A stretch of DNA of 45,888 nucleotides from Salinivirgaceae bacterium (GCA_030620515.1 JAUXEM010000007.1:1-45888); one strand, 5' to 3'. Positions 1 to 45,888 are shown, counted from the first letter of the stretch. Program-made: numbers and translations. The notes: generated from the sequence alone by a model not told the origin.

Positions 1-2
1 GG

Positions 3-515
3 CAGGATGAGTATTATTCAGATATTCATAGCAGATACGAAAATAGAGAGTTTATGGAAAAAGATAGTATTCACTTTCCAGATTCATTAAAATATTTTAC
101 AACAAATGGTAGAGTAGTTTATGGTGGTGGTGGAATTATGCCAGATGTATTTGTACCTGTTGACACAACAATTGGTTCAGCATATCTATCTTCAGTATCA
201 AGAAAAGGATTAGAATACCTATTCTGTTTTGAATATACAGATAGTAATCGAAAACAACTTTCTTCATTTAAAACAACCACCGAACTAATTGATTTTTTAA
301 GTGGACAGAATCTTCTTAATAGATTTGTGAAGTTTGCTGAAGAGAACGGTGTTAAAAAAGATGCAAATGGATTAGCCATTTCAGGAAAGGTTATTCATAC
401 CCAAATTGTAGCGTTAATTGCTAGGAATGTATTTGATAATGATGGATTCTATCCTGTAATTAAAGAGATAGATGAAACTTTGCAGGAGGCAATAAAAATC
501 ATAGAAAATAATTAA
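3..515 (+). CDS. S41 family C-terminal processing peptidase, 3' end only (truncated by window edge)
   Basis: Frame is open from base 3 ([21 protein letters not shown]...). [21 protein letters not shown] is typical of the C-terminal part of S41/CtpA proteases. Confidence 0.8.
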
Positions 516-561
516 CTTTGCAAATTATTTTACGTACATAATCGAAATAAATATAAATAAG

Positions 562-2019
562 ATGTTAGAATTATTAAATGAAACAGCAACCTATAAAATA
601 GCAGATATTAGTCTTGCTGAATGGGGAAGAAAAGAGCTTGATTTAGCTGAAATAGAGATGCCTGGATTAATGGCTCTAAGAGAAGAATATAAAGGACAAA
701 AACCGTTGGCTGGAGCAAAAATTATGGGTTCGCTTCATATGACTGTTCAAACGGCAATTCTTATTGAAACTTTAGTTGAGCTTGGCGCTGATGTACGTTG
801 GGTTTCATGCAATATATTTTCAACACAGGACCACGCTGCTGCAGCTGTTGTTGTAGGTAAAGAGGGTACAGTACAATCGCCAAAAGGAACTCCTGTTTTT
901 GCCTGGAAAGGTGAAACATTAGAAGAATATTGGGCGTGTACAAACAAAGCTTTAAACTGGCCCGATGGAAGTGGACCAAACCTTATTTTAGACGATGGCG
1001 GTGATGCCACAATGTTAGTTGTTAAAGGAGCTGAGTTTGAGACTGCAGGTAAGGTACCTGATTTTGATACTAAGATTCATTCCGAAGAAGAGGGTGTGTT
1101 TTTAAAGTTATGTAAAAAAGTATTAGCTGAAAATCCAAAGTGTTGGACTAAAATGCGCGATCAAATTCGTGGCGTTTCCGAAGAAACAACTACAGGCGTT
1201 CACCGTTTATATCAATTAGCCGAAGCTGGAAAATTACCTTTCCCTGCAATTAATGTAAACGACTCAGTAACAAAATCTAAATTTGACAATTTATATGGAT
1301 GCCGCCACTCATTAACAGATGGTATAATGCGTGCATCTGACGTTATGTTAGCTGGAAAAGTTGCTGTTGTATGTGGATATGGTGATGTAGGAAAAGGAAG
1401 TGCTCAATCTCTTCGCGGACAAGGAGCTAGAGTTATTGTTACGGAAATTGATCCAATTTGTGCCCTTCAGGCCGCCATGGAAGGTTATGAAGTAAAAACA
1501 GTGGAAGACGTAGTAGAATATGCCGACATATTTGTAACAACCACTGGTAATAAAGATATTATTACTGCTCAACACATGAGCAAAATGAAAAATATGGCAA
1601 TTGTTGGCAATATTGGTCATTTCGATAACGAAATTCAAATGGCTGAATTAATGGCAACTCCAGGCATCGTAAGAGTTAATATTAAGCCTCAATTTGACAA
1701 ATGGGTATTTGCCGATGGACATAGTGTGTTGCTTTTAGCCGAAGGAAGATTATTAAACTTAGGTTGTGCCACAGGTCATCCTAGTTTTGTAATGTCAGCT
1801 TCATTTACGAATCAAGTTTTGGCGCAAATAGAATTGCATAAAAATAATGAAGCCTATAAAAATCAGGTTTATACTTTACCTAAATATTTAGACGAAAAAG
1901 TTGCTCGTTTACACCTTGATAAATTAGGTGTTAAATTAACACAACTTAGTAAAGACCAGTCTGATTACCTCGGAATACCAATTGATGGACCATATAAGGC
2001 CGATCATTACAGATATTAA
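562..2019 (+). CDS. ahcY: Adenosylhomocysteinase (S-adenosyl-L-homocysteine hydrolase)
   Basis: 485 aa; [12 protein letters not shown], [21 protein letters not shown] and [42 protein letters not shown] motifs; C-terminal [11 protein letters not shown]. Confidence 0.98.
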
Positions 2020-2028
2020 TATATTATT

Positions 2029-2053
2029 AAAGGAGGCTTTAAGCCTCCTTTTT
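2029..2053 (+). terminator. Intrinsic terminator after ahcY
   Basis: AAAGGAGGCTTTAAGCCTCCTTTTT: near-perfect hairpin plus T tract. Confidence 0.85.
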
Positions 2054-2507
2054 AATTGAAAATTCTTAAATAAGTTCCATCGAATGATGTTCTATACGCT
2101 TTAAGAGCTTTAATAGAAGACCCTTTAGAAACAGAACCATTCATGAGTTCATATTGGGATTTACAGCATGGGCAAACTACATTAACAATACTATTCTCAT
2201 CTTTTTCTACAGAACAATTATCTGAAATCTTAAAAGTGCATGTCCTGTCATAGGCTTTAAATTCATCAATACCCGAATGGTATACTATTATCCCATTTCC
2301 ATTATATCCTTCCCTCTCAATATAAGCACTACCACTCACATTTAGCAAATCAATATATACCGGATTCTGCAAATCAATAGTGTAATTTACATAGGCATAA
2401 GGTATAATGTCTTGATTATCATCAGCGCAACTTGCAAAAAAGATGACAATTATTATATAGATTACTAAAAATGTGTTTATTTTTGACTTTTTAAAATAAT
2501 GTTTCAT
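2052..2507 (-). CDS. Lipoprotein with Rieske-like fold but degenerate cluster ligands
   Basis: Lipobox-like FFASCADD after signal sequence; C-terminal CPCCKSQYELMNGSVSKGSSIKALKAYRTSFDGTYLRIFN resembles the Rieske CPCHGSxF...G.a..pL..y.v pattern. Confidence 0.65.
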   Translation of the reverse strand: MKHYFKKSKINTFLVIYIIIVIFFASCADDNQDIIPYAYVNYTIDLQNPVYIDLLNVSGSAYIEREGYNGNGIIVYHSGIDEFKAYDRTCTFKISDNCSVEKDENSIVNVVCPCCKSQYELMNGSVSKGSSIKALKAYRTSFDGTYLRIFN

Positions 2508-2549
2508 GTTTTTTGTACAAAGATATTAAATAACTAATATTTTGAACGA

Positions 2550-2939
2550 TTGAAAAATAGCTTTATTATATTAATACCTAAGTTGTGCAAATTTGCAATA
2601 GCTAATCGCTCAATTTGGATTATAAATTTTTTACTTTTGCTTTCAGTATTTTCATTAGCACAAGGAAAGTATTCTATTGATATGAAATCGAAAGATAGAA
2701 GAGTTCCTGTCTCGTATGCGTTTAATGACAAAAAAAATCAATTTGAGAATGCTAGGGTGTGGCGAAAAAACAAACGTATTGAAGACAAAGTATCTAAAAA
2801 AACAAAAAAGCATATATATAGTATACAAACTCACGAAGTGAAAAAGAGAATGAGGAAAGCAGAAAAAAAAGCAAATAATTTCAATAGGGGAAAAGTCCCT
2901 TTGGGTGTTAAACTAAAAAGAATAATAGAAAATGGATGA
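2550..2939 (+). CDS. Hypothetical small secreted, highly basic protein (start uncertain)
   Basis: Hydrophobic segment IWIINFLLLLSVFSLAQ followed by a Lys/Arg-rich region; overlaps the next ORF by 8 bp. Confidence 0.5.
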   Translation: MKNSFIILIPKLCKFAIANRSIWIINFLLLLSVFSLAQGKYSIDMKSKDRRVPVSYAFNDKKNQFENARVWRKNKRIEDKVSKKTKKHIYSIQTHEVKKRMRKAEKKANNFNRGKVPLGVKLKRIIENG

Positions 2940-3297
2940 TTTAAAGAATATATTAGTATTTGTAGCCACTATAGCGTTTTTTATATTTTCGGCCATAAGG
3001 AAAAGCAAAAAAAAGACAGCTTCTAAAGGTGGAAATATTTCCGAAAGCATTGAATCTATGTTCGGTCTACAAACTGAACATATTCAACCTAGTAATCAAT
3101 TTGAAGCTCCTGCTAATTTAATTGATGTTAAGAATGATGAAATTAGTAATAAAGAAATTATTATTAAGGAGGAAGTTAATAAAATGCCAAACGAAATAAA
3201 GCAAACTCAAATTACAGATACTATTGAGAACAAGCCTGTATTTGATTTGAAAGAGGCTGTGATCTATTCAGAAATTTTAAAAAGGAAAGAATTCTAG
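2932..3297 (+). CDS. Hypothetical membrane-anchored protein
   Basis: N-terminal TM (ILVFVATIAFFIFSAIRKSKKK) plus acidic tail; overlaps preceding stop. Confidence 0.5.
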   Translation: MDDLKNILVFVATIAFFIFSAIRKSKKKTASKGGNISESIESMFGLQTEHIQPSNQFEAPANLIDVKNDEISNKEIIIKEEVNKMPNEIKQTQITDTIENKPVFDLKEAVIYSEILKRKEF

Positions 3298-3413
3298 GTA
3301 GTTGTAAAGCATCTTTTTGTTTAATGAAATGTGCTTGCATTTATTCTTGAATAATATATATATTTACCGATTCAAAAATGGTGTGATAATAAATTAATCT
3401 AAAATGGGCGATT

Positions 3414-6400
3414 ATGATTAGAAAAGTACTCGTTGTTTTACTCATTTTGTTTGTAGGTGGTGGCTTATATGCTCAATCAGGAGCAGTAAAAGGTAAAGTT
3501 CTTGATATTGAGAGCGGAGAAGCTATACCATTTGCTAACATTATAGTAGAATTGAACGGAAACCAAATTGGAGGGGGAGTTTCCGATTTTGATGGCAATT
3601 ATACGATCAAACCTGTTGCCGCAGGCAAGTATACTGTAAAAGCATCTTATGTAGGATATAAGGGCTTACAAATAGACGGTGTTATTGTAAATAACGATCG
3701 TATTCGTTTTCTCGATTTAAAACTAACTTCATCTACTCAAGATATTGATGAAGTTATAGTTGTGGGCTACCAAGTTCCACTTATCGACAAAGATAACACT
3801 CAACAGGGTGGAACTGTTACTTCGGACGAAATTTCGAAAATGGCAGGTCGTTCTCCTGAGGCTGTAGCTTCTACAGTAGGAGGAGTTTATCAAGAAGATG
3901 GAGAAGTTAAGAGTGTGCGTGGTTCTCGCGATGGATCAACAGTATACTACATTGATGGTGTTAAGGTTAGAGGATCTAACAATATACCTAAGGCATCTAT
4001 TGCAGAAATTTCAGTTGTTACTGGAGGTTTACCTGCAAAATATGGAGATGCAACAGGTGGTGTAATTAGTATTACAACCAAAGGTGCATCGCGTACATAT
4101 TTCGGTGGACTTGAATTAGTTACATCAAAGTTCCTAGATGATTTTAATGAAAATATTGTTGCATTTAACTTATCGGGACCAATATGGCAGCGAACAATAG
4201 TTGATCCTAATAACCCTGAAAACACATATAAAGAACCTATTCTTGGTTTCTTTGTAGCAGGTGAAGGAACATATGTAGAAGACTCGCGTCCGTCTGCAGT
4301 TGGTGTTTGGAAAGCGAAAGATCATATACTTGATAGTATTTCGCGTACTCCTTTATTACCATCATCTGGAGATCAACAAATAGGGATACAAACAGCTAAT
4401 TTTCTGCAAGCAAAAGATTTTGAGAACGTGACTACCAAGCAAAACGTTGCTAGAAGCAGAGGTATGATTGCAGCCAAACTTGATTTTCAACCTGTAAAAA
4501 ATGTAGTATTTACAGTTGGTGGTACTTATGATTATACTGGTGGTAATACATATCACCACAATAGAGGTACTAGTATAGATGCTGTTGCTGATGGCGATAT
4601 ACCTTACTGGGATGCAAGAGCATATCCAAATCAAATATTTAACAGTGCTAATAATGCAAGTTTTAACGAAACAACATGGAGAACTTATGCCAGAATAACG
4701 CAAAAATTTGCTTCTAGCGAGAATGAGAACTCCCTAATTAAAAATGCATATTATACTGTACAGGTTGACTATTCAAAATATAAGTTTGAAAGACAAGATG
4801 AAACTCATAGAGATAATTTCTTTGGATACGGACATATAGGTAATTTTACTACCTATAAAAATAAATCGTATGAATATGGATTAGATACTACAGCTGGTTT
4901 GCAAGGTTATATAATGAATAACTATGCTGATACTCTAGTTACATTTAATCCTAGTGCATTGAACCCTGAATTAACTAGATATACAGAATTGTATTATGAT
5001 TACTTTGGCGGCGCTAACACTTCTACAGATATTGAAAGAGGTAATGGTTTGTTAAACGGACAGATTCCAGATGCTATTTATGGGAAAGTTCAGAATCCAG
5101 GTGAGGTACATAATGAGTATCTATTACAAGATAACGATCAGTTTAGATTTACCGCAATGGGGGCTGCTGATATTAAAGATCATGAAATTTCATTTGGTAT
5201 TGAATTTGAACAAAGAACTAATAGAACGCATTATGTTAAGCCACGTGAATTATGGCAGTTAGCAAGAGATTACACAAATTTCCATATTACAGAACTTGAT
5301 ATTGCAAATCCAATAGTAGGATATGTAACAGATATAAATGGCGATCAAATACATGATAACGATGGGAATTTAGTTTTTAACGATACCATTGATTATAATA
5401 GATTGTATAATAGAAATGCACAATCTTTGTTTGATATTAAGTTCAGAGAAAGCCAAGATATGGATAGCGATGCCTTGAATTGGATAGATATTGATAGCTA
5501 CGATCCAGAGGAACTATCGTTGGACTATTTTAGTGCCGATGAATTATTCAATAATGGTATTCAAAAGGTTGGAGCTTATGGATTTGACGTTTATGGAAAT
5601 AAACTAAACAGTAGTCCTACTTTTGAAGACTTTTTTACTAAAACATACGAATATGGTGGTAGAGATTGGTATGCTAGAGAAAGAGCACCTTTTAAACCAA
5701 TATATATGGCGGGCTATATTCAAGATAAGTTTGCTTTTAATGATTTAATTTTTAACGTTGGTTTACGTGTTGATAGATACGATGCAAACCAAATGGTTCA
5801 GAAAGATGCTTATTTAATTTATGATACATATCAAGTAGGAGAACAGGATTTAGTAGCTTCTGATGATATCCCTTCTAATATCCCAACAGATGCATATGTG
5901 TATGTTGATAATTCATCAGACGCAAAAAATATTGTAGGTTATCGTTCCGAAAATCAATGGTATGATGCTTCAGGTAGTCAGTTAAATGATGCATTAAGCC
6001 TTTTTAGAAATGGTTCAATTCAACCATTTCTTAAATCACCAGGCGATCGCCCAGGTGATAAATCATTTTTAGATGCATTTGAAGATTACAAAGAATCTTA
6101 TTCATTTATGCCGCGCATATCGTTTTCGTTCCCTATATCTGATGAAGCTTTATTTTTTGCGCATTATGATATTTTAACACAAAGGCCTTATTATAACCAA
6201 ATAAATCCTTTCGATTATTTATTTATTGAGCAAAATGCAAATGCAGTTTTTGACAATGCTAATTTGAAACCTGAGAAAACCATTGATTATGAAATAGGTT
6301 TTCAACAAAAGCTAACAAATTCTTCATCGGTAAAGATTTCAGCATTTGTTCGTGAACAACGCGATATGATTCAGATGAGACAGTTAGTAGGAGCGCATCC

Positions 6401-7133
6401 TATTAGCATGAAAACTTATGATAATATTGACTTTGGAACAGTAAAAGGCTTTACGCTTGGTTACGATTTACGTAGAACTAAAAATGTATTGTTTAAAGCA
6501 ACCTATACATTACAGTTTGCTAACTCTACTGGTTCTGATGCAACAGCAGCAGAAAACCTTATTGCTGCAGGCCAGCCAAACTTAAGAACTACGCTACCAA
6601 CTAATTATGATCAGCGTCATGCTTTAAGTATTGTTTTAGATTACCGCTTTAGCGAAGGCAAACAATATAATGGACCACAATGGTTTGGGGTTGATGTTTT
6701 TGCTAATGCTGGAGCTAATTTTGTTATAATGGCTGGTTCAGGAACCCCATATACAAAAAGAGATATTAATACAACTTATGTAGATGGTACTATTAATGGT
6801 TCAAGAATGCCTTGGCGTACTACTGTTAATATGAAAATAGATAAAAGTTTTACTTTAAAATTTGGTAAAACTGAAGGTAAGAAAAAGGTTACTGATTTAA
6901 ATGTGTATATAGATGTGTCAAATTTACTTGATACTAAGAATACACTAAAAGTTTATACATATACTGGTAACCCTGAAGACGATGGCTATTTAACTGCTGC
7001 AAGAAATCAAAGTGAAATTGAAAATACACTTGATCCTGCGGCCTATAGAAATTTTTACTCAATGGTTATTAATAATCCTTCTCGTTATACTTTGCCAAGA
7101 AGAATACGTTTGGGAGTAATGTTCAGTTTTTAA
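3414..7133 (+). CDS. TonB-dependent receptor with carboxypeptidase-regulatory-like N-terminal domain
   Basis: 1239 aa; signal peptide, GKVLDIESGEAIPFANIIVELNG...GGVSDFDGNYTIKPVAAGKY domain, plug motif VYYIDGVKVRGSNNIPKASIAEISVVTGGLPAKYGDATGGVISITTK, beta-barrel ending RRIRLGVMFSF. Confidence 0.95.
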   Translation: MIRKVLVVLLILFVGGGLYAQSGAVKGKVLDIESGEAIPFANIIVELNGNQIGGGVSDFDGNYTIKPVAAGKYTVKASYVGYKGLQIDGVIVNNDRIRFLDLKLTSSTQDIDEVIVVGYQVPLIDKDNTQQGGTVTSDEISKMAGRSPEAVASTVGGVYQEDGEVKSVRGSRDGSTVYYIDGVKVRGSNNIPKASIAEISVVTGGLPAKYGDATGGVISITTKGASRTYFGGLELVTSKFLDDFNENIVAFNLSGPIWQRTIVDPNNPENTYKEPILGFFVAGEGTYVEDSRPSAVGVWKAKDHILDSISRTPLLPSSGDQQIGIQTANFLQAKDFENVTTKQNVARSRGMIAAKLDFQPVKNVVFTVGGTYDYTGGNTYHHNRGTSIDAVADGDIPYWDARAYPNQIFNSANNASFNETTWRTYARITQKFASSENENSLIKNAYYTVQVDYSKYKFERQDETHRDNFFGYGHIGNFTTYKNKSYEYGLDTTAGLQGYIMNNYADTLVTFNPSALNPELTRYTELYYDYFGGANTSTDIERGNGLLNGQIPDAIYGKVQNPGEVHNEYLLQDNDQFRFTAMGAADIKDHEISFGIEFEQRTNRTHYVKPRELWQLARDYTNFHITELDIANPIVGYVTDINGDQIHDNDGNLVFNDTIDYNRLYNRNAQSLFDIKFRESQDMDSDALNWIDIDSYDPEELSLDYFSADELFNNGIQKVGAYGFDVYGNKLNSSPTFEDFFTKTYEYGGRDWYARERAPFKPIYMAGYIQDKFAFNDLIFNVGLRVDRYDANQMVQKDAYLIYDTYQVGEQDLVASDDIPSNIPTDAYVYVDNSSDAKNIVGYRSENQWYDASGSQLNDALSLFRNGSIQPFLKSPGDRPGDKSFLDAFEDYKESYSFMPRISFSFPISDEALFFAHYDILTQRPYYNQINPFDYLFIEQNANAVFDNANLKPEKTIDYEIGFQQKLTNSSSVKISAFVREQRDMIQMRQLVGAHPISMKTYDNIDFGTVKGFTLGYDLRRTKNVLFKATYTLQFANSTGSDATAAENLIAAGQPNLRTTLPTNYDQRHALSIVLDYRFSEGKQYNGPQWFGVDVFANAGANFVIMAGSGTPYTKRDINTTYVDGTINGSRMPWRTTVNMKIDKSFTLKFGKTEGKKKVTDLNVYIDVSNLLDTKNTLKVYTYTGNPEDDGYLTAARNQSEIENTLDPAAYRNFYSMVINNPSRYTLPRRIRLGVMFSF

Positions 7134-7157
7134 TTGATAACTTTTAATTTTAAAAAA

Positions 7158-10100
7158 ATGAATAAAGTTAGATATATAGTTTTATTATTTATACTGTGTT
7201 TAGGGATAACTTCTCAGGCAAGGGATTATCGCAAAGGCTCAGAAAGGAAATCTGCAGAGAATGTTACAGCGGGATGTTTACCGGGAGCAACATCTTCAGA
7301 TTTAGACCTGAATAATGTTCGTGCATTGATCCATACAGGTGGTGATATGTGGTGGGATTTAGCAAATAATGCTAGATATGAGGTACCTAAAGGTTCTGGT
7401 AAACAAGCTCTTTTTGCTGGTGGTATTTGGATAGGTGGTGTTGATGTTAATGGCCAGCTTAGGTTAGCTGCTAAAACCTATCGTTCACAAGGTAACGATT
7501 ACTGGCCTGGTCCGCTAATTTCTTCAGGTGAGGGAATTGCTAGTGTAACACCCGATATTTGTAGTAGGTATGATAAACACCATAAAATTACAAAAGAAGA
7601 GGTTGAGGAATTTAGAAGTTGGTATAATGCCGATGCTATAACTAAAGATAAAGATTTTCCAGATTATTCTGTACCATTAGTAATTCAAGAATGGCCTGCA
7701 CACGGTCCAACAGATGCTGGTGCATACGATTATTATTTGGCTCCTTTTGCCGATGTTGATGGTGATGGAGTTTATAATTATCTTAATGGTGATTATCCTA
7801 ATTTTATTTTCGATAATAGTGGTGGTTGTAATTACGCTCCTGAGCGTAGAGCAGAAAATCTTAATTCTGCAAGTCAAAAACTATTTGGCGATATGACAAT
7901 GTGGTGGGTATATAACGATAAAGGTAATATTCATACTCAATCGCCTGGTGCTGCTGCTATTGGCATGGAGATTAGAGGGCAAGCCTTTGCGTTTTCTACC
8001 AACGATGAGCTTAATAACATGACCTTTTATAATTATCAAGTTATAAATAGATCAACCTTTACTTTAGCCGATGCTTATTTTGGTGTATGGACAGATGCCG
8101 ACCTTGGAGATGCTGATGATGATTTTGTGGGTTGCGATGTTGCCCAAGGACTTGGTTATCTTTATAATGGTAAACCAGTAGATGGTGATGGTAGTGGAAA
8201 AACCTACGGAGCATCACCTCCAGCAATAGGAATCGACTTTTTTGAAGGACCTTACCAAGATTTAAATTCAAAAGATGATTTATCATCTTGGGAAGAAGCA
8301 AATAGAGTTAATCTTGATTGTCAGAACGGATACGGTCTAAATTCTGATAAAGAGTGGGTGCAAATGGGCCAAGGTGATATATTTAATGGAAATATAAATG
8401 GTTTAAACTTTGGCGATGGAATAGTTGATAATGAACGTTGGGGAATGAGACGATTCATATATAATAACATAGATGGTAACCCTGGACAACAAGATCCAGA
8501 AACAGCAGTTGAATTTTACAATTACTTAAAAGGTATATGGAAAGATGGTGTTCCAATGACATATGGTAAAACTGGCTATAGAGATGGTACACTGAATGCA
8601 AATTTTATGTTCCCAAACAATACTGACCAATGTGGCTGGGGTACTGGTGGTGAAAAACAAGCTGATTGGAATGAAGAAACTGCAAATAATGGGGGTTCTA
8701 ATGACCCAAATGATAGAAGGTTTGTGCAGTCTGCAGGTCCATTTACACTAGAACCTGGTGCAGTTAACGATATAACTATCGGAGTAGTTTGGGCAAGAGC
8801 AAATAGTACGCCTTGGGCTTCTGTTCAAGAGGTTAGAAAAGCTGATATAAAAGCTCAACGTCTATTTGAAAATTGTTTTCAATTAATTGACGGGCCAGAT
8901 GCTCCTGATCTTCATATTGTTGAGCTTTCAAATAGTCTTATTTTTCATATATCCAATAAAACTAAATCAAATAATTATTTGGAAGGTTATAGTGCGAAAG
9001 ATCCTTTTATTGATGATGGAGTACCTGAAGAGGATAAATGGTTTGATTTTCAGGGATATCAAGTATATCAATTGAAGAACCAAAATGTTACAATGGCAGA
9101 AATTGATGATAATAATTTTGCTAGACAAATATTTCAGTGCGATGTGCAGGATGATATTATTAATTTAATTAATTTCAGCTGGGATCCTGACTTACAGGCT
9201 ATGATTCCAGTTGAGAAAGTTGCTGGGCTTAACAAGGGTGTTCTACACTCATTTGAGATTGAAGTTGATGCTTTTGCATCAGGTAACAATAAAACTTTAG
9301 TTAATTATAAAGATTACTATTATGTTGCTGTTGCTTACGCGCACAATAATTATGCTCCTTACGACCCAGTTAACGATGGCGCTTTAGGTAAACAAACTGC
9401 ACCTTATTTAGCAGGTCGTAGAAATGTGAAAACTTACTCTGCAACCCCTAACTCAATTGCATCGCATAATGGTGGAACGGAGCTAAATTCTGTGTATGGA
9501 ATGACTCCTAATTTATATTATAAAGAGGGACGCGGAACTGGCTATAACTATTTAAGATTAACTGAAAGTACAAAAAACAGTATTCTATCTAAAACAGATA
9601 TTCCGTTTAAGGCCGATTCTTTAATTTATGAGGTAAATGGTGGTCCAGTTGAAGTTAAAGTTATTGATCCTATAAACATAATTAGTGCCGATTATGAATT
9701 AAGGCTAAGTAAAGATTCTGTACACCTTAAGAGTGGTTACTATAACCCTTCTGATTCATTGAATGCTAATAACAAAACTGGCCAAATTCATGATACTAAG
9801 TGGGAATTAGCTTGGACAGTTGATGGTGTTGATAAAATGGTGGTTTCAAATAATTGGATTCGATACCAGAATGAAATGCTTATTCCCGAAATTGGGCTGT
9901 CCATTGCTTTATCGCAGGTTGAATTCCCAGGTAAAAAATATTCAAATGCTTTCGATGATTTAGAAAATATTAATAATGGTTTTGTAGGAGACAATTCATA
10001 CTATGAAGATGATGCAATTCATTGGGTAGATGGTATTCCAAATTTGGATGGAACTACTTATTTGAACTGGATTAGAGTAGGTAGTGTTGACTCTGAAGAT

Positions 10101-11351
10101 GACGATTCACAAAGTGATTATTTAGGTAGAGACCCTGATCAGATTTACGAAAGAGTTTTAGGTGGTACATGGGCTCCTTATTGCCTAACTTCAAAATTTG
10201 ATTTTGGTACGTCAAATATTGAATCTCAACCAGATCAAATTTCTTTTAAAAGCTTTCGCTTAGCAAGTATTGACTTTGTTTTAACAAAAGATGAAAGTTT
10301 ATGGACAAGATGTCCTGTTGTTGAAATGGCTCAAAATGATGCAGATAATACTAGTAAAAATAGTATTTCTGAAGGAGGAGCATTAAGATTCCAACTTAGA
10401 GCAGCTCCATCGCGCGATAAAGATGGAAATTACGATGCTAGTTTAACTGTTGATAATTTATCAGATCCAAATGCATCAAATTTCATTGGAGCAACTGGAA
10501 TGAGCTGGTTTCCTGGATATGCTATTGATGTTGAAACAGGTGAAAGACTAAATATCGTTTTTGGAGAAGACAGCTGGTTAGTTGGTGATAACGGAAATGA
10601 TATGCTTTGGAATCCTACATCAAATATTGGTAATATTTATTTTAATCCAAAATTTGGTGGAAAACACTTTATTTATGTATTTGGACATAACGAAGTAACT
10701 AATAATGTTATGCCAGCATATGACTTTGGTAAAACTATATATGATGCATTGCATCCAAGTTTAGATCCAATCACTCGAAGAAATAATGAGAAAAAGATTT
10801 GGAAACATCCGACTTGGACCTGTATGCCTTTAATTAAAGACGAATTTGCATATGTTGATTATGCTGACATGCCTGATAATAATATTACTATTGAGTTAAG
10901 AGCAGCTAATCCGTATTTCATTGGAACTGGTGGTTTTGCTTCTGATGCACCAACAAATTCTAATTATCCTACATTTGAATTTAACACAGACGCTTTAAGC
11001 GTGGTGCAACACTCAACTGACTTTGGCAAAAATGCCATGGATAATATTAACGTTGTGCCAAACCCTTATTATGGTTATTCTGAATACGAACAAACTCAAC
11101 TTGATAATATAGTAAAAATTACTAATTTACCTGAAAGATGTATTGTTAGTATCTATACACCAAAAGGAAACTTAGTGCGCAAGTTCGATAAAGATAATTC
11201 ACTATCATATATTGAATGGGATTTGAAAAACACTTATAGTGTAGGAATTGCAAGTGGTGTTTATATCATTCACATTAGTTCTCCAGAACTGGGTGAGAAA
11301 GTTGTTAAGTGGTTTGGCTCGTTAAGGCCTGTTGACTTAAATTCTTTCTAA
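7158..11351 (+). CDS. Large secreted protein with T9SS-type C-terminal domain
   Basis: Start at 7158 gives signal peptide MNKVRYIVLLFILCLGITSQA; DVDGDGVYNYLNGDYP Ca-binding-like loop; C-terminal INVVPNPYYGYSEYE...SIYTPKGNLVRKF...SGVYIIHI resembles T9SS type A sorting domains. Confidence 0.85.
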   Translation: MNKVRYIVLLFILCLGITSQARDYRKGSERKSAENVTAGCLPGATSSDLDLNNVRALIHTGGDMWWDLANNARYEVPKGSGKQALFAGGIWIGGVDVNGQLRLAAKTYRSQGNDYWPGPLISSGEGIASVTPDICSRYDKHHKITKEEVEEFRSWYNADAITKDKDFPDYSVPLVIQEWPAHGPTDAGAYDYYLAPFADVDGDGVYNYLNGDYPNFIFDNSGGCNYAPERRAENLNSASQKLFGDMTMWWVYNDKGNIHTQSPGAAAIGMEIRGQAFAFSTNDELNNMTFYNYQVINRSTFTLADAYFGVWTDADLGDADDDFVGCDVAQGLGYLYNGKPVDGDGSGKTYGASPPAIGIDFFEGPYQDLNSKDDLSSWEEANRVNLDCQNGYGLNSDKEWVQMGQGDIFNGNINGLNFGDGIVDNERWGMRRFIYNNIDGNPGQQDPETAVEFYNYLKGIWKDGVPMTYGKTGYRDGTLNANFMFPNNTDQCGWGTGGEKQADWNEETANNGGSNDPNDRRFVQSAGPFTLEPGAVNDITIGVVWARANSTPWASVQEVRKADIKAQRLFENCFQLIDGPDAPDLHIVELSNSLIFHISNKTKSNNYLEGYSAKDPFIDDGVPEEDKWFDFQGYQVYQLKNQNVTMAEIDDNNFARQIFQCDVQDDIINLINFSWDPDLQAMIPVEKVAGLNKGVLHSFEIEVDAFASGNNKTLVNYKDYYYVAVAYAHNNYAPYDPVNDGALGKQTAPYLAGRRNVKTYSATPNSIASHNGGTELNSVYGMTPNLYYKEGRGTGYNYLRLTESTKNSILSKTDIPFKADSLIYEVNGGPVEVKVIDPINIISADYELRLSKDSVHLKSGYYNPSDSLNANNKTGQIHDTKWELAWTVDGVDKMVVSNNWIRYQNEMLIPEIGLSIALSQVEFPGKKYSNAFDDLENINNGFVGDNSYYEDDAIHWVDGIPNLDGTTYLNWIRVGSVDSEDDDSQSDYLGRDPDQIYERVLGGTWAPYCLTSKFDFGTSNIESQPDQISFKSFRLASIDFVLTKDESLWTRCPVVEMAQNDADNTSKNSISEGGALRFQLRAAPSRDKDGNYDASLTVDNLSDPNASNFIGATGMSWFPGYAIDVETGERLNIVFGEDSWLVGDNGNDMLWNPTSNIGNIYFNPKFGGKHFIYVFGHNEVTNNVMPAYDFGKTIYDALHPSLDPITRRNNEKKIWKHPTWTCMPLIKDEFAYVDYADMPDNNITIELRAANPYFIGTGGFASDAPTNSNYPTFEFNTDALSVVQHSTDFGKNAMDNINVVPNPYYGYSEYEQTQLDNIVKITNLPERCIVSIYTPKGNLVRKFDKDNSLSYIEWDLKNTYSVGIASGVYIIHISSPELGEKVVKWFGSLRPVDLNSF

Positions 11352-11392
11352 GTTTTGTATATAGATAATAAATTGATAATAAAGAAATCGAT

Positions 11393-12442
11393 ATGGAAAA
11401 GTATATAAAACAAATAGTTGGATTAGTAATTGTAAACCTGCTATTTATTTCTAATATTTATGCTGGAAATGAGCAGAGAATTTCACAGGCAGGAGCCGCT
11501 GAGTTACTTATCAACCCTTGGGCGCGCTCCACTGGTTTAGGCGAAGCTAATGTCGCAAATGTAACTGGATTAGAAGGCATTTTTGGGAATGTTGCTGGTA
11601 CTGCACACTTAAATTCTACGCAATTTGTTTTCACACACACACAGTGGATGAAGGGATCAGAAACAAATGTAAGTTCTTTTGGATTATCAAAGAAAGTTGG
11701 TGATGCTGGAGTATTGAGTTTGTCTGTTTCTATGCTTGACTGGGGTGAAATTAGTAAAACAACAGTATCATCGCCTGATGGTGATGGCTCAACCTTTCAT
11801 CCAAAATATACTAATATAGGCATTTCATTTGCAAAAGAATTTTCAAATAGTATTTATGGGGGAGTAACAGTAAAAGTTATAAATGAGAATATTTCGAATA
11901 TGAATGCAACAGGTGTTGCATTTGATGCAGGTATTCAATACATTACTGGTAGTAGAGAGCAAATTAAGTTTGGTGTAACCATGAAAAATGTTGGTCCTAC
12001 TTTAAAAATGGAAGGCGATGGTATGGCTTTTAGTGGTCAATATTATGAAGGACCAGTTATGACTGCTGAAATGAGATCAGCTGAATACGAATTACCATCA
12101 TTAATAAAGCTAGGCGTTTCTTATGATTTTGACATTAGTGATGATCATGAAATTGTTGCAATGGGTGCTTTTACAGAAAATTCATTTTCAAAAAACCAAT
12201 GGCATGGAGGTTTAGAGTATAGCTTTAAATCTATTTTTATGGTGCGTGGTGGCTATATTTATGAAGAAGGTATTGCTAATTCTAAGGATAGAAGCACTGT
12301 TTTTACTGGAATTTGTGGCGGTTTCTCATTGGAACTACCATTTAAAAAAGGTGGAGATCAGAAGTTTGGTATTGACTATTCTTATCGCGATACTGATCCT
12401 TTTAAAGGAACACATACTATAGGTGTAAGAATAGACTTATAG
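11393..12442 (+). CDS. PorV/PorQ family outer membrane protein
   Basis: Signal peptide, then ISQAGAAELLINPWARSTGLGEANVANVTGLEGIFGNVAGTA, and a beta-barrel pattern ending DTDPFKGTHTIGVRIDL. Confidence 0.8.
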   Translation: MEKYIKQIVGLVIVNLLFISNIYAGNEQRISQAGAAELLINPWARSTGLGEANVANVTGLEGIFGNVAGTAHLNSTQFVFTHTQWMKGSETNVSSFGLSKKVGDAGVLSLSVSMLDWGEISKTTVSSPDGDGSTFHPKYTNIGISFAKEFSNSIYGGVTVKVINENISNMNATGVAFDAGIQYITGSREQIKFGVTMKNVGPTLKMEGDGMAFSGQYYEGPVMTAEMRSAEYELPSLIKLGVSYDFDISDDHEIVAMGAFTENSFSKNQWHGGLEYSFKSIFMVRGGYIYEEGIANSKDRSTVFTGICGGFSLELPFKKGGDQKFGIDYSYRDTDPFKGTHTIGVRIDL

Positions 12443-12471
12443 AAAAATATCATATATTTGCATAATAAAAT

Positions 12472-12503
12472 AGAGTCTCATGGCAACATGAGATTCTTTT
12501 TTT
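12472..12503 (+). terminator. Intrinsic terminator after the PorV-like gene
   Basis: AGAGTCTCATGGCAACATGAGATTCTTTTTTT hairpin plus T tract. Confidence 0.75.
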
Positions 12504-12533
12504 ATTTTAATCTTATACAAAAAAAATTGTGCT

Positions 12534-13010
12534 ATGGGCAAGTTTTCATATATAACTGAGGAAGGATTAAAAAAATTAATTGCTGAAGTTGGGCGCTTAA
12601 AATCTGTTGACAGACCTCAAATATCGAAAGAAATTGGAGAGGCTAGAGATAAAGGTGATTTGTCAGAAAATGCCGAATATGACGCCGCTAAAGACGCACA
12701 AGGTCTGCTAGAACTTAGAATTTCGCAAATAGAGCAAACAATTCGTAACTCAAGAGTAATTGACGAGTCAAAACTTGATTTTTCTTCGGTACAAATTTTG
12801 TCTAAAGTGAAAATCAAAAACCTGAAAAACAATGCAGTTATGGAGTATGCAATTGTTTCGGAAACCGAAGCTGATTTTAAGCAAGGTAAGATATCTATAA
12901 ATACTCCTATTGCTACTGGTTTGCTTGGCAAAAAAGTAGGTGACCAAGCCGAAGTAGAGGTGCCTAATGGCATTATGAATTTTGAAATTATTGAAATAAA
13001 TCCTATATAG
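12534..13010 (+). CDS. greA: Transcription elongation factor GreA
   Basis: YITEEGLKKL...RPQISKEIGEARDKGDLSENAEYDAAKDAQ; C-terminal GLLGKKVGDQAEVEVPNG. Confidence 0.97.
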   Translation: MGKFSYITEEGLKKLIAEVGRLKSVDRPQISKEIGEARDKGDLSENAEYDAAKDAQGLLELRISQIEQTIRNSRVIDESKLDFSSVQILSKVKIKNLKNNAVMEYAIVSETEADFKQGKISINTPIATGLLGKKVGDQAEVEVPNGIMNFEIIEINPI

Positions 13011-13020
13011 TAATTCAATT

Positions 13021-13413
13021 ATGCCAACTATTTTTTCAAAAATTGTTAGTGGTCATATTCCATCTTATATATTAGCAGAAGATGAAAATTTCTTTGCTTT
13101 TTTGGATATTAATCCTTTAAAAAAAGGTCATACCCTTGTAATTCCAAAAAACGAGGTTGATTATATTTTTGATATGGAAGAATCAGCATTTTCTGGTCTT
13201 AATGCTTTTGCCTATAAAATTGCAAAAGCTATTGACAAAACCATTGTTTGCAAAAAAGTTGCTGTTGTTGTTATTGGATTGGAAGTGCCACATGCGCATA
13301 TCCACCTTATACCAATTGATTCGGAAAGTGATATTCGGTTTTCTAATCCGAAATTGAAACTTTCCTCAGACGAATTTAAATCGATTGCAGAAAGCATTAA
13401 GAGCAATTTGTAA
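13021..13413 (+). CDS. HIT family protein
   Basis: MPTIFSKIVSGHIPSYILAEDENFFAFLDINPLKKGHTLVIPK...VPHAHIHLIP histidine triad. Confidence 0.95.
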   Translation: MPTIFSKIVSGHIPSYILAEDENFFAFLDINPLKKGHTLVIPKNEVDYIFDMEESAFSGLNAFAYKIAKAIDKTIVCKKVAVVVIGLEVPHAHIHLIPIDSESDIRFSNPKLKLSSDEFKSIAESIKSNL

Positions 13414-13476
13414 TACTGTTCGATAGTAGTAAGAATAACAGTATCTGATTTCTATAGATTCTATATATTATAATTA

Positions 13477-14025
13477 TTACTTAATACGAGTAGGGTTTTT
13501 ATTTATAAAATCTTTCCAAGAACTACTAGATTTGCCATCAGTAATAGGTTTATTTTGATAGAAATGGCACAATGCAGCAGCTAAACCATCTGTGGCATCT
13601 AAATCTTTAGGAATTTCTTTAAAATTAAGCGTATGCTTAAGTATGCCAGCCACTTGTTCTTTAGAAGCACTCCCACTGCCAGTAATTGACATTTTTATTT
13701 TTTTAGGGGCATATTCAAAAATTGGAATATCGCGCGAAATGGCGGCTGCAATAGCTACTCCTTGGGCTCTGCCTAGTTTCAACATAGATTGCACATTCTT
13801 TCCAAAGAATGGCGCCTCAATAGCCAGTTCATCTGGCTTAAATGAATCAATTAAACCAATTGTACGTTCAAATATTTTACCTAGTTTAATGTAATGATCG
13901 TTTAGCTTTTTAAGATCAATTACACCCATAGCAATCATCACTGGTTTCTTATTTGAAACTTTAATTACACCATAGCCCATTAGCGTGGTACCCGGATCTA
14001 TTCCTAGTATTATTCGTTCGGTCAT
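13477..14025 (-). CDS. ruvC: Crossover junction endodeoxyribonuclease RuvC
   Basis: [58 protein letters not shown] motifs. Confidence 0.97.
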
Positions 14026-14052
14026 AAAAAAAAGCCCTGTTAACAGGGCTTT
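14026..14052 (-). terminator. Terminator-like hairpin between serS and ruvC
   Basis: Perfect 22-bp palindrome AAAGCCCTGTTAACAGGGCTTT (14031-14052) followed on the minus strand by a T tract that abuts the ruvC ATG. Confidence 0.8.
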
Positions 14053-14056
14053 AAAA

Positions 14057-15331
14057 TTAGTTTATTATATCAAAACCGCAATACTTAATCAATTCATCCG
14101 GAATCTTTATTCCTTTAGGTGTTTGGTAGTTCTCTAATATTGCAGCAACAATTCTTGGTAAAGCCAAAGCGCTTCCATTTAAGGTATGTGCAAGTTGCGT
14201 TTTTTTCTGCCCCTCTTCCTTAAATCTTAGTTTTAATCTATTTGCTTGGTAAGATTCAAAATTTGATACTGAGCTAACTTCAAGCCATTTGTCTTGACCC
14301 GCAGCATAAACTTCAAAATCGAAAGTTAAGGCTGATGTGAAGCTTAAATCACCCCCACATAATCGCAACAGACGATATGGTAAGCCTAATTTTTGTATTA
14401 AAGATTCCACATGTTTAACCATTGAGTCAAGCGTTTCATATGATTTGGCTGGATGCTCAATAGCTACAACTTCAACTTTCTCAAATTGATGTAGTCTATT
14501 TAGTCCACGAACATCTTTTCCATAGGAACCTGCCTCACGACGAAAACAAGAGCTATATGCTGTGTGCTTTACAGGAAAATCTTTACTGGTTAATATAACA
14601 TCGCGATAAATATTTGTAACTGGCACCTCTGCTGTAGGTATTAAATACAAATTGTCAATACCAACATGATACATTTGACCCTCTTTGTCAGGAAGCTGCC
14701 CTGTGCCAAAGCCTGAAGCTTCATTAACAACTAATGGTGGCATTATTTCAGTAAAACCTGCTTTTTCATTCTCATTAAGAAAGAAATTTATTAAAGCTCG
14801 TTGTAATTTAGCTCCTTTACCTTTATATACTGGAAAACCAGCCCCTGTAATTTTAACGCCTAATTCAAAATCAATTATATCGTATTTTTTTGCTAAATCC
14901 CAATGTGGCATCGCTTCTGAATGCAATTCGGGCATTTTACCAGCTTCTCGTACAGTTACATTCTCGTCTTCTCCTTTTCCTGGAGGAACCGTTTCATGAG
15001 GAATATTCGGAAGCTGAACTAATAAGTTGTGTAGCTCGCTTTCAATTTGTGTTAGTTTTTGTCCTAAATTTTTAGCTTGTTCTTTTAGTTGTCCACTTTT
15101 TTCTTTTGCTTTATTAGCTTCTTCAACTTTTCCTGTTTTAAAAAGTTGCCCAACTTCTTTCGAAATTGAGTTCATAACAGCAAGACTTTCATCTTGTTCT
15201 TTTTGAGTTCTTTTTCTGCCTTCGTCTTTTGCCAAAATATCAGCAATAATATCAGTTGCATCAAGATTTTTTATCTTTAGCTTGGCAATAGCTTCCTCTT
15301 TATTTTCCTGAATGTATTTTAGTGTAAGCAT
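14057..15331 (-). CDS. serS: Serine--tRNA ligase
   Basis: 424 aa; N-terminal coiled coil, [63 protein letters not shown]. Confidence 0.98.
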
Positions 15332-15350
15332 CTTATTTTGATTTGCGTAA

Positions 15351-15392
15351 AAATAAAAAAATCTCCTGAAATATACATAACAGGAGATTTTA
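15351..15392 (-). terminator. Terminator between rpmA and serS
   Basis: AAATCTCCTG...CAGGAGATTT inverted repeat with T tract on the minus strand. Confidence 0.7.
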
Positions 15393-15413
15393 AAATATCG
15401 TATAATTAAATTC

Positions 15414-15671
15414 TTATGCTTGCGGTACTATCGAAACATATGATTTATCGTCTTTTTTCTTTTGGAATTTCACTTGACCTTCAATTAGAGCAAAAAGAGT
15501 ATGATCTTTTCCCATACCTACATTTTCTCCAGGGTGGTGCTTAGTTCCACGTTGACGTACAATTATGTTTCCAGCAATTGCCTCTTGTCCGCCGTAAATT
15601 TTTACTCCCAATCGCTTGCTTTCTGATTCGCGACCATTTCGGGAGCTACCCATTCCTTTCTTATGTGCCAT
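15414..15671 (-). CDS. rpmA: 50S ribosomal protein L27
   Basis: [65 protein letters not shown]. Confidence 0.99.
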
Positions 15672-15701
15672 TTCTTTAAATTTTTCTGATTAAGCTTATG
15701 C

Positions 15702-16013
15702 TTAAGCTAAAATATTTTCAATTTGTATTTGAGTATATTGTTGGCGGTGACCATTCAATACTTTGTAACCTTTTCTTCTTTTCTTTTTGAAGACTTTTAC
15801 CTTATCACCTTTTACATGAGCCAACACTTTAGCAGATACTTTTGCTCCATCAACAACTGGCTTCCCAACTTTTATGTCACCTTCATTGTCTACTAACAAA
15901 ACCTTATCAAAATCAACGGTCGAATCAATCTCAGCATCCATTTTATTTACATAAACTTTTGCTTCTTTCTCAACCTTTAACTGCTGTCCTCCTATTTCTA
16001 CTATTGCGTACAT
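15702..16013 (-). CDS. rplU: 50S ribosomal protein L21
   Basis: MYAIVEIGGQQLKVEKEAKVYV...KVKVFKKKRRKGYKVLNGHRQQYTQIQIENI. Confidence 0.98.
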   Translation of the reverse strand: MYAIVEIGGQQLKVEKEAKVYVNKMDAEIDSTVDFDKVLLVDNEGDIKVGKPVVDGAKVSAKVLAHVKGDKVKVFKKKRRKGYKVLNGHRQQYTQIQIENILA

Positions 16014-16050
16014 CGATACAAGTATTATCTATTAAAAAACTTTCGGACTG

Positions 16051-16081
16051 CAAAAGTATAAAAGTTTGGTTGATCTACAAA
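16051..16081 (-). promoter_or_regulatory. Putative Bacteroidota sigma-factor promoter for rplU-rpmA
   Basis: Minus strand reads TTTG-N19-TACTTTTG, matching the Bacteroidota -33 TTTG / -7 TAnnTTTG consensus and upstream of rplU. Confidence 0.65.
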
Positions 16082-16142
16082 TATTTATAAGTTTAAATTT
16101 TGTATAAAATGAATTTATTTGTATTTCTACCTAATTTACGCA

Positions 16143-16223
16143 AGTCATCGGATGAGTTTGTTGATTAATAGCAATATAGAATATGATATGTTTCACATTA
16201 ATTTTACTACTCATCCGATGACT
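16143..16223. repeat. 15-bp perfect inverted repeat enclosing 51 bp
   Basis: AGTCATCGGATGAGT (16143-16157) and ACTCATCCGATGACT (16209-16223). Confidence 0.85.
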
Positions 16224-16386
16224 ATCAATGCTTTAATCATGAGCTGCGGATTTAAGGTTTCTAGTCTATTTTGGTGATTTGGAATATTTATAAAGGATGC
16301 ACTTTCAAGAAAGATTATTAAAATGCGTAACATTCTTTTTTTACCTATTAGGAATTTTTATATTTGTTAATCTTATTAGTAAATAC

Positions 16387-16977
16387 ATGGGTAGAGTAAA
16401 ACTTAAAGTACTAGGATTATCCTATAGTCAAACACAATCAGGTGCGTATGCATTAGTACTGGCTGAAGAAGATGGTGAAAGGAGAATACCCATTATTATT
16501 GGGGGATTTGAGGCTCAGGCCATTGCTATTGAGCTAGAAAAACTAAAGCCACCGCGACCATTAACGCATGATTTATTCGTGAATTTTGCAATTGCCTTCA
16601 AAATTGATTTAATTGAAGTTACTATTCATAGATTAGAAGAAGGTATTTTTTATTCCGAGTTGTTATGTGATAATGGTGGATCAAGAATTAAGATTGATGC
16701 TCGAACATCGGATGCTGTTGCTCTTGCTATTCGTTTCGACTGTCCTATTTATACAACAGAGGATATATTAGATAAGGCAGGAATAATATTACCTGAAGAA
16801 AATAAGATTAGAACTGATAAGTCAGAATTAACAACTTTTGAACCAACAACTAGCAGTAGTTCGTATGCAGATGTTCCCCTTAATGAATTGCAAAAGTCAC
16901 TTGAAGGAGCAATTATTGAAGAAAATTACGAAAAAGCATCACAAATTCGTGATGAAATTCAAAGACGCAAGCGCTAA
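16387..16977 (+). CDS. Bifunctional nuclease family protein (DUF151) with C-terminal UVR motif
   Basis: MGRVKLKVLGLSYSQTQSGAYALVLAEEDGERRIPIIIGGFEAQAIAIELE...RTSDAVALAIRFDCPIYT; UVR-like LQKSLEGAIIEENYEKASQIRDEI. Start at 16387 preferred over ORF start 16297. Confidence 0.9.
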   Translation: MGRVKLKVLGLSYSQTQSGAYALVLAEEDGERRIPIIIGGFEAQAIAIELEKLKPPRPLTHDLFVNFAIAFKIDLIEVTIHRLEEGIFYSELLCDNGGSRIKIDARTSDAVALAIRFDCPIYTTEDILDKAGIILPEENKIRTDKSELTTFEPTTSSSSYADVPLNELQKSLEGAIIEENYEKASQIRDEIQRRKR

Positions 16978-17048
16978 TTAATTAAACTATTGTAAATAGA
17001 GTTATCTAGAAGCATATTTAGTATCTGTAAGAAAACTCCATTTTTTTC

Positions 17049-17071
17049 GCCTGGCCTTGCCGTCAGGCAGG
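17049..17071. repeat. Short palindromic repeat, family A (intergenic)
   Basis: GCCTGGCCTTGCCGTCAGGCAGG; related to 22174-22194 and 26904-26920. Confidence 0.7.
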
Positions 17072-17193
17072 TTATGCTTGCTTTAAAATTGGTCATTTAC
17101 GAAAGTAAACTCCCAATTTATCAGCTTTGCTAGCCTTAAAAATTAAGCTTTCTTTTTCAGAGACTGAGTTTTCTTGTAAGCACTATTTAGTTA

Positions 17194-17239
17194 TATTAGC
17201 ATTTATAGTAAATTGTTCAATTTATTATAAATGCTAATA
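17194..17239. promoter_or_regulatory. Long hairpin/dyad upstream of the nucleoside-permease-like gene
   Basis: TATTAGCATTTATA-g-TAAATT-gttc-AATTTA-t-TATAAATGCTAATA: 14-bp and 6-bp arms, one interrupting mismatch. Confidence 0.75.
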
Positions 17240-17340
17240 CATGTAGGTAAAATTCCATGAAAGCACTCAAAACCTTATTTTATTTACCAGTATAGTATTA
17301 TTTAATAGCTTTACGAACCTACTCTTATAGAGTTAAAATT

Positions 17341-18594
17341 ATGAGTTTAAAATTACGTCTCATACTATTGAATTTTCTTCAGTTCTTTATTTGGGGAGCA
17401 TGGTTAATTACTATTGGAGGATATTGGTTTCAAAATAAACTATGGTCCGGTGCTGAGTTTGGTGCAATATTTTCAACTATGGGAATAGCTTCTTTATTTA
17501 TGCCTGCAATTGCTGGAATTATTGCTGACAGATGGATAAATGCAGAAAAGTTGCTCGCTATATTTCATATAGGAGGAGCAATTGTCCTATTTATGTTGCC
17601 AAAAGTGGATAGCCCTTCTTTAATGTTTTGGGTAATGCTTTTAAATATGGTGTTTTATATGCCTACAATTTCATTGTCAATTACAGTTGCATATTCAAGC
17701 ATGAAAAAAGAGAATATGAATATAATTAAGGACTATCCGCTAATTAGAGTATATGGCACCATTGGTTTTATAATTGCAATGTGGATAGTTAGTTTAATGA
17801 AATTGGAAACATCTGCTGGGCAGTTTTACATTGCAGCTATTGCTTCCTTATTTCTAGGATTGTATGCTTTCTCATTACCAAAATGTGAGGTTAATAAAAA
17901 TGCAGAGAAGAAAACTCTATTTGATTCTTTAGGATTAAATGCATTTGCACTATTTAAAAAATCGAAAATGGCATTGTTTTTTGTTTTTTCTATGTTATTG
18001 GGAGCATCATTACAATTAACGAATGCTTATGGAGATACATTTTTACATGATTTTGCTAAAATAGATGAATTTAAGAATACCATAGCAGTAAAATATCCTG
18101 CTATTATAATGTCGATTTCCCAAATGTCGGAGATCCTTTTTATTTTAGCAATACCGTTTTGCCTAAAAAAATTCGGAATAAAGAAAGTTATGCTATTTAG
18201 TATGGTGGCTTGGGTATTACGTTTTGCATTGTTTGGATTTGGTGATCCTACCACGAATTTATGGATGATAATATTATCGTGTGTGGTTTATGGAATGGCT
18301 TTCGACTTTTTTAATATTGCAGGTTCACTTTATGTTGAAACACAAAGTGATTCTAAAATTCGTGCTAGTGCACAGGGAGTATTTATGATGATGACAAATG
18401 GATTTGGTGCAATAATAGGAGGATGGACTAGTGGAATTATGATTGATAATTTTTTTAAAGCAGCTAATGGAAACTATGAGTGGAGAGGGATTTGGTTAAC
18501 TTTTGCCCTATATTCATTAGTGGTAACTATATTGTTTGCAATTTTCTTTAAACACAAACACGATCCTGAAAAAGTAGTAAAATTTCAGCATTAG
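17341..18594 (+). CDS. MFS transporter, nucleoside permease (NupG/XapB-like) family
   Basis: 417 aa, ~12 TM; LILLNFLQFFIWGAWLITIGGYWF...FSTMGIASLFMPAIAGIIADRWINAEKLL...YPLIRVYGTIGFI. Confidence 0.85.
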   Translation: MSLKLRLILLNFLQFFIWGAWLITIGGYWFQNKLWSGAEFGAIFSTMGIASLFMPAIAGIIADRWINAEKLLAIFHIGGAIVLFMLPKVDSPSLMFWVMLLNMVFYMPTISLSITVAYSSMKKENMNIIKDYPLIRVYGTIGFIIAMWIVSLMKLETSAGQFYIAAIASLFLGLYAFSLPKCEVNKNAEKKTLFDSLGLNAFALFKKSKMALFFVFSMLLGASLQLTNAYGDTFLHDFAKIDEFKNTIAVKYPAIIMSISQMSEILFILAIPFCLKKFGIKKVMLFSMVAWVLRFALFGFGDPTTNLWMIILSCVVYGMAFDFFNIAGSLYVETQSDSKIRASAQGVFMMMTNGFGAIIGGWTSGIMIDNFFKAANGNYEWRGIWLTFALYSLVVTILFAIFFKHKHDPEKVVKFQH

Positions 18595-18829
18595 TATCAG
18601 AACAACTGCCCCCATAAACCATACTATCTAATTAGCCTCTGCAAGAAAACTCCAACAATTTCAATACTCTTGCATTTTCCACGCAGTTAAACTTCTACAA
18701 GCTCAGTTATCAATTAGGGTGTTAATCTCACCTGAAATATTAATATTACCTATGTTGAGCTAGAGCATAGCAAAGCAGCCCTTTATGCTGATTTATAGAT
18801 TCTTTTAACTTCGTAAAGTAGAAATAGTA

Positions 18830-18870
18830 AAAACAACAAAACCAAGAATTACTCTTGGTTTTGTTGTTTT
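18830..18870. terminator. Bidirectional terminator between the MFS gene and the M23 gene
   Basis: 17-bp perfect stem AAAACAACAAAACCAAG / CTTGGTTTTGTTGTTTT with 7-nt loop. Confidence 0.8.
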
Positions 18871-18923
18871 GGTATTATTCTTAAAGCTAAAATTTAATAA
18901 AATTTTAATTTTAGCATAGTTTC

Positions 18924-20210
18924 TTATAATTGAGAATCTATTGAGTCGTTTACTTGCAAACTATAATTATTTCTTTGTAGGTTTAATTCCTTAACAAAAG
19001 CGTCTTTTATTTTATCAAACTCTTCTTTATTTACTTTCTTAATTGGTTCAACAGGCGGTGCATCAACTTTTAATGGATCTACAGCTTCCCCATTTTTAAA
19101 GAAACGAAAATCAAGGTGTGGACCAGTAGAATAACCAGTACTACCAACATAACCAATAAGTTGACCTTGTTTTACGTGGTCGCCATTTTTTAATCCTTTT
19201 GCGAATTTTTGTAAGTGTGCGTATTGCGTAGTATACACGCTATTGTGTTTAATTTTTAAATAATTACCAGCACCTTTCTTTTGGTATCCTTTTTTAATTA
19301 CAAAGCCATCGCCAACACTAAACACTGGAGTACCTGCAGGAGCTGCATAATCAACACCTGAATGGGGGCGTCGTATCTTTAATACCGGATGGTATCTGGA
19401 TTTTGAAAATCGAGAACTAATTCGACTAAAATTTAATGGGGCTTTCAAGAACTCACGTTTAAGGCTATTTCCAGCATTGTCGAAAAAACTGCCACGTTCA
19501 TCTTGCACAAAAAATATAGCATAAAAATCTTTATTTTGATGATTGAACAATGCACCATGAATTCGTTCTATTCCCGTTGAAATAGAGTCATCTAAAAAGC
19601 GTTCTTCATAAATAACATAAAACTGGTCTCCTTTTTGAAGACCAAAAAAGTCGATACTCCACGCATATATTTCCGATAATTCAATGGACATAATTGGGTT
19701 AATGCTATTTTGCACCATGGCATCCCACAAATTACTGGTAATAGTACCAGAGGCCATTTTCTTTACAATACTGGTAGGCTTCTCATTTACAAAAATCTCA
19801 AGTGAATCGGTAAATTTAATAACTACATAATCGGTTAAAGTGTGTTCATAAACAAAATAAGATAAGTTAGGTAAACTATCTTTTGTCATGAATAATTTAT
19901 ACATATTTCCTGAACGTATTTTTCGCACATCGAACGTGTCTTTAAGTTTGGCTATTTGGTCTATAGTTTTTGCTGATATGCCTTTTTTCACTAACAATTT
20001 CGAAAGACTCTGATTACGCCTAATCTTACCACTAACAATATTAAATGAATCAATAGGAATACCATAGGAAAGTATTGGAGGTTCCTCCTCAATTAGTTCA
20101 TGAATGGGACCTGTTTCATTATCTGTTTGTTTGTTAACGCTATTGCATTTGGTCAACATAAATATGGTTGCGATAGTTAGTGCAATACTAATTAGTATTT
20201 CTCTTTTCAT
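18924..20210 (-). CDS. M23 family metallopeptidase (lipoprotein-like)
   Basis: Lipobox-like MLTKCNS; HSGVDYAAPAGTPVFSVGDGFV...YAHLQKFAKGLKNGDHVKQGQLIGYVGSTGYSTGPHLDFRFFKNG. Confidence 0.92.
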   Translation of the reverse strand: MKREILISIALTIATIFMLTKCNSVNKQTDNETGPIHELIEEEPPILSYGIPIDSFNIVSGKIRRNQSLSKLLVKKGISAKTIDQIAKLKDTFDVRKIRSGNMYKLFMTKDSLPNLSYFVYEHTLTDYVVIKFTDSLEIFVNEKPTSIVKKMASGTITSNLWDAMVQNSINPIMSIELSEIYAWSIDFFGLQKGDQFYVIYEERFLDDSISTGIERIHGALFNHQNKDFYAIFFVQDERGSFFDNAGNSLKREFLKAPLNFSRISSRFSKSRYHPVLKIRRPHSGVDYAAPAGTPVFSVGDGFVIKKGYQKKGAGNYLKIKHNSVYTTQYAHLQKFAKGLKNGDHVKQGQLIGYVGSTGYSTGPHLDFRFFKNGEAVDPLKVDAPPVEPIKKVNKEEFDKIKDAFVKELNLQRNNYSLQVNDSIDSQL

Positions 20211-20298
20211 ATAAAAAAATTTAGTTTGACTGTTGAATTTTTTTCAAGTTTATTAATAGCCCAAATGCCAATTCTTAATGGCATCAAGGTATTTTATT

Positions 20299-21162
20299 CT
20301 ACCCTTTAATTTCGTCAAATCCTTTGCCGTATGCTCCCATAACAGCTCCCTGCGAAATAAATGCATTAGGATCAACTTCTTTTACTATTCGGTTTATTCG
20401 ATGTGCTTCATGTTTGCGTACAACAGTAAGTATTACTTTTGTATGGCTTTTGCAGTACCAACCTTCACCGTCTATTAATGTAATTCCTCTATCTAGTTCT
20501 GATGCTATTTTGGATGCAATCTTTTCATGGTTTTTTGAGAAAATCATAATTTGAACCGATTGTTTTGAGCCATTTAATATTAGATCTATTGTATAGGCTA
20601 CTACACCCATGCAAACAAAACCGTAAACAAGTTTCTCCATGCTTTCAAATAAAAAGTACGATGCACCAATTATAAATACATCGCAATAGAGAATTATTTT
20701 GCCTGGACTAATATTTTTATACTTGTTTATAATCATGGCAATAATATCGGTACCACCGGTACTGCCTCCTTGCGAAAAAACAATGCCAACACCTGCACCA
20801 CCTAGCAAACCACCAAGAACTGTTGCCATAAAACCTTCGGTTATTATGGGTTCGGTAATGAATTTTTGCTGTATTGACAAAAAGAATGAAACAAGAACAA
20901 CACTATAAATGGTTTTTATACCAAAATTACGACCAAGCATTTTTATAGACACTAGAATAAGCAAAGCATTAATACCCAAATAACTGTAGCCTGCCGGCAT
21001 GCCAGTGGCATAGAAAATGAATGCTGCCGCACCACTTACTCCACCACCAACAATTTCTCCAGGAATTAAAAAGGCAGTCCACCCCAATGCATGTAGAAAT
21101 AGTCCTAGCGTAATAATCAGATATACTCTGACTTCCTTAAATATTTTAGTTTTGTCTTTCAA
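20299..21162 (-). CDS. YitT family membrane protein (DUF161/DUF2179)
   Basis: FLIPGEIVGGGVSGAAAFIFYATGMPAG...GGLLGGAGVGIVFSQGGSTGGTDIIAMIINKYKNISPGKIILYCD; C-terminal GEGWYCKSHTKVILTVVRKHE. Confidence 0.93.
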   Translation of the reverse strand: MKDKTKIFKEVRVYLIITLGLFLHALGWTAFLIPGEIVGGGVSGAAAFIFYATGMPAGYSYLGINALLILVSIKMLGRNFGIKTIYSVVLVSFFLSIQQKFITEPIITEGFMATVLGGLLGGAGVGIVFSQGGSTGGTDIIAMIINKYKNISPGKIILYCDVFIIGASYFLFESMEKLVYGFVCMGVVAYTIDLILNGSKQSVQIMIFSKNHEKIASKIASELDRGITLIDGEGWYCKSHTKVILTVVRKHEAHRINRIVKEVDPNAFISQGAVMGAYGKGFDEIKG

Positions 21163-21218
21163 AATTGCTGTAATTTTAGATAATTTAACACAGTTAAAAA
21201 AATATTGTTCTTAACAAA

Positions 21219-21245
21219 AGCCTGTCATCAAAAAGGCGACAGGCT
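21219..21245 (-). terminator. Terminator downstream of leuS
   Basis: AGCCTGTC...GACAGGCT stem followed by TTTTGTT on the minus strand. Confidence 0.6.
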
Positions 21246-21312
21246 GATTATCAATGTGTAATAGTGTTTGCTGATTTATTAACAACTAGCAAAAGTTGTT
21301 AACTAATTAAGA

Positions 21313-24117
21313 TTATACTACAATATTTACAATTTTTCCAGGAACAACAATAACTTTTTTTGGTGTTTTTCCATCTAACCACTGTTGTGCTTTTTCATGT
21401 TCCATTGCTGCTTTTTCTATCTCATCTTTTGCTGCATTGGCAGCTAAATCAATTGTAAAACGTACCTTACCATTAAATGATATTGGGTAAGTTTTAGTAT
21501 TCTCCACCAATAAGCTTTCATCATAAGTTGGAAATTCAGCTTCGGTAATGCTTTTAGAATTTCCTAATATTGACCATAGTTCTTCAGCAATGTGCGGAGC
21601 AAATGGTGAAAGAATAATAGATAAAGAATTTAACACCTCAAGCTTATTACATTTAAGATCTGTAAGTTCGTTCACACAAATCATGAATGCACTAACCGAT
21701 GTATTGAATGAGAATTTTTCAATATCCTCTTTTATCTTTTTAATGGTTTTATAAATAACCTTTAATTCTGGTTCGCTGGCAGTATCGTTTGAAATACAGA
21801 TGTTTCCTTCAGTATCATGGAATAAACGCCATAGTTTTTTTAAGAAACGGTGCACTCCTTCTATTCCTGAAGTGTCCCATGGTTTTGAATCTTCAAGTGG
21901 TCCTAGGAACATTTCGTATAAGCGAAGAGTGTCAGCTCCATATTGTTCAATAATAGTATCTGGATTTACCACATTATACATCGATTTCGACATTTTCTCA
22001 ACAGCATTTCCACAAATATATTTGTCTCCCTCTAAAATAAATTCTGCATTTTTATATTCGGGCAACCAATTTTTAAATTTATCGGTATCTAATATGTCGT
22101 TATGTACAATGTTTACGTCAACGTGTATAGCTGTAGTGTTGTACTCTTTACGTAAATTATATGACACAAATTTACCTGCCTTGCCATCAGGCAGTTTAGT
22201 GTCTTTAATGCGATAAACAAAGCTTGAACGACCTTGAATCATTCCTTGATTAATAAGCTTTTTAAACGGTTCGTCTTTACAAACGATTCCTAGGTCGAAT
22301 AAAAACTTATTCCAAAAGCGGCTATATACAAGGTGGCCTGTGGCGTGTTCTGTTCCACCTATATAAAGATCAACATCTTGCCAGTAATTATTGGCTTCTT
22401 TAGATACTAATCCTTTTGAGTTTTTAGGATCCATGTAGCGAAGGTAATAAGCAGATGAGCCGGCAAAACCTGGCATAGTATTCAATTCAAAAGGGTGCCC
22501 ATCTTCTGTTTCCCATCCTTTTGCTCTACCCAATGGAGGTTGTCCGTCTTCGGTTGGTAAGTATTTATCTACTTCAGGAAGTTCCACCGGTAATTTATCT
22601 TCACTTACTACGTATGGTAAGCCATTTTTATAATATACAGGAAATGGTTCGCCCCAATAACGCTGGCGGCTAAATATTGCATCGCGTAAGCGGAAATTAA
22701 TTTTGCCAAATCCTAGTTTTTCGTTTTCAATATGTTTTATTATAGTTGAAATTGCTTCTTTAACATCAAGGTTATTTATGATGCCTGAGTTAATCATTTT
22801 CCCTTCTTTGGAATCATATGAATCTTCCCATGTTGCAGTGTCTGTGGCTTGGTCGCCATCTTTAACTACAACTTGAATAATAGGTAAATTGAAGTTCCTG
22901 GCAAATGCAAAATCACGGCTATCATGCCCTGGAACTGCCATAATTGCTCCTGTTCCATATCCCATTAATACATAGTCTGCAATCCAAATTTGAATTTCTT
23001 GTCCGTTAAGAGGATTGATACCATATGCACCTGTAAATTCACCAGTAATATTACTTACTTCGGCTATGCGTTCGCGTTCGGTACGGTTTTTTGCTCTATG
23101 AATATATTTTTCAATATTTTCTTTATTCTCAGGAGTGGTAATTTGTGCTACCAATTCATGTTCTGGGGCAATTACCATAAATGTTGCACCGTATAAAGTA
23201 TCGGGGCGGGTTGTAAATACCTCTATAATATCACTATAATTTTTTATTTTAAAGTTTACCGCTGCTCCTTCACTGCGCCCAATCCAATTTCGTTGTACTT
23301 CTTTTAAAGAATCGGACCAGTCAACAGTATTTAAACCATCTAATAATCGTTGAGCATAGGCAGAAACACGCAAACTCCATTGTTTCATTTTTCTCTGAAC
23401 AACAGGATAACCTCCTCGTACAGATACTCCTTCTTTCACTTCGTCGTTAGCAAGTACAGTTCCTAATTCTGAGCACCAGTTTACTTGCGTTTCAGCTAAA
23501 AATGCAATACGGTAATTTAAAAGCATTTCACGTTGCGCTTTCTCATTCCAACTATTCCATTCTTCAGCTATAAATGGTTCAACTTCGTTGCAAGCAGCAT
23601 CAACTTTAATATTTCCTTCTGTTGTAAAGACTTTAATTAGCGAATCAATGGGTTCAGCTTTTTGCAATGTGTTGTTAAAGTAATGATTAAACATTTGAAT
23701 AAATGCCCACTGTGTCCAATGATAATAATCGGGGTTACATGTACGAACTTCACGATTCCAGTCATATGAAAAACCAATTTTATCTAGCTGTTCTCGATAT
23801 CTTGTAATATTATTTTCAGTAGTAATAGCTGGGTGTTGCCCTGTTTGTATTGCGTATTGTTCAGCTGGTAATCCATATGCATCGTAACCCATTGGGTGTA
23901 AAACGTTGAATCCGTTTAAGCGTTTATAGCGGCTGTATATATCAGAAGCAATATAACCTAGCGGATGTCCAACGTGTAATCCGGCTCCTGAAGGATACGG
24001 AAACATGTCTAGCACATAATACTTTGGCTTCGATTCATTAACCTCTACTTTGTAGGTTTGATTTTTTTTCCAGTACGCTTGCCACTTTTTTTCAATTTCG
24101 CTGAAATTATATTCCAT
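21313..24117 (-). CDS. leuS: Leucine--tRNA ligase
   Basis: [23 protein letters not shown] (HIGH), [27 protein letters not shown] editing domain, [14 protein letters not shown] (KMSKS). Start at 24117 preferred over 24171. Confidence 0.97.
22174..22194. repeat. Short palindromic repeat, family A, inside leuS
   Basis: ACCTGCCTTGCCATCAGGCAG; encodes KLPDGKAGK on the minus strand. Confidence 0.7.
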
Positions 24118-24365
24118 TTTATTTATTCTGTTAGTAATGAGAGCTCTGTTAATTAAATCACAATTTCTCAAATCTATTTAGGGGCGCAAAATTAGGAAAT
24201 TAATTTAGTACTGAAAAACATTGCTGTTAATGTTTATGAAACCAGCAATATTGTTGAGTAAAAACAAATTGATTCGTATATGTTTCATCAAAACAGATGG
24301 ACAGAAAGAAGAGTCACAAGCGTTTTGGCAAAAGGCAAATTAAAAAGAAATATATTTTGGATTAT

Positions 24366-24746
24366 TTAGTGACTTTGAATTGCATCTTCAATTGCATCTT
24401 TTAGTTCTTTAGCATTCCATGGTTTTGAGATAAACTTATGAAGTTGGCAATTTTCATAAGCATCTTGAACAACCTCATTTTCGCTATATCCTGAAACTAT
24501 CATTCTGTGGGGAGGTACATTAGGAAAAATCCCTTGAACAATCTTAAGGAATTCAACACCAGTCATTCCAGGCATTTTCTGATCGGTAATAATTACTTGA
24601 AAGGTTTCTTTTTTTAATATTTCCAATGCATCAATCGGAGATAATGCGGTAGTAATATTAAAATCACGCCTAAAGGTTGCTTTAAATAATTGAAGATTTA
24701 TTATTTCATCATCAACATAAAGTATTTTCGGTTTATTGTTTCCCAT
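24366..24746 (-). CDS. Single-domain response regulator
   Basis: ILYVDDEIINLQLFKATFRRDF...VIITDQKMPGMTGVEFL...MIVSGYSE...FISKPWNAKELKDAI; no output domain. Confidence 0.94.
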   Translation of the reverse strand: MGNNKPKILYVDDEIINLQLFKATFRRDFNITTALSPIDALEILKKETFQVIITDQKMPGMTGVEFLKIVQGIFPNVPPHRMIVSGYSENEVVQDAYENCQLHKFISKPWNAKELKDAIEDAIQSH

Positions 24747-24754
24747 TTTAAGAA

Positions 24755-26701
24755 TTAGTTTGCTAAAATTGGTATTTTAATAGTGAATTCAGTTCCTATT
24801 CCAATTTCACTATTCACATTAATAGTGCCATTGTGCTCTTTTATAATTCCAAAGGTAATAGATAATCCTAAACCTGTACCTTTTCCAACCTCTTTTGTTG
24901 TAAAAAAAGGATCAAATATTTTAGCTAAATCTTCTTTTTTTATACCAGTACCAGTATCTTTAATCATTATTCTAACACTGTTTTCAATTAAGATAGTACT
25001 AATAGTAATTTCTCCTTCATTTTTAATAGCATCAATAGCATTGTTTAGAATATTTATAAATACCTGGTTTAGCTTGCTAGGAAAGCATTTAAACGAAGGT
25101 ATCTTTCCAAGGTTTTTTGTGATTTCAATACGGTTTTTGTATTTATTACGCAGAAGCAGTAGAGCAGAGTCAATACCTTCGTGAATATTAGCAATTTGTT
25201 TCTCTTTTTTTTCTATTCTTGAGAAATTGCTTAAACCCTTTACTATTTCAGCTGTGCGTTCAACACCTGTTTGAATACCTTTTATTGTATTTGGTATTAT
25301 TTCAATTAATTCATGCAATTCGCAATCACTTATCTGTAGTTTAATATCCTTAGCCCATTTATCCTTATCAATTGTTTTATCGTTTATTTTACTTACAGTG
25401 TTTAATAATTTAATTAAATCCTGAAGATCGGTTTCAAGTATATTTGCTCCTGAATAAATAAAGTTTAGTGGGTTGTTTATCTCATGAGCAATACCCGCAG
25501 TTAATATACCAAGAGATGCCATTTTCTCTGATTGAATAAGTTGGGATTGGGTTTCTTTCAATTTTTCAATAATATGAGAAAGCTCTTCATTCTTAGATTG
25601 GAGTTCCCAATTTACTTCATCGGTTTTGTGTTTCTGTTGTTCTAGTTTGGCATTAGCCTTTCGTTTGCTTTTATAACTTCGGTAAACCGATATTACTAAA
25701 ATAATCATTAAGATAGCTATTGACAGAAACAAATAGACAACTTGTTTTTGACGTGATATTATTAATATTTGTTTATCTAGAATTTCATTTTTTCTTATTA
25801 TTTTAATATTCAAACTGTCAATGTTGCTTTCTTGTATTTCTAGGTTTTCTTTTCCAATTTCAAGGTCGTAATACTGATTCTGTATTTTATCTTGTTGCTT
25901 TAAATATAACCGAGATTGAATTTCCATAGAATCTTTTTGCTTTCGTAAGGAATGATTAATTACGATTATCTTTTTATTTAAATTATCTATTTCTTGTTTT
26001 TCTTCTAGCTTTTCATTTTCATAGTTGAGTAATAATTGTTCTTGTTGAGCTATGTTTTCTTGTTTTTTATTTAATTGCTCATTTGTTCTTTTAATAGTTT
26101 TATTTAATCTTTTCAACGAATCGGTCATAGCATTCATATCCTCTTGTATGTTATTTAGCGAATGTTGCGATTGTCTATACAGCTGAATTAAGTCAATTTC
26201 GGTTCCACCCAATAATAGTATTTCAGGATCAATGGAAAGGTTTTGATTTGTTAAATTTGCTTTGTTTATTTCGAAATGTATTTTACTTTTTTCAGCATCA
26301 TACAGATTTATCATTACCCATCTTTTATCGACATAGTTTTCACTAACTAGTAATATCGGACTCTTTTCAACGTATGGGTAAACCTTAGTTAGTAAATCTG
26401 AATAATCTTGTGAAATAAAAATAATATTCGTTGTTGATGGAATCTTAGCACTTGTGTTATTTGTAATTTTAATTGATTTCCTTTTTATTTGAGTTTCTTC
26501 GGAAAGTATCTTAAAAATGGATAGTAAATTAATATCATTACCAATTAAATGTATATGTAAGCTGTCAATGCCTTGCTCGTTAGGCCATGTTACATATTTA
26601 GCCAAATTTACAATGTAGGCTCCAGTAATTTCAGCCCTATTTACTTGTGCCGAAATAGGAGTAAGAATAAATAATAGTATAATAATTAAGAAAGTTTTCA
26701 T
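24755..26701 (-). CDS. Sensor histidine kinase with N-terminal YfiR/DUF4154-like domain
   Basis: N-terminus ITGAYIVNLAKYVTWP...IHLIGND...IIFIS; long coiled coil; TM VVYLFLSIAILMIILVISV; H-box GILTAGIAHEINNPLNFI; N/G boxes NILNNAIDAI, DTGTGIKKEDLAKIFDPFFTTKEVGKGTGLGLSI. Confidence 0.9.
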   Translation of the reverse strand: MKTFLIIILLFILTPISAQVNRAEITGAYIVNLAKYVTWPNEQGIDSLHIHLIGNDINLLSIFKILSEETQIKRKSIKITNNTSAKIPSTTNIIFISQDYSDLLTKVYPYVEKSPILLVSENYVDKRWVMINLYDAEKSKIHFEINKANLTNQNLSIDPEILLLGGTEIDLIQLYRQSQHSLNNIQEDMNAMTDSLKRLNKTIKRTNEQLNKKQENIAQQEQLLLNYENEKLEEKQEIDNLNKKIIVINHSLRKQKDSMEIQSRLYLKQQDKIQNQYYDLEIGKENLEIQESNIDSLNIKIIRKNEILDKQILIISRQKQVVYLFLSIAILMIILVISVYRSYKSKRKANAKLEQQKHKTDEVNWELQSKNEELSHIIEKLKETQSQLIQSEKMASLGILTAGIAHEINNPLNFIYSGANILETDLQDLIKLLNTVSKINDKTIDKDKWAKDIKLQISDCELHELIEIIPNTIKGIQTGVERTAEIVKGLSNFSRIEKKEKQIANIHEGIDSALLLLRNKYKNRIEITKNLGKIPSFKCFPSKLNQVFINILNNAIDAIKNEGEITISTILIENSVRIMIKDTGTGIKKEDLAKIFDPFFTTKEVGKGTGLGLSITFGIIKEHNGTINVNSEIGIGTEFTIKIPILAN

Positions 26702-26903
26702 ATAATGCAATTATAAAACTACAAAATATTTTTAATGATTGTGCTAAAAAGTAGTGGTTTTTATTACCATAAGTTATGGTAATAGTTCGTTAATATTTTG
26801 TAATTAACAGATAAAGAGAGTGTTATTAAGAAATTTCATTGCCCTCTAATGTGCAAAAAAATTAGGGTGTTGATTTCATCTCCCTACCTGCTCGAATAAG
26901 TCA

Positions 26904-26920
26904 GCCTGACGGCAGGCAGG
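26904..26920. repeat. Short palindromic repeat, family A (intergenic)
   Basis: GCCTGACGGCAGGCAGG = reverse complement of CCTGCCTGCCGTCAGGC. Confidence 0.65.
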
Positions 26921-27207
26921 ACGTGCTCATACCTGTATGCTGCCATGACAGGTCTTAAAATCTAACGATTTATTTTTATGGTATAACTATAGTAAATTCA
27001 GTAAAAAATAGTATTTCAGCTTCTGATAGAGTAAGCAAGCTGTCATTTTCAAATAATTATTAATGCTTTTTCGTAAAAACCAAAGGGTTACAGCAGTTGT
27101 GGCAGCAGTCTGAAAATTAATTACCCACCAGTGTTATGCTAATCGTAATGAGTTACAAAAAATTACTATTTTCGTAAAATATTTTAAAAAACTTATTGAC
27201 ATTAGGA

Positions 27208-28002
27208 ATGGATTTTATAGGAAAAACATTTTGGATTACGGGAGCAGCTTCAGGAATGGGACGATCCGTTTCTTTGGCTTTAGCTGAATATAATACACAT
27301 ATTGTTATATCAGATAGAGATGCTGAAGGACTACAGGATACTGCAAAAGAGATTGAGTTACTTGGTAGTTCAGTTCGTACTGAACATTTAGACATGTTAG
27401 ATACAGAGTCTATAATTACTACAGCTCAGAAAGTTATTCAGGATGGAGCGAAAATTTCTGGCTTATACCATTTTGCTGGCATTAGCCAACGTTCGTTTGT
27501 GGCTGAAACACCACTTGAAAATGATAGGAAGATAATGGAGATAAACTTTTTTGGTGTTGTGGCATTAACTAAAGCAGTTTTGCCTCATATGATTGAAAAT
27601 GGCGGAGGACAGTTTGCTGTAGCATCAAGTTTGGTTGGAAAATTTGGATTCCCATACCGATCAGCATATTCAGCATCTAAACACGCTTTGCATGGTTTTT
27701 TCGAAAGCTTATTTGCCGAGAATTACAAGAAGAATATTACAGTGTCGATGTTAATTGGAGGGAGAATTCAAACAAATATATCGAAATTTGCCATTAATAA
27801 AGATGGCAACGAACATGGTAAAATAGATGCTGGGCAAGCAAACGGTATTAGTGTTGAAAAAGCAGCAAAACAAATATTAAAAGGTTTAAGAAGAAATAGA
27901 CGAGAAATACTTGTTGGAGGTAGTGAATTAATTATTCTTAAAATAAAACGTTTTTTACCTGGAATACACGCTAAAATTGTACGTAAGATAAATCCTATGT
28001 AA
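27208..28002 (+). CDS. SDR family NAD(P)-dependent oxidoreductase
   Basis: FWITGAASGMGRSVSLALAEY, NFFGVVALTKAVLPHM, YRSAYSASKHALHGF (YxxxK). ATG at 27208 preferred over TTG at 27196. Confidence 0.93.
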   Translation: MDFIGKTFWITGAASGMGRSVSLALAEYNTHIVISDRDAEGLQDTAKEIELLGSSVRTEHLDMLDTESIITTAQKVIQDGAKISGLYHFAGISQRSFVAETPLENDRKIMEINFFGVVALTKAVLPHMIENGGGQFAVASSLVGKFGFPYRSAYSASKHALHGFFESLFAENYKKNITVSMLIGGRIQTNISKFAINKDGNEHGKIDAGQANGISVEKAAKQILKGLRRNRREILVGGSELIILKIKRFLPGIHAKIVRKINPM

Positions 28003-28067
28003 TTTTGCATTTTTAATGTGGTTATATATAGAATTGAATAAAGAGTAAGCTAATAACAATATTTACT

Positions 28068-29132
28068 ATGGCAAAAAGAATTAATGGCATACAGCAATTA
28101 GGAGTGGGTGTTACCAACGTACAAGATGGTTTTGATTGGTACAGTACTCGTTTTGGAATGGATGTAAAAATGTTTGAAGAGGCTGCAACTGCCGAATTAA
28201 TGTTAGTACATACCGAAGGCAAACCACGCGAACGTCATGCAATTTTGGCTTTAAACATGCAAGGTGGTGGTGGTTTTGAAATATGGCAGCATACTGGTAA
28301 AACTCCAGAGCTTCCTAAATTTGATTTGCAAATTGGTGATTTAGGTATATGTATTGGTAAAATTAAATCGTCTAATCTGAAAGAAACGTATCTGCAGTTT
28401 CAGAAAGATAATATTGAAATTTTAAGTCAAATTGCGAAAGATCCGGTGGGGAACGAGCATTTTTATCTAAAAGATACTTATGGCAATATTTGGGATGTGG
28501 TTTACGACAAGTATGTTTTAAAGAAAAAGAACCTTGTTAATGGAGGCATTTATGGAGCTGTAATTGGTGTAAAAAACATGGAAGAGAGCCTTAAGGTTTA
28601 TCAAGATATTTTAGGTTATGATAAAGTGGTTTTTGATAAAGAAGATGTTTTTAGTGATTGGGCTGGAGTTCCGGGGTGCGATAATAGATACCGTAGAGTA
28701 AAATTAGCACACTCAAAGAAAAGAAATGGTGCTTTTTCACCATTGTTTGGACCTAGCCAAATTGAACTTGTACAAGTACTAGACCGTGAACCACGTGATT
28801 TGTTTGAAGGAAGAATTTGGGGTGACCCCGGTTTTATTCATTTGTGTTTTGATATAAACGGAATGGATGAATTACGCGAAGAGGTTAAAGGAAAGGGATT
28901 CCCATTTACGGTGGATAGCGCTAAAGCAATGAGCACATTTGATATGGGTGAGGCTGCTGGTAGTTTCTCATATATTCAGGCTCCTGAAGGAACGCTTATT
29001 GAGTTTGTTGAAACCCATAAAATACCATTATTGAAAAAACTTGGATGGTATCTGGATTTAACTAAACGTAAAGAGGAGCCATTACCAGGATGGATGTTTA
29101 ACATGTTTAGCTTGATGCGTGTGAAAAAATAA
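28068..29132 (+). CDS. Two-domain VOC (glyoxalase/dioxygenase superfamily) protein
   Basis: INGIQQLGVGVTNVQDGFDWYSTRFGMDV...NEHFYLKDTYGNIWDVV and second domain GAVIGVKNMEESLKVYQDILGYD...FSYIQAPEGTLIEFVE. Confidence 0.85.
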   Translation: MAKRINGIQQLGVGVTNVQDGFDWYSTRFGMDVKMFEEAATAELMLVHTEGKPRERHAILALNMQGGGGFEIWQHTGKTPELPKFDLQIGDLGICIGKIKSSNLKETYLQFQKDNIEILSQIAKDPVGNEHFYLKDTYGNIWDVVYDKYVLKKKNLVNGGIYGAVIGVKNMEESLKVYQDILGYDKVVFDKEDVFSDWAGVPGCDNRYRRVKLAHSKKRNGAFSPLFGPSQIELVQVLDREPRDLFEGRIWGDPGFIHLCFDINGMDELREEVKGKGFPFTVDSAKAMSTFDMGEAAGSFSYIQAPEGTLIEFVETHKIPLLKKLGWYLDLTKRKEEPLPGWMFNMFSLMRVKK

Positions 29133-29291
29133 AAATATTAGATCGGCACAAGTGTCAAGGTATTAAACCCACAATGTGGGAATAAAAAAGTAAATGTTTA
29201 ATTGATTAATGTGCGGTAAATAGCACTTATTCAACCCTTTATGACTTTGCTTTTACAAGTTGGGTTAAAATATAAGTTTGAAGTGAAGAAT

Positions 29292-29326
29292 AAAAAAAGG
29301 GTGATTGTAAAAATCACCCTTTTTTT
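29292..29326. terminator. Bidirectional terminator
   Basis: AAAAAAAGGGTGATTgtaaaAATCACCCTTTTTTT. Confidence 0.85.
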
Positions 29327-29476
29327 ATTTCCTTAAATATGCAAGTTACGGTGTGAGTTGCTTGCCTGTTTGGCAGCCATGTTGATTAAACGAGAGCCAT
29401 TGAAAAAGTACTCACGCTGTGATTATCAAACTTTTAACTTTAACAGTTGCGGTATCAAAGTATTTATAAGCAATAA

Positions 29477-30109
29477 TTATACTGCTGTTTTTCTAGTTTT
29501 CTTTTGAAAAGGGAATTTTTTAATTTCCAATCCTCCTTTTTCTGTAGCTTTAATCCAAGGTTTTCCTACTTTTAAGAATTCCCTACCTGCTAAATCGTTA
29601 ATAATAATAGCAGCCATCATATACCATGCATTCAGCGCGCAAAAAATAAGCACAACTGCTGCTACTTTAGTTAACATTGGAAATCCAAAATGAGCTAGGT
29701 CTAAAAGCACAAAGCCAATAATTACCGATGTGAATGTTGTAGCCATAGCTGTGTGCACAAACATAGAGCCGAACCAAAATATAATACTTAATAAGGTCCA
29801 TGCTACTAGGTAAAAACCAACATCGGTACCCGATGATGTATAAATACCATAATGATTAAGCATCCACATAATGCCTAAACCAATCCAGAATGCGCCATAA
29901 CTTGTAAAAGCAGCAAAGCCAAAGTTATTACCCATTTTTTGTTCCATAAAACCTGCTATAAGTTGAGCAAGTCCGCCAAAAATAATACCCATTGCAAGAA
30001 CAGGACCTAAACCACAAAATCCTAAGTTATGAATTTGCAGTAATAATGTAGTTAATCCAAATCCTGCTAATCCAACTACGGCAGGGTTACCTAATTTTTT
30101 ATTTTCCAT
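29477..30109 (-). CDS. GPR1/FUN34/YaaH family acetate transporter (SatP-like)
   Basis: LGNPAVVGLAGFGLTTLLLQIHNLG...GGLAQLIAGFMEQKMGNNFGFAAFTSYGAFWIGLG, ~6 TM. Confidence 0.93.
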   Translation of the reverse strand: MENKKLGNPAVVGLAGFGLTTLLLQIHNLGFCGLGPVLAMGIIFGGLAQLIAGFMEQKMGNNFGFAAFTSYGAFWIGLGIMWMLNHYGIYTSSGTDVGFYLVAWTLLSIIFWFGSMFVHTAMATTFTSVIIGFVLLDLAHFGFPMLTKVAAVVLIFCALNAWYMMAAIIINDLAGREFLKVGKPWIKATEKGGLEIKKFPFQKKTRKTAV

Positions 30110-30470
30110 TGTAATATTAATTTTTTAGAGGCGGCAAAAGTACTATTTATAGGCAGAGTACAAGAGTAAAATACAATAATTAAATAAGTTTTTTAACAGT
30201 TTTTTTCAGTACTAACGTTTGTATAGCAATTATTTTGTAATTGTGTTTAATTTTTCTTGCAGCCTAAATTGCGCAAGTCGCAGTTCAACTATGTTGTGAA
30301 TGAGTATATTGTGCCGTTTTGTTATTGCCTAAGCAAGCGAAGTCGCGCCGCAACTAACTCTCTTATCTGCTAAATGTTATGTATTTTACTTGAGGATATA
30401 TGGTGTAAAAACAAAACAATTTAATGTCGTTTTAAATTCAACAAAAAAAGTTACTTTTGCTGCCAGCATT

Positions 30471-30542
30471 GGCCCCATAGTTCAATGGATAGAATTTAAG
30501 ATTCCGGTTCTTAAGATCTGGGTTCGAATCCCGGTGGGGTCA
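30471..30542 (+). tRNA. tRNA-Arg (anticodon CCG)
   Basis: Acceptor GGCCCCA/TGGGGTC; D arm GTTCAATGGATAGAAT; anticodon arm TAAGA-TTCCGGT-TCTTA; T arm CTGGG-TTCGAAT-CCCGG; no encoded CCA. Confidence 0.93.
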
Positions 30543-30549
30543 CAATAGT

Positions 30550-30596
30550 GTTACTAAAAAGCCATTCCAAAAATTCGGAATGGCTTTTTTAGTAAC
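30550..30596 (+). terminator. Terminator after tRNA-Arg
   Basis: GTTACTAAAAAGCCATTCC aaaaattc GGAATGGCTTTTTTAGTAAC. Confidence 0.85.
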
Positions 30597-30750
30597 TAAT
30601 ATACTTTACCATATAGTTGAATTTTGTTATTATCAGTATAGTGTTTTATCTATGAAATAAACTATAAACTAGATATTTATACTATTCATTTTTTATACTT
30701 ATAAAAAAAACACTATATTTATTAGTAAATAATACCAAGAGGTGTCATTT

Positions 30751-31131
30751 ATGAACTTTAGCAAAATAACAGATTATGCTCTACGAATTTTAAGCCACAT
30801 TGCTAAAGATTCCGAAAAAGTATATTGGGCTAATGATTTCTGCTGCAAACTTGATATTCCGTTTAGGTATTTAAGAAAGTTACTCACTATTCTTTCCAAA
30901 GTAGATTTATTATACAATCCCCAAGAGAAAGTCAGAGGTTATCAACTAAGTAGAAATCCCAACTCTATTCAATTCATATATATTGTAAAAGCTACAGGCG
31001 ATGACATAATTGAACAAAAATGTTTTTTTGGTTATCAGCAATGTCCATTAAACAATCCATGTGGCATGTATTATAAATGGAAAAAAATATCAAAGGGTCT
31101 TATTAGCACTCTTGAATCGACAAATTCATAG
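30751..31131 (+). CDS. Rrf2 family transcriptional regulator (candidate Fe-S/NO-responsive)
   Basis: MNFSKITDYALRILSHIAKDSEKVYWANDFCCKLDIPFRYLRKLLTIL; C-terminal C-x6-C-x5-C (CFFGYQQCPLNNPC). Confidence 0.85.
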   Translation: MNFSKITDYALRILSHIAKDSEKVYWANDFCCKLDIPFRYLRKLLTILSKVDLLYNPQEKVRGYQLSRNPNSIQFIYIVKATGDDIIEQKCFFGYQQCPLNNPCGMYYKWKKISKGLISTLESTNS

Positions 31132-31196
31132 GAGCTTATTATAAAACTAAAACAACAGATATAAATAATTATTTATTCACTTAAAAACGAAAAAAT

Positions 31197-31745
31197 ATGA
31201 TTGATTCAGCAGTTGTTCTTAATGGACAAACAATGGCGTATACAATATATGCTGTTGTAATTCTTTTATTAATGCTTGCTTTTGGTTATATGATAACCAA
31301 AGAGGGAAAGGCAGGAGTATTAAAGACAAGTCTATTCTCAACTTTAGTTGTGGTTTTGACTGTGTTAGGTGTATCTCTGCATTTAGCCACAAACATGACT
31401 ATTCCGTGGGTATCAATGGATTTGAATAGACATAACATAACACCAACGGTGGTGTTTGATATTTCTGTTGAGAACCATGAATTCACATTGCCTGAAGAGC
31501 AGATGGTTATAGCTGTTGGTGATACTGTTGTGTTTGATGTGTTTTCGCATGATTTAACCTACGGTTTTGGTATTTTTAGACAAGATGGATCAATGGTTAC
31601 ACAAATGCAAGTTGTGCCTGGGCATAGAAATGATTTGATGTGGCAATTTCTTAATGCAGGAATATATACTATTCGCTCAACTGAATATTCTGGACCTAAG
31701 GGTCATCAAATGATTATGAAAGATGCATTAGAAGTTGTAGAATAA
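31197..31745 (+). CDS. Cytochrome c oxidase subunit II-like cupredoxin protein lacking CuA cysteines
   Basis: Two N-terminal TMs; VENHEFTLPEEQMVIAVGDTVVFDVFSHDLTYGFGIFRQDG...GIYTIRSTEYSGPKGHQMI; Ser161/Ser165 at the usual Cys positions. Confidence 0.85.
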   Translation: MIDSAVVLNGQTMAYTIYAVVILLLMLAFGYMITKEGKAGVLKTSLFSTLVVVLTVLGVSLHLATNMTIPWVSMDLNRHNITPTVVFDISVENHEFTLPEEQMVIAVGDTVVFDVFSHDLTYGFGIFRQDGSMVTQMQVVPGHRNDLMWQFLNAGIYTIRSTEYSGPKGHQMIMKDALEVVE

Positions 31746-31770
31746 TTATTAATCTAGAAAAAATATAAAT

Positions 31771-33408
31771 ATGAGTTATAAAGATACATTAATTAATGGC
31801 GTTGAGGGCATATTTAAACCTGATGGTCTTACACCAATGCAAAAATTAGCATTGCGTTTTGTAGTAATGGGTATATTATTTTACGGACTTACTACTATTG
31901 AAGGTATGATAATGCGTGTATTTCAAGTTCAACCAATTGCGGGGATGGATGCAGGTCATTATTTTGCAATTTTAACAGCACACCCTTTAGTGGGTATATT
32001 TGGCTCGTCATATCTAATTGTGTTTGGAGCTTTCTTATTTTTGGTTCCATTTTTAATGGAGAAACCTCTATATAGTATAAAACTTGGTAACTGGAGTTTT
32101 CTATTAATTACAATTGGTACAATTACCTTTTGGGGATCAACGTTTATTTCACATTACTCTCCATTATACACACTTTACTGGCCGTTACCTGCCGACTTTA
32201 CTCAGTTTGGAGCAATAGGTGGAGCAGTATTTATTTTAGGAATTGCCTTAGTTATGGTAGGAACACTATGTTTTGTGTTTAATATTTTCAAAACCATTGC
32301 TTATATTCCTGAAGGACAAACAAGAGAGGCTTCCGGAAGAGCTATGTTAGCATCGGCAACAGGTTTTTCATGGGCTGAGAGTGTTTTCAGGAAAAAGAGT
32401 AAGCGTAGAGAGCATTTAGTTCCATCGTTACCAGTGGCAGCTATTGCCCGAGGAACAGTTGACACATTTCTTAATGCAGGTATTTTAACATTTACAGGTG
32501 TTCTTATATTGGTATATATGGTAGCTGAAATTTTTGGCATGAGTCTTAAAGATACTGCCGTTGATGCTCTATTATACAAAAACTGGTACTGGTGGGGCTT
32601 AGATCTTATTGCTGATGGGCTAGTTCTTATTTTTGTTGCCGGTACATGGTACTTGCTTGCTACTCTTATTACAGGTAAAAAGTTATATATGATGAGAGTT
32701 GCCCGTTTAGCACTTTGGGTAGAGTTGGTTGTTTCATGGACAGTATGGTCCCATCACTTAATGTCAGACCAAGCTCAACCAGGTTGGTTAAAAGTTATTT
32801 CGGGTGAAATGGTTACAGCTTTTGAGCTTATTACTCAAGGACTTGCTTTCTTTATTGTACTTATTACACTTTGGAGCGCACGTCCATTAAAAATGACAAG
32901 CCCGTTGAAATTTTTATTGGGAGGTTTATTAGGATTTGCATTAGCTGTTCCTGCAGGTATTATTCAAGCAGACCTTGGAATAAACAGAATACTACACAAT
33001 ACACAATGGATTATTGGACCTCACGTTCACGTTGCAATATTAGTTGGGTTAGTTATGACACTTTATTCTGCTATTTATTATTTATTCCCATTACTAACAA
33101 ACGGAGCTAAATTTTATAGTGAAAAATTAGTAACCTTCCACTTTTGGGCTCATATTATTGGTGGTGTAGGTATGGGTGCATTTATGGGAATGGCAGGAAT
33201 GAAAGGTATGTTACGACGAACAATATATTACGAAGGCGAGTATAATCTTTATATGATTTTAGCCGCTATTTGCGGAACATTAATGCTGCTTGCATTTGTT
33301 GCTTTTTTATATAATATAATAATGTCAGTTGGTGTTAAAGGAGTAATAGGAATTTTTACTCCTGCAAAACTTGATACTAAAGATTTATTACCTGCTGCAA
33401 AAGAATAA
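31771..33408 (+). CDS. Heme-copper oxygen/NO reductase superfamily subunit I (unconventional, candidate NO reductase)
   Basis: Low-spin His LTAHPLVGIFG, VWSHHLMSD, IGPHVHVAILVG; the usual first CuB/FeB His region reads WWGLDLIADG. Confidence 0.88.
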   Translation: MSYKDTLINGVEGIFKPDGLTPMQKLALRFVVMGILFYGLTTIEGMIMRVFQVQPIAGMDAGHYFAILTAHPLVGIFGSSYLIVFGAFLFLVPFLMEKPLYSIKLGNWSFLLITIGTITFWGSTFISHYSPLYTLYWPLPADFTQFGAIGGAVFILGIALVMVGTLCFVFNIFKTIAYIPEGQTREASGRAMLASATGFSWAESVFRKKSKRREHLVPSLPVAAIARGTVDTFLNAGILTFTGVLILVYMVAEIFGMSLKDTAVDALLYKNWYWWGLDLIADGLVLIFVAGTWYLLATLITGKKLYMMRVARLALWVELVVSWTVWSHHLMSDQAQPGWLKVISGEMVTAFELITQGLAFFIVLITLWSARPLKMTSPLKFLLGGLLGFALAVPAGIIQADLGINRILHNTQWIIGPHVHVAILVGLVMTLYSAIYYLFPLLTNGAKFYSEKLVTFHFWAHIIGGVGMGAFMGMAGMKGMLRRTIYYEGEYNLYMILAAICGTLMLLAFVAFLYNIIMSVGVKGVIGIFTPAKLDTKDLLPAAKE

Positions 33409-33437
33409 TAGTAGTATAATTTTAAAATATATTATTA

Positions 33438-33464
33438 AAGTCCGAATTTATTCGGGCTTTTTTC
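33438..33464 (+). terminator. Terminator after HCO subunit I
   Basis: AAAGTCCGAATttATTCGGGCTTTTTT. Confidence 0.85.
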
Positions 33465-33515
33465 ATAATTCAAAACACAAATGGATTTAGGTATTTAACA
33501 AAGCCTTTAAATAAT

Positions 33516-33590
33516 ATAGCCGAACTGATTCTGAGCAATAGTCGAGGATTCTCAATAGCTATACCCGCCTGCCGAGTTCAACGGGCAGGT
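33516..33590. repeat. Dispersed intergenic repeat, family B copy 1
   Basis: ATAGCCGAACTGATTCTGAGCAATAGTCGAGGA...CTATACCCGCCTG; compare 35509-35590. Confidence 0.6.
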
Positions 33591-33643
33591 TTAACGAAGT
33601 ATTAATGATTAATAATTTGATAATTACTTTTTTGTTTTAATAG

Positions 33644-34420
33644 CTAAAAAAAGTAATCGTTAAGTTTTTGAATATTTACCTGCGCACGAGTTATGTTTTT
33701 GTGCTTTAAAGTAAGCTTGTAGCCTTTAATAATACCATTTATTAAATTGTCGGTTGGGTCTTTCGGATTTCGTTTAATTGAAAAAGGTTTTTTTAGTTCT
33801 ATTGGAGCCTCTTCAGCATTGAAAATTGCAATGTATTTTCTAATTTTTCCGTCCTTAATTTCAAAAGGAGCTTGTGGTGCTTTAATTTTTCTTTTACCAT
33901 TACCCCAGTTTTCACCAGTATTAATTCTATTAATCTGCATCTCGGAAACACCAAAAGTAACACCAATATGTCTTAATGCAATACCCATTGAAATAAGATG
34001 CTTTATTTTTTTAACGTCTGATTTCATTAGCTTACTGTTACCGTATCGCTTATCTGTAATTTTAAGATTGGTATAATGCAAATTCTTTTTATTGCCATCT
34101 ATATATTCAATGGAATTTTTCTTTGAATTAAATACATGTGTAATTATGCCAAAAGTATATGCAACAAGCTGTGCTATAGGTATATTATGTAGTTTTCCTT
34201 CAGAACTAGTTAAGCTACAATAGCCCTGCCTCATTCTGCCATTACGTACAGGAAAATGCTGCTTGCCTTTATTTATATACAAAGCACCACTGTCTATTAT
34301 TGCTTTCTCCTTATTGTTAAGAGGTGTTACGCGGTATGTTTGTCCTGATTCGCTAATGTAATAGCGCTCAAAACCCAAAATTGACCTACAATCTTCACCG
34401 TGTATTATTTTTGAAACCAT
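33644..34420 (-). CDS. NUMOD4/HNH-like protein with C-terminal HTH, catalytic His apparently lost
   Basis: ILGFERYYISESGQTYRV, NIPIAQLVAYTFG, IEYIDGNKKNLHYTNLKI (cf. HIDGNK.NN...NL), SDVKKIKHLISMGIALRHIGVTFGVSEMQINRINTGENW. Confidence 0.65.
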   Translation of the reverse strand: MVSKIIHGEDCRSILGFERYYISESGQTYRVTPLNNKEKAIIDSGALYINKGKQHFPVRNGRMRQGYCSLTSSEGKLHNIPIAQLVAYTFGIITHVFNSKKNSIEYIDGNKKNLHYTNLKITDKRYGNSKLMKSDVKKIKHLISMGIALRHIGVTFGVSEMQINRINTGENWGNGKRKIKAPQAPFEIKDGKIRKYIAIFNAEEAPIELKKPFSIKRNPKDPTDNLINGIIKGYKLTLKHKNITRAQVNIQKLNDYFF

Positions 34421-34568
34421 AAATAAAAATAAAATGATATAGAATCCCTTTCTTTACAAACACCTTGAATGCATTTGTTTTACAAATATATTATAAAGTT
34501 TTGAAAAAGAAGCCCTTTACTTAATCTATTATTCATATTACTTTTTTATGTAAAAAAAGCGTTATGAG

Positions 34569-35417
34569 CTAGAAAGGGATATTCTCAACACCATCCATTT
34601 TATAAACCTTCTTTTTTACCCATTTAGCCCATTCAATTGGCTTTTTTGAAGTGTCGAAAGTTTGCCAAGGAATAGGTTTGCCAAAGCGAATCACAAATTC
34701 TTTACCGTAATGCTTAAAAGTTTCATCTATAAGGTAAAGCATTTCAATATTGGCTTTAATGCCTAGTTTTTTTCTAATGTTGCCTAGTTTATAAAAGAAT
34801 TCGGTGTTTTTGCCATCAATATGTATCGGTATTATGTCGCGTTTATGCTGTTTTGCTTTGCTTATAAAATTCTTTTGCCAAGTTAAATCCATAATTTGAC
34901 CTTTCATTTTTCTACTCACCAAACCTGCCGGAAAAGTCATCATCTGTACGTCAGACGCATAAGCCTCATCAATTTGTTTAGCAAACTCAACTCCTTGGCG
35001 CCCATGTTTGTTTACAGGAATAAAAACATTACTCATGTTTTTAAGTCCCATTAATATATCGTTTACTAGAAACTTATATTTACCATATTTTTTTCCAACC
35101 AAATACATTATAATATGTGCATCGAATCCACCAAGTGGATGATTTGAAGCAAATATGTATTTTCCATCATTTGGTAAGTTTTCTTCTCCTTTAACATCAA
35201 TACTAATATTAAAGTGTTCTATCATTGCCTCACTAAAATCAAACCCTTGTAAATGGGCATAATTTCTAATAATGCCATTTACCTCATTTTCGTGAGCAAT
35301 CTTTTTTAAGTACTTAATTAAAAAGCTAGGAATCCAGTTAGCCAGTTTAGGGCTTTTATCTTGAAGTATTTTCTTAATATCAATCTCTGGGCTGCTGTTA
35401 TTATGTTTATTTTCCAT
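34569..35417 (-). CDS. Lysophospholipid/glycerol acyltransferase family protein
   Basis: YIFASNHPLGGFDAHIIMYLVG, FPAGLVSRKMKGQIMDLTWQKNFISKAKQHKRDIIPIHIDG, KPIPWQTF. Confidence 0.88.
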   Translation of the reverse strand: MENKHNNSSPEIDIKKILQDKSPKLANWIPSFLIKYLKKIAHENEVNGIIRNYAHLQGFDFSEAMIEHFNISIDVKGEENLPNDGKYIFASNHPLGGFDAHIIMYLVGKKYGKYKFLVNDILMGLKNMSNVFIPVNKHGRQGVEFAKQIDEAYASDVQMMTFPAGLVSRKMKGQIMDLTWQKNFISKAKQHKRDIIPIHIDGKNTEFFYKLGNIRKKLGIKANIEMLYLIDETFKHYGKEFVIRFGKPIPWQTFDTSKKPIEWAKWVKKKVYKMDGVENIPF

Positions 35418-35508
35418 TGCTTTTTATAGTCTTGTTTTACAGGGCGAAGATATATATAATTTAGTCAGTGAGTTTATGATTTTAGGAAAGATAGTGAACT
35501 GATTTCAT

Positions 35509-35590
35509 ATAGTCGAACTGATGCCGGGCGCACTCCACTGAGCTTGTCGAAGTGTAGGCTAGGGATATATTAGGTTATACCCGACTGTGT
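35509..35590. repeat. Dispersed intergenic repeat, family B copy 2, containing CACTGAGCTTGTCGAAGTG
   Basis: ATAGTCGAACTGATGCCGGGCGCACTCCACTGAGCTTGTCGAAGTG...TTATACCCGACTG. Confidence 0.65.
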
Positions 35591-35688
35591 ACTTTGTTGT
35601 GGTAGTAATAAATGTTAGAGAATTATTTTTTGAATAAAGTAATCTGATTTATCTTTATTCAAATTTTTAAAAAACTAAAATACTATCA

Positions 35689-36603
35689 ATGTGTAATAAT
35701 TATGAAGGACACAGCCATGGGACTCAAAATTTAGAAGCAATCAATCGTGCTTTTTACATAGGCATATTCCTAAATGCTTTCTATACGGCTATTGAGTTTA
35801 TTGTTGGGTATGCAAATAATTCCCTAGCTCTAATTGCCGATGCTAGTCATAATTTAAGCGATGTAGCTAGTCTAATTATTTCGCTTATAGGAATGAAATT
35901 AGCTCAAAAGGCTGCCACATTAGCATTTACTTATGGTTATAAAAAAGCATCCATATTAGCATCTATGATAAATGCCGTTTTGCTAATAGTTATAGTAATT
36001 GGTATTTTACGAGAAGCCATTGAACGCTTAAGCTCGCCAGCCGAGGTAGGGGGTAAAGTAATAATTATTACAGCATTAATTGGCGTTGCAGTAAATGCAA
36101 TTTCAGCCTTTTTGTTTTATAAAGGGCAAAAAAGCGACATTAATATTAAAGGTGCGTTCATTCATTTATTGGTAGATGCATTGGTTTCTGTTGGCGTTGT
36201 AATATCTGGTGTTATAATCTATTACACTGGTCTTAATATTATTGACCCTATAATTAGTATGGTAATTGCCATTGTAATTCTATTGCCTACATGGGGTTTG
36301 CTAAAAGAGAGTTTAAAATTGATACTCGATGGTATTCCTAAAAATGTGAAAATTGATTTGGTGAAAGAGGCGATACAAAACATTCCTGAAGTTGAAAATA
36401 TGCACCATGTACATGTGTGGGGGCTAAGTAGTAACATTAATGCACTTACTGCCCATGTAGTTCTTGTTAAAGAATATTCACTGCAAGATCAAATGGTAAT
36501 TAAAGATAGAATTAAACACGAATTAGAACATCAGAATGTTCATCATGCTACCATAGAGTTTGATAAAAATATAAGTGATTGCCAAAATGTAGATTGTGAT
36601 TGA
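35689..36603 (+). CDS. Cation diffusion facilitator family transporter
   Basis: NSLALIADASHNLSDVASLIISLIG, IDPIISMVIAIVILLPTWGLLKESLKLILDGIP, C-terminal ferredoxin-like domain VENMHHVHVWGLSS. Confidence 0.95.
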   Translation: MCNNYEGHSHGTQNLEAINRAFYIGIFLNAFYTAIEFIVGYANNSLALIADASHNLSDVASLIISLIGMKLAQKAATLAFTYGYKKASILASMINAVLLIVIVIGILREAIERLSSPAEVGGKVIIITALIGVAVNAISAFLFYKGQKSDINIKGAFIHLLVDALVSVGVVISGVIIYYTGLNIIDPIISMVIAIVILLPTWGLLKESLKLILDGIPKNVKIDLVKEAIQNIPEVENMHHVHVWGLSSNINALTAHVVLVKEYSLQDQMVIKDRIKHELEHQNVHHATIEFDKNISDCQNVDCD

Positions 36604-36700
36604 CAACTGGTAGATTCAATTTTTAGAGCTAATTTATTACATAAGCAACTTTTCTAAAGCGCAGATAATCAACACTTGACTTATTGATTATTTTGCCTGC

Positions 36701-36760
36701 AACTTAAATGTAAATTAAATAACTTAAAAATAAGTTGTATAACTTAATATTAAGTTGTAG
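36701..36760. promoter_or_regulatory. Operator-like array of three 20-bp units upstream of blaI-like gene
   Basis: Units begin AACTTA at 36701, 36721, 36741; two are dyads (AACTTAaaaaTAAGTT; AACTTAATATTAAGTT). Confidence 0.7.
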
Positions 36761-36791
36761 ATTTGTTTTGCTGATTAATTAAAACTCGATA

Positions 36792-37178
36792 GTGATGATT
36801 ACTTTAACAAAAGCAGAAGAACGGATAATGCAAATATTGTGGGATATAAAAAAAGGTTTTATTAAAGATATTCAAGATGAATTTCCTGAACCAAAACCAC
36901 TATATAATACTGTTTCTACAATTGTTAGAGTATTAGTTAAAAAAGAAATAGTTTCTTTTAACAAATACGGAAATACTTATCAATATTATCCTAATCTCTC
37001 AAAAGAGGAATATAGTGGTAAACAAATGAATCGTCTTGTAAACGATTATTTTAATAATTCGTTTAAAAAAGTGGTTAACTTTTTTTCAGAGAGTGAAAAT
37101 CTGAATGTTGACGAAGTAGATGAAGTAATGAAAATGCTAGAGAAGATTAAGGAACAGAAAAAGTATTCGAAAGATTAA
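36792..37178 (+). CDS. BlaI/MecI/CopY family transcriptional regulator
   Basis: LTKAEERIMQILWDIKKGFIKDIQDEFPEPKPLYNTVSTIVRVLVKKEIV...YYPNLSKEEY. Confidence 0.95.
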   Translation: MMITLTKAEERIMQILWDIKKGFIKDIQDEFPEPKPLYNTVSTIVRVLVKKEIVSFNKYGNTYQYYPNLSKEEYSGKQMNRLVNDYFNNSFKKVVNFFSESENLNVDEVDEVMKMLEKIKEQKKYSKD

Positions 37179-37188
37179 TTTATAAGCA

Positions 37189-39240
37189 ATGGCAAAATTT
37201 ATCTTATATCTTATTGAATCAGGATTGTGTTTGGCACTTATGTATTTGGTTTACTTTCTGTTTTTAAAGAAAGAAACCTACTTTAATTTTAACAGAATTT
37301 ACTTGCTTGGCATAATGATAATTGCCCTAGTAATACCATTATTGCATGTAACCATTGCTGTTTCGAGTTTTGAGAATATTGAAGAACCTTTTAATGATGT
37401 TGGCAAGCTACGGAGTTATTATAGCGACTTTGTTGCCATGTACAGCGAAGATGATTTTGAGGATAGGTACAAGAACTATGAGGCTATGGTTTTTGAAGAG
37501 GAGGGTTATTCAACAGCTGTATATTATAACTCCATAAATGAAACAATAGAAGACAGTGCAGTAAAGATGGAATCGTTGCAAGAGCCTTCGTTATTTCACA
37601 AAATAAACTTTGTAAAAGTATTTATTGCAATATATCTAATAGGAGTATTTATATTTTTTGTGCGTTTAATTATTTTGTTAATATGGTTAGCAAAAGCAGT
37701 TAAGCAAAATCCCGCGGAAAAGCATAAAAACTATAAACTCGTTCTCATGAAAAAGGAAGTTCCTCCTTTTTCGTTTTTCGGTTACATTTTTGTAACCAAG
37801 CAAGCTACGCAGCTCGATGAATATGAGCAAGTTCTAGCACATGAGCAAGTACATGTTGGGCAAATGCATTCGCTCGACCTTATTATAGCTCATGTCATAA
37901 CCGTTTTTATGTGGTTTAATCCCTTAGTTTGGCTTTTGCAAAAGGCAATTAAAACAACACACGAATACATTGCCGATAGCAAAGTGGTTAACCAAGGGTT
38001 TGAGTTATTTGATTATCAATCATTACTATTGAGTCAATTGGTCAGCATCCAATCAGTAGAATTGGTAAACAATTTTAATTTAATTTCCATTAAAAAACGT
38101 ATAGAGATGATGACAAAAAACAAATCGCGGTTTTCCGCCAAGCTAAAAGCACTTATTATAATACCTATGGTATTAATAGCCTTCTTTTTATTTGCTCATA
38201 TGACAGTGAAAAGTCCAGTGCTTAATTTTACAAACTTTAATACTACTAAAACGTCAAATCTTGACGGAATATGGGAGAATCAAGATTCCGAGGATTTTGG
38301 CATACTTATTAAGTTTCACGATAATGTATTATCGGTACTTGAAAGTGCCCAAGAAGTTATAGTAGCTGAATTGTTAATTACTATAAAAGACAAGGAAATA
38401 GTAATAAACAGCTTTCGTTCCAAAGAAGCGCTAAAATATGAATTAAATAATAAGCAACTAAAAATATGGTGGAACGATAGTAAGGCAAGTATATACAACA
38501 AAACTAGCTATGCAAATTCATTTGAAGCATTTACTCATAGCAAACATAAAGACATTATTTTACCTATAGCTTCGGAAACCAAAATATTGGAAAAATCGCA
38601 ATATGTTTACAGTATTTATGTTCACGAAAACAAATATTATGTGGCAGATGTAGAATGTACTATTGCAAACTTAGAAAGTACACTTAAACAACGGGTTGCA
38701 AAATTTAATAAGTTAGATAAACCATTTATTACTGCACGTTTAGTAGTAGATAAAAATACTACTATGAAACCCGTGTACAACTTGCACCAAGTTATGCGGA
38801 AACTTAGGTTATACAAGGTTGCCTATGCTACCTTCCCTAGTGAATATGCTTCAGCCTTACAATATCATGCTACTGGTATAGCTCAAATGTTGCCACCTAC
38901 TGTTGCGGATGGAGCTGAGGAGGTTGATGAAGATGAAGTTAAAGATATTCTTATTGTAATTGAACCAACCCGCGATGTTAATGCCCTTAGTATAAAATTT
39001 GAAAGTTTCGTGCAAAATCACCCAAAATATCTTGCAGCTTTCAATTGGAATAACAGCACTACTTACAATGAATATATTGCTATTCTCGATATGACTCGCA
39101 GGGTAATTTATAAATTACGAGATGCTTATTCAGTTCAAAAGTATAGTATGAAATACTCTGACTTGCCAAAAACAATGCAAAAAGAGGCACGTAAAAAATA
39201 CCCTCTCAGCATTTCAATGAATAATACTGACGAAGATTAA
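37189..39240 (+). CDS. M56 family (BlaR1-like) membrane metallopeptidase
   Basis: Multi-TM N-terminus; VLAHEQVHVGQMHSLDLIIAHVITVFMWFNPLVWLLQKAIKTTHEYIADSKV. Confidence 0.93.
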   Translation: MAKFILYLIESGLCLALMYLVYFLFLKKETYFNFNRIYLLGIMIIALVIPLLHVTIAVSSFENIEEPFNDVGKLRSYYSDFVAMYSEDDFEDRYKNYEAMVFEEEGYSTAVYYNSINETIEDSAVKMESLQEPSLFHKINFVKVFIAIYLIGVFIFFVRLIILLIWLAKAVKQNPAEKHKNYKLVLMKKEVPPFSFFGYIFVTKQATQLDEYEQVLAHEQVHVGQMHSLDLIIAHVITVFMWFNPLVWLLQKAIKTTHEYIADSKVVNQGFELFDYQSLLLSQLVSIQSVELVNNFNLISIKKRIEMMTKNKSRFSAKLKALIIIPMVLIAFFLFAHMTVKSPVLNFTNFNTTKTSNLDGIWENQDSEDFGILIKFHDNVLSVLESAQEVIVAELLITIKDKEIVINSFRSKEALKYELNNKQLKIWWNDSKASIYNKTSYANSFEAFTHSKHKDIILPIASETKILEKSQYVYSIYVHENKYYVADVECTIANLESTLKQRVAKFNKLDKPFITARLVVDKNTTMKPVYNLHQVMRKLRLYKVAYATFPSEYASALQYHATGIAQMLPPTVADGAEEVDEDEVKDILIVIEPTRDVNALSIKFESFVQNHPKYLAAFNWNNSTTYNEYIAILDMTRRVIYKLRDAYSVQKYSMKYSDLPKTMQKEARKKYPLSISMNNTDED

Positions 39241-39252
39241 AAAATAGAAGGA

Positions 39253-39279
39253 GGGCTTTCAGGAATGAGAGCCTTTTTC
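39253..39279 (+). terminator. Possible terminator after M56 gene
   Basis: GGGCTTTC aggaat GAGAGCC TTTTT hairpin with one mismatch. Confidence 0.5.
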
Positions 39280-39467
39280 TCACAAGTTCCAAAAACACAC
39301 CTTTAGCTTTATCAAAAAGCTCCCTACCCTAGCCACTCATCCATTTACGCTTTTTTCATTCGGTAGAGTTCAAAAATCGCTTTTAAACATCTTTATTTAT
39401 GAACTATTATTTTGGTTAATAAATTAAATATAATTTAATTCGTGTAGTATTATTTAATATCTGTACT

Positions 39468-40022
39468 ATGCATAGAATGGGTGAACGTATTAAAAAAAGA
39501 AGAGAAATATTAAATATTCAAGCCGGAGATTTAGCTGTAAGAATAGGTGTAACTCCAAGCTTAATATCTCAAATTGAACGCGCTAAGGCTTTCCCCTCTA
39601 TACTAACACTTAAAAAACTGGCCGATGAATTACAAACCAAAGTTGGCGAACTAATTGGCGAACATGGTACATTTATTGAAAATCCTATATTAACAGTTGA
39701 TCAGCATCGTTTTGCAAAGGAAAACAAAACAGGAGCAAAAACGTATTTACTATCGCACCACGATCCTTTAAAGCAAATGGATCCTTTTTTAATTCATTTT
39801 GAGAAAAAGGCCGATTCACGTGAAATTATGACTCCCAATAATCCAGGACAAGAATTTTGCTATGTAACAGAAGGCAAAATAAAAGTAGAACTAGGAACAA
39901 AACAATATGAATTAAATGTAGGAGATAGCTTCTATTTTATATCTAACCAAAATCATTTGTTTTCGAATATAGACGAAGGCAGTTCAAAAATGCTTTGGAT
40001 AGTAAACCAATCAGGCAATTAG
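39468..40022 (+). CDS. XRE family regulator with C-terminal cupin domain
   Basis: MGERIKKRREILNIQAGDLAVRIGVTPSLISQIERAKAFPSILTLKKLADEL; cupin GQEFCYVTEGKIKVELGTKQYELNVGDSFYF. Confidence 0.94.
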   Translation: MHRMGERIKKRREILNIQAGDLAVRIGVTPSLISQIERAKAFPSILTLKKLADELQTKVGELIGEHGTFIENPILTVDQHRFAKENKTGAKTYLLSHHDPLKQMDPFLIHFEKKADSREIMTPNNPGQEFCYVTEGKIKVELGTKQYELNVGDSFYFISNQNHLFSNIDEGSSKMLWIVNQSGN

Positions 40023-40062
40023 TTTAAAAACACACTATATCAAACTACTAAAAACAATAAAG

Positions 40063-41640
40063 ATGTCAGCAAATCAGGTAACCACCGTAAGAATCAATTC
40101 AGCTAATGTTAAAGGAATGTTGAATCGATATTCTTATGCCACTGATGTGGAAAAGAATATTGAAAACGAAAACCTATTAACTCCAGGTTTATTAACTCGT
40201 TTACATAATGCATTTCCAGGTAGCTCTGCTATAATGGAAAAGGAAGCGTTTATGTTTAACGACAAGCATCACTATTCAGGGTTGAAAGGCTTTCGCGAGA
40301 TACATGAGATATTGCTAGGCCATGGAATTGACATGGGTTTTATTGAGGAGCGCGAACTTTTTATAAAAGTATATCGCTTTATGGCAACAAAGCATGTTTT
40401 AAATACCATTAACTGGAAAAGCTTTGCCGACGATTCTTTATTTCAGCTAGTTTTTCCACAACCTGGAATGATAAAGCCTGAAACAACTGAAGCTTATATA
40501 AAAGCAACTACGGATGCTGAAAGAGAAGAGCTTGTGAATCGTCATATGGACCAAACAAATCCACACGATGGAAATCAAAAACTAAACAAGCCTTTTTACG
40601 AGGAAGAAGATGGTACTATTGCAGTTGTTGAGGGGAGTCAGCATAAATATCCTCAGTGTAAACTGATTTTTGACCAAACTACTCAAAGCTGTTTCGCATT
40701 TTGTAGTTATTGTTTCCGCCATGCTCAGGTTCGTGGCGACGAAGATATGTTTATTCAAAAAGAAGTGGCACAAGTACATCATTACATTCGTCAGCATAAA
40801 GAAATTACCGATGTTTTAATTACCGGTGGTGATGCTGGCTACATGCCCTTTGAGCGTTTGGAAAAATATGCGATGCCTTTTATTACTGACCCAGAAATGG
40901 CTCATATAAAAACGCTTCGTTTAGGAACCCGTTCTTTATCTTTTCATCCTGAATTAATTTTAACCGACGATTACAAAAAGATTCTAGATTTATTCAAAAC
41001 CTTAATTGACAATGGAATTCAGGTTGCTTGGATGGCTCATTTTTCTACACCTAGGGAAGTGTTAAATATAAGTACAATAGCTGCTATTCGTCGTTTACGT
41101 GCAACTGGCGTAACTGTAAAAAGTCAAAGTCCGGTAATGAATCATATTAGCTTATTTACTCACAAAAATGGTGAAGTTGACGTTGACCGCTCTGCTCAAA
41201 ACTGGATTGATTTAGGTCATGTATTAGGAATGTTAACCGTTGGTTTCCACAGCATGTACTGTGCTCGTCCAACAGGTGAACACCATTACTTTACAGTTCC
41301 TTTAAAAGATATAAACGAGGTGTTTAATAAAATTTACCGTTCACTTCCTTCCATAAGCCGTCCATCAAGGTATATTACTATGACATCGTCGGCAGGAAAA
41401 ACATCACTGTTAGGTGTTGCTGAGGTAAATGGTGAAAAAGTTTTTGCTTTAAAATTCAACGAAAGCCGTAATATGGAATGGATGGATAAAGTCTTTTTGG
41501 CTAAGTACGATGAAAAAGAAAATACTATCTCAAGCCTGAAACCATTAGATACTGATAAGCATTTCTTCGAAGATGAATTGGTTGAGATTGAAAATAAATT
41601 AGAAGAAACATTCTTAAGAAAAATGAAACAAAATAAATAA
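40063..41640 (+). CDS. KamA-family radical SAM protein (candidate amino-acid 2,3-aminomutase of unknown specificity)
   Basis: CFAFCSYCFRH (C210-x3-C214-x2-C217), DVLITGGDAGYMPFERLE, HFSTPREV; SSAGK (Lys446) at the PGGGGK position of lysine 2,3-aminomutase. Confidence 0.88.
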   Translation: MSANQVTTVRINSANVKGMLNRYSYATDVEKNIENENLLTPGLLTRLHNAFPGSSAIMEKEAFMFNDKHHYSGLKGFREIHEILLGHGIDMGFIEERELFIKVYRFMATKHVLNTINWKSFADDSLFQLVFPQPGMIKPETTEAYIKATTDAEREELVNRHMDQTNPHDGNQKLNKPFYEEEDGTIAVVEGSQHKYPQCKLIFDQTTQSCFAFCSYCFRHAQVRGDEDMFIQKEVAQVHHYIRQHKEITDVLITGGDAGYMPFERLEKYAMPFITDPEMAHIKTLRLGTRSLSFHPELILTDDYKKILDLFKTLIDNGIQVAWMAHFSTPREVLNISTIAAIRRLRATGVTVKSQSPVMNHISLFTHKNGEVDVDRSAQNWIDLGHVLGMLTVGFHSMYCARPTGEHHYFTVPLKDINEVFNKIYRSLPSISRPSRYITMTSSAGKTSLLGVAEVNGEKVFALKFNESRNMEWMDKVFLAKYDEKENTISSLKPLDTDKHFFEDELVEIENKLEETFLRKMKQNK

Positions 41641-41663
41641 TTGCCATTTTATAAAATGTAATT

Positions 41664-42377
41664 ATGATTAATAAGATTGTTCATTCAACTTCCGAAGCTT
41701 TTGTTGATATATTTGATGGTGCAACCATCATGATTAGTGGCTTTGGTGAGGCCGGTAGCCCAATTGAACTAATTCATAGTTTGATTGATACCGGAGCAAA
41801 AAATTTAACTGTGGTAAGTAACAATACAGGTAGTGGTAATGTTGGCTTAGCTGCGTTAATAGAGAATCGTCAGGTGCGAAAAATGATTTGTTCGTTCCCA
41901 CGTACTGCAAATTCAACGGTTTTTCCTGAATTGTATCGTAACAACGAAATTGAATTGGAATTGGTTCCGCAAGGAACTTTAGCCGAACGAATTCGTGCTG
42001 GCGGAGCTGGCATACCTGCATTTTTTACACCATCATCAGTTAATACTCCTTTGGCCGATGGAAAAGAAGAAAGAGAGTTTGATGGAAAACTATATGTAAT
42101 GGAACATGCCATTAAGGCGGATTTTGCCTTGGTAAAATGCCAATCGGCCGACCGATACGGAAACCTTATATATAATAAAACGGCCCGCAATTTTGGTCCA
42201 ATTATGTGTACTGCTGCTAATGTTACCATTGTGCAAGCAAAAAACATTGTAGAAGCTGGCTCTATTGATCCAGAAACAGTAATTACACCAGGTATATTTG
42301 TTAATAGAGTTGTACAAGTTGCATCACCTGCCGATGAGTCGAAATTGGTAGCAGAAGGAAGGAGTTATCCATGGTAA
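41664..42377 (+). CDS. CoA-transferase subunit A (PcaI/3-oxoadipate type by eye)
   Basis: ATIMISGFGEAGSPIELIHSLIDTGAKNLTVVSNNTGSGNVGLAALIENRQVRKMICSFPRTANSTVFPELYRNNEIELELVPQGTLAERIRAGGAGIPAFFTP. Confidence 0.93.
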   Translation: MINKIVHSTSEAFVDIFDGATIMISGFGEAGSPIELIHSLIDTGAKNLTVVSNNTGSGNVGLAALIENRQVRKMICSFPRTANSTVFPELYRNNEIELELVPQGTLAERIRAGGAGIPAFFTPSSVNTPLADGKEEREFDGKLYVMEHAIKADFALVKCQSADRYGNLIYNKTARNFGPIMCTAANVTIVQAKNIVEAGSIDPETVITPGIFVNRVVQVASPADESKLVAEGRSYPW

Positions 42378-43024
42378 CAGAAAAACAAATAGGTTGGAAT
42401 AGAGGTGAAATGGCGCAGAAAGTAGCCAACGATATACCTGATGGTTCCTATGTAAACTTAGGTATTGGTATTCCCGAATTGGTTGCCGATAGAGTACCTG
42501 AAGGCATTGAGGTAGTTTACCATACCGAAAATGGTTTATTGGGAATGGGTACTGTTCCGGCTGCCGGAAGCGAAGATCCTGAATTAATTAATGCTGGTAA
42601 AAAGTGTGTTACAGCTATTCCTGGAGCTAGCTATTTTCATCATGCCGATAGTTTTACTATGATTCGTGGAGGACATCTGGATATTTCGGTCTTGGGTGCT
42701 TTGCAAATTTCTGAAAAAGGAGATTTAGCGAACTGGTCAACAGGAAAACCGGGTGCGATACCAGCAGTTGGTGGGGCTATGGATTTAGTGGCAGGGGTAA
42801 AAAATGTTTGGGTAATTACCGAGCATAATACCAAAGACGGAAAATTTAAATTGGTTAAAGAATGCAGTTTCCCATTAACGGGTAAAGGTGTTGTTAATAC
42901 AATTTACACGAATCTGGCTATTATCGACGTAAAAAAAACTGGAATGTTTGTTCGAGAAATGGCTCCTGGTGTAAGCTTTGAGTTTTTACAAGAAAAAACA
43001 GAAATAATGTTGAAGCAGATTTAA
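42371..43024 (+). CDS. CoA-transferase subunit B (PcaJ/3-oxoadipate type by eye)
   Basis: EMAQKVANDIPDGSYVNLGIGIPELVADRVPEGIEVVYHTENGLLGMG (catalytic ENG), FHHADSFTMIRGGHLDISVLGALQISEKGDLANW, IPAVGGAMDLVAG. Confidence 0.94.
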   Translation: MVTEKQIGWNRGEMAQKVANDIPDGSYVNLGIGIPELVADRVPEGIEVVYHTENGLLGMGTVPAAGSEDPELINAGKKCVTAIPGASYFHHADSFTMIRGGHLDISVLGALQISEKGDLANWSTGKPGAIPAVGGAMDLVAGVKNVWVITEHNTKDGKFKLVKECSFPLTGKGVVNTIYTNLAIIDVKKTGMFVREMAPGVSFEFLQEKTEIMLKQI

Positions 43025-43046
43025 CTTTTCTTAATAATTCTTTAGT

Positions 43047-44378
43047 ATGACAACAGAAAAACTAAATAAATCGGAAGAAATATATAATAAGGCTTTAGAT
43101 GTTATGCCTGGTGGCGTAAGTCGTAATACTGTCTATCATGCTCCGCATCCACATTATGCTGCTGGAGCAAAAGGTGCTTATGTTACCGACATTGATGGTA
43201 TTGCACGAATTGATTTTGCCAACAATATGGCAGCTCTAATTCATGGACATGCGAATCCGGCAATTGTTGACGCTGTAACGGAACAATTACAAAAAGGTAC
43301 AGCCTATACTTTAGCAACTGAGGCTGAGGTGCGCTATGCAAAACTATTAACCGATAGAGCTCCGGGTTTTGACAAAATTCGTTTTGTAAATTCTGGTACC
43401 GAAGCGGTAATGGCTATGATTAAAGCTTCAAGGGCTTTTACTGGTCGTCCAAAAATTGCCAAGGCAGAAGGAGCATATCATGGACCTTATGATTTTGCCG
43501 AAGTGAGCCAAACTGCTAATCCAAGTAACTGGGGCGATATAGATAATCCGAATAGTGTGCCACATGCTTATGGAACGCCAAAAGGCGTTTTAAACGATGT
43601 TGTAATTTTTCCGTATAATGATATTCAACGTACATTGGCTATTTTAGATAAAAATGCAGATGAAATTGCCTGTGTTATTATTGATCCAGTACCGCACCGT
43701 GTTGGTTTGTTGCGTGGAACATCTGAATTTGTTGAGGCTTTGTATAATTGGACTCGAAAAAATGGAGCCTTACTTGTATTTGACGAAGTAGTAACTTTCC
43801 GCACTAATTATAGTGGAGCACAGCACGACTACAAAGTTAAACCTGATCTTACTTCGTTGGGTAAAATAATTGGTGGAGGCTTTCCTGTTGGTGCATTTAC
43901 CGGAAGAGCCGATGTAATGCAAGTACTTGATCCTAGGCAGGCAAAAATGCCCTTGCCCCACTCAGGTACATTTTCGGCAAATCCTATTACCATGACAGCA
44001 GGAAGAGTAGCCATGGAGTTATTTGATGAAACAGCTGTTTTAAAACTGAATGCACTTACTAAAGTAGCGATTAAACAAATTGAAGAAGCTATAAAATTAG
44101 CCGATGTTCCAATTTCGTTAACAGGTGCTGGTTCAATGTTTCGTATTCATCTGAAAAAAACACCACCAACCACCTATCGTGAAGCGTATCAAACAAAAGA
44201 GGAAGCTGCTATACTCACCACTTTGCTCGACTACCTTTTTTATGAAGAGCAAATTATGATGATTAATACCTGTGCTTGTATGTTCTCGACTGCTCTTATG
44301 CAAAAAGAAGTAGATAGACTTTCACAAGGCTTATACAATGGTTTTAAACTGATAAAGCCTGAACTGATAAAACTATAA
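43047..44378 (+). CDS. Class III aminotransferase, glutamate-1-semialdehyde aminomutase-like
   Basis: MPGGVSRNTVYHAPHPHYAAGAKGAYVTDIDG, IRFVNSGTEAVMAMIKASRAFTGRPKIAKAEGAYHG, LLVFDEVVTFR, LGKIIGGGFPVGAFTGRADVM. Confidence 0.93.
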   Translation: MTTEKLNKSEEIYNKALDVMPGGVSRNTVYHAPHPHYAAGAKGAYVTDIDGIARIDFANNMAALIHGHANPAIVDAVTEQLQKGTAYTLATEAEVRYAKLLTDRAPGFDKIRFVNSGTEAVMAMIKASRAFTGRPKIAKAEGAYHGPYDFAEVSQTANPSNWGDIDNPNSVPHAYGTPKGVLNDVVIFPYNDIQRTLAILDKNADEIACVIIDPVPHRVGLLRGTSEFVEALYNWTRKNGALLVFDEVVTFRTNYSGAQHDYKVKPDLTSLGKIIGGGFPVGAFTGRADVMQVLDPRQAKMPLPHSGTFSANPITMTAGRVAMELFDETAVLKLNALTKVAIKQIEEAIKLADVPISLTGAGSMFRIHLKKTPPTTYREAYQTKEEAAILTTLLDYLFYEEQIMMINTCACMFSTALMQKEVDRLSQGLYNGFKLIKPELIKL

Positions 44379-44482
44379 ATCCTTATGGCTGCCTTACTGG
44401 CAAATAAGCAAAGTAAGCAATTATTTTAACTGAAACTTAACCAAAAGCATCAGCTTAATACTGACAAACTAACTTTAACAAC

Positions 44483-45685
44483 ATGAAAGAAGCATATATT
44501 TGCGATGCAATTCGCACCCCAATAGGAAGATACGGAGGGTCATTAGCCAAAGTTAGAGCCGACGATTTAGCCGCTATTCCATTAAAAGCTTTAAAAGAAC
44601 GCAATCCGAATGTTGATTGGAATGCAATAGATGATGTAATTTTAGGTTGTGCGAATCAGGCTGGTGAAGATAATCGTAATGTTGCTCGAATGGCATTGCT
44701 TTTGGCCGATTATCCAGAAACTATTCCTGGTGTTACGGTAAATCGTTTGTGCGGTTCAGGTATGGATGCAGTTGGAACAGCTGCAAGAGCTATTATGGCC
44801 GGAGAAGCTGATATACTAATTGCTGGAGGTGTTGAAAGTATGTCTCGAGCTCCTTTTGTAACAGGAAAAGCATCTTCACCATTCGATAGAAATATTAAAA
44901 CCTACGATACAACAATTGGTTGGAGGTTTATAAATAAAGCATTGGATAAAATGTACGGTACAGAATCGATGATAATGACCGCACAAAATATTGCCGACGA
45001 TTTTAAAATTAGCCGCAAAGATCAAGACAAATTTGCCATAGAGAGTCAAGAGAAGGCAAAAGCGGCACAAGAAAAAGGTCTTTTAAACGCTGAGATTATT
45101 TCTGTTGTTATGCCTCAGCGTAAGGGAGAGGATATAGTCTTTTCTAAGGATGAGCATTTGCGATTATCATCTTTGGAAAAGCTAGCTTCCCTTAAATCTA
45201 TTTCGAACCAGAATGGTTCTATTACTGCTGGAAATGCATCGGGAGTGAACGATGGCGCCGCAGCAGTACTTATTGCATCTGCCGAAGCAGTAAAAAAATA
45301 CAACTTAAAACCCCTAGCTAAAATTTTAGGTATGAAAGCCGCTGGAGTATTGCCTAGAACAATGGGAATGGGGCCTGTTCCGGCAACAAAAAAACTACTT
45401 TCGCATATAGGAATGACTTTAGATGATATGGATATTATTGAGCTAAATGAGGCATTTGCAGCGCAAGGTTTAGGTTGCATACGCGAATTGGGTTTAGCTG
45501 ATAATGATGAAAGAATTAACCGCTGGGGCGGTGCTATTGCTCTTGGGCATCCACTAGGAATGAGTGGAGCCCGACTACTAACTACTGCTACTTATCAGTT
45601 ACAACAATCGGATGCCAAAACAGCCTTGTGTACCATGTGTATAGGTGTTGGACAAGGTATTGCTATGGTAATTGAAAAAGTGTAG
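44483..45685 (+). CDS. Thiolase (acetyl-CoA acyltransferase), PcaF/PaaJ (3-oxoadipyl-CoA thiolase)-like
   Basis: AIRTPIGRYGGSLAKVRADDLAAIPLKAL, GCANQAGEDNRNVARMALLLA, VNRLCGSGMDAVGTAARAIMAGEADILIAGGVESMSRAPFV, GGAIALGHPLGMSGARLL. Confidence 0.94.
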   Translation: MKEAYICDAIRTPIGRYGGSLAKVRADDLAAIPLKALKERNPNVDWNAIDDVILGCANQAGEDNRNVARMALLLADYPETIPGVTVNRLCGSGMDAVGTAARAIMAGEADILIAGGVESMSRAPFVTGKASSPFDRNIKTYDTTIGWRFINKALDKMYGTESMIMTAQNIADDFKISRKDQDKFAIESQEKAKAAQEKGLLNAEIISVVMPQRKGEDIVFSKDEHLRLSSLEKLASLKSISNQNGSITAGNASGVNDGAAAVLIASAEAVKKYNLKPLAKILGMKAAGVLPRTMGMGPVPATKKLLSHIGMTLDDMDIIELNEAFAAQGLGCIRELGLADNDERINRWGGAIALGHPLGMSGARLLTTATYQLQQSDAKTALCTMCIGVGQGIAMVIEKV

Positions 45686-45735
45686 CTGGGAAAACAAAAG
45701 CCTTGTTGGATTTTTACCAGCAATGCTTTTAAAGT

Positions 45736-45763
45736 TTAATCAATGCACTAGTGCATTGATTAA
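45736..45763. repeat. Perfect 28-bp palindrome
   Basis: TTAATCAATGCACTAGTGCATTGATTAA. Confidence 0.9.
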
Positions 45764-45821
45764 TACCCAAATTGAGCGATTTGCTAACGCTAATTCGCTC
45801 AATCGACTGATCAATTGTACG

Positions 45822-45857
45822 TTATCACAAATCTTTGTTTCACTTGATTTGTGATAA
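45822..45857. repeat. 12-bp perfect inverted repeat
   Basis: TTATCACAAATC ... GATTTGTGATAA. Confidence 0.85.
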
Positions 45858-45888
45858 ACAACAATTTCTAGGTCGGGATTAGACCTAA

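What the first reader, a model, noticed from the sequence alone, without database searches (positions are those of the whole stretch)
39468..45685. Candidate undescribed pathway: radical-SAM aminomutase, beta-transaminase, PcaIJ-like CoA transferase and PcaF-like thiolase in one cluster
Gene order is XRE-cupin regulator, KamA-like radical SAM protein, CoA-transferase A/B, class III aminotransferase, thiolase, all on the + strand with short gaps. By eye the CoA transferase and thiolase look most like the 3-oxoadipate branch (PcaI/PcaJ/PcaF), but no ring-cleavage genes are visible; the upstream partners are an aminomutase-like enzyme and a transaminase. The simplest chemistry is alpha-amino acid -> beta-amino acid -> beta-keto acid -> beta-ketoacyl-CoA -> acetyl-CoA + acyl-CoA. 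If the C6 diacid specificity holds, the substrate would be 2-aminoadipate (-> 3-aminoadipate -> 3-oxoadipate -> succinyl-CoA + acetyl-CoA), an alternative end of lysine catabolism. Alternatives: lysine via 3-oxo-6-aminohexanoate, or glutamate via 3-oxoglutarate. Family assignments are established knowledge; the pathway is inference.
Basis: partly seen in the sequence, partly recalled or inferred. Interest (0 to 1): 0.88.

Follow-up and report, generated by a model that had tools for sequence, protein, structure and literature searches.

The report
Candidate new lysine-degradation end pathway
A five-gene bacterial operon, conserved across several phyla, probably finishes lysine breakdown by a route not found described: a radical enzyme moves the amino group of 2-aminoadipate by one carbon so that ordinary beta-ketoadipate enzymes can split the chain into succinyl-CoA and acetyl-CoA.

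Summary
The window holds XRE-cupin regulator, radical SAM protein (525 aa), CoA-transferase A/B, class III aminotransferase and thiolase on one strand (39468-45685). In 49 of 66 assessable related loci the five enzyme genes keep this order, in Bacteroidota, Ignavibacteria, Gamma- and Alphaproteobacteria and other phyla. The radical SAM protein forms its own clade, outside lysine, glutamate and arginine aminomutases: carboxylate-binding Arg, Fe-S cysteines and PLP Lys are kept, but LAM's Asp293 is an invariant Arg and Asp330 is Ser/Thr. CoA-transferase and thiolase are PcaI/PcaJ- and PcaF-like; no intradiol ring-cleavage dioxygenase was found in this genome. The link to 2-aminoadipate was found: in one relative the operon continues into 2-aminoadipate-semialdehyde/P6C dehydrogenase and saccharopine dehydrogenase; in a betaproteobacterial MAG the same dehydrogenase follows the cluster; every non-proteobacterial cluster genome examined carries at least part of a lysine-to-2-aminoadipate route (this genome has two of three enzymes). 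Open: no assay; order of CoA transfer and transamination; feeder unknown in Shewanella/Colwellia; saccharopine dehydrogenase not found in this assembly.

The parts
39468..40022 (+). XRE-family regulator with C-terminal cupin (184 aa), probable regulator of the operon
   Evidence: PF01381 + PF07883; homologues lie near the operon in other Bacteroidota loci
40063..41640 (+). KamA-like radical SAM/PLP protein (525 aa), proposed L-2-aminoadipate 2,3-aminomutase
   Evidence: Below the curated cut-offs of LAM, EAM, RAM and EpmB; own clade 100/99; CxxxCxxC C210/C214/C217, R219 (=LAM R134), K446 (=LAM K337) kept, LAM D293 -> invariant R402, D330 -> T/S439; model fold best match LAM 2a5h
41664..42377 (+). 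3-oxoacid (proposed 3-oxoadipate) CoA-transferase subunit A
   Evidence: TIGR02429 349 bits against cut-off 128.5; 59-60% identical to PcaI of pcaF-linked operons, 51% to ScoA, 35% to AtoD, with the PcaI-type two-residue insertion SFPR
42371..43024 (+). 3-oxoacid (proposed 3-oxoadipate) CoA-transferase subunit B
   Evidence: TIGR02428 290 bits against cut-off 243.6; 60% to Klebsiella PcaJ, 42% to AtoA
43047..44378 (+). Class III aminotransferase (443 aa), proposed 3-aminoadipate:2-oxoglutarate (or 3-aminoadipyl-CoA) aminotransferase
   Evidence: PF00202; below the HemL cut-off; nearest solved chains 6k8h and ForI, then GSAM; beta-phenylalanine and beta-transaminases further down
44483..45685 (+). 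3-oxoadipyl-CoA thiolase-type acetyl-CoA acyltransferase (400 aa)
   Evidence: TIGR02430 and NF006551 above cut-off; 62% to PcaF and PaaJ, 47% to AtoB; nearest solved chains include beta-ketoadipyl-CoA thiolase 6pca

Best explanation
The operon encodes the lower end of lysine catabolism. Upstream enzymes encoded elsewhere (saccharopine pathway plus 2-aminoadipate-semialdehyde/P6C dehydrogenase, or lysine 6-aminotransferase plus dehydrogenase) make L-2-aminoadipate. The radical SAM/PLP enzyme moves the amino group from C2 to C3 (3-aminoadipate). The class III aminotransferase passes it to 2-oxoglutarate, giving 3-oxoadipate. The PcaIJ-like CoA-transferase activates this with succinyl-CoA, and the PcaF-like thiolase splits 3-oxoadipyl-CoA into succinyl-CoA and acetyl-CoA, regenerating the CoA donor. 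CoA transfer may instead precede transamination. Shown here: families, operon conservation, residue pattern, genomic linkage and co-occurrence. Inferred: every enzymatic activity and substrate.
For: (1) Conserved operon in several phyla, 49/66 loci. (2) G173: operon followed on the same strand by P6C/AASA dehydrogenase (NF050084 802 bits against cut-off 730; PDB ALDH7A1/AASADH) and saccharopine dehydrogenase (PDB AASS/saccharopine reductase, E 7e-64). (3) Ramlibacter MAG L061: P6C dehydrogenase (760 bits) directly after the aminotransferase gene. (4) All 17 Bacteroidota/Ignavibacteria handle genomes have a LYS9-type saccharopine dehydrogenase; in the order sample 13/14 cluster genomes against 91/184 others, Fisher p=0.0012, not corrected for phylogeny. 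(5) Three Acidobacteriota and one Sumerlaeota genome have lysine 6-aminotransferase (TIGR03251 above cut-off) adjacent to an aldehyde dehydrogenase, P6CDH-type in the Acidobacteriota. (6) This genome has P6CDH (767 bits) and a LKR-like protein (AASS LOR domain, E 2e-31). (7) Asp293->Arg, Asp330->Ser/Thr with Arg134 and Lys337 kept fits an acidic side chain. (8) CoA-transferase and thiolase are Pca-type, while this genome and 31/39 cluster genomes lack an intradiol dioxygenase.
Against: No activity has been measured. No LYS9-type saccharopine dehydrogenase was found in this assembly (319 contigs, 96.5% complete). P6CDH was detected in only 6/14 cluster genomes of the order sample. Shewanella, Photobacterium and Colwellia cluster genomes show no LAT, LYS9-type SDH or P6CDH. 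Colwellia RSAM genes stand apart from the other four genes. The Arg at the Asp293 position is shared with a paralogous clade of unknown function, so it marks a wider group than this operon. RSAM-LAM identity is about 20%; one alignment put Ala401 rather than Arg402 opposite Asp293.
Confidence: 0.7

Rival explanations
1. Same pathway but with CoA transfer before transamination: 3-aminoadipate -> 3-aminoadipyl-CoA -> 3-oxoadipyl-CoA, the aminotransferase acting on the thioester like Kat (3-aminobutyryl-CoA aminotransferase).
For: The CoA-transferase genes precede the aminotransferase gene; Kat, a HemL-like class III enzyme that acts only on CoA thioesters, is characterised from lysine fermenters (PMC3149608); free beta-keto acids decarboxylate easily.
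Confidence: 0.25
2. Lysine 2,3-aminomutase route: lysine -> beta-lysine -> 3-oxo-6-aminohexanoate -> CoA ester -> acetyl-CoA + 4-aminobutyryl-CoA, comparable to the Bacillus abl/yod operon.
For: Bacillus has an operon of class III aminotransferase, CoA-transferase A/B, peptidase-family gene, AblB and AblA, so the enzyme classes overlap.
Against: Radical SAM protein is outside the LAM clade and far below the LAM cut-off (69 against 525 bits); LAM's Asp293/Asp330 are replaced by Arg and Ser/Thr; no acetyltransferase in the operon; thiolase and CoA-transferase are 3-oxoadipate-type; does not explain linkage to P6CDH and saccharopine dehydrogenase.
Confidence: 0.06
3. Glutamate route: glutamate -> 3-aminoglutarate -> 3-oxoglutarate -> acetyl-CoA + malonyl-CoA.
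For: Acidic substrate fits the Arg/Ser pocket; glutamate 2,3-aminomutase exists as a family; needs no feeder genes, which would explain Shewanella/Colwellia.
Against: EAM profile match is far below cut-off (62 against 650 bits); Pca-type CoA-transferase and thiolase; linkage to lysine genes unexplained.
Confidence: 0.08
4. The four downstream genes handle 3-oxoadipate or a similar acid from another source and the radical SAM protein has an unrelated role (for example RNA, protein or secondary-metabolite modification).
For: Colwellia carries the radical SAM gene apart from the other genes; KamA-like EpmB modifies a protein.
Against: Strict co-location in most phyla; PLP lysine and carboxylate Arg kept; no intradiol dioxygenase in most cluster genomes.
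Confidence: 0.1

Closest known systems
Lysine 2,3-aminomutase (KamA/AblA, PDB 2a5h)
   Same: Radical SAM/PLP fold (only strong structural match), CxxxCxxC motif, carboxylate-binding Arg and PLP Lys positions kept
   Different: 525 against 416 aa with a long N-terminal region, about 20% identity, Asp293/Asp330 replaced by Arg and Ser/Thr, separate clade
Glutamate 2,3-aminomutase (TIGR04368)
   Same: Would also use an acidic amino acid; by my own recollection of the literature its Asp293/Asp330 equivalents are Lys and Asn
   Different: Profile score 62 against cut-off 650 bits; sequence not available for the tree
Beta-ketoadipate pathway lower half (PcaIJ, PcaF)
   Same: CoA-transferase and thiolase 55-62% identical to those in pca-type operons, same proposed reactions
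   Different: Fed by an aminomutase and transaminase instead of aromatic ring cleavage; no intradiol dioxygenase in this genome
Bacillus ablA-ablB-yodQRST operon
   Same: Aminomutase, class III aminotransferase and two-subunit CoA-transferase in one operon
   Different: True LAM, acetyltransferase and peptidase-family gene present, no thiolase in the operon
Saccharopine / 2-aminoadipate lysine catabolism (AASS, ALDH7A1; 2-oxoadipate -> glutaryl-CoA or HglS ends)
   Same: Shares the upper half, lysine to 2-aminoadipate
   Different: 2-Aminoadipate would be isomerised at C2/C3 instead of deaminated to 2-oxoadipate

Membership tests
Lysine 2,3-aminomutase | NCBIfam TIGR03820 above curated cut-off | tested here: not met
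   68.8 against 525.4 bits
Lysine 2,3-aminomutase | Asp293 and Asp330 for the epsilon-ammonium group | tested here: not met
   Arg402 (Ala401 in one alignment) and Thr/Ser439
Lysine 2,3-aminomutase | Fe-S cysteines, carboxylate Arg134, PLP Lys337 | tested here: met
   C210/C214/C217, R219, K446 invariant in 28 family members
Glutamate 2,3-aminomutase | TIGR04368 above curated cut-off | tested here: not met
   61.9 against 650 bits
Arginine 2,3-aminomutase | TIGR04468 above curated cut-off | tested here: not met
   61.4 against 600 bits
Radical SAM PLP-dependent amino acid 2,3-aminomutase (by activity) | 2,3-migration of the amino group of a free amino acid | not testable with these tools
   Needs purified, reconstituted enzyme
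3-oxoadipyl-CoA thiolase (PcaF) | TIGR02430 equivalog cut-off | tested here: met
   665.3 against 597 bits
PcaI/ScoA-type 3-oxoacid CoA-transferase | TIGR02429 and TIGR02428 subfamily cut-offs | tested here: met
   348.8/128.5 and 290.3/243.6 bits; closer to PcaI than ScoA
Beta-ketoadipate pathway for aromatics | Intradiol ring-cleavage dioxygenase (PF00775) in the genome | tested here: not met
   None in G000; absent in 31 of 39 cluster genomes
Saccharopine pathway in this genome | LKR, saccharopine dehydrogenase and AASA/P6C dehydrogenase all present | tested here: inconclusive
   LKR-like and P6CDH present; only a weaker, probably carboxynorspermidine-type PF16653 hit; draft assembly

The most novel reading that the evidence does not exclude
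A previously undescribed bacterial lysine catabolic route in which a new radical SAM/PLP enzyme, L-2-aminoadipate 2,3-aminomutase, joins lysine degradation to the beta-ketoadipate pathway, needing no O2 and bypassing 2-oxoadipate and glutaryl-CoA, spread across several phyla.
Probability: 0.65. Interest if true: 0.85.

Novelty: new variant of a known kind. Interest (0 to 1): 0.78.

Why it matters
If right, it adds an amino acid 2,3-aminomutase specificity and an O2-independent end to lysine catabolism that yields succinyl-CoA and acetyl-CoA directly, it would explain PcaIJF-like genes in Bacteroidales that lack intradiol ring-cleavage genes, and it makes the substrate of a conserved, unassigned KamA-like family testable in cultured hosts such as Shewanella or Marinifilum. 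The full-text library (open-licence papers only) returned nothing describing 3-aminoadipate as a metabolic intermediate or this gene set.

Tried and rejected
LAT as the feeder in the window's order (Bacteroidales): no match over cut-off in 198 genomes; replaced by the saccharopine route. Wider neighbourhood of the operon: mostly housekeeping genes, no constant transporter. HglS/DUF1338 as a mutually exclusive alternative end: not mutually exclusive (8/14 cluster against 42/184 other genomes), and the forms in this order are short and weak, so no conclusion was drawn. P6CDH co-occurrence alone in the order sample: 6/14 against 49/184, p=0.16; an earlier notebook entry gave 7/14, which was a miscount. 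A recollection that the ForI aminotransferase makes a 3-aminoadipate derivative was wrong: papers give a proposed pyrazole beta-keto dicarboxylate, and ForI's substrate is unconfirmed. Promoter and terminator scans were at chance level. Glutamate aminomutase sequences could not be fetched for the tree.

Full report
Observation. ORF listing gives six full-length + strand genes at the stated coordinates with gaps of 40, 23, -7, 22 and 104 nt. Profiles confirm XRE+cupin, KamA-like radical SAM, CoA-transferase A and B, class III aminotransferase and PcaF-type thiolase. Only about 200 nt follow the thiolase in the window, and no promoter or terminator match stands above shuffled sequence.

Conservation. 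Eighty loci encoding the radical SAM protein at 43-76% identity were fetched from named genomes: Bacteroidales and other Bacteroidota, Ignavibacteria, Shewanella, Photobacterium, Colwellia, Pseudoalteromonas, Rhodospirillaceae, Acidobacteriota/Thermoanaerobaculia, Sumerlaeota, Krumholzibacteria and others. Of 66 with at least 4.3 kb after the gene, 49 hold RSAM-CoAtA-CoAtB-AT-THL in order on one strand; most exceptions are Colwellia-type loci where the gene stands alone or the rest lies 7-10 kb away inverted, and several others lack only one gene or have it inverted. Genes around the block are mostly unrelated housekeeping genes or local regulators, so the five genes are a self-contained unit.

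Radical SAM protein. It scores far below the cut-offs of LAM, EAM, RAM and EpmB. Sequence search of solved structures finds only LAM 2a5h, and the AlphaFold model (mean pLDDT 85.8) matches LAM best (Foldseek E 1.7e-13, TM 0.63 by target length, with a high whole-chain rmsd). In alignments, the Fe-S cysteines, Arg134 and Lys337 of LAM are C210/C214/C217, R219 and K446, invariant in the family; Asp330 is Ser/Thr; Asp293 is opposite invariant R402 in the HMM-profile alignment and the larger alignment, or A401 in one alignment. The LAM residue roles are from established knowledge of that enzyme. A maximum-likelihood tree of 46 rows puts the 28 family members together (100/99), next to a clade of roughly 30-38%-identical proteins of unknown function and apart from LAM and EpmB. 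This fits a PLP-dependent aminomutase for an amino acid with an acidic side chain; it does not by itself distinguish chain length.

CoA-transferase and thiolase. Subunit A is 59-60% identical to PcaI from pcaF-linked operons of Klebsiella and Rhizobium, 51% to ScoA and 35% to AtoD, and carries the two-residue SFPR insertion seen in PcaI but not in ScoA/AtoD; the thiolase is 62% identical to PcaF and PaaJ and 47% to AtoB, and passes the PcaF cut-off. This points to a C6 diacid, 3-oxoadipate. This genome and 31 of 39 tested cluster genomes have no intradiol dioxygenase, so an aromatic source by that branch is unlikely there; other ring-cleavage routes were not searched.

Link to lysine. In G173 the operon runs into a P6C/AASA dehydrogenase and a saccharopine dehydrogenase on the same strand, identified by NF050084 above cut-off and by PDB AASADH, AASS and saccharopine reductase. 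In a Ramlibacter MAG the same dehydrogenase, above cut-off, follows the aminotransferase. Elsewhere in cluster genomes: LKR-SDH pairs in many Bacteroidales, P6CDH-LKR-SDH or LKR-SDH-P6CDH blocks in a Melioribacteraceae and the Krumholzibacteria genome, and LAT beside an aldehyde dehydrogenase in three Acidobacteriota and one Sumerlaeota genome. LYS9-type saccharopine dehydrogenase is in 17/17 Bacteroidota/Ignavibacteria handle genomes and 13/14 cluster genomes of the order sample against 91/184 others (p=0.0012). This p ignores phylogeny, and a paralogous radical SAM gene also correlates (28/38, p=0.003), so physical linkage carries more weight than the count. This genome has P6CDH (C245) and a LKR-like protein (C238), but no LYS9-type hit in 319 contigs.

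Gaps. Shewanella, Photobacterium and Colwellia cluster genomes show no LAT, LYS9-type or P6CDH hit, so their 2-aminoadipate source, or their substrate, is unknown. Step order between CoA-transferase and aminotransferase is undecided; Kat shows that a HemL-like class III enzyme can require the CoA thioester (PMC3149608). The nearest structural relatives of the aminotransferase are consistent with beta-amino acid chemistry but do not prove substrate.

Verdict. Observation confirmed; the 2-aminoadipate interpretation is supported by independent genomic evidence at about 0.7; novelty is a new variant joining two known pathways through a probably new aminomutase specificity.

Noticed in passing
L086:8328-9668, L087:8613-9920, L088:7626-8963, L089:5471-6856, L090:8010-9311; L147:3905-5284: A second KamA-like clade (433-461 aa, 31-38% identical to the window protein, PLP Lys kept and Arg at the Asp293 position) in many Bacteroidales, beside mreBCD/rodA-like genes (named by eye) in two loci, and in Mycetohabitans beside an NRPS gene; function unknown.
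   Followed up: partly
L003:16282-21130: Downstream of the cluster in one Bacteroidales genome lie an LplA-like gene, a DUF1338/HglS-like gene and a 970-aa FAD-linked oxidase resembling D-2-hydroxyglutarate dehydrogenase (first and last named by eye), possibly the other, 2-oxoadipate, end of lysine catabolism.
   Followed up: partly
L130:1-6391 (Tistrella mobilis plasmid pTM2): The closest CoA-transferase found in plasmids (68% identical) lies near a P6C-dehydrogenase-like gene (54%), an HGLS-domain gene (PF07063) and a GcvA-type regulator: a lysine-type neighbourhood without the radical SAM gene.
   Followed up: partly
L154:1-7101 (Deinococcus wulumuqiensis pDrdA): A LAM-type KamA gene sits with a CoA transferase, alpha/beta hydrolases, an acetylornithine-type aminotransferase and an aldehyde dehydrogenase, another possible amino acid degradation cluster.
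   Followed up: no
window 36792-39240: BlaI-type repressor and BlaR1-like M56 peptidase pair directly upstream of the operon region, the latter with a weak ExbD-like match in its C-terminal half.
   Followed up: no
window 7134-11351 and 33644-34420: A 1405-aa ORF and a 258-aa ORF with no Pfam match at E 0.001.
   Followed up: no
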